Source of the DNA: Campylobacteraceae bacterium
GTDB lineage: Bacteria > Campylobacterota > Campylobacteria > Campylobacterales > JALSKU01
Length of the DNA stretch: 44,579 nt
Reading direction: 5' to 3'
Assembly (NCBI GenBank): GCA_026993075.1
Contig: JALWUQ010000064.1
Span: 1 to 44,579 of the forward strand
Of this stretch, positions 1-44,579 are shown piece by piece. Positions within the stretch are counted from its first letter, which is position 1. Every line of letters begins with the position of its first letter. The notes below the pieces were generated by a model. That model made no database searches. It had not been told where the DNA came from and was given only the letters and a program-made list of their open reading frames with translations. A program made the position numbers and the translations under genes.

Positions 1-387
1 AGCCTTGTGTTCAACTGTTTTATCAAATATTGATGCAATTACATATAAGATATTTCCATTTTTATCTTTTATTGCTTCAAAATATATTTCTATATATATT
101 TCTCTTTTTAAATATGTAGTTTTATGATATCCTTTGTAAACAGCAGTACCAAGTTTGATGCTTTTTTCAATCACTCTTAGCAAGTCTTTGTTTTGTTCAT
201 TTTGCAAGAGGTTGAAACCTCTTATTTCATTTTTTTCTATTTGAAAAATATTTGATGCTTTTTTGTTTGCATTTATAATTATGCCATTTGTATCAAAATA
301 CACAATCCCAATATGAGAATTTTCAAAAAACATTTTATATTTTTGTTTAGTCTTTAAAGGCTGTTTTTTTAAATTATTCTCTTGCAT
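1..387 (-). CDS. PAS-domain signalling protein, N-terminal part (cut by window edge)
   Basis: An open frame of 129 codons runs from an ATG at 387-385 off the left edge of the window, so the C-terminal output domain is missing. Residues about 17-129 look like a PAS sensor domain: FFENSHIGIVYFDTNGIII is the typical first strand pair, followed by a helix NANKKASNIF and a later segment YFEAIKDKNGNILYVIA typical of the last PAS strands. No signal peptide or membrane segment is seen before the PAS domain, so the sensor is probably cytoplasmic. The start is supported by AGGAAG about seven bases upstream, overlapping the stop codon of the preceding gene, which suggests translation from the same transcript. 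The output could be a histidine kinase, a GGDEF/EAL protein or a chemoreceptor; the visible part does not decide. Confidence 0.75.
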   Translation of the reverse strand, partial: MQENNLKKQPLKTKQKYKMFFENSHIGIVYFDTNGIIINANKKASNIFQIEKNEIRGFNLLQNEQNKDLLRVIEKSIKLGTAVYKGYHKTTYLKREIYIEIYFEAIKDKNGNILYVIASIFDKTVEHKA

Positions 388-397
388 GCCAAGCTTC

Positions 398-1801
398 CTA
401 AAAGATATTTTGGTCATTTACGATTAATTTTCCTTTGGCAAAATCAATATCAAATACAGCATTACCACCATCAAATTTAACCAATTTTGTTATCCTGCTT
501 ATTTTATTTCTTTTGTCTAATTTTTTTAAGAGATTATAATCCTTTTTTGTTACTGAAATATTCATTTTGAGATTTAAATATCTTAATAACATTAATGGTT
601 TAACTCTTTTTGTAAAATTAATATTATTTTTTAGTATTTTCAAATTCATATTTATGCTAATATTGCCTAAAGTGATTTTTCTACTTCCAGAGCCAAGTGA
701 CATTGAATCTATGCTTAGCTTGTTTATATTGAAGTCAAACCCATTGTTAATAAATTTTAAAATTGCATTTTGGTACTGTTTGTTTAAATAAAATCTTTTT
801 CCTTTATACTGCATATTATAAATATCGTCAAGTGCATCTTTATTGATACCTTTGATGCTGCCTGAGTACTCGAAATTATTTATTATTACACTATTTTTTC
901 TACCATAGATAGACTTTGTTTTGAAGTTGATATTTTTGATTTTATATTTATACTCATAATTTATATTGTTTGCTTTTAATTTTGATTTTGTGTATATTAG
1001 TATATTATCTAAACTTAAAGTTTGATTTCTGTATTTTTTGATATTTAAATTAAATTTACCAAGTTCACAAATAAGTTTACTGTCATATAATCCTTCTTTG
1101 TTTATATCGCATTTTAATTTATGATAATTTGAACTCATTGTTCTACCGTTTTTAGAGTTTATGTCAAATTCCAATAATTTATTTTTTACTTTAAATTTAT
1201 AATAATGTTTTTCTATATTGAATTTATCGATATTAGATATATAATCTTTGAGTTTTACAGTAAGATTTCCATTTTTTCCCTCAAATATTTTGTCAATATT
1301 TTTAACTTTTATTGATGTAATTTTGCCAAGAGCACTTATATCAATACTTTCTCCTAAGCCTTTGTTGTATAAGAATATTGATAATTCATGTAATAAAGCA
1401 TTTGAGTCTGCTTTATCTGCAATCTTTGGAGGCAGTGATGTATAGTAAATATTTACAGCATTATTGTGAAAAACCGGAAAATTTAAAATATTTATATCAA
1501 CTGTTATTTCACTTCCGTTTAGTAACAGTATCAACTTATGTATAAACTGTTCTTGTGTTTTATTAACCAATTTTGAAAGAAATTCTTTGTATATTTGATT
1601 TGGATTAGAGATAACTAATTTATAGCTTAGATTTGTTGAGAGATATCCGCTGTTATCTTTTTCTTTAACCACCATAAAACCTTTGTTATCCAGGTTGTTG
1701 ATATTGGATATAATAGTTTTGTTTAGGTATTGTTTGTATCCAAAAGGTATAAGTAAAACCAATACTATAATAACGATTAAAATTTTTATTTTTTTGCTCA
1801 T
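398..1801 (-). CDS. Membrane-anchored protein of unknown function, DUF945/YdgA-like layout
   Basis: 467 residues. Residues 5-24 form one hydrophobic segment after MSKK, so the protein is probably anchored in the inner membrane with a large periplasmic part. The rest is rich in Lys, Asn and Ile with many short alternating hydrophobic stretches, as in beta-rich proteins, and has no recognisable catalytic motif. The layout (short N-terminal anchor, then an early segment DNSGYLSTNLSYKLVI in which a glycine-aromatic motif precedes a strand) resembles the DUF945/YdgA family of about 480 residues. That is a resemblance in shape and one motif only, so the family is an inference. AAGGAAAA lies upstream of the ATG. 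It sits between the FAD oxidoreductase (36 bases upstream) and the PAS gene (10 bases downstream) in what looks like one transcript. Confidence 0.7.
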   Translation of the reverse strand: MSKKIKILIVIIVLVLLIPFGYKQYLNKTIISNINNLDNKGFMVVKEKDNSGYLSTNLSYKLVISNPNQIYKEFLSKLVNKTQEQFIHKLILLLNGSEITVDINILNFPVFHNNAVNIYYTSLPPKIADKADSNALLHELSIFLYNKGLGESIDISALGKITSIKVKNIDKIFEGKNGNLTVKLKDYISNIDKFNIEKHYYKFKVKNKLLEFDINSKNGRTMSSNYHKLKCDINKEGLYDSKLICELGKFNLNIKKYRNQTLSLDNILIYTKSKLKANNINYEYKYKIKNINFKTKSIYGRKNSVIINNFEYSGSIKGINKDALDDIYNMQYKGKRFYLNKQYQNAILKFINNGFDFNINKLSIDSMSLGSGSRKITLGNISINMNLKILKNNINFTKRVKPLMLLRYLNLKMNISVTKKDYNLLKKLDKRNKISRITKLVKFDGGNAVFDIDFAKGKLIVNDQNIF

Positions 1802-1837
1802 GTGTATTTTTCCTTAATTAAAATAGATGAGATTATA

Positions 1838-3022
1838 TCATAAATATTCTTTAACAACCCATCTAGCAAAAGGAAATGCTGAAGTGAAAGCCGGAGAGAC
1901 TGCATTTAAAATATGAATAGTATTTTTGTCGGATTCAACTATAAAATCCTGCACCAATTCAAGGGTATTTGTATCTAAAAGCTGAGCTCTTATGCCTGGG
2001 GGCGTCCAACTATCAAAGCCTTTAAGATTCATATCATCACACAGTCCGCTTGTTAGTTTTAAAAGGTGAGGCTTATAGTATTTTTTAATTTCATTATAAG
2101 ATAGAGATCTAAAACCGAAAGCATTTTTTAAAAATAATTTTGATTCATAATACAATATATTTATCATTTCACTAAAAGAGAAGTTATCAAATCCTTTATA
2201 GTTTTCTCTCCAAAAAGCTGGTATTGCAGTTGGACCTATCTTTGCCGAGTCGTCTACTGCGTATGTAAAATGGACTCCTAAAAATGGATTTTTAAGATTT
2301 GGTACCGGGTATGCATTTGTTTTTAGGTTGGCTATATTATTTTTATCTTTTAAATAAATTCCCTTAAATGGTATTATCGTATAATTTTTTGCAAATCCAA
2401 AATCTTTTGCAATTTTATCGGCATAAAGTCCCGCACAGTTGATTAACCTTTTATATTTGATTTCGCCTTGATTTGTTAGAATGGAATTTTTGTTGGTTCG
2501 TTTTAAATATTTTGTATTCGTTAAAAGATTTATTCCCATTTTTTGTACATAAGAAGACAAGCTTAAGCATATCTCTTTCGGATCAACTGTTGCCGTTGAG
2601 GGAGACCAAAGAGCTTTAAGTGTTGTTTTGATGTTGGGGTATTTTTCTTTCAATTCACTTTCACTTATCCAATGAAGCTCAACTCCGTTTACATCGCCTC
2701 TTCTTTTTAACTCTTCAAGTCCTTCCACTTCCTTTTCATTTTGTGCAACTACAACTTTTCCGCACTTATTGATTTTTAAATTATTTTTTTCACAGTATTG
2801 ATGAAGTTCTTTATTCCCGATTCGTGAAAATTTTGCTTTTAGTGAGTTGGCACTATAATAAAATCCTGCATGCAAAACACCACTGTTTCTACCGGATGCA
2901 TGCATGGCAACTTCATACTCTTTTTCTATTAGTGCTATTTTTGCCTTTTTATCTTTTTCAATGAGTGTTTTTGCTACACTGAGACCGACAATTCCTCCGC
3001 CTATTATAAGATAATCATACAT
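1838..3022 (-). CDS. lhgO: FAD-dependent oxidoreductase, L-2-hydroxyglutarate oxidase (LhgO) type
   Basis: 394 residues from the ATG at 3022. The N-terminus has the dinucleotide-binding fold YLIIGGGIVGLSVAKTL of DAO-type flavoenzymes, followed by the LhgO-like stretch ASGRNSGVLHAGFYY and the downstream SLKAKFSRIGNKELHQYC. Family members oxidise L-2-hydroxyglutarate to 2-oxoglutarate, passing electrons to the quinone pool. The length fits (E. coli LhgO is about 420 residues). The frame stays open to a TTG at 3052, but a perfect TATAAT on this strand lies between the two candidates (3049-3044) and would leave the TTG outside the transcript, so I take the ATG. Other DAO-family substrates, such as glycerol 3-phosphate or amino acids, are less likely because of the GRNSGVLHAG motif. 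It is divergent from the kinase gene at 3056. Confidence 0.85.
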   Translation of the reverse strand: MYDYLIIGGGIVGLSVAKTLIEKDKKAKIALIEKEYEVAMHASGRNSGVLHAGFYYSANSLKAKFSRIGNKELHQYCEKNNLKINKCGKVVVAQNEKEVEGLEELKRRGDVNGVELHWISESELKEKYPNIKTTLKALWSPSTATVDPKEICLSLSSYVQKMGINLLTNTKYLKRTNKNSILTNQGEIKYKRLINCAGLYADKIAKDFGFAKNYTIIPFKGIYLKDKNNIANLKTNAYPVPNLKNPFLGVHFTYAVDDSAKIGPTAIPAFWRENYKGFDNFSFSEMINILYYESKLFLKNAFGFRSLSYNEIKKYYKPHLLKLTSGLCDDMNLKGFDSWTPPGIRAQLLDTNTLELVQDFIVESDKNTIHILNAVSPAFTSAFPFARWVVKEYL

Positions 3023-3043
3023 ATTTTTTCTTTTTTTAAAACA

Positions 3044-3049
3044 ATTATA
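3044..3049 (-). promoter_or_regulatory. -10 box (TATAAT) of the LhgO-type gene
   Basis: A perfect TATAAT on the minus strand, 22 bases upstream of the ATG at 3022. No convincing -35 is seen, which is usual for campylobacterotal promoters. The position decides the start codon of the downstream gene. The divergent kinase begins only a few bases away on the other side, so the two promoters must overlap gene ends. Confidence 0.5.
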
Positions 3050-3055
3050 CAACTA

Positions 3056-5719
3056 TTGCTTGAAAATATGATAAAATCTATTATGGTAAAAAGTAGAAAT
3101 GTATATAATCTTGAGAGTATTGAAAAAATTATAACTTATATTCCTGTTATTTTTATATTTTTATTGACAGTAGTTTTGCTAATTGTTTCATATTTTGTTA
3201 TTGAATCAAAACAAAATAAAGAAATAGAAACTATAAAACAAGAATCAATAATAAAGTATGAATTTAAAAAAAAGGAAAGATTAAAAAAATTTGTTCAAAA
3301 TATAAAAAAAGATGTGAATGCAAATATAACAGGAGCAAAAACAAGATTGCAAAAGATTGTATATGTTGCTTCAGGATATATACAAAGATTAAATCTTGAT
3401 GGCAAAAGTATAAACAATACTCTTGAGTATTTAAATAAAATAGAAAAGAAAACCGGTATATTCTTTGTTCTTTTTGAAAAAGACGGATTAAAGATTTACA
3501 GAGGTAAAAATATCATCTCTTATATTAGCAATTTAATTTTCAGTACAAAAAAAAGTGATAAAGACAATAGGCTTGTCAAAGAATATATTTACTCTCAAGG
3601 AAATGATAACTTTCAATATTGGATAGATGATATTAAAAAAACAGTTAGAGTAAGTTTTTTTGATGTAATTCATGCTAAAAATAAATTATATTATTTAGGA
3701 GCATTTTCAATTATAAATAATCTAAGGTCAATAACAAAAAATACTATGTACTCTTCTATAAAAAAAGATCATGACGATCATTTTTGGCTTTATGATTTTT
3801 CAAGCAAAGAAGTATATAATTTTTTTGGAAAAGATAAAACATATAGTATAAAAAAAATTTTAAAAAATTTTAAAAATGAGAGAAAATATATAATTTTAAA
3901 TTACTATAAAAATCATGACAATGAAAATACGAATTTTAAAAACCAATCATATCTTTTTAAAAAATTCAAATTTGCTATTTCTGTCAATTATAATAAAAAA
4001 CATATATTGCAAGATAAAATAGTACAAATAAATAAGATTAGATACAAATATAAAGTATTATTTTTGAAAATAGTATTTTATATATTGTTGGTATCAATAT
4101 TGATTATAATTTTTTCTTTTATTTTTTTAAGATTTGTAAAAGATGTTTTTAAAAGATACAACAGAAGGCTCAATCTAAGAAAAGAGTCTTTACAACATTG
4201 GAAAAAAAGATTCGAGCTTGCTGTTATTGCTTCAAATGATGGGATGTGGGATATAGATTTTTCTAAAAATAGTATTTATTTTTCTAAAAAATGGCTTGAT
4301 ATATCCGAGTACAATAAAGATGAGATAAAATCTTTTGCGGATTGGTTTTTGTTAATTCATAAAGAAGATAGAGATAATGTACATAAGAAATTTAATGAAA
4401 TAATAGAAGGTAAAAAAGAACATTTGATATGTGAATATAGGCTTAAAACTAAAAATCATGGGTATAAATGGATTTTAGCTCGTGGAAGAATATTTAAAAA
4501 TGAAAAAAAAGCATTCAAAAGAATGCTTATGATGAGTATGGATATAGATAAAAATAAAAGAATGTCCAAAGAATTATTGAATGTAGAAATGCTTGTAGAA
4601 GATGGCAGAATTATTATATTCAAATGCAATAACGATAAAGATTTAAGTGTAGAGTTTGTTTCTAACAGTATAAAGAGTTATGGCTATTTCAAAGATGATT
4701 TCGAGCATCGAAATATAAATTATATAGATATAGTTTATGAAAAAGATAAAAAATCACTCAAAGAGACTATCTCTTTGAGTATTAAGACAGAACAAAAAAG
4801 TTTTTCCAAAATTTACAGAATAGTAGATAATGCAGGTAAAATAAGATGGATTTACTCAAGAGTTATCTTACTTAAGGATGATTTGGGGGATGTTAGATAT
4901 CTTTATGGATATATTCATGATATTACAAAACTAAAAAGAGTTGAAGAGGATTTAAAGTTAAAAGTTAACGAAGAGATAGAGAAAAACAGACAAAAAGACA
5001 GTTATATAATACAGCAAAACAAACTCGCTGCCATGGGCGGAATGCTTGGTTCGATATCTCATCAATGGAGACAACCCTTAAATAATGTGCAACTGATTTT
5101 ACATTTTTTAAGAGATAATTTTGATAATAAAAACTTCCAAAAAAAAGATTTGCAGGAGTATATACAAAGGGCAAAAACACAGATAGAATATATGTCTCAA
5201 ACAATAGATGATTTTAGAGATTTTTACAAGCCTTCAAAAAGCAAAAATAGTTTTGACATAAAGAATTTGATAGAATCATCACTTAAAATAATTGAAGAGC
5301 AATTTAAAAAGAATGATATTTCTATAAAATTTTTGTGTAAAAACGGAATAGTTTTGTATAATTATGAAAATGAACTTAAGCAGAGTATTTTAAATATACT
5401 AAATAATGCAAAAGATGCTTTATTGCAAAAAAAAGAAAAAAGTAACTTTAATGCATTTGTGAAAATAGAGGTAAAAATAGAGGATAGTTTTGCTATTATA
5501 TCAATAGAAAATAATGGTGGAAATATTGAAAAAGATATTATAGATAGAATTTTTGAGCCTTATTTTACAACAAAATTTGAAAAACAAGGTACGGGTATAG
5601 GACTTTACATGACAAAAGTAATCATTGAAAAGAATTTAAAAGGAAAGATTGAAGTGATAAATAAAAAAAATGGTGTTGAATTTAAAATAACATTACCAAT
5701 GAAGGACAAAAATGAATAA
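3056..5719 (+). CDS. Membrane sensor histidine kinase with periplasmic Cache-like domain and two PAS domains
   Basis: 887 residues counted from a TTG at 3056; ATGs at 3068 and 3083 are equally possible starts and none has a strong ribosome site. Domains in order: membrane segment at about 28-48; periplasmic region about 55-335, probably Cache-like, containing a long helix KFVQNIKKDVNANITGAK; second membrane segment about 337-362; PAS at about 385-505 (DGMWDIDFSKNSIYFS); PAS at about 520-630 ending in YLYGYIHDITKLKRVEE; a short coiled coil; the phospho-acceptor box SISHQWRQPLNN with His669; and an HATPase with NILNNAKDAL, ENNGGNI and GTGIGLYMTK. The SHQWRQPLN box is common in Campylobacterota kinases. 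It ends 8 bases inside the response regulator gene, so the pair is co-translated. The TAXI-TRAP transporter just downstream suggests it senses the transported solute; that is inferred from position only. Confidence 0.9.
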   Translation: MLENMIKSIMVKSRNVYNLESIEKIITYIPVIFIFLLTVVLLIVSYFVIESKQNKEIETIKQESIIKYEFKKKERLKKFVQNIKKDVNANITGAKTRLQKIVYVASGYIQRLNLDGKSINNTLEYLNKIEKKTGIFFVLFEKDGLKIYRGKNIISYISNLIFSTKKSDKDNRLVKEYIYSQGNDNFQYWIDDIKKTVRVSFFDVIHAKNKLYYLGAFSIINNLRSITKNTMYSSIKKDHDDHFWLYDFSSKEVYNFFGKDKTYSIKKILKNFKNERKYIILNYYKNHDNENTNFKNQSYLFKKFKFAISVNYNKKHILQDKIVQINKIRYKYKVLFLKIVFYILLVSILIIIFSFIFLRFVKDVFKRYNRRLNLRKESLQHWKKRFELAVIASNDGMWDIDFSKNSIYFSKKWLDISEYNKDEIKSFADWFLLIHKEDRDNVHKKFNEIIEGKKEHLICEYRLKTKNHGYKWILARGRIFKNEKKAFKRMLMMSMDIDKNKRMSKELLNVEMLVEDGRIIIFKCNNDKDLSVEFVSNSIKSYGYFKDDFEHRNINYIDIVYEKDKKSLKETISLSIKTEQKSFSKIYRIVDNAGKIRWIYSRVILLKDDLGDVRYLYGYIHDITKLKRVEEDLKLKVNEEIEKNRQKDSYIIQQNKLAAMGGMLGSISHQWRQPLNNVQLILHFLRDNFDNKNFQKKDLQEYIQRAKTQIEYMSQTIDDFRDFYKPSKSKNSFDIKNLIESSLKIIEEQFKKNDISIKFLCKNGIVLYNYENELKQSILNILNNAKDALLQKKEKSNFNAFVKIEVKIEDSFAIISIENNGGNIEKDIIDRIFEPYFTTKFEKQGTGIGLYMTKVIIEKNLKGKIEVINKKNGVEFKITLPMKDKNE

Positions 5720-6410
5720 AACAAGAATTCTTTTAGTAGAAGATGAGAAGGATGCAAGAGATATTTTAGAATTTTATTTAAAAACACTATTTGATATTGT
5801 CGATGTTGCAAAAGATGGCGATGAAGGATATAAAATATTTAAAAATGAGTTTGACAAAGCAAATCATTATGATCTGATTGTAACTGATATTAAAATGCCT
5901 AAAATAGATGGTCTGACAATGGTGGAAGAGATAACCAGATTAAATAGTAATCAAAAATATATAATTGTTTCAGCCTATAAAGATGAGGATTATCTTTTAA
6001 GGGCAATAAGTTTAAACATAGCCGGTTATTTTGTGAAACCTTTGGATATAGACAAAATGATTGTACTTTTAAAAAAGATAAAAAAAGAGAGTCTATCTGA
6101 AAGCAAAGAAGGCAAGGATATTATAATTCTAAATAAAACTTACAAATATAATAAAAAAACAAATATGCTTTATGATAATAACAAAAGTATAAAACTCTCG
6201 AAAAAAGAATCTTTACTCATAAAAGCCTTAATTGGCAATTTAAACAATATTATAAGTAACGAAGAATTAAAAAAAGCTATCTGGAAAAATAAAATTGTAT
6301 CAGATTCTACTCTAAGAACAACAATGAAGAGAGTTAAAGATAAAATTATTGATGATGATTTTATACTTTCAAGAAAAGGATTGGGCTATCAAATAGAAAA
6401 AATTCAATAA
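5712..6410 (+). CDS. OmpR/PhoB-family response regulator
   Basis: 232 residues. The receiver domain (1-120) has the acidic pair E10-D11, phospho-acceptor D59 in VTDIKMP, S87 and K109 before P110, so the phosphorylation site is intact. The C-terminal part, about 125-232, is a winged-helix DNA-binding domain (LSKKESLLIKALI, then LRTTMKRVKDK and the hairpin LSRKGLGYQIEKI). It overlaps the kinase gene by 8 bases and is the obvious partner. Its own stop lies at the edge of a promoter with three 11-bp-spaced direct repeats, the usual arrangement of binding sites for OmpR/PhoB-type regulators, so I infer that it controls the TRAP transporter genes that follow. Confidence 0.9.
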   Translation: MNKTRILLVEDEKDARDILEFYLKTLFDIVDVAKDGDEGYKIFKNEFDKANHYDLIVTDIKMPKIDGLTMVEEITRLNSNQKYIIVSAYKDEDYLLRAISLNIAGYFVKPLDIDKMIVLLKKIKKESLSESKEGKDIIILNKTYKYNKKTNMLYDNNKSIKLSKKESLLIKALIGNLNNIISNEELKKAIWKNKIVSDSTLRTTMKRVKDKIIDDDFILSRKGLGYQIEKIQ

Positions 6411-6454
6411 TTTTACAATTATTTTGCAACAATTTTGCAATTTTATGATATACT
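6411..6454 (+). promoter_or_regulatory. Promoter of the TAXI-TRAP operon with three 11-bp-spaced direct repeats
   Basis: TTTTACAA (6411-6418), TTTTGCAA (6422-6429) and TTTTGCAA (6433-6440) are spaced exactly 11 bases apart, one helical turn. They end eight bases before an extended -10, TGA-TATACT (6446-6454). This is the arrangement expected of tandem PhoB/OmpR-type subunits replacing a -35 contact. Predicted transcription start is near 6461 and the downstream gene has AAGGAG at 6472-6477. The site begins one base after the regulator gene ends. Confidence 0.6.
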
Positions 6455-6483
6455 TCTTTAAAATTTATTTTAAGGAGAAGAAT

Positions 6484-7503
6484 ATGTTAAGAACATCTGT
6501 TTTTAAAAAACTACTGATAGTATCAGTTATTGCCTTGGGATTGGTTACCGCAGCAAATGCAGGTAAAAAAGAACATAAGTATATCATAGCGACTGCAAGT
6601 ACCGGAGGTACCTACTATCCTGTAGGCGTTGGTATAGCTACAATTGCAAGTTTAAAACTTGCCAAAAAACACAAAATGACTTTTTCTGCTATGACAAGTG
6701 CAGGAAGTAGTGAAAATATAGATATGATTGATAAGGGCGAAGTTAACTTTGCAATTATTCAGGGCTTATTTGGTTCAATGGCATGGCAAGGTAAAGGAAA
6801 ATACAAGGGACATCCAAAAAAAAATCTAAGAAGTATCACAATGCTATGGCAAAATGTTGAACAATTTACCATTTATAAAAAATTTGCTAAAACCGGAAAT
6901 ATAATGGATTTAAAAAATCTTTATGGCAAAAGATTTTCAATAGGCAGTAGAAATTCAGGAAGTAGGGTTTCGGCTGAAACTATTATGGGTGCTTTAGGAA
7001 TTGATTATAACAAAATGGATATTCAATATTTAGGATACAGTCCAAGTGCAACTTCTTTGCAAGATGGAAAAATCGAAGGTATGAATACACCTGCTGGAGT
7101 TCCAACAAGTGCTGTTACAAATGCATTCGCAACTATTGGTGCAAACAAGATCACTGTTTTGGGATTTAATGCTGATGAGTTGAAAAAAATAGATGCAAAA
7201 TATCCTGTATGGTCACCTTTTGTTATAAAAGCAGGAACATATCCGGGACAAAAAAAAGATATACATACAATAGCTCAGCCAAATCTTTTAGTTGTTACCA
7301 AAGATACTCCAGAAGAAACAGTTTATCTTTTGACAAAAACTATTTATGAAAATTTACCTTTCTTGCACTCTGTTCATAAAGCTACATTAGCTATGAGTTT
7401 ACAAAAAGCAATAGATGGTCTTCCCATGCCGCTTCATCCAGGAGCCGCTAAATATTATAGGGAGATGGGTTTAAAAATTCCTGCTAGATTAATAGCAAAA
7501 TAA
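6484..7503 (+). CDS. TAXI-family TRAP transporter solute-binding protein
   Basis: 339 residues from the ATG at 6484, chosen because AAGGAG lies seven bases upstream; a longer frame from a TTG at 6424 would start inside the promoter. A Sec signal peptide is clear: LRTSVFKKLL, a hydrophobic core, then cleavage after AANA. The mature protein starts with YIIATASTGGTYYPVGVGIA, the hallmark of TAXI receptors, and contains SSENIDMI, FAIIQG and FSIGSRNSGSRVSAETIM, all typical of the family. TAXI receptors deliver organic anions or amino acids such as glutamate to a fused membrane subunit, which is the next gene. The substrate cannot be told from the sequence. Confidence 0.92.
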   Translation: MLRTSVFKKLLIVSVIALGLVTAANAGKKEHKYIIATASTGGTYYPVGVGIATIASLKLAKKHKMTFSAMTSAGSSENIDMIDKGEVNFAIIQGLFGSMAWQGKGKYKGHPKKNLRSITMLWQNVEQFTIYKKFAKTGNIMDLKNLYGKRFSIGSRNSGSRVSAETIMGALGIDYNKMDIQYLGYSPSATSLQDGKIEGMNTPAGVPTSAVTNAFATIGANKITVLGFNADELKKIDAKYPVWSPFVIKAGTYPGQKKDIHTIAQPNLLVVTKDTPEETVYLLTKTIYENLPFLHSVHKATLAMSLQKAIDGLPMPLHPGAAKYYREMGLKIPARLIAK

Positions 7504-7553
7504 ACTTATCAACCCATCACGGATATGATATAGCACATAAGGTCAGTTAAAAA

Positions 7554-7577
7554 TTGTGGTGAAGAAATTCGCCACAA
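7554..7577 (+). other. Intercistronic stem-loop between TRAP receptor and permease
   Basis: Arms TTGTGGTGAA (7554-7563) and TTCGCCACAA (7568-7577) pair over ten positions with one T-G wobble, closing on the stable tetraloop GAAA. No clear run of Ts follows, so it is probably not a full terminator. Such a hairpin directly after a binding-protein gene often protects that part of the message or reduces read-through into the permease. Confidence 0.6.
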
Positions 7578-7599
7578 ACTATTTGCAGAGGTAATTAAA

Positions 7600-9558
7600 A
7601 TGAGTAGAGAAAGTTTAAGTAAGTTTATTTTTGTTTACGCAGTGTTTATAGCACTTTTTCATTTTTATATAAATATTTGGGGCGGTATTAGTAATTTAAG
7701 ATTTAATGCGGCACACTTTTCCCTTTTGGCATCTCTTGGTTTTTTAACATTTAGAGTATCCAAACACTCTTCTAAAGATATTATTCCGATATATGATATT
7801 TTCTTAGCTTTGCTTGCTTCAAGCATCATTATATATATGATATTTTTTGAAGATAGTTTTTATGCAGTTGCGAATAGTAATATGCGTCCATCAGATCTAT
7901 TTTATGCAACTATTACTATATTGCTAGCTATTGAGATATTAAGAAGAACAACAGGATATATCATACCTGTTATGATAATTATAGCAATAGGATATCTGCT
8001 TTATTTTGGTCAATATTTAACCGGAGTATTTGCTTTTGAGGGCATGGGAGTACATAGGTTTTTATATAGAATGTTTTATACCGGTGAGGGACCCTTTGGT
8101 CCTATAGCAACAATTTCTGCAACTTATGTATTTATGTTTATATTGTTTTCTTCTTTTTTGATGAAAAGCGGTGCAGGGGATTTTATAGTAGAGCTTGCTT
8201 CTGTCGCAACTTCAAGGCTTAAGGGCGGAACAGGACATGTGGCACTTCTTAGTTCAGCTTTGATGGGAACAATATCGGGAAGTGCGGTAGCTAATGTAGT
8301 TTCTACAGGTTCAATAACAATTCCTATGATGAAAAAGGCTAAATTCAAACCAATGTTTGCAGCTTCAGTTGAGACAAGTGCAAGTACAGGCGGACAGATA
8401 ATGCCCCCTATTATGGGAGCAGGTGCTTTTATTATGGCTCAAATGACCCAAATTGCTTATTCTACTATCATAGTCTTGTCAATTCTACCGGCAATTTTAT
8501 ATTTTATTTCTATATCTTTTTACATACATATACATGCTAAAAAACATAATATTGCTGCCGAAAAAACAAGTAAAAAAGCTTGGCCTATAGTAAGAGAAGG
8601 CTTTCATTTTTTGATCCCACTTGCTGTTTTGGTAGCACTTTTGATATATGGATTTACTCCGACTTATGCAGCCGGCATATCTATAGTTGTAATAATTGCG
8701 GCATCATATCTTACAAAGACAAAAAGGATGAATTTCAAACTTATTTTGGAAGCTTTGGCACAAGGGTCCCAAAATATGGTTGTTACTGGAACTTTGTTAG
8801 TTAGTATAGGTATAATAGTCGGGGTTATTAATATATCCGGGATCGGCATTACACTATCTCAGTTAATCATAGAATGGTCTAACAACAATCTTTTTGTAGC
8901 TCTTATGTTGGTTTCCGTGGCAGCAATTGTATTAGGAATGGGACTCCCTACGACGGCTGCTTATGTGGTATTGGTTGTCTTGTCAGCTCCGGCATTGGTT
9001 GGTTTGATGTTAGATCCTGCAACGGCTGCTCTTGTAAGTGCTGGAGTTAGTGTTCCTCAAGCTACAATGTATTTATTATCTGCTCATTTGATGGTATTTT
9101 GGCTTGCTCAAGTTTCAAATTTGACGCCACCTGTTTGTTTGGCTGCCTTTGCAGGAGCTGCGATAGCAGGAACTCCTCCTATGAGGACAGGATTTAAAGC
9201 TTTATCATTAGGAAAAGCTTTTTATATAATGCCGCTTCTTTTTGCTTTTAGTCCGCTAATAACTGGAACTTGGCCTGAAAAAATTGAAGTTTTCATTTTT
9301 GCAATACCGGGATTTATGGGTATAGCTGCTATATCAGAGGGATTTTGGGATATAAAAATGACTATTTTTGAGAGAGCTTTGTTTGTAATTGCGACAATTC
9401 TTCTTTTTGCTCAAGATAGTGTATTTCATTTAAAAAGTTATTTTGATTTAATTCAAATAACAAATATTGCCGGAGTTTTTGTTCTCGCATTAGCCATATT
9501 TATACATAAATTCAGATACAAAAAAGTATCTATGCAAAAAGTTGCGAAAGCGTTATAG
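7600..9558 (+). CDS. TRAP transporter permease, fused small and large subunits (DctQM)
   Basis: 652 residues, almost entirely hydrophobic. The first part (about residues 5-140) corresponds to a DctQ-like subunit, followed by the DctM part, which contains GTISGSAVANVVSTGS (about residues 225-240), GGQIMPPIMGAGAF and GMGLPTTAAYVVL, all typical of permeases that work with TAXI receptors. About sixteen or more membrane segments can be counted. The protein uses the sodium or proton gradient to import the solute captured by the receptor encoded upstream. AGAGGT sits just before the ATG, 97 bases after the receptor gene with a stem-loop in between. The stop codon lies two bases from the end of ribD on the other strand. 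Confidence 0.93.
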   Translation: MSRESLSKFIFVYAVFIALFHFYINIWGGISNLRFNAAHFSLLASLGFLTFRVSKHSSKDIIPIYDIFLALLASSIIIYMIFFEDSFYAVANSNMRPSDLFYATITILLAIEILRRTTGYIIPVMIIIAIGYLLYFGQYLTGVFAFEGMGVHRFLYRMFYTGEGPFGPIATISATYVFMFILFSSFLMKSGAGDFIVELASVATSRLKGGTGHVALLSSALMGTISGSAVANVVSTGSITIPMMKKAKFKPMFAASVETSASTGGQIMPPIMGAGAFIMAQMTQIAYSTIIVLSILPAILYFISISFYIHIHAKKHNIAAEKTSKKAWPIVREGFHFLIPLAVLVALLIYGFTPTYAAGISIVVIIAASYLTKTKRMNFKLILEALAQGSQNMVVTGTLLVSIGIIVGVINISGIGITLSQLIIEWSNNNLFVALMLVSVAAIVLGMGLPTTAAYVVLVVLSAPALVGLMLDPATAALVSAGVSVPQATMYLLSAHLMVFWLAQVSNLTPPVCLAAFAGAAIAGTPPMRTGFKALSLGKAFYIMPLLFAFSPLITGTWPEKIEVFIFAIPGFMGIAAISEGFWDIKMTIFERALFVIATILLFAQDSVFHLKSYFDLIQITNIAGVFVLALAIFIHKFRYKKVSMQKVAKAL

Positions 9559-9560
9559 TC

Positions 9561-10571
9561 TTAATCTAAATAACTATGTCGCAACCAACACATCAAATCT
9601 TTATCTATGGGATTACAATGGATATTTTGCAATTTTAAATCAATATCCAATGTTTTCCCTTTTTTGATATTTGGTGCTATAAAAAACAGATACCAGTCAA
9701 CTAAATGTTTTGTTGCTTTTAGCATATTATTTCCACCTTCAATCATTATGTAATTGTATTTTTTTATAAGTTCTAGATTATCTTCTATAAAAACTTTTCT
9801 GTTTTTTATATTAAAAAGAGAGATAGTTTTATCAAATTCTTTTTGTTTTGAATAGATTAAGACATCAGGAGCTTTTGTACCAACCATTCTACTGTCCAAT
9901 GTCGGTCTGTCCATTCTAACTGTATTTCCGCCAATGACTAAAAGATCGATTTTTTCTCTTAATTTATGTGTAAATTCTCTTGATTTGTTTGAGCTGATTA
10001 TGCCTGTATCATAAGTTCCGTTTAAATTTTGAGCTATTTTAAAAAAAATAAATCTATCCTTTTGCCATTTTAAAAATGGTTCTATTAGCATATTACACTC
10101 TTTTTCCAAGCATCTTGTTGTAACTTTTATATTATGATTTTTTAAAGTCTTTATTCCACCTTTGGCAATCTTATTTTTTTCAGTTGATCCTATGATAACC
10201 TCTTCAAAGCATAGAGTTGATAAAAGCAAAGAGCATGGCGGAGTTGAACCTTGATGGTTGCAAGGTTCTAATGTTACATATATTTTACAATCATTAAATA
10301 TATTGTTATGTTTTTTTAAAAGATAAGTATGCAGTGTATTGGCATCTTTGATACTATTTATTTTTTTATCATTTGTAAGATACAAGTAAGCTTTTTTAGT
10401 ACACTCCAACTCTGCATGAGGTAATCCTTGTTTTTTGTGAGCTGCGATGGAGATAATTTGATTGTTTTTATCTGTTATTACTGCACCTACTGGAGGATTG
10501 GGGTATGTCAGCCCTTGGTATTTCCAGGCTTCTTTTAAAGCCAAAGATAGAAAAAACTTATCATTTACCAT
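9561..10571 (-). CDS. ribD: Bifunctional riboflavin biosynthesis protein RibD (deaminase/reductase)
   Basis: 336 residues. RibD deaminates the pyrimidine from GTP cyclohydrolase II and then reduces the ribose side chain with NADPH. The N-terminal deaminase has the start YPNPPVGAVI, the zinc and proton-shuttle motif H52-A-E54 and the cysteine pair C104 and C113 in EPCNHQGSTPPC. About 30 more residues than in E. coli RibD lie between the two halves of the zinc site. The reductase half from about 150 has FIFFKIAQNLNGTYDT and MIEGGNNML. It overlaps rimP by seven bases and ends the long minus-strand operon, convergent with the TRAP permease. Confidence 0.93.
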   Translation of the reverse strand: MVNDKFFLSLALKEAWKYQGLTYPNPPVGAVITDKNNQIISIAAHKKQGLPHAELECTKKAYLYLTNDKKINSIKDANTLHTYLLKKHNNIFNDCKIYVTLEPCNHQGSTPPCSLLLSTLCFEEVIIGSTEKNKIAKGGIKTLKNHNIKVTTRCLEKECNMLIEPFLKWQKDRFIFFKIAQNLNGTYDTGIISSNKSREFTHKLREKIDLLVIGGNTVRMDRPTLDSRMVGTKAPDVLIYSKQKEFDKTISLFNIKNRKVFIEDNLELIKKYNYIMIEGGNNMLKATKHLVDWYLFFIAPNIKKGKTLDIDLKLQNIHCNPIDKDLMCWLRHSYLD

Positions 10572-10993
10572 TGAATATATGTGCGGGCTTTTAATATTTC
10601 ATCATAAGGAATGGTAGTTTGCTTATTTTTATCTTCTATAATTATATTTGCATCAGTGGCATTTAAAAGTTTTGCTATATACTTTTTTGCATGGATTGTT
10701 TTTAGTTTTACCAATTCTCCTATTGAATTTTTAAAGTGAGAAGGTTTTTTTAGAGATCTTTCAATACCCGGAGAGCTTACTTCTAAAAAATATTGACCGT
10801 TAATCGGTGGATTTGTATCTATAATGGGGGATATTATTTTGGTTATTATTGAACATGTTTCAAGAGTGATTTTATCTTTAGAAGTTATATATATTCTAAA
10901 AATTTTTTGATCATTTTCTTCAGTAAGTTCAGTATCATAGAGCGTAACTCCATTATCTTCTAATATATTTTTTAAAGTTTCGTTATCAATCAT
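10565..10993 (-). CDS. rimP: Ribosome maturation factor RimP
   Basis: 142 residues, the usual size. RimP binds the 30S subunit during maturation. The motif YFLEVSSPGIERSLKKPSHF (residues about 83-102) is the family signature, and the N-terminal half has GVTLYDTEL and FRIYITSKD as in RimP. It starts inside the last codons of rbfA and ends inside ribD (overlaps of eight and seven bases), so it is co-translated with both. The link with rbfA and infB is conserved widely in bacteria. Confidence 0.93.
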   Translation of the reverse strand: MIDNETLKNILEDNGVTLYDTELTEENDQKIFRIYITSKDKITLETCSIITKIISPIIDTNPPINGQYFLEVSSPGIERSLKKPSHFKNSIGELVKLKTIHAKKYIAKLLNATDANIIIEDKNKQTTIPYDEILKARTYIQW

Positions 10994-11360
10994 TATTGTT
11001 GCCTATTTTTAATTCTTTTTCTATTTTTGAAAAAAGTGTATCAATCTTTTGTTTTTTTTGAAGTTTTTCATCAAATTTAAAGTGAAATTTGGGGCATCTG
11101 TACCACCCTTCATTTTGGAGAGTATAATTTTCCAAATAACCTCTAACTTTTTTCAAATGCTTTAAGACATATTGCTTTTCTTCATCATCAAAAAAACCTT
11201 GATCAAGATAAACATCCGCATCATATTTACCTCTTTTACAATCAACTTCAGTTATAACCAATCCTTTTAAAACCATATCACTTAGTGTAGCTATAGCTTC
11301 TGAGAGGATTTCTCTTAATACACTCTCAGTTCTTTGTAATTTTATACTTTTTTTATTCAA
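10986..11360 (-). CDS. rbfA: 30S ribosome-binding factor RbfA
   Basis: 124 residues. RbfA helps 30S maturation and cold adaptation by binding near helix 1 of 16S rRNA. The protein begins with the family pattern SIKLQRTESVLREILSEAI and continues with VTEVDCKRGKYDADVYLDQG, then the helical region KKVRGYLENYTL. The start is a TTG at 11360 inside the last codons of infB (8-base overlap), with a purine-rich stretch upstream; no ATG alternative keeps the conserved N-terminus. Confidence 0.9.
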   Translation of the reverse strand: MNKKSIKLQRTESVLREILSEAIATLSDMVLKGLVITEVDCKRGKYDADVYLDQGFFDDEEKQYVLKHLKKVRGYLENYTLQNEGWYRCPKFHFKFDEKLQKKQKIDTLFSKIEKELKIGNNND

Positions 11361-13953
11361 AGGTCGCTCTCTCTTGTACTTTTTTAAAACTTTCTATAAA
11401 GTCACCAGGTTTAATATCATTATATCCTTCGATACCTATGCCGCATTCATAACCCTTTGCAACCTCTTTAACATCATCTTTAAATCTTTTGAGTGATGAA
11501 ATTTTACCTTCATATATAATAACACCTTCTCTTATAACTCTCACGCTAACACCGCGATTTATAACACCGTCAGTTACTATACATCCGGCGATAGCACCTA
11601 TTTTTGGAACTTGAAAAACATCTCTAACTTCTGCTTGACCGATATCTTCTTCTTTGACTATAGGCGATAATAATCCGCCAAGAAGAGCTTTCACTTCATC
11701 AATCAAATCATAGATAACATTATAAGTTTTTATCTCAACACCAAGTTTTTTAGCTTCCTCTTTGACAGATCCGGTAGGCCTTATGTTAAAACCCATTATG
11801 ATACAGTGTTCGCTGGCACTTGCCAAAGAGATATCACTTTGGGTGATTCCACTTACATCGCTGTGTATTATATTTACATTTACTTCTTCATTTTTTAGTT
11901 TTTCCAAGCTTCCTTTGATTGCTTCCAAGCTACCAAGAGCATCGGCTTTTATGATGATAGGTAAAGATTTGAGTTTACCAAGAGCTATTTTTGAGCTCAA
12001 TTCCTCAAAAGATACTTTAGTAGATTTTGATAACTCTTTTTGTCTTTCATATTCAGCTCTTTTACCGGCAAATTCTCTTGCAGTTTTTTCATCTTTTGTA
12101 CTAAAAAGTTTTTCTCCGGCAGTTGCAATAGTGTTCAATCCTACTATGGCACCTGCTTCACCAGGAGGAATAGAAGAGATAGGCTTTCCCGTATCATCCA
12201 TAAGTGCTTTGACTTTTCCGACTGCACTTCCTGAGACTATATTGTCACCTATATTTAAAGTACCATTTTTACATATTGCAGTAGCAACAGGTCCTCTTCC
12301 TTTTTCAAGTTTACTCTCTACAATGATAGCTTTGGCAGGAGCATTTGGATTGGCCTTAAGCTCAAGTATATCAGCTTGAAGCAGTAAAACTTCAAGAAGT
12401 TCATCTATACCTTCACCTGTTTTTGCAGATACATTAACAAATTCATACTCGCCTCCCCAGTCTATAGGCGTAATATCAAGTTCTGCCAAGCCAGACTTAA
12501 CAAGATCGGGATTTGATGCTTCTTTATCTATTTTGTTTATTGCTATTATAAAAGGAATATCTGCTGCTCTGGCATGGGAGATTGATTCCTTGGTTTGAGG
12601 TTTTACACCATCATCGGCTGCGACTACTATGACAGCAATATCAGTCAACTGGGCACCACGAGATCTCATTTTTGTAAATGCTTCGTGACCCGGAGTATCA
12701 ATAAAAGTTATTTTTTTATTGTTTTTTTCTATGGTATATGCACCTATATGTTGGGTTATACCACCGTACTCTTTATCTGTAACTTTAGTTGTTCTTATTT
12801 TGTCAAGTAAGGAAGTTTTACCATGATCTACATGCCCCATTATAGTTATAATTGGAGGTCTTGTCTGCATATCGCTTTCATTACCTGCTTGATAAACCTG
12901 CTCATAGTCAAAATCATTTAAAGGATTTGTTATATTTACTTCAATATCAAACTCATCGGCTAAAATTTCTATAGCATCTTTATCCAAAAAGTCATTTTTA
13001 GTAACCATCACTCCAAGAGTAAAAAGTGCTTTTATAATCTCACTTGGATTTTTTTCAAGCTTTTGTGCAAATTCATAAACTCTTATCTCTTCTGGTATAT
13101 TGATAGCTTTGATGTTTTCAATCTTTTCTTCAACTCTCTTGCGTTTTCTTCTTTTTGATTTTCGTTTAATACCTTGTTGAATAAAAGATGGTTTTTTGAC
13201 CATCTGTACTTTATTTGCATCAAACTGTTTTGTTTTCTTCTTTTTTGCTTCTTCATGCTTTATGCTAAAATCAGGCAAAACAACCATGTCGCTAATAAAA
13301 TCCAATTGAACATCACTTAACTCCCTGTTTGCTAAAATATCAATTGCAGAAGAATTATCTTTTTTGGTTGTTGTTTTTTTGACCTTTTTGATTTTTTTCT
13401 TCTTTTTTGTAGCATCTTCAAATGCTTTTGGCATTTCAAAATTTTTAGTTATCTTGTGTGAAGAAGTAGTTTCTTTTTGTTTTTCTTTAGTATTTTTTCT
13501 CTTAACAATAACAAAACCTCTTCTTTTTTTAATGCTAGCAGTTGCCAAAGTCTCATTTGGTTTATTTTCTTTTGATTTCTCTGTTTCAATATCTTTAATA
13601 GTTCTTGGAGTAGGTTCAGTTTTTTTTGTATCTGTTGTCACCTTGTCTGTTTTTATCTTTTCTGGCAAAGGAGTTTTTTCTTTTATTAGCGGTTCGACTT
13701 TAGGTGATTTTTTTACAGAAGTATCCTCTTTTTTTTCTACTGCTTTTTCCTTCTTTTTAACTGTAGCAGATTTTATTTTTATTTCACCTCTATCACCACT
13801 CATTATAAAATTTACAAGTTTGTCGGCAGATTCAAGTGTTACTGAACTGTTGGCTGATTTTGCTTCTATGCCAAGATCTTGTGCTTTTTCTACGACTTCT
13901 TTACTTTTCATTCCCAATTCTTTGGCAATTTCGTGAATTCGAACCTTATCCAT
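11353..13953 (-). CDS. infB: Translation initiation factor IF-2
   Basis: 866 residues from the ATG at 13953. AAGGAG lies nine bases upstream and the protein then starts DKVRIHEIAKELGM, the standard IF2 N-domain; the frame is open nine codons further upstream but without support. A long lysine-rich linker (about 55-290) with low complexity follows, then a second IF2_N segment (IRVYEFAQKLEKNPSEII), the GTPase domain with IMGHVDHGKTSLLDKI, DTPGHEAF and NKID, and the C-terminal domains that bind initiator tRNA. It delivers fMet-tRNA to the 30S subunit. It overlaps ylxR by 8 bases and rbfA by 8 bases. Confidence 0.97.
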   Translation of the reverse strand: MDKVRIHEIAKELGMKSKEVVEKAQDLGIEAKSANSSVTLESADKLVNFIMSGDRGEIKIKSATVKKKEKAVEKKEDTSVKKSPKVEPLIKEKTPLPEKIKTDKVTTDTKKTEPTPRTIKDIETEKSKENKPNETLATASIKKRRGFVIVKRKNTKEKQKETTSSHKITKNFEMPKAFEDATKKKKKIKKVKKTTTKKDNSSAIDILANRELSDVQLDFISDMVVLPDFSIKHEEAKKKKTKQFDANKVQMVKKPSFIQQGIKRKSKRRKRKRVEEKIENIKAINIPEEIRVYEFAQKLEKNPSEIIKALFTLGVMVTKNDFLDKDAIEILADEFDIEVNITNPLNDFDYEQVYQAGNESDMQTRPPIITIMGHVDHGKTSLLDKIRTTKVTDKEYGGITQHIGAYTIEKNNKKITFIDTPGHEAFTKMRSRGAQLTDIAVIVVAADDGVKPQTKESISHARAADIPFIIAINKIDKEASNPDLVKSGLAELDITPIDWGGEYEFVNVSAKTGEGIDELLEVLLLQADILELKANPNAPAKAIIVESKLEKGRGPVATAICKNGTLNIGDNIVSGSAVGKVKALMDDTGKPISSIPPGEAGAIVGLNTIATAGEKLFSTKDEKTAREFAGKRAEYERQKELSKSTKVSFEELSSKIALGKLKSLPIIIKADALGSLEAIKGSLEKLKNEEVNVNIIHSDVSGITQSDISLASASEHCIIMGFNIRPTGSVKEEAKKLGVEIKTYNVIYDLIDEVKALLGGLLSPIVKEEDIGQAEVRDVFQVPKIGAIAGCIVTDGVINRGVSVRVIREGVIIYEGKISSLKRFKDDVKEVAKGYECGIGIEGYNDIKPGDFIESFKKVQERATFE

Positions 13954-14194
13954 TAAATATTTTCTCCTTAAGTTTTTCAATTATTTTTAAAATGCTGCTG
14001 TTATTTTTTTTACAAAATTTATTCAATGGTTTGATTAAATTTTTATTATTTTTCATCATACATTCTTTACAGATATAAAAACTTCTCCCTTTTCCGGTAA
14101 AGTACACAATATCTTTGTTTATGCATTGTAATCTGATTAATTTTTTTTGCTCAATTTTATTTCTGCAAGCAATACACATTCTTATCGATTTCAT
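13946..14194 (-). CDS. ylxR: YlxR family RNA-binding protein (DUF448)
   Basis: 82 residues. Members of this family lie between nusA and infB in many bacteria and bind RNA; a Firmicutes member modulates RNase P. Visible signature: SIRMCIACRNK near the start, a conserved basic segment YFTGKGRSFYICKECMMKN in the middle, and a Lys-rich C-terminus. Four cysteines occur as two CxxC pairs (CIAC and CKEC), which may bind a metal; that is inference. It overlaps infB by eight bases and follows thrB by four bases. The nusA gene is absent from this operon, as is usual for Campylobacterota. Confidence 0.85.
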   Translation of the reverse strand: MKSIRMCIACRNKIEQKKLIRLQCINKDIVYFTGKGRSFYICKECMMKNNKNLIKPLNKFCKKNNSSILKIIEKLKEKIFNG

Positions 14195-14198
14195 TATA

Positions 14199-15080
14199 TC
14201 AAAAATTTACTTTTAATCCTATATTATTAAAGGCAAAACTTTCAATTCTAAAATGAGGAAATTGTATTTTTAATGTATTTACAATATTTTTTACATCATC
14301 TTTATATACCATATTAAAAAATGAAGACCCACTTCCTGAGAGAGTACTCATTAATGCACCATTTTCCAAAGCACATTTTTGTACTGAATATAACTCTTTC
14401 ATACTTGACATTCTCATATCCTGATGGAGTTTGTCTTTTGAGGCTATCCTAAGAAGCTCCCAATTTTCATTAAGTATGGTCGCTGTTAAAAAAGAACTTC
14501 TTGATACATTATAAACAATATCTTTTATATTGTATTCTTTAGGCAATATATTTCTTGACTTTGCAGTTGACATTGGGTGTCGTGGGATAACTACTACCGC
14601 TCTTAAAAAATCAGGTATATTTTTTTTCTGAGTATAAACCTTTTCATTTTCAACAATGGAAACGGTAAAGCCACCGTGAACAGCCGGTGCTATATTATCT
14701 GGATGATTTTCAAAAGATAATGATTTATTAACAATAATATTCTTATCAGTTTCTTTATTGTGAAGATAATAAGCGGCAGCTACAGCACTTGTTATGATAG
14801 CTGAACTACTTCCTAAACCCCTTGAAATTGGAATTTCATTAAAAAATTTAAATCTAAAATTATCTCGTCTTTGATTTAGTTGAGTATAAATTTTATAAAA
14901 AATATGTACAAATAGATTATTATTTTTAAATCTTTTTCTATCTGAGCCTTCACCTTTTATAGATAAGCTGAAAAATTTACTTTTTGTTATTGTAACTTTA
15001 TTTTCAAGTTCGATAGCAATACCCAATGTATCAAAACCCGGCCCCAAATTTGCACTAGTAGCAGGAACATGTATAGTCAT
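14199..15080 (-). CDS. thrB: Homoserine kinase ThrB
   Basis: 293 residues. ThrB phosphorylates homoserine in threonine biosynthesis; it is a GHMP kinase. The N-terminus IHVPATSANLGPGFDTLGIA and the ATP-binding motif ISRGLGSSSAIITSAVAAAY are diagnostic, and GGFTVSIVE and STLSGSGSSFFNMV are the later conserved segments. The length matches the family. AAGAAG precedes the ATG. It lies between the TsaB-like gene and ylxR with gaps of 9 and 4 bases. The placement between lpxC and infB is the same as in Campylobacter. Confidence 0.95.
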   Translation of the reverse strand: MTIHVPATSANLGPGFDTLGIAIELENKVTITKSKFFSLSIKGEGSDRKRFKNNNLFVHIFYKIYTQLNQRRDNFRFKFFNEIPISRGLGSSSAIITSAVAAAYYLHNKETDKNIIVNKSLSFENHPDNIAPAVHGGFTVSIVENEKVYTQKKNIPDFLRAVVVIPRHPMSTAKSRNILPKEYNIKDIVYNVSRSSFLTATILNENWELLRIASKDKLHQDMRMSSMKELYSVQKCALENGALMSTLSGSGSSFFNMVYKDDVKNIVNTLKIQFPHFRIESFAFNNIGLKVNF

Positions 15081-15089
15081 AAATCTTCT

Positions 15090-15530
15090 TTATACCGCTG
15101 GCAGAATATACAGTGGGATACAATCATTGGTGAAATCTTTGCTTTTTATAGTATTAGGCAAAGAAAAATCTACTGGCTTATTTTGAATATCTGAATTAAG
15201 AATAATACTATTTTCCTTTTTTATAAAATACATTTTCCCTATCGATTTTATAGGTTGATTATTATTGAAATAAAATCCATCAGTAGCTTTTAAAAAAATA
15301 TTTTTTACAATAGCATAACTTTTTAAAAAAATATAACTTATTTTTATTGCCATAAAACTTCCGGGTCCTTTGGCATAATAAAGACCTGTAATATTATAAT
15401 TCATTTCTATATCATTAAATATTTTCGGTAAAACTTCACTCACTCTTTCTTTACTTGAAAAATATTTAAAGATAAGTTTGTCATAATAAAGACCGATTAA
15501 TAAAGGTGTTGTTAAAGAAACTACGACCAC
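15090..15530 (-). CDS. Small TsaB-like protein (divergent tRNA threonylcarbamoyladenosine factor)
   Basis: 146 residues, much shorter than the usual 210-230 of TsaB. The central segment GLYYAKGPGSFMAIKISYIF aligns with the TsaB signature GPGSFTGLRIG, and the earlier SSKERVSEVLPKIFNDI with the helix carrying H-S-E-x-L-L-P. The normal N-terminal DTS motif of the actin-like fold is reduced to SLTTPLL, and the C-terminal half is mostly missing. TsaB is a non-catalytic partner of TsaD in making t6A37 on tRNAs, so loss of nucleotide-site residues could be tolerated. The start is probably the GTG at 15530, though no clear ribosome site is seen. A gene of similar size holds this slot between lpxC and thrB in Campylobacter. 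Confidence 0.65.
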   Translation of the reverse strand: MVVVSLTTPLLIGLYYDKLIFKYFSSKERVSEVLPKIFNDIEMNYNITGLYYAKGPGSFMAIKISYIFLKSYAIVKNIFLKATDGFYFNNNQPIKSIGKMYFIKKENSIILNSDIQNKPVDFSLPNTIKSKDFTNDCIPLYILPAV

Positions 15531-15544
15531 TTCAATATTTTTTT

Positions 15545-16429
15545 TTATGCAAATACCCTTGAAAACTCTTTTTCGTATTCTTCATTTAAATTTCTAATTT
15601 CATAATTGGAGCTATCTTTTAAAATCTCCAAAGTTAGAAGATGGTTTAAACTGTGACTTCCTGCATAAGAATCATATTTTCCAATGATAGGCATGCCAAG
15701 AAGACTCATATCTCCTATAGCATCTAAAATTTTATGTCTTACAAATTCATTTTGATATCTTAATGGATCATTATTTAACATCTTTTTTTCATCTAATACA
15801 ATAGCATTATCCAAAGAACCACCAAGTGCTAACCCCATGCTTCTAAGTATTTGAACATCTTTTAAAAATCCAAAAGTTCTTGCTTTTGAAATCTCTTTTA
15901 TATAATCTCTTTTACTAAAAATAAAGTTATATTCTTGCTCTTTTATTATAGGATGGTCAAAATTTATCTTAAAGCTATACTCAGCAATCTTTGATGGAAG
16001 TATTTTTGTATATTTTTCTCCATCTTTATGTATAACTTCTTTTTTTATAATCATAACATTTTTACTTTTATCAAGCTCCATCACGCCCGCTTCATCAAGC
16101 ATCATGCAAAAACTTGCTCCACTTCCATCCATGATTGGGACTTCAGATGAACTTACTGAAATTTTTATATTGTCAATTCCGTATGCATAAATAGCAGAAA
16201 GCAAATGTTCTATTGTAGAGATGGTTGCGTTATTGTTGCCTATGACGGTGGCCATCCTTGTATCTACAACATTTTCAGGTTTTAACTCTATGTTTACATT
16301 AAGATCAGATCTAAAAAATCTTATCCCCATGTCTGCTTCAAGCGGTTCGAGTATTATCTCAACAGGATCACCCTTGTGCAATCCTATACCAACGCCTTTA
16401 ACTATTTTTGCTATCGTTCTTTGTTTCAA
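15545..16429 (-). CDS. lpxC: UDP-3-O-acyl-N-acetylglucosamine deacetylase LpxC
   Basis: 294 residues from a TTG at 16429. LpxC removes the acetyl group in the committed step of lipid A synthesis. The zinc site appears as STIEHLLSAIYAYGID and RHKILDAIGDMSLLG, and the start KQRTIAKIVKGVGIGLHKGD matches the family N-terminus exactly. I prefer the TTG over the in-frame ATG at 16459 because GAGAGG lies just upstream of the TTG, while the ATG has no ribosome site and would add ten non-conserved residues. The upstream gap contains a perfect inverted repeat. Confidence 0.95.
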   Translation of the reverse strand: MKQRTIAKIVKGVGIGLHKGDPVEIILEPLEADMGIRFFRSDLNVNIELKPENVVDTRMATVIGNNNATISTIEHLLSAIYAYGIDNIKISVSSSEVPIMDGSGASFCMMLDEAGVMELDKSKNVMIIKKEVIHKDGEKYTKILPSKIAEYSFKINFDHPIIKEQEYNFIFSKRDYIKEISKARTFGFLKDVQILRSMGLALGGSLDNAIVLDEKKMLNNDPLRYQNEFVRHKILDAIGDMSLLGMPIIGKYDSYAGSHSLNHLLTLEILKDSSNYEIRNLNEEYEKEFSRVFA

Positions 16430-16463
16430 GAAAACCTCTCTTTTAAAATTATTGCTCATGATA

Positions 16464-16495
16464 CAATAATTTTGTTTAAAAAAGCAAAATTATTG
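16464..16495 (-). terminator. Inverted repeat between the M23 peptidase gene and lpxC
   Basis: CAATAATTTTG (16464-16474) and CAAAATTATTG (16485-16495) form a perfect 11-bp stem with a ten-base loop, starting directly after the peptidase stop codon. The stem is almost all A-T and lacks a long T-run after it, so it may be a weak terminator, an mRNA end-protecting hairpin or an operator for lpxC. It is the longest gap in the minus-strand operon. Confidence 0.5.
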
Positions 16496-17863
16496 CTAAT
16501 TTTTATTTATAATATTTTTTGCATCTTTGATTATATCAAATATATTTAGTTTCATCCAGTGAGGATCCATCCACTCTTTAGGATAAACAGCAACGCCTTG
16601 AATATAAACGCCAAAGTGTAAATGATCTCCCAGTGCCATACCTGTTTTTCCTGTTCTTGCTATTACTTGTGATCTTTTAACACTGTCTCCTTTTTGAACA
16701 ATAAACTCTGAACAATGCCCAAATAAAGTATATAAACCCAATCCATGATATATAATCATATTGTTTCCATAAATCCCATTAAATTTGGCAAATACTACAA
16801 TTCCATTGTTTGAAGCTCTTATTTTAGCTCTTGCTATACTTGCCAAATCAATCCCTAAATGATAAGAATGACTTACAACCTTACCTTTATAGTAGTAGGT
16901 TCTATGATCTCCAAAGCCAGCAACTGCAGCAGCATCTATCAATGGATAAAACCGTTTTAGATGAAAGTTAGATATCATATCAGTATCTGTGGGAGTTGTA
17001 ACCTTTTTTATTAAATCTTCATTTATCTTTCTAATTGCCTCATTTATATAAACAAATTTTTCAACAGGAGTTTTATTTGACATTTTCGGTGCAACATCAT
17101 TTATGAAATTTGTTACTTTATTATTTAAGAAATTTTCAGTTAAAGTGATATTTGTTTTTCTGTATTTCATAGATTTAAAATATAGTGGAACATGAGCTGT
17201 TGATATATTGTTTGCTTTATCAATCGCAACAATATTTGCACTGAAGTTTTTTTGCTCTACCGGCCAGGCTAAAAGTGATATATAGTATCCTTTTTTATAA
17301 AAAGGAGTCGGGTAAAACTTTTTACCAAATGGTGTTTTGATATATAGACTTTTCAAGTTTTTATCACTCGCTTTGAAAATTACCAAAGCACTTCCACCTT
17401 TTCTTATGCCGTAAGATGACCTTATTACATAAAGTTTCGGTCTTTTTGTATCAATTATAATATTAATTTTTTTTATCGCTTTATTCCCTTGAAACCAATT
17501 CCATTTACTAGAATCGACAGCTTGTATTGTTAGGATAAAGTGATTTTTTTTGTACATAAAACTATCTTTTGGAGGGCTTATCATCAGTTGTGTATCTTTT
17601 TTTGGATTTGAATATATTTTATTTGCCAATACTGTATTGTTTTTTCCATCACTTAAAACAGCCTGAGCAAATTTAATGCCACTGTCATCTTGAAGTTGTA
17701 TATCAAGAGGTTTCTTTAAATTCCAATATATTTCGTTTTGTGAAATTATTTTTGGAGCATTTCTTTCAAAATATTTGGAATTATATATAAAGAAAACTCC
17801 CCCTGCGACCAATAACAAAATGATTATTACAATAATGCCTGAAAAACCTTTTTTCTCTCTCAT
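16496..17863 (-). CDS. M23-family peptidoglycan endopeptidase, membrane-anchored
   Basis: 455 residues. A single N-terminal membrane segment (about 8-27) anchors a periplasmic protein. The C-terminal LytM domain has all zinc and catalytic residues: H335 and D339 in HLGIDL, H383 in FGHC, and H414/H416 in DHLHFG. The middle (about 40-300) is a beta-rich region, as in the Campylobacterota cell-shape hydrolases. The enzyme should cut peptide bridges in the sacculus; whether it sets cell shape (like the Campylobacter and Helicobacter M23 enzymes) is inference. It overlaps the DHH gene by four bases upstream and precedes lpxC, so two envelope genes lie together. Confidence 0.92.
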   Translation of the reverse strand: MREKKGFSGIIVIIILLLVAGGVFFIYNSKYFERNAPKIISQNEIYWNLKKPLDIQLQDDSGIKFAQAVLSDGKNNTVLANKIYSNPKKDTQLMISPPKDSFMYKKNHFILTIQAVDSSKWNWFQGNKAIKKINIIIDTKRPKLYVIRSSYGIRKGGSALVIFKASDKNLKSLYIKTPFGKKFYPTPFYKKGYYISLLAWPVEQKNFSANIVAIDKANNISTAHVPLYFKSMKYRKTNITLTENFLNNKVTNFINDVAPKMSNKTPVEKFVYINEAIRKINEDLIKKVTTPTDTDMISNFHLKRFYPLIDAAAVAGFGDHRTYYYKGKVVSHSYHLGIDLASIARAKIRASNNGIVVFAKFNGIYGNNMIIYHGLGLYTLFGHCSEFIVQKGDSVKRSQVIARTGKTGMALGDHLHFGVYIQGVAVYPKEWMDPHWMKLNIFDIIKDAKNIINKN

Positions 17864-18795
17864 CTATCAACCTTTTTTAGAATGTTATCAATTATATCAT
17901 CTATATCTTTTAAATCAACTGTAAATCCGGCAGATTTTTTATGACCGCCGCCACCATAATAAATTGCAATTTCGGAACAATCTATACCATTTTTACTTCG
18001 TAATGAAATTTTATATTGTTTGTTTTGTAATTCATACATAAATATACTAAGTTCGACTGTTGCCAAAGAGAGTCCTATTTGGACGAGATTTTCACTGTCA
18101 CTTATAAGTGCACCACTTTTTTTAAAATCATCAATACTAAGCCTGCAGATACAAATTTTTGCATATTTTTTAAGTTCCATTGATGATAAGTATATTTGCA
18201 TCAATCTTAACTTTGCCAAAGAATTTCTGTTAGTTAACAAATTAGCTATTTTATTTGGTTTAGCTCCAAAGTTTATAAGTTCTGATGCATCTTCAAATGT
18301 TTTTGCATTTACTCTGTCAAATTTAAAATATCCACTGTCTTCTACAAGTGCTGTATAAAGGCAGGTAGCACATTCTGGTGAAATTTTATATTTTGCATAC
18401 TTTAAAAGTTCAAAAACAACCATTGAAGTGCTGGCATAATCTTTATTTATTATATTAATATCCCCAAAAAGAGTATTTGTTTTATGGTGATCTATATTTA
18501 GTATATAAAAATTTTCTTTAAGTATGCCAACTCTATCGAAAGAGCCACAATCAACGCTGATTATGAGATCACAGTATTTTGGAAAAGTATTTTTTATTTT
18601 TGAATAGCTTGGTAAAAAATCAAATTTTTTTGGTAATTCTTTTTCTATATTAAAATAAGATACTTTCTTCTTGATAGTTTTTAAAGATATACCAAGACCA
18701 AGCATTGATCCTATCGTATCTGCATCAGGATTTTTATGTGAAACAATAACTATATTATTTGATTTTTCTATAAGATTTATGGCTTTTTTAAACAT
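17860..18795 (-). CDS. DHH-family phosphoesterase (NrnA/pAp-phosphatase-like)
   Basis: 311 residues. Metal-binding motifs in order: SHKNPDADTIGS (H20, D24, D26), ISVDCGSFDRVG (D82), and the name-giving IDHHKTN (D102, H103, H104). The C-terminal DHHA1 domain ends with the substrate-binding IYYGGGGHKKSAGF. This composition and length fit the NrnA class, which degrades very short RNAs (nanoRNA) and 3'-phosphoadenosine 5'-phosphate, rather than the larger RecJ. It starts 22 bases after flhB and overlaps the peptidase gene by four bases. Confidence 0.9.
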   Translation of the reverse strand: MFKKAINLIEKSNNIVIVSHKNPDADTIGSMLGLGISLKTIKKKVSYFNIEKELPKKFDFLPSYSKIKNTFPKYCDLIISVDCGSFDRVGILKENFYILNIDHHKTNTLFGDINIINKDYASTSMVVFELLKYAKYKISPECATCLYTALVEDSGYFKFDRVNAKTFEDASELINFGAKPNKIANLLTNRNSLAKLRLMQIYLSSMELKKYAKICICRLSIDDFKKSGALISDSENLVQIGLSLATVELSIFMYELQNKQYKISLRSKNGIDCSEIAIYYGGGGHKKSAGFTVDLKDIDDIIDNILKKVDR

Positions 18796-18817
18796 TTTGA
18801 ATTATACTCTTTCTAAT

Positions 18818-19879
18818 CTAAAAATTATGTTTATTGCTACTTTTATATACAAAAGCTAAGACTTCTGCTACTGCTTTATACAAAATCTCAGGTATATTTT
18901 TATCAATATCGCAAAGTTTATATAATTCTCTTGCTAAAGGCGGATTTTCAACTATTTGCACCATATGTTTTCTACCTATTTCTTTTATTTTTAAAGCTAT
19001 GGTATCCATACCTTTTGCTACTACTACAGGTGAAGTATCTTTTGTTTTGTCATATCTTACGGCAACTGCATAATGTGTTGGATTTGTTATGATGACATCC
19101 GCATTTGGCACTTCTTGCATCATTCTTTTTTGAGCTAATTGCATTTGAAGTTTTTTTATTCTTGATTTGATTATAGGATCACCTTCCATTTGTTTAAACT
19201 CATCTTTTATCTCCTGCTTACTCATTTTCAAATCTTTAAAATATTGATATCTTACTATAAGTAAGTCAGCAAGAGCCAAAACCAAAAACAGTATAAGCAT
19301 CACAGAAGTTAGCAAAATTGCTTTATCTCTGAGCCAAATTATTTGCTCAAATATCGAATAATAAATTACATGCGGAAGTTGCTTTACAAAAGTAATTAAA
19401 AAATAAAATGCTATGACAAAGACAAATGCAACTTTTAAGATGACTTTAACAGTTTCTATAAGTTTTTTCATAGAAATTAAATTTTTCATCCCTTTTATGG
19501 GGTCAATTTTTTTTAAATCAGGTGTAAGAGGCTTAGTTGTAAAGACAAAGCCGTATTGCATAAAAGCTGCAAGTATTCCAGCTACTGCAACAAACAAAGC
19601 TATCGGCAATACTGCTAAAAGAAGTTCTTTCAGAGTAAATATTGACATTGAAAAAATTTTATCTTGAGTAATCTCACTTCCTACAAATGAGATATAGTAT
19701 CTGTAAAGATTTTCTATCTTGTCGGCCATAAATCTTATAAGCCAAAACATGACTAAAACAGCTACAAAAAGAGTAATAAATCCGCTAAAATCCTGGCTTT
19801 TGGGAACATTTCCTTCTTCTCTGGCATCTTCAATCTTTTTGGAGGTCGCCTCTTCCGTTTTTTCTTGATCATCAGCCAT
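18818..19879 (-). CDS. flhB: Flagellar type III secretion switch protein FlhB
   Basis: 353 residues. The N-terminal part begins ADDQEKTEEATSKKIEDARE, standard for FlhB, followed by four membrane helices between about 30 and 210. The cytoplasmic domain contains the self-cleavage site N266-P267-T268-H269 in ITNPTHYAVAV. After cleavage between N and P the export apparatus switches from hook to filament substrates. It sits between nadC (11 bases upstream) and the DHH phosphoesterase gene, away from other flagellar genes, a scattered layout common in Campylobacterota. Confidence 0.97.
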   Translation of the reverse strand: MADDQEKTEEATSKKIEDAREEGNVPKSQDFSGFITLFVAVLVMFWLIRFMADKIENLYRYYISFVGSEITQDKIFSMSIFTLKELLLAVLPIALFVAVAGILAAFMQYGFVFTTKPLTPDLKKIDPIKGMKNLISMKKLIETVKVILKVAFVFVIAFYFLITFVKQLPHVIYYSIFEQIIWLRDKAILLTSVMLILFLVLALADLLIVRYQYFKDLKMSKQEIKDEFKQMEGDPIIKSRIKKLQMQLAQKRMMQEVPNADVIITNPTHYAVAVRYDKTKDTSPVVVAKGMDTIALKIKEIGRKHMVQIVENPPLARELYKLCDIDKNIPEILYKAVAEVLAFVYKSSNKHNF

Positions 19880-19890
19880 TTTTTATAATC

Positions 19891-20706
19891 TTACTCAATT
19901 TTCATCGAAAAATCAAGCCATGTTGCCTGATGGATCAGACTTCCGCTACTGATTGCATCAACACCGCTTTTGGCAAATTCCAAGATATTTTCTTTTGTGA
20001 TGTTTCCGCTGGCTTCAAGTAAAATATAAGGAAAATTTTCATTTTTATATTTTACAACTTCTTTTATATCTTCAATACTCATATTATCGCACATCACCAT
20101 ATCGCATCGGCACTGCATAGCATACTTTGCATCTTTTATGCTTTCACATTCTACCTCTATTTTTGTAGTATAGGGCAATTTGTATCTTGATCTTTTTATA
20201 AAATCTTCAAGGTTATCTATAGTTTGTAAATGAGTATCCTTAAGCATTAAACAATCATCTAGTCCCATTCTATGGTTGCTTCCCCCGCCACACCTTACAG
20301 CATATTTTTCAAAAACTCTAAGAAGTGGTCTTGTTTTTCTTGTATCAAGCAGTTTTATTTCATTGTCTTTTAATTTTTCCATGTAAGTGTGTACATTTGT
20401 TGCTATACCACTTGCGTGTTGTAAAAGATTTAGCATTGTTCGTTCGCACATCAGGATTTTGTTAGCTTTGCTTTCAAATGAAGCTATAACATCACCTTTT
20501 TTTAATACCATAGAGTCTTTTTTAAAAAATTCATATTTTATTTTTTCTACTTTGCAAAGAGATTTTACATAATCAACCCCAGATAGTATCCCGCCTTCTT
20601 TTGAGACTATTTTTGCAGTAACTTTTCTATTTTTTCCTATGAGTCTGAAAAGATCCCCTCTGCCTACATCTTCTTGTAATGCTTTTTTTACAAAATTTTT
20701 TATCAT
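19891..20706 (-). CDS. nadC: Nicotinate-nucleotide pyrophosphorylase NadC
   Basis: 271 residues. NadC (quinolinate phosphoribosyltransferase) converts quinolinate and PRPP into nicotinate mononucleotide, the step after NadA in de novo NAD synthesis. Diagnostic segments are ALQEDVGRGDLF at the start, LNLLQHASGIAT, LLDTRKTRPLLR and the GGGSNHRMGLDD..LKDTHL region around the active site, with a final SGNITKENILEFA. It follows nadA by seven bases with GAGG upstream of the ATG. Confidence 0.97.
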   Translation of the reverse strand: MIKNFVKKALQEDVGRGDLFRLIGKNRKVTAKIVSKEGGILSGVDYVKSLCKVEKIKYEFFKKDSMVLKKGDVIASFESKANKILMCERTMLNLLQHASGIATNVHTYMEKLKDNEIKLLDTRKTRPLLRVFEKYAVRCGGGSNHRMGLDDCLMLKDTHLQTIDNLEDFIKRSRYKLPYTTKIEVECESIKDAKYAMQCRCDMVMCDNMSIEDIKEVVKYKNENFPYILLEASGNITKENILEFAKSGVDAISSGSLIHQATWLDFSMKIE

Positions 20707-20713
20707 TTTTGCC

Positions 20714-21721
20714 TCAATCTATTTTTACTTCCATCATCCTGTCAAGTGCTACTTTTGCCCATTTTATCACATTTTTATCCACTTGTATTTCATTTTCAAA
20801 AGTTTTATTCTCTATACTTTTTAATGTATTGTACAAATCTTTTAGAGTTGTTTCATTCATGGTGGGACACTCTGGTTTAGTTGATGATAATATATATGTA
20901 TTTTTCTCTCTCAATCTATTTACCATATTAAATTCAGTTCCGACTGCTACTTTTTGATCTTTGGGCAGGGTGGTTATAAACTTTATAAGTTGACTTGTCG
21001 AGCCAACAAAATCAGAATTATTACAAACTTCAGGCTTGCATTCGGGGTGTGAAGCTATAAGAATATTTGGAAATTTTTTTCTATAAAATTCAATATCTTC
21101 CAAAGAAAAAAGTTGATGAACAGAACAAAAGCCATTGTAGCAAATGATTTTAGCTTCTTTTATTTTTTCATCACTGTCTTCTCCTATAACAGCAGATTTA
21201 AGACCCATTTGTATAGCTACATTTTGACCCAGGCAGCGATCTGGTACAAATAAAACTTTTTTATCTTTTGCCAATACTTTTTCTATAATTTTTTTTGCAT
21301 TTGAGCTTGTACACACAAAACCTCCGTATTCTCCAACCCTTGCCTTAACTTCAGCACTTGAGTTTATATAAGTTATGGGTATAAAGTCATCTTTTGTTAT
21401 ATCATTTTGTTCCAAAATTTTAACATTATTATCAAAATAATCCACATCAATCATCTTGGCCATCGCGCAGCATGCGACTTTTGGCATAAAAACTCTTTTT
21501 TCTGGAGCCAAAATTTTAACACTTTGTCCCATAAATCCAACACCACAAAATATAAGGTAAGGATTTTTATCTTTTGAAGCTACTTGTGCAAGTTGTAGTG
21601 AGTCTCCACTAAAATCAGCCATATCAAAAACTTCATCTTTTTGATAAAAGTGAGCTACTATGGTAACGCTTAACTTTTCTTTTAACTTTTTAATCTCGGT
21701 CTTTAATTCTTCATTATTCAA
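20714..21721 (-). CDS. nadA: Quinolinate synthase NadA
   Basis: 335 residues. NadA condenses iminoaspartate with dihydroxyacetone phosphate, using a [4Fe-4S] cluster. Motifs: AHFYQKDEVFDMADFSGDSL, FCGVGFMGQSVKIL, FVCTSSNA, VPDRCLGQN and HPECKPEVC, with cysteines placed as cluster ligands. The start is a TTG at 21721 with AAGGAA eight bases upstream, and no in-frame ATG competes. It heads the 13-gene minus-strand run and has a good promoter in the divergent gap before plsY. Confidence 0.96.
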   Translation of the reverse strand: MNNEELKTEIKKLKEKLSVTIVAHFYQKDEVFDMADFSGDSLQLAQVASKDKNPYLIFCGVGFMGQSVKILAPEKRVFMPKVACCAMAKMIDVDYFDNNVKILEQNDITKDDFIPITYINSSAEVKARVGEYGGFVCTSSNAKKIIEKVLAKDKKVLFVPDRCLGQNVAIQMGLKSAVIGEDSDEKIKEAKIICYNGFCSVHQLFSLEDIEFYRKKFPNILIASHPECKPEVCNNSDFVGSTSQLIKFITTLPKDQKVAVGTEFNMVNRLREKNTYILSSTKPECPTMNETTLKDLYNTLKSIENKTFENEIQVDKNVIKWAKVALDRMMEVKID

Positions 21722-21756
21722 AATAAGTTCCTTGTAAATATAGGATATTTTTTGTA

Positions 21757-21765
21757 ATTATATCA
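21757..21765 (-). promoter_or_regulatory. Extended -10 promoter of the nadA operon
   Basis: On the minus strand the sequence reads TGA-TATAAT, an extended -10, 36 bases upstream of the nadA TTG. It is the only consensus-like promoter seen at the head of the long minus-strand operon. Divergent plsY lies on the other side; its own promoter is not clear in this AT-rich gap. Confidence 0.55.
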
Positions 21766-21885
21766 AAAATTTGTTAAAGAAATAAAATATAATTTTATTA
21801 ATTAAAATTCTATTTTTATTATTTAAATTAATAGCAATATAACAAATTTTTGGGTAACATTAGTTAAATTTTTCAAAGGAATTAT

Positions 21886-22533
21886 ATGGATTTTTTAACA
21901 AATATAAATATACAATTTTATTTTTTAGCATACTTTGTGGGCGGTATTCCATTTGGTTTGTTACTTGGAAAATACATAGGTGGGGTTGATATAAAGCAAA
22001 GTGGCAGTGGGAGTATAGGTGCAACAAATGTTTTAAGGGTTTTAAAAGAGAAAAATTCTGATTTGGCAAAAAAGTTGGGTGCAACAACACTTTTTTTAGA
22101 TGCTGTAAAAGGTATCATTGTTTTAGCTATTGCGACGATGGCAGGTGTTAGTGAAGAGACAAAGTGGGCTATAGTTGTTTTGGTGGTTATAGGCCACTGT
22201 TTTAGCCCGTACTTGAAATTTGAAGGTGGAAAAGGTGTAGCAGCTGGTGCGGGAGTTATGCTCTATATGCTACCCACAGAGACGATTATAGCCATAATAG
22301 TTTGGGTGATATGCATAAAAACCGTTAAAATATCTTCTGTTTCTTCTTTATTGGCATTGACTTCTTTGGTGATAGCATCTTTTATAATCCATCCTAATAT
22401 TCCGGTTATCCATACTCACGCACCTATATTGATAGTATTTTTCATTATAGTGTATAAACATATACCAAATATTATAGGACTTTTTCAAGGTACTGAGAAA
22501 AAAATAAAAGTCAATAATGAGACTGCTGCATAG
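21886..22533 (+). CDS. plsY: Glycerol-3-phosphate acyltransferase PlsY
   Basis: 215 residues, an integral membrane enzyme with about five or six hydrophobic helices. PlsY transfers the acyl group from acyl-phosphate to glycerol 3-phosphate, the first step of phospholipid synthesis. The three family motifs are visible: GGIPFGLLLGKYIGGVDI..SGSIGATNVLR near the N-terminus, KFEGGKGVAAGAGVML in the middle and YKHIPNIIGLFQGTEKK near the end. AAAGGA precedes the ATG. It lies 33 bases before folB, a plsY-folB neighbourhood seen in other Campylobacterota. Confidence 0.97.
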   Translation: MDFLTNINIQFYFLAYFVGGIPFGLLLGKYIGGVDIKQSGSGSIGATNVLRVLKEKNSDLAKKLGATTLFLDAVKGIIVLAIATMAGVSEETKWAIVVLVVIGHCFSPYLKFEGGKGVAAGAGVMLYMLPTETIIAIIVWVICIKTVKISSVSSLLALTSLVIASFIIHPNIPVIHTHAPILIVFFIIVYKHIPNIIGLFQGTEKKIKVNNETAA

Positions 22534-22566
22534 TATAAATGCCTATAATCTATAAAAGGGTTGGTT

Positions 22567-22911
22567 ATGAATATATTTAAGATTTATATAAAAGATTTAA
22601 AAATAGATGTTATTATCGGAATTTTGGATAAAGAGAGAAAAAATAAGCAAAAAATAATCGTAAATGCTGAGATAGAATATGATTTAGATGGTCATTTTTT
22701 GGATTATGTACAAGCTCTTGAAGCTATTAAAAATCTTTTGGAATATAAAAAATATGATACTTTAGAGAATGCAATAAGCGGCATATCCAAAGCTTTAAAG
22801 TTAGATTTTCCCGAGATTATTAGTATAAAAATTAAGATAGACAAGCCCGAAGTTTTTAAAAATACTTTAGTAGGAGTAGAAAACATCAAAAGATATTCGG
22901 ATATAAAATGA
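22567..22911 (+). CDS. folB: Dihydroneopterin aldolase family protein FolB
   Basis: 114 residues from the ATG at 22567, chosen because AAAGGG lies seven bases upstream; an in-frame TTG two codons earlier has poorer spacing. The protein reads IKDLKIDVIIGILDKERKNK, as in FolB (active-site region with I-G-I..ER..Q), then IIVNAEIEYD. It cleaves dihydroneopterin in folate synthesis. The last residues IKIKIDKPEVF match the family's closing strand. Its TGA stop overlaps the ATG of the MutS-like gene (ATGA), so the two are translationally coupled. Confidence 0.88.
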   Translation: MNIFKIYIKDLKIDVIIGILDKERKNKQKIIVNAEIEYDLDGHFLDYVQALEAIKNLLEYKKYDTLENAISGISKALKLDFPEIISIKIKIDKPEVFKNTLVGVENIKRYSDIK

Positions 22912-24440
22912 ATGAATTCAAAAGTATTCTTTTTGATGATTTTGGGCCTGAATTTAAAAAAAGTAAACTCCATTCTTGTGTTTATAAAGATTTAAATTTA
23001 GATCAAATTATTTCAGCAATAATTTCTTCAAAAAAAGAGTATGATTTACAACCGTTTTTTTACACTCCCCTTAAAAATAAAAAACTTATACTTTATCGTC
23101 AAAATATTATGAAAGACCTTGAAAAACAGTCTATTTTTGATATTTTCAAAGAGTTTGAAGCAGATTTCAAAATGCTCAAAGAGTCTTTGGAAAATTCAAA
23201 TAAGTTGAATTTTATATACCAAAAAGCAAGTTGGTTTTTAGATGCTGTATTATTGTATTCTGATTTACTCAAAAAGTTTTTTAAAAGTATTTCCAATGAG
23301 ACATTACATTCACAAGGATTGCTTTCTTTTCGTTTGTATTTAGGAAAGTATTTAAAATCCGATAAATTTATCTCTTTATCCTTAAGTGCAAAAAATTTAG
23401 ATATAAAATTAAAAAAAATTCGTTATTGTCTGGATATGCAGGGCAGTTGCATAAAACTTGAACAATTTAGCAATCAAAAAAATTATGAGGAAGAGATAGA
23501 AGTTTTTTTTAAAAGATTTACAAAAAATGTTAAAGATGATTATAAAGTAGAATTTGATGATTATTTGGATTTAAATCATGTTGAAGAAAAAGTAGTAAAA
23601 ATGCTTTCAAAACTGTATCCTGATAATTTTTATGAGTTAGAAGAGTTTTATAAAAATAATTCTAATTTTATGAATACGACTATACAGGTATTTGAAAGAG
23701 AAATACAATTTTATATATCATTTTTGGAATATTTAAAAATGATAAATCAAAATGAACTGTCTTTTTGTTATCCAGAGATTTTGACTGATAAAAAAGAAGT
23801 ATTTGGCAATAATGTATTTGATATGATGCTTGCTTCAAAAGCTACTAAGAATGATATTAAAATCGTTCGTAATGACTTTTATCTTAAAAATCAAGAGAGG
23901 ATTATAGTCGTTACAGGACCAAACCAAGGAGGAAAAACAACTTTTGCAAGAAGTGTGGGAGAGCTTTTTTATTTTGCAAGCTTAGGTTGCAAGGTAGCTT
24001 CTTCAAGTGCCAGAGTATATATGATTGACAGCATTTTTACACATTTTGAAAAAGAAGAAGATATAACAAATCTAAGAAGTAAGCTTGAAGATGATATTTT
24101 TAGAGCTAAAGAGATATTGGATGAGGCAAGCCCTAAAAGCTTGGTTATAGTAAATGAAATTTTTACTTCAACAACCTTAGAGGATGCTACGGCACTTAGT
24201 AAAAATATATTGGATATTATAATAAAAAAAGATTTATTTTGTGTATGGGTAACTTTTATAGATGAGATATCAAGATTTGATAAGAGGATTGTAAGTATGG
24301 TTTCACAGGTTGATACCAATAATCATGAGAAAAAAACATATAAAATAATAAGACATTTTGCTGATGGAAAAGCCTATGCTATGGCTATTGCAAAAAAATA
24401 TTCTCTTACTTATGAAGATATTGTAGGTCGTATCAAATGA
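22908..24440 (+). CDS. MutS-like ATPase A (no mismatch-recognition domain)
   Basis: 510 residues. Residues about 1-290 are helical and resemble the core/lever region of MutS proteins without the N-terminal mismatch-binding domain. The C-terminal ATPase has Walker A TGPNQGGKTTFARS (G337 to T345), a MutS-type stretch FTHFEKEEDITNLRSKLEDD, and Walker B SLVIVNEIFTSTT, where the usual Asp before Glu417 is Asn416. The histidine of the usual FITH motif is also replaced (WVTFIDEI). Length is about 60 percent of MutS1 and no Smr nuclease domain is present, so it is neither classic MutS nor MutS2. It is linked by ATGA overlaps to folB before it and to a second MutS-like gene after it, suggesting a two-protein complex. 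Its function is unknown. Confidence 0.85.
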   Translation: MNEFKSILFDDFGPEFKKSKLHSCVYKDLNLDQIISAIISSKKEYDLQPFFYTPLKNKKLILYRQNIMKDLEKQSIFDIFKEFEADFKMLKESLENSNKLNFIYQKASWFLDAVLLYSDLLKKFFKSISNETLHSQGLLSFRLYLGKYLKSDKFISLSLSAKNLDIKLKKIRYCLDMQGSCIKLEQFSNQKNYEEEIEVFFKRFTKNVKDDYKVEFDDYLDLNHVEEKVVKMLSKLYPDNFYELEEFYKNNSNFMNTTIQVFEREIQFYISFLEYLKMINQNELSFCYPEILTDKKEVFGNNVFDMMLASKATKNDIKIVRNDFYLKNQERIIVVTGPNQGGKTTFARSVGELFYFASLGCKVASSSARVYMIDSIFTHFEKEEDITNLRSKLEDDIFRAKEILDEASPKSLVIVNEIFTSTTLEDATALSKNILDIIIKKDLFCVWVTFIDEISRFDKRIVSMVSQVDTNNHEKKTYKIIRHFADGKAYAMAIAKKYSLTYEDIVGRIK

Positions 24441-25939
24441 ACTCATTTTTGATGTATAGAGATAAAGATTTTGATGTAGAACAAGAGTTATGTTTAAACG
24501 CTGATATACTTATAGATGATTTGGAGCTTAAAACTATATTTGAAGCTGCGGCACAAGAAGATGAATTTATTCAAAATGTAATGAGAGTTGCTTTGCTTGG
24601 AAGTTTGAAAAGTATTGATGATATAAAATACAGACAAGATATCCTTAAAGATGTAATAAATAATTTTGAAGTGATAAAACAAATATATTTATTAAATGTT
24701 GAAGCAATTGAGCAGGAAAAAAGTATATTTTTCGCATTTTTCAGGAAATATCCCGATGTGATACTCAGTAGTTCTATTAAAAGGGTTGAAACATCTATTA
24801 GATATATTAAAAAGATAAAAGATATATTAAAAGTATCTTCAAGTCGATTTAAATCTGAGGGTTTGAGAAATCTGATAAAAATATTAGATAATGAATTAGA
24901 TGATTCATATATTAGTCAAATTGAAGTATATTTAAAAGAACTTCGCCTAAGAGATGGGGTTTTTATGTATTTTAAACTTGGCAAGGGTATGAAAGGGCAA
25001 AATTATACTCTTTATAAAAAAAACAGAAAATATTATAATTGGTTTCAAAAAATATTTCGAAATATCATCATAGGGATTGATACTAATTTTAGATTTTGTA
25101 TTGATTCAAGAGATGAAAGTGGAGCTAGAATATTATCGCAAATGAGAAATCAAGGTAAAAATTCTGTCGCAAATACTTTAGCACTTACAGCCGATCATTT
25201 AAAATATTTTTTAAATACCTTAAGAAGTGAATTAGCATTTTATATCGGAAGTTTTAATATTTATAAATTTTTAAATGAATTAAGTGTAGATGTAGTTTTT
25301 CCTGTAATGTATGATGCAAATATGAGGGTTGAAAATTACAAATCACTTCGTGATATAAGTTTGATACTTACTAAAAAAGAGAGTGTTGTAGAAAATAATT
25401 TACAAACAAAAGATAAAGAATTATTTGTGATAACAGGTGCAAATAAAGGAGGTAAGACTTCTTACTTAAGAAGTGTTGCTATTGCCGGTCTTATGATGCA
25501 GTGTGGTATGTTTGTTGTAGCTGAGAAATTTGAAAGCAATATCAGTGATCAGTTTTTTACACATTTTAAAAAAGATGAAGATAATTCTTTAAAAAGTGGA
25601 AAATTTGATGAGGAACTTAAAAGAATGAGTGATATAGTCGAGCAAATAACACCAAATTCTTTGATGGTATTTAATGAGTCTTTTTCAGCAACAAATGAAA
25701 GTGAAGGTTCTTTTATAGCAACCCAAATAGTAAAAGCTTTTATACAGAAGAAAATAAAAATATTTTTTATTACTCACATGTATAGTTTTGCAGAGACATT
25801 TTTAGAAAAAAATTTGGAAAATACTATATTTTTAAGGGCAGAAAGAGATAAATCAGGCAAAAGAAGTTATAAGATAAAAGAGGGAATACCACTTAAAACA
25901 AGCTTCGGTGAAGATATATATAAAAAATTTTTTACCTAA
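24437..25939 (+). CDS. MutS-like ATPase B (partner of the upstream MutS-like protein)
   Basis: 500 residues. Same architecture as its upstream neighbour: a helical core, then an ATPase with Walker A TGANKGGKTSYLRS (G334 to S342), QFFTHFKKDEDNSLKSGKFDEEL, Walker B SLMVFNESFSATNESEG (again Asn413 in place of Asp, before Glu414) and a retained histidine in FFITHMYSF. The two proteins are similar in the ATPase part but clearly diverged elsewhere, as expected for a heterodimer in which the subunits play different parts. ATGA overlap couples translation to the first gene. No DNA mismatch-binding domain or nuclease domain is present. The role may be in recombination or DNA handling; this is inference. 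Confidence 0.85.
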   Translation: MNSFLMYRDKDFDVEQELCLNADILIDDLELKTIFEAAAQEDEFIQNVMRVALLGSLKSIDDIKYRQDILKDVINNFEVIKQIYLLNVEAIEQEKSIFFAFFRKYPDVILSSSIKRVETSIRYIKKIKDILKVSSSRFKSEGLRNLIKILDNELDDSYISQIEVYLKELRLRDGVFMYFKLGKGMKGQNYTLYKKNRKYYNWFQKIFRNIIIGIDTNFRFCIDSRDESGARILSQMRNQGKNSVANTLALTADHLKYFLNTLRSELAFYIGSFNIYKFLNELSVDVVFPVMYDANMRVENYKSLRDISLILTKKESVVENNLQTKDKELFVITGANKGGKTSYLRSVAIAGLMMQCGMFVVAEKFESNISDQFFTHFKKDEDNSLKSGKFDEELKRMSDIVEQITPNSLMVFNESFSATNESEGSFIATQIVKAFIQKKIKIFFITHMYSFAETFLEKNLENTIFLRAERDKSGKRSYKIKEGIPLKTSFGEDIYKKFFT

Positions 25940-25969
25940 ATATTAAATTTTTATTAAAAAAACTTTAAA

Positions 25970-26002
25970 TTTTGCTAAAATTATGCTATAATTTTGCTTA
26001 AT
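25970..26002 (+). promoter_or_regulatory. Promoter of the HsrA/CosR-type gene with three 11-bp direct repeats
   Basis: TTTTGCTAAAA (25970-25980), TTATGCTATAA (25981-25991) and TTTTGCTTAAT (25992-26002) follow each other without gaps. The middle copy holds an extended -10, TGC-TATAAT (25984-25992). Tandem 11-bp units are the normal binding pattern of OmpR-type regulators, and since they cover the -10 they would suit auto-repression. The downstream ATG has AAGGAA seven bases upstream. Confidence 0.5.
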
Positions 26003-26022
26003 TTTTAAAATGAAGGAAAAAT

Positions 26023-26694
26023 ATGAGAATATTAATAGTAGAGGACGAGGTTACTCTAAACAAAACAATAGCCGAAGGTCTTCAAGAGTTTGGATATCAG
26101 ACAGATAGTTCTGAAAATTTTAAGGATGCTGAATATTTTATTGGTATCAGAAATTATGATTTGGTATTGACAGATTTAATGTTGCCAGATGGTGACGGTA
26201 TTGATTTGGTTGCACTTGTAAAACAAAAATCTCCAAGAACTGCTTGCGTTGTTATCTCAGCTAAAGACGATAAAGAGAGTGAGATAAATGCTCTCAAAAA
26301 TAGTGCAGATGATTATATCAAAAAACCTTTTGATTTTGATATTCTTCTTGCCAGGATAGAAGCAAGACTTAGATTTGGCGGAACCAATATCATAGAAATA
26401 GATGATTTGATTATCGATCCTGATGAGGAAAAAATAACTTATAAAGGTAAAGAGATAGAGTTAAAAGGTAAACCTTTTGAAGTTTTAACACAGCTTGCAA
26501 GGCATAGTGATCAAATAGTTTCTAAAGAGCAACTTCTTGATGCAATTTGGGAAGAACCTGAGCTTGTCACTCCAAATGTTATTGAAGTGGCTATAAATCA
26601 AATTAGACAAAAAATGGACAAACCTCTAAACATTTCTACTATAGAGACTGTTAGAAGAAGAGGTTATAGATTTTGCTATCCAAAAAAATTATAA
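26023..26694 (+). CDS. hsrA: OmpR-type response regulator of the HsrA/CosR group
   Basis: 223 residues. The DNA-binding half is almost identical to HsrA of Helicobacter and CosR of Campylobacter as I remember them: PDEEKITYKGKEIELKGKPFEVL, SKEQLLDAIWEEPELVTPN and ETVRRRGYRF. In those organisms this essential regulator is an orphan whose receiver lacks a normal phosphorylation site. Here the receiver has the complete set: E7-D8, D51 in LTDLMLP, S79 and K101-P102. A histidine kinase gene follows immediately, overlapping by 22 bases. So this copy probably works as a classical two-component regulator, controlling central and oxidative-stress genes as its relatives do. Confidence 0.92.
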   Translation: MRILIVEDEVTLNKTIAEGLQEFGYQTDSSENFKDAEYFIGIRNYDLVLTDLMLPDGDGIDLVALVKQKSPRTACVVISAKDDKESEINALKNSADDYIKKPFDFDILLARIEARLRFGGTNIIEIDDLIIDPDEEKITYKGKEIELKGKPFEVLTQLARHSDQIVSKEQLLDAIWEEPELVTPNVIEVAINQIRQKMDKPLNISTIETVRRRGYRFCYPKKL

Positions 26695-27986
26695 ATAAAA
26701 AGAGTATAAGAAATAAATTCATATTACAATTAGTGATTGCTTCGGTAGCACTGATTGTAATATTTTCTACTATATTGTTTAATTATATTAAGATATCAAT
26801 TTATGATGATATTGCAAAAGATTTAAAAAGCGATGCCATGTTTTTTGCAAGGACTATTAGGCTTAATGAAAATATAATTGATATATTTAGACCAAATCAA
26901 AGAATACCGGATGCAAGAGTTTCGGTCGTTATAAGAACCGATTTGCCTGTTGGTATATCGTATGAGCAGTTTAAAAAGAATAATAAGCATTATATAGAGC
27001 TTTATTATCCTCTAAACCGTAAAAATTCCAGTTTTGTTGCAGTAACTAAAGATGTCTCTTCAACTGATGTTTTATTACAAAAGATTTTAAAAAATATTTT
27101 TATAATCAATATGATTACAATGGTTTTTATTATTTTCTATGCACTTTTCCTATCTCAAATTCTTTTAAGCCCTATTAGATCACTCACAAATAAGTTAGCA
27201 AGATTAAATGAAAATTTTTTAACTCATATAGATACTGATGATTTGCCTTCTGAATTTATGCCTTTAGGAAGTAGTATAAATAAGTTAATTGACAGGATTA
27301 AGACTTTTGTAAAGTATCAAAAAGAACTTTTTATAGGCATAGCTCATGAGCTTAAAACGCCTTTGGCTGTTATGAAAACCAAGAATGAAGTAACTCTTAT
27401 AAAAATAAGAGATGCTGAAAAATATATTGATACTTTAAAGCTTGACAATAAAACTATCGATGAAATGAATAAAATGATAAGTAATATTTTAGAGATAGGA
27501 AGGCAAGAGGGGGCACAGTTTGAGAGACCTGTAGAAGTTGACTTGATAGCATTTGTAAAAGAACATGCAAATAATTTTAAACTTTTAGCTCGTAATGAAA
27601 AAAAAGATATTGTTATAGATTTGAAGCCAGAGAGTTATGTTGTTGTAACACAGCCTACTTTGCTTTTACATATATTACAAAACTTTGTTCAAAATGCTAT
27701 AAAATTTACCAAAGAAAATAATATAGTAGAAATTCAAACATACAATGACAATAAAGGTTTTTATATCAATATCTTGGATGAGGGTGAGGGAATAGACGAA
27801 AGCAAAGATCTTTTTGCACCATTTAAAAGGTTTGGAGACAAAAGTGGTAGTGGATTGGGTCTTTTTTTGGCAAAAGGTGCAGCTGATGCCATAGGAGCAA
27901 CACTTTTTTTAAAAAATAGAAAAGATGAAAAGGGTACAATAGCAACTATTTTCTTACCATTTGTAAATTTTTGCGAAATTGCATAA
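26673..27986 (+). CDS. Sensor histidine kinase paired with the HsrA/CosR-type regulator
   Basis: 437 residues from a TTG at 26673 inside the regulator gene, with AGAAGAGG upstream. Membrane segments lie at about 17-39 and 144-166, enclosing a small periplasmic sensor part of about 100 residues. A HAMP-like linker follows (SPIRSLTNKLARLNE), then the phospho-acceptor box FIGIAHELKTPLAVM with His225, and an HATPase with LQNFVQNAIKF, ILDEGEGID and SGSGLGLFLAKG. All kinase motifs are intact. The overlap with the regulator gene makes the pair a cognate system. The signal is not recognisable. Confidence 0.9.
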   Translation: MLSKKIINKKSIRNKFILQLVIASVALIVIFSTILFNYIKISIYDDIAKDLKSDAMFFARTIRLNENIIDIFRPNQRIPDARVSVVIRTDLPVGISYEQFKKNNKHYIELYYPLNRKNSSFVAVTKDVSSTDVLLQKILKNIFIINMITMVFIIFYALFLSQILLSPIRSLTNKLARLNENFLTHIDTDDLPSEFMPLGSSINKLIDRIKTFVKYQKELFIGIAHELKTPLAVMKTKNEVTLIKIRDAEKYIDTLKLDNKTIDEMNKMISNILEIGRQEGAQFERPVEVDLIAFVKEHANNFKLLARNEKKDIVIDLKPESYVVVTQPTLLLHILQNFVQNAIKFTKENNIVEIQTYNDNKGFYINILDEGEGIDESKDLFAPFKRFGDKSGSGLGLFLAKGAADAIGATLFLKNRKDEKGTIATIFLPFVNFCEIA

Positions 27987-28067
27987 AAAACTACCCCCGT
28001 TTAAATTTATTCAAAGCTTTTTTAATGTATAAAGTAATTTAATTTTACAAATAAAAAGGTTATAAAA

Positions 28068-28319
28068 ATGTCTCTTAAAATAACTGATGAATGTATAGCT
28101 TGTGATGCTTGTAGAGATGAGTGTCCAAATGCTGCTATAGAAGAAGCGGATCCTGTATATATAATTGATCCTGATATTTGCACGGAGTGTGTCGGCTCTT
28201 ATGATGAGCCGGCTTGTATATCTGTTTGTCCTGTTGATTGTATTATTTCTGATAGTGACAATTTAGAAACTTTTGAGGAGTTAAAGCTTAAATTCAAGCA
28301 ATTACAGGTCGAAGAGTAA
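28068..28319 (+). CDS. 2[4Fe-4S] ferredoxin of the YfhL/Allochromatium type
   Basis: 83 residues. The first cluster is held by C9, C12 and C15 (CIACDAC) plus a cysteine from the second motif; C19 precedes P20. The second motif C38-T-E-C41 is followed by eight residues (VGSYDEPA) before C50 and C54-P, the enlarged loop typical of YfhL or Allochromatium-type ferredoxins, and there is an extra C58. Such ferredoxins have very low potentials and serve as electron carriers, for example for oxidoreductases of 2-oxo acids; the partner here is not visible. AAAAGG precedes the ATG and the stop is directly followed by the start codon of the phosphatase gene. Confidence 0.95.
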   Translation: MSLKITDECIACDACRDECPNAAIEEADPVYIIDPDICTECVGSYDEPACISVCPVDCIISDSDNLETFEELKLKFKQLQVEE

Positions 28320-29789
28320 ATGGCGAAGATAACTGCCGTTATAGATATAGGCTCAAATTCTGTTCGTATGATTGTTTGCAAAAAAAGTAGTAGATTCGCT
28401 TTTAGCATAATTTATGAAGCAAAAAGTAGAGTAAGAATATCTGAGGGTTGTTATGAGCAAGATAATTTGCTGCAGGAAAAGGCGATTGATAGAGCTATAA
28501 AAGCACTTAAAGATTTTGTAAAAATAGCAAACAGTTTAAAATGTAGAAAGATTTTATGTGTGGCTACTTCAGCTGTAAGAGATGCATCAAATAAAGCTTA
28601 TTTTATAAACAGAGTGAAAAAGGAGGTTAAGCTTAATATAAAAGTGATTGATGGAAGTAAAGAAGCCTATTTTGGCGGTATAGCAACACTCAATCTTTTA
28701 CCAAAGCAAAATTCGGCAATTACGATAGACATTGGGGGAGGTTCGACCGAATTGGCTAAAATCAGTAATGGAAAAGTTATAGATACAATATCTTTAAAAG
28801 TTGGGACAATCAGATTAAAAGAGTTATTTTACGACAAGCAAAGATCTTTTGATGAACTTGTGAATTTTATAAAAACAAATCTAAAAGATATACCGGAGCA
28901 TTTTACAGACAGTGTAGCTATAGTTATCGGCGGTACGGCACGGGCTATATCAAAACTGATCATGCCAGAATCATATCCGCTAAAAACACTCCATGCTTAT
29001 GAATATGATTTTGAAAAGAATATAGAGTTGTTTAAAAGTATAAGTAAAGAAGAAATATTAAAATTGAAAAAATACAATATTAAAAAACACAGAATTGATA
29101 CATTTAGAGAAGGGGTTTGTATCTTTGTAAATATTCTTAAATTTTTAAATATAAAGAAAGTTATTACAAGCGGTGTTGGTGTAAGAGAAGGGATTTATCT
29201 GCAAGATTTACTAAGAACTTCCGGTTACAGATTTCCTGCAAATTTTAACCCAAGTTTTAAAAGCCTGTGCGATAGATTTTTAATGAATGAAACTTATGCA
29301 AATTCTCTAAGAGTAAATTCTATGAAAATATTTGATGCTTTAAAGCAAATACACAAAATAGATGATAAATATAAAAATGAACTTGCCATAGCATCAAAAC
29401 TTTTATCTATAGGATCGAGTATAAGTTATTATAGGCAAAACGAACACTCTTTTTATCTTATCATTAACAGTTTAAATTATGGATATACGCATAAAGAAAA
29501 ACTTTTGATAGCATTTATAACGCTTTATCAAAATAAAAAACTTCCTAAAGAGAGTGAGCTTGGAGAGTATCTGCCTCTTTTGCCAGAACTTGATAATATC
29601 AGATGGCTTAGTTTTATACTTGCACTTTGTAAATGCTTGCATAAAAACCTGACAAAAAGTGAATATAGTTTTAAATTTGAGAATAGTACGCTTTTTATAA
29701 CAACCAACAATGAAGTGGATTATTTATCTAATGAGTGCATAAAAGAGCTTTATAAACCATATCCCATAGCTATTATTATAAAATCATGA
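28320..29789 (+). CDS. Exopolyphosphatase / pppGpp phosphohydrolase (Ppx/GppA family)
   Basis: 489 residues. The actin-like ATPase fold is visible: AVIDIGSNSVRMIV at the start (phosphate 1), AITIDIGGGSTELA (phosphate 2), and AIVIGGTARAISKL. The catalytic region ATSAVRDASNK and the EAYFGG motif match Ppx/GppA proteins. The C-terminal HD-like helical domain is present in part. The protein either trims polyphosphate or hydrolyses pppGpp; the sequence does not separate the two. The ATG abuts the ferredoxin stop without any gap, so both come from one message. Confidence 0.92.
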   Translation: MAKITAVIDIGSNSVRMIVCKKSSRFAFSIIYEAKSRVRISEGCYEQDNLLQEKAIDRAIKALKDFVKIANSLKCRKILCVATSAVRDASNKAYFINRVKKEVKLNIKVIDGSKEAYFGGIATLNLLPKQNSAITIDIGGGSTELAKISNGKVIDTISLKVGTIRLKELFYDKQRSFDELVNFIKTNLKDIPEHFTDSVAIVIGGTARAISKLIMPESYPLKTLHAYEYDFEKNIELFKSISKEEILKLKKYNIKKHRIDTFREGVCIFVNILKFLNIKKVITSGVGVREGIYLQDLLRTSGYRFPANFNPSFKSLCDRFLMNETYANSLRVNSMKIFDALKQIHKIDDKYKNELAIASKLLSIGSSISYYRQNEHSFYLIINSLNYGYTHKEKLLIAFITLYQNKKLPKESELGEYLPLLPELDNIRWLSFILALCKCLHKNLTKSEYSFKFENSTLFITTNNEVDYLSNECIKELYKPYPIAIIIKS

Positions 29790-29819
29790 GTCGCTAAAAA
29801 TATTTTAATTGAAAGGGAA

Positions 29820-29835
29820 AAAGGTTAAAACCTTT
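29820..29835 (-). terminator. Hairpin overlapping the bamA stop codon
   Basis: AAAGGT and ACCTTT (29820-29825 and 29830-29835) pair with a four-base loop, and outer GGG/CCC bases can extend the stem. Read on the minus strand the TAA stop of bamA lies in the hairpin and a T-rich stretch follows. It could act as a terminator for bamA and, in the other direction, for the ppx transcript; both genes converge here with 35 bases between them. Confidence 0.45.
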
Positions 29836-32032
29836 GCCCCATTGAAAATTCAAATGTTGAAGTTTTATCATTTGGTTTAGAATTTATTGGATTGGCAAAT
29901 ATAAGTTGAATTGCTCCAAGCGGTGATGACCACTCAATCCCAAATCCTGTACTTCCCCTGTTTATATTAAATGTGTTTTCACCTATAAAACCATAATCTG
30001 CAAAAACCACACCTCTCATTTTTATAGATTTTATCAAAGGTATACTGGCTTCAACAGTATTTGTGAACATTCTGTTTCCGCCTATTAGCGTACCGGCACT
30101 ATTCTCAGGTGCTATGGAATTTATCTGGTATCCTCTTACATTAGATAATCCTCCCATATATATCTTTTCATTTATAGGTAGGTAGCCATTGTTAAATGCC
30201 ATTTGAAGTTGAGCTTTATATCTTAAAATCATATCATAATCTATCAAATCCTCAAGTCCGTAAAAATATGAAAACTTGTTAATATTTTTTATATATTTAT
30301 CATTTCCCCCAATACCGGCATATTCTATACTAGAAGTAGCTATCATCCCATGTCGTGGTAGATAATAAGCATCTGTTGTATCATAAGTAGCAGAGACAGT
30401 GATGGCACTTTTTAAAGTTGAACCTACATTGTAGATTGTTGGGTCCAAGGTTGTACTGACATTGCTTAAAGTTGTACTAGATATTGTGTATCCTACACTA
30501 CCGCTTACATGTCTTGTAAACTGTTTTCCTACGGTTAAATTTAATCCTTTTACATCAGAATCATAAGAGTAATAAATATTTCTACTGTTATAAATTGAGC
30601 CGCCAAGACTGTAAAGAGAGTCAAAAACTCTTGGGTTATAAAAAGATATGGAACCGTTTAAGCTTTTTTTTGAATAGTCTATATTGATTGAAGTAGTAAT
30701 ACCGCTACCAAATACATTTTTGTCAGAAACACTTCCGCTTATCAAAAATCCGTCATAACTACCATATCCTATTCCACCGCTAATGCTTCCTGTTTGAGCT
30801 TCTTTAACCTTTACCAATAGTGTTATCTTGTCTTTCGAATCTTTTTTTGGAGTTATTTGTACATCACTAAAATATCCTGTTTTTTTCAGTGCTGTTATAG
30901 AGTCTCGAAAGTCTGTATAAGAATATTTATCTCCCGGTGCAAGAAAGACGCTCCTTCTGACTACTCTATCAAGTGTTCTCGTGTTACCGGAAATTTCTAC
31001 ATCTTTTATATATACCATATCTCCCGGAACAACATTATAAATTATGCTTGCAGTGTGGTTTTTTCTATCTTGCTTTATATCCGGAAAAACTTCTGTAAAT
31101 GCATATCCAAGATTGGCAACTTTTATCTGCATGTTTTTTAAGTCTTTTCGTAGTTTGGCTACATTAAAAACTTTCCCTTTTCTAAGCTTTAGCCCATCTA
31201 AAAGTTTTGATATTTTGATAACAGGTTTTGTCAGGACTACTTTTATAGATTTTATTTTATAAACAGAGCCTTCTTTTATCTTGTATGACAGATTTGCAGT
31301 ATAATTCTCAAAATATGCTCTTAAAAAAGGTGTACTTACTTTTGCATCAAGGTAGCCATTTGTTAGATAAAAGTTTTTTATCCTTTTACTGTCATACTTT
31401 AACTGAGCTACATGCAAATCTCCATTGTCTCTGCCCCATAGCCATCCTAAAAACTGTTTTTGTTTATTTACTATGTTTGATTTGATATCGCTGTAGTCAA
31501 AGTGTTTGTTACCGTATAAATTTACTTTTTTGATTATTATGTCTTGACCTTTGCTTATAGTAAAAGTTAAGCTTAGACTGTGTTTGTTTAATTTGGTGGT
31601 TTTAGTCTCAACTATACTGTCATAGTATCCTTTGTTTTCAAGATATTTAAGTATTTTATTTTTAGCTCTACTTATGCTTGTTTGATCGTAAATATCACCT
31701 TTTTTTATATTTATAAAACTTTTTATTTCATCTTTTTTATCACTATAACCTTTTATTTTTATCTGTGCAATGATCGGTCTTTCTACAAAATGATATGTCA
31801 ATATACCATTATTTTCATCAACCCATATATCTTTAAAATATTTTTGATTAAAAAACTTTACAATAGATTTATCGATTTTTTGTGCATTTATCTTATCGCC
31901 GACTCTAAACCCAAGCATATCTTTTGCTATCTCTTTGGAAATGTGAATCAAACCGTCAAATTTTATCTCTTTTATAGTTGTAGCATTTAGATAAATTGTG
32001 AACAGTAATGAAAAAAGAAGTAAAAATCTCAT
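29825..32032 (-). CDS. bamA: Outer membrane protein assembly factor BamA
   Basis: 735 residues. A signal peptide (RFLLLFSLLFTIYLNA) precedes POTRA domains up to about residue 400 (repeated patterns such as IKEIKFDGLIHISKEIAKDM, IIKKVNLYGNKHF and VYIKDVEISGNTRTLDRVV), then a 16-strand barrel with the lid-lock motif VRGY (NVRGYQINSI) and a final aromatic-ending strand FSMGQRF. BamA inserts beta-barrel proteins into the outer membrane. The start ATG has AAGGG upstream. A TATAAT on this strand at 32059-32054 is the likely promoter, divergent from tyrA. No skp/ompH or lpxD genes follow it as they do in many proteobacteria. Confidence 0.96.
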   Translation of the reverse strand: MRFLLLFSLLFTIYLNATTIKEIKFDGLIHISKEIAKDMLGFRVGDKINAQKIDKSIVKFFNQKYFKDIWVDENNGILTYHFVERPIIAQIKIKGYSDKKDEIKSFINIKKGDIYDQTSISRAKNKILKYLENKGYYDSIVETKTTKLNKHSLSLTFTISKGQDIIIKKVNLYGNKHFDYSDIKSNIVNKQKQFLGWLWGRDNGDLHVAQLKYDSKRIKNFYLTNGYLDAKVSTPFLRAYFENYTANLSYKIKEGSVYKIKSIKVVLTKPVIKISKLLDGLKLRKGKVFNVAKLRKDLKNMQIKVANLGYAFTEVFPDIKQDRKNHTASIIYNVVPGDMVYIKDVEISGNTRTLDRVVRRSVFLAPGDKYSYTDFRDSITALKKTGYFSDVQITPKKDSKDKITLLVKVKEAQTGSISGGIGYGSYDGFLISGSVSDKNVFGSGITTSINIDYSKKSLNGSISFYNPRVFDSLYSLGGSIYNSRNIYYSYDSDVKGLNLTVGKQFTRHVSGSVGYTISSTTLSNVSTTLDPTIYNVGSTLKSAITVSATYDTTDAYYLPRHGMIATSSIEYAGIGGNDKYIKNINKFSYFYGLEDLIDYDMILRYKAQLQMAFNNGYLPINEKIYMGGLSNVRGYQINSIAPENSAGTLIGGNRMFTNTVEASIPLIKSIKMRGVVFADYGFIGENTFNINRGSTGFGIEWSSPLGAIQLIFANPINSKPNDKTSTFEFSMGQRF

Positions 32033-32053
32033 AAAAACCCTTGTAAGTTAAAA

Positions 32054-32059
32054 ATTATA
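32054..32059 (-). promoter_or_regulatory. -10 box (TATAAT) of bamA
   Basis: A perfect TATAAT on the minus strand 22 bases before the bamA ATG. It sits almost back to back with the tyrA -10 on the other strand (32065-32070), so the two genes have overlapping divergent promoters. Confidence 0.45.
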
Positions 32060-32061
32060 AA

Positions 32062-32070
32062 TGATATAAT
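32062..32070 (+). promoter_or_regulatory. Extended -10 promoter of tyrA
   Basis: TGA-TATAAT, an extended -10 with the consensus hexamer, gives a predicted transcript start near 32077 and a leader of about 20-35 bases before tyrA. Confidence 0.55.
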
Positions 32071-32110
32071 ACCATTGTAATGATTAATATATTTTAAAAT
32101 GGGAAAAAAA

Positions 32111-32938
32111 ATGACAGTTGGAATAATTGGATTGGGACTTATCGGAGGTTCACTCGGGCTTGATTTGCAAGATAGAAAGATAGCAAAAAGAGTTTTAGGT
32201 GTAGATCATAACATTACTCATTGCGAGGAAGCATTGTCTTTGGGGCTTATCAGCGAAATAAGTACTCTTGAAGATATAAAAAGTTGTGATGTAATATTAT
32301 TGGCGATTCCTGTTGATGCTATCGTTAAACTTTTACCAAGCTTGAAAGATATTTCAGAGAAAACTACTATAATTGACTTAGGAAGTACAAAAGAAACGAT
32401 TGTCAATCTTACTCCCAAAGAGATAGTTAAAAATTTTATAGCCGCACATCCTTTGGCAGGAACAGAAAAATTTGGACCAAGTGCAGCTTTTAAAGGCTTA
32501 TTTGATAATCATACCGTAGTTTTATGTGATATTGATAGAAATTCCACCTTTCACAAAAACAGGGCATTGGAAATATTTGATAAACTAAAGATGAATATTT
32601 TTTATATGACTGCAAGCGAGCATGACAGACATGCCGCCTTTATCTCTCATCTTCCTCATGCTATAAGTTACTCTTTGGCAAATACTGTTATGTCCCAAGA
32701 AGATCCAAAAAGTATATTGGCTTTGGCTGCGGGTGGTTTTAAAGACATGAGCAGAGTTGCTAAAAGTTCACCAAAGATGTGGAGCGATGTTTTTAAACAA
32801 AATAAACAAAATTTAATATCTTCAATTAATATTTTTGAAAAAGAGATGGATAAAATCAAAGAATTAATTGAGCATGAAAATTGGGAAGCACTGGAAATAT
32901 GGATGCAAAAGGCAACAACTTTACATAAAATTATTTAA
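32111..32938 (+). CDS. tyrA: Prephenate/arogenate dehydrogenase TyrA
   Basis: 275 residues from the ATG at 32111. TyrA oxidatively decarboxylates prephenate (or arogenate) in tyrosine biosynthesis, in the cytoplasm. The NAD-binding fold GIIGLGLIGGSLGLDL opens the protein, followed by DVILLAIPVDAI, IDLGSTKETIV, and HPLAGTEKFGPSAA; the catalytic-histidine region HAAFISHLPHAISYSLA is present. No chorismate mutase or ACT domain is fused. An in-frame ATG four codons earlier (32099) is possible, but TGGGA at 32100-32104 is well placed only for the later one. The 3' end overlaps the EamA gene on the other strand by eight bases. Confidence 0.93.
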   Translation: MTVGIIGLGLIGGSLGLDLQDRKIAKRVLGVDHNITHCEEALSLGLISEISTLEDIKSCDVILLAIPVDAIVKLLPSLKDISEKTTIIDLGSTKETIVNLTPKEIVKNFIAAHPLAGTEKFGPSAAFKGLFDNHTVVLCDIDRNSTFHKNRALEIFDKLKMNIFYMTASEHDRHAAFISHLPHAISYSLANTVMSQEDPKSILALAAGGFKDMSRVAKSSPKMWSDVFKQNKQNLISSINIFEKEMDKIKELIEHENWEALEIWMQKATTLHKII

Positions 32939-33821
32939 ACTTTTTTATTTTTATATTGTTTAGTATTTTTATAGCCCATAGTGTCATAAATGTTCCTATG
33001 AGTATAGAGATGCTTATGTGTTCGTGTAAAAATATGGCACTTAGAATGATAGCTGAAAATGGTACTAAAAATATAAAAGTACTGACATTGCCAGCACCAA
33101 GTTTTTTTATACCTATGAAGTATATGGTATTGGAGTAAACTGAACTTATGATAGATAATGCCAAAAGATTTATCCAAAAATAAAAATCAAAATTTTGATA
33201 TTTTATCGTTTTAAAATCTACAAAAAATATACCATCAAGTGTGATAGTTATAATATATAGCCAAAAACTGTAAACCAAAGGGGAAATATATTTAGCTTTT
33301 GAGCTTATGATAGTAAATATAGGCCAAAGCATTGAAGCAAGTAAAAAGTAAAGATTTTGAACAACCAATATCTCTTTTAGGTTGAAACTCCAAAAGTTTA
33401 ACATAGTTAAAACTCCCAAAGCTCCCAAAGCAAGTGCGCTATAATCTTTCTTTTTGAGCTTTTTTTCTTTAAAAACAGCTAAAAACAGATAAGTTAAAAT
33501 AGGAACCAAAGTAGTTACAAAAGCTCCTCCAAGTGCAGCAGTACCGTACTTTGTTCCTATGAAATAATATCTCATATATGCGATGAAAACAAATGAAGCT
33601 ACAAGTGCAACTAAAAAACTTTTAAAGTCAATCTTGAAAGACTCTTTAAAATATAAAATGATAGGCACCATTGCAACCGCTGTGATAAAAAATCTAAAAA
33701 AGATCATATCATAAGCATTGATATAATGGCTGAGTACCTTTGCGTTTACCCACGAAGCACCCCATCCTATCATCGCAAAAAAGAGTAGCAGATGTAGGAT
33801 ATTTTTTTCTTTTTCTTTCAT
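32931..33821 (-). CDS. EamA-family inner membrane transporter (DMT superfamily)
   Basis: 296 residues with about ten hydrophobic helices in two similar halves of five, the EamA (DUF6) layout. The N-terminal ILHLLLFFAMIGWGASWVNAKVL and the later GTKYGTAALGGAFVTTLVPILTY and YFIGIKKLGAGNVSTFIFL are typical of exporters of amino acids and metabolites in this family. The substrate is unknown. TAGGT lies upstream of the ATG. It is convergent with tyrA, overlapping its stop region by eight bases. Confidence 0.9.
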   Translation of the reverse strand: MKEKEKNILHLLLFFAMIGWGASWVNAKVLSHYINAYDMIFFRFFITAVAMVPIILYFKESFKIDFKSFLVALVASFVFIAYMRYYFIGTKYGTAALGGAFVTTLVPILTYLFLAVFKEKKLKKKDYSALALGALGVLTMLNFWSFNLKEILVVQNLYFLLASMLWPIFTIISSKAKYISPLVYSFWLYIITITLDGIFFVDFKTIKYQNFDFYFWINLLALSIISSVYSNTIYFIGIKKLGAGNVSTFIFLVPFSAIILSAIFLHEHISISILIGTFMTLWAIKILNNIKIKKFK

Positions 33822-33993
33822 TGTTTTACCTAAATTTTTATCTAATTATATAATATAAAATTGTCTTTTTGTGTAAGCTTGTCAGCTTTGTTTATTTGTT
33901 TATATATATTATCACTGTTTATTATATCAAAAAATAAATAATGCAGAATAAAAGTATATTAAAAATTACTACTGCTACCCAGTTTTTTGCTTT

Positions 33994-34022
33994 TTGACTT
34001 TAAAATTTTATTTTATTAAAAT
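33994..34022 (+). promoter_or_regulatory. Sigma-70 promoter P1 of the MCP-cheB-cheR operon
   Basis: TTGACT (33994-33999) and TAAAAT (34017-34022) are separated by exactly 17 bases. A second hexamer TATAAT (34029-34034) follows without a matching -35. The transcript would begin near 34029 and include the G8 run, giving a leader of about 100 bases. Confidence 0.5.
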
Positions 34023-34052
34023 ATTTATTATAATTTAAGATAAATTTAAATT

Positions 34053-34066
34053 GGGGGGGGTATAAT
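34053..34066 (+). promoter_or_regulatory. G8 homopolymer run abutting a TATAAT box (possible phase-variable promoter P2)
   Basis: Eight consecutive Gs (34053-34060) are followed without a gap by TATAAT (34061-34066). In such an AT-rich sequence a G8 run is very unusual, and Campylobacter relatives use runs of eight or more Gs as slippage sites for phase variation. A change in length would alter the spacing between upstream contacts and the -10. No good -35 is seen at 17 bases. Confidence 0.55.
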
Positions 34067-34074
34067 GTGCCTTT

Positions 34075-34088
34075 AAATAAGCTTATTT
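34075..34088 (+). repeat. 14-bp perfect palindrome in the MCP leader
   Basis: AAATAAGCTTATTT is a perfect palindrome located just after the predicted transcription start of P2, a good position for an operator. Confidence 0.4.
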
Positions 34089-34115
34089 TTATAAAGTGAC
34101 TAAATTCTTTATAAA
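34088..34115 (+). other. Hairpin just upstream of the MCP ribosome-binding site
   Basis: TTTATAAAG (34088-34096) and CTTTATAAA (34107-34115) form a perfect 9-bp stem with a ten-base loop. The ribosome-binding AAAGG begins at 34117, so the hairpin could affect translation or message stability. The stem is nearly all A-U, hence weak. Confidence 0.4.
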
Positions 34116-34130
34116 CAAAGGTAAAAAGGT

Positions 34131-35714
34131 ATGAATAATATGAGTATTAAATCGATTTTGTTTGGTGCATTTGGTGCGATAGTTATTGCACTGTTTATCA
34201 TAAGCGGTATAGGCATAAATGGACTCTCCCGCTCTAAAAATGATGTTTTGGCAATTAAAAAAATAGATAAAAAAGCAGCTGATATAGCTTTGGCTGAAAA
34301 GTATGTCATAGATCTTAGTAATTTTGAAAGTACTTATATAGGTATGCAAATGCATAACAAAGAGTCATATTTGCAAAAATATCAAGTAACACTGAAAAAG
34401 GCAAATTCGAAACTTCAAGCGATACTAAAAACTATAAAGAAAAATGATTTAAGAGTGCCTTTGCAAAAAGTATTGAAAGAATTGGATAATAATGATAAAA
34501 TTTTAAATTCAAATGATGCAAACAAGTCATTGAAAATCGAATCTATCCAAAAAAAGATATTAAAAAATATTGATATTGCACATAAAATAGTTTTTGCAAT
34601 GCAAAAAAAACTTGTAGCAGAAAATGAAAAAAGTATTGCTTCATATAAAACTATGATGATTATTATTGCTTCTATTGGTGTAATTCTTGCTATGATTTTA
34701 GCATATCTTGTTTCCTCATTTATAGTTAAAAATTTATCCGATATTCAAAATGCGGCAAATGATCTCTCAGGAAGTGACGGTGATTTGACTAAGCGTATGC
34801 CAATCATTGGTAAAAATGAGATAGGAGAGCTTGCAAAAGGGATAAATCTCTTTATAGCAAAAGTGCAGCAGACTGTACACAAGTCAAAAGAAAATGGTAG
34901 TGAAAATGCTTCCGTTTCTGCTGAGCTTTCTGCTACCACTCTTGAGATAGGAGAAAGAGCAGAGAATGAATCAAAACTTATAGCAAATACAACTTCTAGG
35001 GCACACGAAGTCTTTGCAAATTTGAAAGGAGCTGTTGAAAATGTCAATAAAAGCGAGGTAAATGTAGTAAAAGCTATGGATGAGCTTACCCATGCAAATA
35101 AAAGTATCAATGAATTACTTGAAAATATGAATGCTACAAGTCAAAAAGAAGAGGAGTTGGCTGGAAGTTTGGATCAGCTTGCTGTTGAAGCGGCATCGGT
35201 TAAAGAGATTCTTGGTATCATAGGTGATATAGCAGATCAGACAAATCTGCTTGCCTTAAATGCTGCTATTGAAGCTGCTCGTGCTGGTGAACATGGTCGT
35301 GGATTTGCTGTTGTTGCCGATGAGGTAAGAAAACTTGCTGAGAGAACCCAAAAATCACTCACGGAGATTACAGGAACTATAAATCTAGTAATGCAATCTA
35401 TCAATGATGCTAGTTCTCAAATGCAAAGTAATACTAAAGTAGTTACTGTTGCTGCGAATAAAGCTGATATGGTAAATACACAGATTGAATCTGTCTCAAT
35501 GACTCTTAAAGAGGCAACTAATGCCAGCAAAGAGTCTTCAAGGAGTTCAAATGCTATCGCACAGGAGATGCAAGAAGTGATAGAAAATATGACAAATATA
35601 ACGACTATTTCTACGGAAAATGCACGAAGTGTTGAAGAGATAGCGAGTGCAGCAGAGCATCTTAGCAAGCTAACAGAAGAGTTAAATAATACGCTTGAGC
35701 TATTCAAAGCATAG
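34131..35714 (+). CDS. Methyl-accepting chemotaxis protein
   Basis: 527 residues. Membrane segments at about 8-30 and 173-195 enclose a small periplasmic domain of about 140 residues that is all-helical by pattern (four-helix-bundle type). A HAMP domain follows ([12 protein letters not shown]-like linker to about 250), then the signalling coiled coil, with the tip [20 protein letters not shown] and [18 protein letters not shown]. There is no C-terminal tether pentapeptide for CheR. The ligand is unknown. The two ATGs at 34131 and 34140 are both possible. Its 3' end contains the start of cheB, so the receptor is made together with its own adaptation enzymes. Confidence 0.95.
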
Positions 35715-36270
35715 ATTATTACTTATAGGTGCTTCCACGGGAGGACCGGGGCTGATAGAAAAAATAGTTACTTCGATTCAGCATAGCTTTGATGGAAGCA
35801 TTATAATAGCACAGCACATGGACAGAGTATCCCTTCTGTCTTTTGCTAAAAGACTTGATCGTATTAATATTTATACAAAAGTTTATTTTTGTGAAAAATT
35901 GATACAAAAAATTGATACAAACAGTATTTATCTTTTTAACAAGAGTGCTATTTTAAAACAAAATGGACAACTTGTACTTCAGGCTTTAAAAAATTATAAA
36001 GGTATTTATCATCCGAACATAAATGAGTTATTCTTCTCTGCTGCGGATTTGAAAGATTATGATCTTAGGGCTTATTTGCTTAGTGGGATTGGCGCTGATG
36101 GAGCAAAAGGTCTTTTGGCTGTCAAAAAAGCAGGTTTTATTTGTATTGCACAAGATGAACAAACTTCCATAGTATATGGTATGCCAAAAATTGCAAAAGA
36201 GTTAAATGCAACTTCAAAAATATTTTCAATAGAAGAAATCATAAGGGATATAAATGTTTTTTTGGCTTAA
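35695..36270 (+). CDS. cheB: Chemotaxis methylesterase CheB without receiver domain
   Basis: 191 residues, only the catalytic domain. The catalytic triad is visible: S14 in GASTGGPG, H41 in IIAQHM and D135 in [10 protein letters not shown]. CheB removes methyl groups from chemoreceptors. The usual N-terminal receiver that CheA phosphorylates is absent, as in Campylobacter CheB, so activity cannot be controlled in the standard way. The start is a TTG at 35695, 20 bases inside the MCP gene; the first in-frame ATG would remove the active-site serine. Confidence 0.93.
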
Positions 36271-37090
36271 AAATAAAAAAAACAATAATCAAAACAAAAA
36301 AATATCTCAAAAAAAAGAGTTAAATTTTAAGGACAATGACGCAAAGATATTATTACAAGAGATAAAAGATAAATTTGGGCTTGATTATGAGAAGCAAAAG
36401 TTAGTGACTTTGCAAAAGATAGAACGATTTGCTATCAAAAATGGTATAGGTGATTTTCGAGAACTTAAAGCAAAAATAGATAATTCAATAGAGTTGCAAA
36501 CAAGACTTATCAATATGCTCACCGTTACAGAGACATATTTTTACAGAGAATTAGGGCATTTTAAAATTTTGCTAAAGCTTATGAAAGAGAAAAATATTAA
36601 AAAGATTCTTTGTGTTCCAAGTTCAAGTGGAGAAGAAGTTTATTCGATTTTGATGTATCTTCAAGAAAGACAGCAAGCTGATATTTTTGTAACAGGATTA
36701 GATCTCAATAGCGATGAAGTTGCAGCAGCAAAAAAAGGATGCTATTTGGAGCGTTCGCTTCATTTATTGCCCAAGAATCTACATACAAAATATTTTCAAA
36801 GACAAGAAGGCAGGTATTGTGTTTCACATTTGATAAAAAAAAGAGCAAATTTTCTACATCAAAATATTTTTGATACTTCTTTTTTGGAACTTGGCAGCTT
36901 TGATGCTATTTTTTGTAGAAATATGTTTATATATTTTAATAACGATAAGAAAGTAAAGGCCCTTTCGCAGATTCATACACTATTACCAATAGGAGGTATT
37001 TTATTTATTGGTCATGCGGATATATCTTTTACTCCGGAAGGATTTATAAAAAAAATTTCAAATGACGGAAACTATTTTATAAAAGTATAG
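36254..37090 (+). CDS. cheR: Chemotaxis protein methyltransferase CheR
   Basis: 278 residues. CheR methylates glutamates on chemoreceptors using S-adenosylmethionine. After a lysine- and asparagine-rich head, the small N-domain (about 30-85) leads into LINMLTVTETYFYRELGHF, the SAM site with SSSGEEVYSILMYL, and the family motif IFCRNMFIYF. The usual positively charged residues in the N-domain are present. The ATG lies 17 bases inside cheB. MCP, CheB and CheR therefore form a self-contained receptor-plus-adaptation operon. Confidence 0.94.
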   Translation: MFFWLKNKKNNNQNKKISQKKELNFKDNDAKILLQEIKDKFGLDYEKQKLVTLQKIERFAIKNGIGDFRELKAKIDNSIELQTRLINMLTVTETYFYRELGHFKILLKLMKEKNIKKILCVPSSSGEEVYSILMYLQERQQADIFVTGLDLNSDEVAAAKKGCYLERSLHLLPKNLHTKYFQRQEGRYCVSHLIKKRANFLHQNIFDTSFLELGSFDAIFCRNMFIYFNNDKKVKALSQIHTLLPIGGILFIGHADISFTPEGFIKKISNDGNYFIKV

Positions 37091-37119
37091 TAAATATCCA
37101 ACCAATAAGCAAAATATTA

Positions 37120-37140
37120 ACTCTATATATAATATAGTGT
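37120..37140 (+). terminator. Weak AT-rich hairpin after cheR
   Basis: Arms 37120-37128 and 37132-37140 pair over nine positions with one mismatch around a three-base loop, in the gap between the convergent cheR and decarboxylase genes. It is rich in A and T and has no T-run, so the assignment is weak. Confidence 0.3.
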
Positions 37141-37184
37141 ATAATATTAGCTACTAACTTAAAATTTTAGCAGATAAACACCGG

Positions 37185-38852
37185 TTATGTCTGTCTGTTT
37201 GCCTCTTCGAGTTTATCTGAGATTTGTTTTAAAAGGGGCGGATAGTCAAATTTATCAAAAAAAAGTTCAACCATTTTATATCCGCTTTTTGTTATATCAT
37301 CAAGATTGTCAACAAACTCATTAAAATATTTTATACTGTATGCTTTATCAATTCCAAGAGACTTTGCAAATGCCGGATAATTCCATGAAGGTATATCATT
37401 ATATGGCTGTTTTGGACCATGAATTGCTCTTTCGATAGTGTAGCCGTTATTATTGATGAGAAAAATGGTGATATTTAAATCATATCTTGAAATCAAGCTT
37501 ATCTCTTGTGCGGTAAGCTGAAATGAACCGTCACCTATAAAAAGTTGTACTCTTCTATGTGGCGAAGCTATGGCTGATCCTATGGCGGCGGGAAGAGTGT
37601 ATCCTATAGATGCCCAAAGGATTTGTGAGACAAAGTCTATACCAGCAGGTAAATTTTGGTGAACAAGTCCAAACAAAGATGATCCGGCTTCAGCTAAAAC
37701 TATATCTCCTTCTTTTATAATTGTCTTGGCTGCGAGCGGCCAAAACTTTTCATGGTTTAATTTATCTTTCTTCGATTTGAAGTATTCAAGATCAATATTG
37801 ATATCTTTTATAAGAGTGTTTTTAAGCCATGGATTTACTTTTGGTAATGTATTCTCTTCCAAATATTTTAGCAATAATTCCATGCTGATGCCATTATAAA
37901 CTTTCTTACCTATTCGTATATACTCATCTCTTATAGTTATAACATTTTGCGGATCTATCTCATCATCACTGAAGCCTCCGGAGTTTAAGTCTGTTTCTAC
38001 TGTTCCGATAGATATAATGCAGTCAGATTCTTGCATGATTTCAACCATGCCTTTGGTGCTGTAGTCTCCTGCATAAATACCAAGATAGTTAGGCTTGGCA
38101 ACATTTGTTTCATTTATTATGGATTTACCCATAAGTGTAGTTACAAATTTTGACTGAGAATTTTTCAAAATATTTGTTACGGTTTGCCTACTGCCAAATC
38201 TTGCTATATTTACGCCAAGTAAAAATATAGGTTTTTTTGCCTCATTGTATCTTTTTATGATTTGCTTTCCCAAAGTTTTTATATTGTGAGTATCTTTGTT
38301 TTGTGCATAAAAAGATATCTCTTCAACAACTTCGCTGACATCAAGATCAATCAGATCAGCAGGGATACCAACATAACAAGGTTTCTTGGTTATAAGCATA
38401 TTGGAAATAACTCTTTGAATTTCTGCTAAATAATTATATCTTGTCAGTATGGTTGATGCTCCGGTTATAGGAGAAAAAGAGTCTAAGAAGCTATTTTTTT
38501 GATAATTTGCGAGTGTATGATGGACAGGTATATCATGTTCTAAAACTATACTGTTTGGATATCCTACTATATGAAGTATGGGGATATTGTGAGCATAGCT
38601 TCCGGCAATTGCATTTGCTGCGCTAAGTTCCCCAACACCAAGGGTTGTCACAAGCACTCCTATACCTTTTTCTCTAGCATATCCGTCAGCCGCATAAGAA
38701 GCATTTAATTCATTGCAGTTTCCAACCCAGTTTAACTCTTTGTCCTCAACAATAAAGTCTAAAAATCTCAGGTTATAATCACCTGGAACTCCAAATATAT
38801 CATAGGCATTTAATTTTTTTATTATTTCAACCATTAAGTTTCCGAGTTTCAT
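37185..38852 (-). CDS. Thiamine-diphosphate alpha-keto acid decarboxylase (pyruvate/indolepyruvate decarboxylase family)
   Basis: 555 residues, the normal size. Catalytic E48 in GNCNELNASYAADGYAR, the His pair H111-H112 in PVHHTLAN, and the cofactor motif GDGSFQLTAQEIS..NNNGYTIE are all present, the set that defines PDC, IPDC and KdcA against acetolactate synthases. These enzymes turn 2-oxo acids into aldehydes and CO2. The exact substrate cannot be read; pyruvate, indolepyruvate, phenylpyruvate and branched oxo acids are candidates. AAAGGAA precedes the ATG. It starts one base after pxpC ends and is the last gene of the TRAP-pxp operon. This type of enzyme is uncommon in Campylobacterota as far as I know. 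Confidence 0.9.
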   Translation of the reverse strand: MKLGNLMVEIIKKLNAYDIFGVPGDYNLRFLDFIVEDKELNWVGNCNELNASYAADGYAREKGIGVLVTTLGVGELSAANAIAGSYAHNIPILHIVGYPNSIVLEHDIPVHHTLANYQKNSFLDSFSPITGASTILTRYNYLAEIQRVISNMLITKKPCYVGIPADLIDLDVSEVVEEISFYAQNKDTHNIKTLGKQIIKRYNEAKKPIFLLGVNIARFGSRQTVTNILKNSQSKFVTTLMGKSIINETNVAKPNYLGIYAGDYSTKGMVEIMQESDCIISIGTVETDLNSGGFSDDEIDPQNVITIRDEYIRIGKKVYNGISMELLLKYLEENTLPKVNPWLKNTLIKDINIDLEYFKSKKDKLNHEKFWPLAAKTIIKEGDIVLAEAGSSLFGLVHQNLPAGIDFVSQILWASIGYTLPAAIGSAIASPHRRVQLFIGDGSFQLTAQEISLISRYDLNITIFLINNNGYTIERAIHGPKQPYNDIPSWNYPAFAKSLGIDKAYSIKYFNEFVDNLDDITKSGYKMVELFFDKFDYPPLLKQISDKLEEANRQT

Positions 38853-38853
38853 T

Positions 38854-39750
38854 TTAAATTCCTTTTAATTTATTGTAAAAATTCTTTGTAAATTTTATAG
38901 CTTTTTTCAAAGATATTTCTTTGAAAGTTATCTTTGTATTAGCTCCGCATTGAGATAGTTTAAAGCAATCCATAGGTAAAATAGAGCCGATTTTCGGGTA
39001 TCCTCCTATAGTTTGTCTATCTTTCAAAAGCACGATTGGTTGCCCTGCGGATGTTATCTGCACAGCACCAAATGCTATAGCTTCCGAGATAAGAGTATCA
39101 TATTTTGGTATGATTTTATCTCCGATTAATTGATAACCCATTTTATTGTATCTGTTTGAAACCTTAAACTTTGATGTGGTAAATTTTTTGATATCAAACC
39201 ATTTATGCTGATATCCTTTGACAAATCTAAGTTCCAACTCTTTATATCCTAAAATAGGTATGATTTTTGGAGAATAAAATGCTTTTTGTCTGTTTTTACT
39301 TAGAGGTGCATTTAAAATATCGCCTTTTTTAATAGGTGAGCCTATGTATCTGCTTGCTGAAGATGAGCCGAGTATCTTTTTTACTTCAAAGCCTCCCTCG
39401 ACAGCTATGTAAGTTAATTGCCCTTTTATAGCATATCCAAATTCGAGTATATCATCTTTTTTTACCCTAAAAGCACTCCAATTTCTTAATAATTGTCCGT
39501 TTAACTTAGCTCTTGTATCAGCTCCTGCAATACAAACTCTTGTACTTTGCAATACTTTTAGTTTGAGTGCTCCTATGGTTAACTCTATAGCAACACTGTT
39601 TTGTGGATTGTTTAAAAGCCTGTTTGCAAGAAAAAATGACAATTCATCGCTTGCGCCAGTGTTGCAGACCCCAATATCATCATATCCAAATCTTCCCATA
39701 TCTTGAAAAGTTGCCATTACGCCAATATCCAAAACTTCAAACATATTCAT
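38854..39750 (-). CDS. pxpC: 5-oxoprolinase subunit PxpC (KipA/biotin-dependent carboxyltransferase-like)
   Basis: 298 residues. The start FEVLDIGVMATFQDMGRFGYDDIGV with CNTGASDELSFFLANRLLNN is the classic KipA/PxpC opening, and the middle VEGGFEVKKILGSSSAS and C-terminal GAVQITSAGQPIVLLKDRQTIGGYPKI are also typical. With PxpA and PxpB it forms the ATP-dependent enzyme that opens 5-oxoproline to glutamate. Homologous domains occur in urea amidolyase-type enzymes, so another cyclic amide or carboxylation substrate is possible. It overlaps pxpB by four bases. Confidence 0.9.
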   Translation of the reverse strand: MNMFEVLDIGVMATFQDMGRFGYDDIGVCNTGASDELSFFLANRLLNNPQNSVAIELTIGALKLKVLQSTRVCIAGADTRAKLNGQLLRNWSAFRVKKDDILEFGYAIKGQLTYIAVEGGFEVKKILGSSSASRYIGSPIKKGDILNAPLSKNRQKAFYSPKIIPILGYKELELRFVKGYQHKWFDIKKFTTSKFKVSNRYNKMGYQLIGDKIIPKYDTLISEAIAFGAVQITSAGQPIVLLKDRQTIGGYPKIGSILPMDCFKLSQCGANTKITFKEISLKKAIKFTKNFYNKLKGI

Positions 39751-40430
39751 ATTTTGCCACCGAGTTTTATATACTCTTTTTTAGTTATAGGTTTAAATTT
39801 AACTTTAAATCCTATTTCAAAAGGTGATAAATCTTTTGAATTTGTATTAAAAAGCTCTTTTGGAGTTCTTCCTATGATATTCCATCCTCCCGGACTAATC
39901 CTTGGGTAAACTGCTGTCTGGTAGTCAGCTATGCCTACACTTCCTTTTGGTACCATCTTTCTTGGGTGCTTTAGCCTTGGAGTTGCTATCTTGTCATCTA
40001 CTTTTGCAAGATAAGCAAATCCAGGCATAAAGCCGACTGCATATACCAGATAAGTTTTAAATGAGTGAAGATGTATGATTTCATCAATACTTAATCTCTT
40101 TTCATCTGATAGCTTTTGTAGGTCAAGTCCGCTTTGTTTAGAGTAATATACAGGTATATTGATAATTTTTTGATATTCATACATATTTTTATCATTTTTA
40201 AAGCTTGAAAATTTATCATTTATATATGAAATAATACACTTATTGTCAAATTTAAATATATCATATCTTATATATATGCTTGTATATGAGGGAATAATAG
40301 ATATAAATGAATTATCATTTAATGATTTTAAGGATTTGTAATAAAAAGTGACTCTGTTTAAAACTGCCTCACTTATCTCATCTGCAAAGTATATAACTAT
40401 GCTATCAATTGATGAAGTTTCAAATCTCAT
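39747..40430 (-). CDS. pxpB: 5-oxoprolinase subunit PxpB (KipI family)
   Basis: 227 residues. The conserved C-terminal half is unmistakable: VGFMPGFAYLAKVDDKIATP, then LKHPRKMVPKGSVGIADYQT and YPRISPGGWNIIGRTPKELF. The N-terminal half is less conserved, as usual. PxpB and PxpC form the subcomplex that works with PxpA. In Bacillus the KipI homologue also inhibits sporulation kinase, but the operon context favours the metabolic role here. It overlaps pxpA by four bases (ATGA). Confidence 0.9.
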   Translation of the reverse strand: MRFETSSIDSIVIYFADEISEAVLNRVTFYYKSLKSLNDNSFISIIPSYTSIYIRYDIFKFDNKCIISYINDKFSSFKNDKNMYEYQKIINIPVYYSKQSGLDLQKLSDEKRLSIDEIIHLHSFKTYLVYAVGFMPGFAYLAKVDDKIATPRLKHPRKMVPKGSVGIADYQTAVYPRISPGGWNIIGRTPKELFNTNSKDLSPFEIGFKVKFKPITKKEYIKLGGKI

Positions 40431-41167
40431 TTTAAATTGTCTAAATAAGCTCTTATGGATTTTGTTATATGTAGAGCTTCAGTATTATCACCATGTACAC
40501 AAAGTGAATCAACTTCTAAAAAGAGTTTTTTGCCGGAGACTGACTTTATATAGCCAAATTCATTTAACTCTTTTACTCTTTGAAGTATAATATCAATATC
40601 CTTAAAAACTGAATTTTTCTCTTTTCGTGATATTAAAAAGCCATCATCACTGTATGCTCTATCGGCAAATGCTTCGTATATGAGTTTGATGCCGTATCTG
40701 TGTGCAATTTGTTTGTAATTATCGTTTTTTGATGATGAAAGTATCATAAGTTGTAAGTTTTTATCATAACTTCCAATAGCCTCAACGATTAAAGAGTAAA
40801 TTTCATCACTCTTCATCATGTCATTGTATAATGCACCATGAGGCTTTACATAATCTATATCATAATCCCATGCATTTGCTAAAGCTCTTAATGCACCTAT
40901 TTGGTATATAAGCATAGCTTTCAGCTCATCCGGACTATGCTCTATACTTCTTCTTCCAAAGCCTATTAAGTCTTGATATCCCGGATGTGCTCCTATGGAT
41001 ATACCATTTTTTTTAGCCTCTTTTACTGCATTTGTCATGACAAGAGGGTCTCCTGCGTGAAACCCACAAGCCAAATTTGCCATATCTATGTATTGCATAA
41101 TCTCTTCTTCATTACCAGCTTTGTATTTGCCGTATCCTTCGCCTAAATCACTATTTAATTTCATCAT
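40427..41167 (-). CDS. pxpA: 5-oxoprolinase subunit PxpA (LamB/YcsF family)
   Basis: 246 residues. The family signature is clear: LNSDLGEGYGKY at the N-terminus, ANLACGFHAGDP, SIGAHPGYQDLIGFGRR, and VKPHGALYNDM, with acidic and histidine residues expected at the metal site. The usual VAEAFADRAY motif appears as IYEAFADRAYSDDGFL. PxpA supplies the lactam-cleaving part of ATP-dependent 5-oxoprolinase. Two adjacent ATGs (41167 and 41164) are possible starts. It begins one base after the TRAP permease gene, so uptake and cleavage are encoded together. Confidence 0.93.
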   Translation of the reverse strand: MMKLNSDLGEGYGKYKAGNEEEIMQYIDMANLACGFHAGDPLVMTNAVKEAKKNGISIGAHPGYQDLIGFGRRSIEHSPDELKAMLIYQIGALRALANAWDYDIDYVKPHGALYNDMMKSDEIYSLIVEAIGSYDKNLQLMILSSSKNDNYKQIAHRYGIKLIYEAFADRAYSDDGFLISRKEKNSVFKDIDIILQRVKELNEFGYIKSVSGKKLFLEVDSLCVHGDNTEALHITKSIRAYLDNLK

Positions 41168-41168
41168 T

Positions 41169-42503
41169 TTATCCTATCATTTTTGAAGGTAGATAATAGG
41201 CAATCTCCGGAAATATGGTAACTATCGCAACAACAGCTAACATAATAAGAAAAAACGGAAAAGTTGCTTTTACTATATATCCTATATCTTCGCCGGAAAT
41301 TGCCTGGATGACAAAAAGCGAGAATCCCACAGGAGGTGTAACTTGGGAAAGCTCAACCATAAAGACTAAAAATATACCAAACCAAAGAGGTGAAAATCCT
41401 GCAGCCATTATAATGGGTAAAACAATAGGCAAAGTCATAACAACTATGGATATACCATCAAGTATCATGCCTAAAATTATATACATAATGCCTACGACTA
41501 TTATCAAATGATAAGGCGAGAGATGAAGTGAAGCAATGTACTCGCTTATGGCCCTAGCAATTCCTAAAAATCCGACAACTTGAGATAAAAATCCGGCTCC
41601 TGCTATGATGAAACTTATCATAACCGTTGTTTTTACGGCATTAAACAAAGATTCTTTAAAAAGTTTTAATCCAAAAGTCTTAAAATAAATTGCCAATATA
41701 ATTGCCCCTGTAACTCCCAAAGCAGCCGCTTCTGTTGGAGTGGCAAAACCTCCGTATATGCTTCCTAAAACTAAAGCTATAAGCAAGAATGTAGGTATCA
41801 AATCTCTAAAAGAGTGCACTTTGTCTTTCCATGTGAAATTCTCTTGTGTTTTTGGAACCACACTTTTATCTAATATAGAAACTACCATAATATACCCAGA
41901 ATATACCGAGGCTAATAAAAGTCCCGGTAAAATCCCTGCTATAAATAGTTTTCCTATAGATACATTTGCTAAAACTCCATATATAATCATAATCAAACTA
42001 GGAGGGATTAAAAAGCCAAGTGTCCCACTTCCTGCCAATGAACCGATAGCCAAAGACTTTTTGTATCCTCTTTTTTTAAGTTCATTTAGAGTAATTTTTC
42101 CTACGGTTGCAGTTGTAGCTGCTGATGAGCCTGAAACGGCTGCAAATAGTGAACAAGCCGCAACATTTATATGTAAGAGTTTTCCGGGAATCCTGCCAAG
42201 CCATGGCATAAGTCCCGTAAGTAGTTTGTCTGATATTGAACTTCGATAAAGTATCTCTCCCATCAATATAAAAAGAGGAAGAGCAGCAAGAGACCATGAG
42301 TTTAATGAATTATAAAGTGATGAGCTTAGCAAATCTCCAATTTTATCAAATATATTTATTCCAGGAGGTAAATTGACTTTATATATCAACATTCCGGTAA
42401 TTCCTGTTAATATAAGGGAAATAGCTATCCAAATAGAAGACAATAAAAATGTAAACATCACGACCATTAGTACAATAGTAAGGATTAGCGGATCACCTAT
42501 CAT
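41169..42503 (-). CDS. TRAP transporter large permease subunit (DctM type)
   Basis: 444 residues with about twelve membrane segments. Typical DctM motifs: LAALPLFILMGEIL, FAAVSGSSAATTATVGKI (about 115-132), GSLAGSGTLGFLIPPSLIMIIYG and EAAALGVTGAI, with PPVGFSLFVIQ near the end. It moves the solute delivered by the DctP receptor, driven by a sodium gradient. It overlaps the DctQ gene by 11 bases and is followed after one base by pxpA, which suggests that the imported compound is a lactam such as 5-oxoproline, or a compound converted to it. Confidence 0.94.
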   Translation of the reverse strand: MIGDPLILTIVLMVVMFTFLLSSIWIAISLILTGITGMLIYKVNLPPGINIFDKIGDLLSSSLYNSLNSWSLAALPLFILMGEILYRSSISDKLLTGLMPWLGRIPGKLLHINVAACSLFAAVSGSSAATTATVGKITLNELKKRGYKKSLAIGSLAGSGTLGFLIPPSLIMIIYGVLANVSIGKLFIAGILPGLLLASVYSGYIMVVSILDKSVVPKTQENFTWKDKVHSFRDLIPTFLLIALVLGSIYGGFATPTEAAALGVTGAIILAIYFKTFGLKLFKESLFNAVKTTVMISFIIAGAGFLSQVVGFLGIARAISEYIASLHLSPYHLIIVVGIMYIILGMILDGISIVVMTLPIVLPIIMAAGFSPLWFGIFLVFMVELSQVTPPVGFSLFVIQAISGEDIGYIVKATFPFFLIMLAVVAIVTIFPEIAYYLPSKMIG

Positions 42504-42978
42504 TGGTAATCCTTCTTAAAATAAAACTAAGAAGTGCCAAACAAAAAAGAAAAAGTCCCAAAGGCATTGCAAGTTGTGTCAAATATATAGGAGTCTCGGA
42601 AACAGTTTCTGAAACCATATCAAAACTGTATGAATCATGCACCAATAAAATAGATCTATAAAATATAAATGTTAATAATACCAAAGTAATACTGCCTGCA
42701 AAAATATCAATATATCTTTTTCCGCTTTTTGAAAATTTGGAAGTTAAAACATTTATACGGATATGCCCATCTTCTTTAAATGTATATCCTAAGCCTAAAA
42801 ATACAGAAGCAAGATAAAAATATCCACTATACTCATCGGCTATCATTGTAGATACATTGAAAAAAGATCTTAAAACTATCTCTGTCATAATAAGAATAGT
42901 TAATGCCATAAAAAGGAATGAAGAGAGATAAGCCCCAAAGATTTGGAGCTTATCTGAAAGACGACAAATAAATTTCAT
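42493..42978 (-). CDS. TRAP transporter small permease subunit (DctQ type)
   Basis: 161 residues with four hydrophobic helices, the DctQ layout. The segment MALTILIMTEIVLRSFFNVS and the following EYSGYFYLASVFLGLGYTFKEDGHIRI are the family pattern (the tryptophan/EE region followed by G-H-I-R). The subunit forms a complex with DctM and helps to dock the receptor. The ATG directly follows the receptor stop codon without a gap, and the gene overlaps dctM by 11 bases. Confidence 0.9.
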   Translation of the reverse strand: MKFICRLSDKLQIFGAYLSSFLFMALTILIMTEIVLRSFFNVSTMIADEYSGYFYLASVFLGLGYTFKEDGHIRINVLTSKFSKSGKRYIDIFAGSITLVLLTFIFYRSILLVHDSYSFDMVSETVSETPIYLTQLAMPLGLFLFCLALLSFILRRITNDR

Positions 42979-43935
42979 CTATTTTCTATACTCTTTAAAT
43001 ATTTTTTTGATTTGAGAATTTGCATTTTTTAGATAATTTTTTAACATTTTATTTGCTATTTTATCTAAACTTTTTTTCAATGCAGGGGTTGCTTTTGATA
43101 TTTTCATGCCATGAGCCGCTAAAGTTTTAAGAGCAATTTTATCTTCATTTTTAGATGCTTGCCATCCTATCTTTTCCATCTCTTTGGCAGCTTTTAGCAT
43201 CGCATTTTGCTGAGCTTTGCTTAAACTGTTCCAATAATCAAGATTGATTGTGACTGCTTGAAGAGGATAAGCATAGTTAATTTTTGTAAAGTGGCTTAAA
43301 ACTTCCCAAAATTTACCGTCTTTGCCTGAAGCTGAGGATGTTACTACTGAGTTCACCATGCCTGTTCTAAGAGCTGAATATACTTCTCCCCAAGCAAGAG
43401 CCACAGCACTTCCTCCTGCCATATTGATAAAATTTGCAGAATTTTTATCATAAGTTCTTGTTTTTAGACCTTTAAAATCACTTATTTTTGTAATAGGTTT
43501 TTTTGTATATAATCCGCTCGGTGGCCAAGTTACAGCATAAAGCAACTTTTGATTCCATTTTTTGAATGTTTTTATATAAGCCGGTTTTGAGATTTGATAA
43601 AGTTTATAGGCATCACTATAAGAGTTTGCTATAAAAGGTAAAGCAGAAATTCCAAAAACTTTTCCTCCGCCTGAAGTAAATGGTATAAACATATCAGTAA
43701 GAGCAACAGTCCCGTCTTTAACTGCCCTTAGAGGATTGCCTTTTACCAAAGAACTTCCTGCATGAACTGTTATTATGACAGTTCCGTGTGTATATTGTTT
43801 AACAAGTTTTGCAAATTTTACGGCATCTTTTGTGTGAAAGTTGGTTGCACCGTATTTGGCATTTAAGTCCATTTTTATAACACTCGCCATCAGTGAAGCC
43901 GAAACAGCGGCTATAAGTAATATCTTTCTAAACAT
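42979..43935 (-). CDS. TRAP transporter solute-binding protein (DctP family)
   Basis: 318 residues. A signal peptide (FRKILLIAAVSASLMA) is followed by a DctP fold. Family motifs are visible: GGGKVFGISALPFIANSY near 90-108, LYAVTWPPSGLYTKKPI, the region FKGLKTRTYDKNSANF with the arginine that normally holds the carboxylate of the ligand, GEVYSALRTGMVNSV, and NLDYWNSLSKAQQ. This is the carboxylate-binding DctP class, different from the TAXI receptor at 6484. AAAGGAG precedes the ATG. It heads a seven-gene operon reaching to the decarboxylase. Confidence 0.94.
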   Translation of the reverse strand: MFRKILLIAAVSASLMASVIKMDLNAKYGATNFHTKDAVKFAKLVKQYTHGTVIITVHAGSSLVKGNPLRAVKDGTVALTDMFIPFTSGGGKVFGISALPFIANSYSDAYKLYQISKPAYIKTFKKWNQKLLYAVTWPPSGLYTKKPITKISDFKGLKTRTYDKNSANFINMAGGSAVALAWGEVYSALRTGMVNSVVTSSASGKDGKFWEVLSHFTKINYAYPLQAVTINLDYWNSLSKAQQNAMLKAAKEMEKIGWQASKNEDKIALKTLAAHGMKISKATPALKKSLDKIANKMLKNYLKNANSQIKKIFKEYRK

Positions 43936-43964
43936 ATCTTCTCCTTTTAATTTTTTATAAGAAT

Positions 43965-43998
43965 AAGTATATCATAATAATTCTAAAATTGTTTCAAA
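43965..43998 (-). promoter_or_regulatory. Promoter of the DctPQM-pxp operon with two 11-bp-spaced repeats
   Basis: On the minus strand TTTTGAAA (43998-43991) and TTTTAGAA (43987-43980) lie 11 bases apart and are followed after nine bases by TATACT (43970-43965), preceded by TGA as an extended -10. The block closely resembles the TAXI operon promoter at 6411-6454 in repeats, spacing and -10. Transcript start is expected near 43958, with AAAGGAG before the receptor ATG. Confidence 0.5.
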
Positions 43999-44057
43999 AA
44001 TAAAAATTAAAGCAAGAAAGCAACTAGGAAATCAATATATTTTTATAAATTTTCAAT

Positions 44058-44498
44058 TTACACTGAAAAAGAGGGAAATATCTTTTTAACAATATAGTAT
44101 ATCTTACATCCTAAACAATAATTGAAAAATAGCTCCAAAGTGCTACAAAAAAGTAATATTGAAGATGTTATATAAGCTGTTTCATAAAGACCTAAAGTGC
44201 TTTCAACAGAGATAAATATACTAAAAAAAAGTCCAAAATATGCCGCCAATCTTTTTGGTGCGGCTTCAGTCAAATTTGTTCGCAGATTCAATATTTTTTT
44301 AGTAATTTTTGAAAGGTTAAAAACCGGACTGAATTTTTTATTTACATAGAGCCTGATAAAAAAATCAATAGTAAGAATATAAGCGACAATACTTAATGAA
44401 GTATATAAAAATATTACTACTAAAAGAGTAATAAAAAAAGCATTAATCCTTGCTATTGTTCCATCTATTTGTTTGTATGATATAGGGCAAGCCTGCAC
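44058..44498 (-). CDS. DUF4395 family membrane protein
   Basis: 146 residues with about three or four hydrophobic helices. The family pattern is clear: ACPISYKQIDGTIARINAF at the start with the conserved C-P, the middle segment ltEAAPKRLAAYFGLFFS, and the C-terminal cysteine pair in FFNYCLGCKIYY. Function is unknown; members often sit near thioredoxin-like or sulfur-transfer genes and the cysteines may be redox active (inference). The start is a GTG at 44498 with AAAGGAG upstream. It lies apart from the TRAP operon with its own promoter. Confidence 0.85.
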   Translation of the reverse strand: MQACPISYKQIDGTIARINAFFITLLVVIFLYTSLSIVAYILTIDFFIRLYVNKKFSPVFNLSKITKKILNLRTNLTEAAPKRLAAYFGLFFSIFISVESTLGLYETAYITSSILLFCSTLELFFNYCLGCKIYYIVKKIFPSFSV

Positions 44499-44522
44499 TT
44501 GATATCTCCTTTTGTTTTTTGT

Positions 44523-44551
44523 ATTTTACACTTAAATAAAATAAATGTCAA
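44523..44551 (-). promoter_or_regulatory. Sigma-70 promoter of the DUF4395 gene
   Basis: TTGACA (44551-44546) and TAAAAT (44528-44523) on the minus strand are separated by exactly 17 bases. The predicted transcript starts about 18 bases before the GTG, with AAAGGAG between. It is the best consensus promoter in the window. Confidence 0.7.
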
Positions 44552-44579
44552 GTAAATCAATCAAGATAATATATTTTAA

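Follow-up and report, generated by a model that had tools for sequence, protein, structure and literature searches.

Results

Two overlapping genes for short MutS-like ATPases

In the window, the whole 44,579-nucleotide stretch that was analyzed, two genes for short MutS-like ATPases, termed P1 and P2, lie in tandem (Table 1). Their reading frames overlap by 4 nt (ATGA), and the lengths and the MutS-like core with an ATPase are as given in the original prediction. MutS_V is the only Pfam domain above the cut-off in each protein, with E values of 1.6e-21 (P1) and 5e-23 (P2). Neither the mismatch-binding domain I and connector domain II of MutS1 nor the Smr and KOW domains of MutS2 were detected in P1 or P2 by Pfam, in agreement with the predicted absence of a mismatch-binding domain and an Smr nuclease.

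Table 1 Positions of the genes and active-site motifs of the pair in the window
Feature	Position	Strand	Basis or remark
folB	22561..22911	+	PF02152; local neighbor, outside the conserved unit
P1, first MutS-like ATPase, 510 aa	22908..24440	+	ORF; MutS_V; clade P1; AlphaFold2
P1 Walker A GPNQGGKTT, residues 337-345	23916..23942	+	Motif and alignment
P1 signature Ser391-Lys392 (Gly-Lys in the family), at MutS Ser668-Thr669	24078..24083	+	Alignment
P1 Walker B Asn416-Glu417 (E. coli MutS D693-E694)	24153..24158	+	Motif, alignment, conservation
P1 Phe450, at MutS His728	24255..24257	+	Alignment; 61/61 Phe
P2, second MutS-like ATPase, 500 aa	24437..25939	+	ORF; MutS_V; clade P2; AlphaFold2
P2 Walker A GANKGGKTS, residues 334-342	25436..25462	+	Motif and alignment
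P2 signature Gly388-Lys389, at MutS Ser668-Thr669	25598..25603	+	Alignment; conservation
P2 Walker B Asn413-Glu414	25673..25678	+	Alignment; 73/74 Asn
P2 His447, retained (TH motif)	25775..25777	+	Invariant among P2 sequences

The gene order is plsY, folB, and then P1-P2, and the folB stop (22911) overlaps the ATG of P1 (22908) by 4 nt. The coupling to folB that had been pointed out is thus real as an overlap, but it is local and incidental, since different genes flank the pair in G001 and G002, the sister genomes. folB was therefore rejected as a functional partner. A link to the two-component system located 3′ of the pair was also rejected: the sole similar neighbor, at locus L071, is 24–29% identical, as is any OmpR-type pair.

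The AlphaFold2 models of the single proteins (mean pLDDT of 86.5 for P1 and 85.0 for P2) resemble MutS-type folds, as expected from the motifs first noticed. Among solved structures, MutS, MSH2/MSH3, and MutS2 come nearest; the TM-scores (query length) of about 0.5–0.6 are consistent with a shared core and ATPase and a different arm geometry. One of the matches, PDB 3k0s, is E. coli MutS D693N, which has the same substitution as the Walker B motifs of the pair. This mutant reportedly shows weakened Mg2+ binding and incomplete switching.

Active-site residues common to both proteins

In the alignment with E. coli MutS, the Asn of the Walker B motif occupies the position of D693, the following Glu that of E694, and the His lost from P1 that of H728. 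The Asn-Glu Walker B motif predicted for both proteins is fixed across the family: Asn is present in 61/61 P1 and 73/74 P2 sequences, the exception (L076) carrying Asp. The His is replaced by Phe in all 61 P1 sequences (WVTF, residues 447–450 in the window) and is invariant in P2 (FITHM, residues 444–448), which confirms the difference seen in the single pair.

The signature should also be noted, because its change to Lys is a second departure common to both proteins that the original prediction missed. Almost all members of both proteins have Gly-Lys-Leu against the Ser668-Thr669-Phe670 signature of MutS, the window variants being Ser-Lys-Leu in P1 (as in its genus) and Gly-Lys-Phe in P2. Lys392 of P1 (61 sequences) and both Gly388 and Lys389 of P2 (74 sequences) are invariant. 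A wider occurrence of the Asn in well-studied active MutS proteins had been named as an objection; neither the Asn nor the Lys is present in the other MutS-type proteins aligned, namely MutS1, MutS2, KamC, other short MutS, and HNH-MutS. The numbers for Asn in P1 and P2 and for Phe in P1 indicate that the motif changes are not due to chance. The Walker A Gly/Lys residues and the catalytic Glu show no variation across the 61 P1 and 74 P2 sequences, which argues against decay.

Relationship to known MutS families

In a tree of the ATPase domains, P1 (support, 100/100) and P2 (98/99) form sister clades (100/98) outside MutS1 and MutS2, and the MutS2 clade (100/98) excludes both. The family tree thus gives the pair a clade of its own made of two sister groups, in a sampling that covered MutS1, MutS2, and other short MutS proteins; some of its long branches may join falsely, which affects the nearest other short MutS but not the P1 and P2 clades. 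Judging from the topology, the two clades derive from one duplication.

The pair scores at most 83.5 bits in the MutS1 models (curated cut-offs of 641.7 for TIGR01070 and 480 for NF003810), 72.5 and 71.1 bits in the MutS2 model (cut-off, 400), where the MutS2 of the same genome reaches 512.8 bits, and 52 and 77.3 bits in the KamC model (NCBIfam NF052383; cut-off, 300). By score, domain content, and tree position, P1 and P2 are classified as neither MutS1, MutS2, nor KamC. Membership among the B12-enzyme reactivases on the strength of the weak KamC match was rejected, as the scores are far below the cut-off and true KamC proteins have standard motifs. No lysine 5,6-aminomutase gene was noticed in the window or among the identified recurrent neighbor clusters. 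Phage defense was also rejected, PADLOC having given only weak local matches to ATPase P-loops. Open frames of about 980 aa in sister Campylobacterales, considered as a fused form, turned out to encode a different MutS with a Cys/His (HNH-like) C terminus and standard Asp-Glu.

Pairing and distribution

Independent occurrence of the two genes, which would speak against a partnership, was looked for, and they do not occur apart. All 80 loci with P2, including L078, where P1 is cut by the contig edge, also hold P1, usually with a 4-nt overlap. Four loci that seemed to be without P1 (L111, L117, L119, and L139) were an ORF-calling artifact, and P1 is present in them. The distance matrices of P1 and P2 correlate at r = 0.95, while the best of 2000 permutations gave 0.45. 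The proteins are thus two distinct, co-inherited subunits, as a MutS-type heterodimer demands.

The MutS signature reaches the ATP of the partner subunit. The gene pairing, the composite sites of MutS proteins, and the fixed His/Phe difference point to a heterodimer, which is the natural reading and very likely. The original prediction had derived from the asymmetry a heterodimer with one strong and one weak ATP site. The matched pair and the fixed asymmetry uphold the first part, but the strong/weak distinction is not supported in that form, since the Asn and the signature Lys are common to both proteins and both ATP sites are therefore altered.

Sampling of the order and the phylum turned up the pair in a single genus (2/249 phylum genomes and 1/55 genera), so that it is not a general trait of Campylobacterota. 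Among nine genomes of the window genus, it is clear in G000, G001, G002, and G003 and is a contig-edge fragment in G008. The G003 pair is nearly identical to that in the window (96% and 94%). The window proteins are about 43% identical to the sister copies, with both frames and all motifs intact, and the gene neighborhoods differ among G000, G001, and G002. The scan of GTDB genomes located the 80 loci in many phyla, including Bacillota, Chloroflexota, Spirochaetota, Desulfobacterota, and Betaproteobacteria. The pair is also present on 45–48 plasmids, many of them conjugative, chiefly from Klebsiella, Citrobacter, Enterobacter, and Rhodococcus. Most of the carriers checked already possess MutS1 and MutS2.

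Fluoride riboswitches upstream of the family

The recurrent neighbors of the pair are enolase, the CrcB fluoride exporter, a CLC channel, a CPA2 (Na/H) antiporter, UspA, DUF190, a dynamin-type GTPase, an MFS transporter, and hydrogenase-4/complex-I-like subunits. Since this set matches the known fluoride-riboswitch regulon, we searched for the riboswitch (RF01734). It was found over the curated cut-off in 46/50 pair-bearing genomes. Among 300 genomes drawn evenly from Bacillota, the phylum of Thermoanaerobacter, it is present in 13/13 P2 carriers and in 102/287 others (Fisher p = 2.5e-6, an optimistic value because the genomes are not phylogenetically independent). In nine of these 13 carriers, the coordinates place the riboswitch about 65–410 nt upstream of the pair and on its strand.

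Over the family, the curated Rfam scan placed the riboswitch directly upstream in 18/33 assessable loci. A model built from our own riboswitch hits gave 38/70, or 41/70 with corrected P1 starts; the Rfam figures are safer, since that model drew part of its training set from the same sites and returned a few weak hits. In the Klebsiella plasmid locus L225, the order is riboswitch, antiporter, uspA, P1, and P2, and the opposite strand adjoining the pair carries ppaC, uspA, eno, gpmA, and crcB. The operon ppaC-uspA-eno-gpmA-crcB was shown by knockout to confer fluoride resistance in Enterobacter cloacae FRM (PMC5533749). A fluoride phenotype specific to P1 or P2 was not found. With RF01734 upstream of the pair at the family level, we regard it as highly probable that the family belongs to the fluoride regulon.

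Fluoride elements in the genome of the window

The window copy differs in this respect: no fluoride riboswitch was detected in the window at the gathering or a relaxed threshold, nor was one detected in the genomes of the sister pair carriers G001 and G002. The genome itself carries a single riboswitch, scoring 42.2 bits, ahead of a NuoH/hydrogenase-4-like operon. Among 40 order relatives no other passes the cut-off, and the second-highest score is that of G003. A hydrogenase-4-like operon of the same kind adjoins the pair in Pollutimonas and Candidimonas. CrcB is encoded in the genome and is common in the order (35/40).

These observations bear on whether the pair of this organism is a horizontally acquired passenger, now co-expressed with folB, whose tie to fluoride has been lost. 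Such a passenger would account for the patchy occurrence in the genus, the different neighborhoods in G000, G001, and G002, and the window without a riboswitch. However, both frames and all motifs have remained intact at about 43% identity to the sister copies, and the genome keeps its fluoride riboswitch with the Hyf-like operon, so we consider a passenger unlikely. A fluoride role is probably kept in this organism; since the riboswitch is in the genome and not by the pair, that role is less certain for the window copy than for the family.

Discussion

Proposed function and mechanism

We moderately favor the view that the pair is a heterodimeric MutS-like ABC ATPase serving the fluoride-stress response, on the basis of the obligate tandem pairing, the fixed active-site changes shared by both proteins, the frequent riboswitch control, and the placement in fluoride-resistance gene sets of many phyla. 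The function, left blank in the original prediction, can in this manner be narrowed by the riboswitch and the neighbors to fluoride stress.

P1 and P2 would dimerize like MutS subunits, each ATP site being formed by Walker A/B of one subunit and the signature of the other. With Asn where Mg is anchored and Lys in the trans-signature, both sites might then rely less on tightly bound Mg2+, because both subunits have changed the anchoring residue and both supply the Lys. This weakened dependence is a tentative proposal that we hold to be possible, and it leans on the behavior reported for the D693N mutant. Much of the action of fluoride is the capture of active-site Mg2+ and Ca2+ (review, PMC11139923), and the active-site change would therefore suit a protein working under fluoride, its ATP switch staying operative once fluoride ties up Mg2+.

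ATP binding and hydrolysis would shift the lever and clamp arms to remodel or release a client, instead of driving a mismatch search, and a fluoride-blocked enzyme or ribonucleoprotein is a candidate client. It is fairly likely that the pair remodels a client rather than repairs DNA, because the mismatch domains are missing, MutS1 and MutS2 are usually retained alongside the pair, and those MutS relatives that are short or do not serve mismatch repair work on proteins (KamC, by annotation) or ribosomes (MutS2). Mg2+-fluoride complexes poison ordinary phosphoryl-transfer enzymes, and KamC-type reactivases use ATP to reactivate a B12 enzyme. By analogy, the pair could be a fluoride-proof motor of the MutS type that switches despite Mg2+-fluoride complexes and reactivates fluoride-trapped metalloenzymes such as enolase and pyrophosphatase, but in this specific form the idea is speculative and improbable.

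A MutS heterodimer for DNA repair or recombination, an MSH4-MSH5-like clamp handling DNA damage caused by fluoride stress, must also be weighed, being the idea implicit in the discovery of the riboswitch. The closest solved folds are MutS and MSH2/MSH3, P2 has a basic conserved tip region (mean net charge, +5.4), and Weinberg et al. 2010 lists mutS (DNA repair) 3′ of the crcB motif and suggests a DNA-damaging stress (PMC2864571). This alternative is rather improbable, as the pair has neither mismatch-binding nor connector domain, most carriers checked have MutS1 and MutS2 already, and the genes around it encode ion exporters and fluoride-sensitive enzymes rather than repair proteins.

Still less probable is an action on the ribosome like that of MutS2, with the pair splitting ribosomes stalled in fluoride stress. 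The core/clamp/ATPase part of B. subtilis MutS2 splits stalled ribosomes (PMC10897456), the best solved sequence match of P1 is the T. thermophilus MutS2 core (2.6e-18), and the TM-score to the MutS2 core is about 0.6. Against this, the pair has no Smr or KOW domain for recruitment, lies outside the MutS2 clade, and occurs in carriers that keep a separate MutS2.

That both subunits are ATP-binding, hydrolysis-poor sensors or scaffolds, Asn-slowed switches with a signaling or structural role, would explain the loss of the Walker B Asp from both and the His from P1 and the replaced signature Ser/Thr, but is very unlikely because, unlike degraded ATPases, both proteins strictly retain Walker A and the catalytic Glu.

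Significance

Current accounts of fluoride resistance invoke export, pH control, and extra copies of sensitive enzymes. To these, the fluoride-stress reading would add a conserved ATPase of two subunits that is controlled by the same switch and has been classed with DNA repair since 2010. What is new is that the family consists of two subunits, that Walker B and signature are changed in both, that the asymmetry between them is fixed, and that the genes extend over phyla and plasmids. The repair label looks misleading, a job in surviving fluoride being more likely, and the annotation of plasmid copies, now named mismatch repair genes, can be corrected. Once the pair is recognized as a single family whose paired active site is unique, its role can be tested. 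The family is also a natural experiment on the Walker B Asp, a D693N-type change having been fixed by evolution in both subunits.

Comparison with known systems

The genes reported as "mutS" 3′ of the crcB motif, or fluoride riboswitch (Weinberg et al. 2010, PMC2864571), are riboswitch-controlled bacterial genes of the MutS type, as are those of the pair family, and are almost certainly the P1/P2 family. In the available part of that report, they are labeled DNA repair only, and the two-gene make-up, the Asn in Walker B, the Lys in the signature, and the P1/P2 asymmetry are not described. MutS does not appear in a review of fluoride resistance from 2024 (PMC11139923). We found passing mention only, and no study, of MutS genes under the fluoride riboswitch in literature that mostly excludes subscription papers, so the absence of such a study is not proven. 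The fluoride-resistance operon tested in Enterobacter cloacae FRM (PMC5533749) is without the MutS-like pair.

KamC, the lysine 5,6-aminomutase reactivase, resembles P1 and P2 in being a short ATPase of the MutS type, about 500 aa long, that lacks mismatch-binding and Smr domains, and P1 can be aligned over most of its length. Unlike the pair, true KamC proteins (L208 and L210) keep Asp-Glu, Ser-Ser/Thr-Phe, and Thr-His. MutS2 (B. subtilis; T. thermophilus core, 7vuf/7vuk) shares the lever/clamp/ATPase core and a similar fold with the pair, whereas the pair is without KOW/Smr, forms a separate clade, and has a different Walker B and signature. The pair differs from the MutS1 type in having no domains I–II, and its carriers often have MutS1 too. 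A composite-site ABC ATPase is common to the pair and to MutS1, MSH2-MSH3, and MSH2-MSH6, of which the eukaryotic forms are asymmetric heterodimers.

MutS-like proteins in the window's own genome

The sole further protein with the Pfam ATPase domain MutS_V in the window's own genome is a MutS2, which lies on a very long branch (length 3.39), and no MutS1 was found in this genome. A fluoride riboswitch of the same genome (42.2 bits) precedes a hydrogenase-4/complex-I-like operon.

Variation among copies of the pair

Only one P2 carries Asp-Glu in Walker B, and this protein is either a natural revertant or the ancestral state. One P1 from the window's genus (genome G002) contains an in-frame insert of approximately 40 residues, which looks like translated non-coding DNA. 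The pair is present twice per genome in G276 (contigs C4 and C119) and G468 (C12 and C30), with an in-frame stop in one copy. A dynamin-type GTPase gene (neighbour cluster c3) repeatedly adjoins the pair, at 15 loci.

Feature coordinates in the loci discussed
Feature	Source	Position
MutS2	window's own genome (L216)	G000:C5:32641-33177
Fluoride riboswitch	window's own genome (L140, L217)	G000:C63:492-557
P2 with Asp-Glu	L076	7688-9268
P1 with insert	G002 (L007)	2976-4442
Dynamin-type GTPase gene (example)	L089	10880-12652
P2, annotation split in two	Burkholderia plasmid NZ_CP073707.1 (L226)	8001-9504

Plasmid copies and comparison with other MutS-like proteins

The conjugative Klebsiella plasmid NZ_CP017986.1 (L225) carries a fluoride-resistance island; the annotation given to its P1 and P2 is DNA mismatch repair MutS. 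In the Burkholderia plasmid, P2 shows a frame shift with respect to the first of its two annotated pieces. A human-gut phage record (MT837116.1, phage collection hit H21) contains a MutS_V-like stretch with 32% identity to P2 across 240 residues. MutS-like proteins of approximately 980 residues with the standard Asp-Glu occur at locus L009 and in further order relatives (G010-G034); the L009 protein, the only one of these read to its end, has a Cys/His-rich C-terminus that appears HNH nuclease-like.
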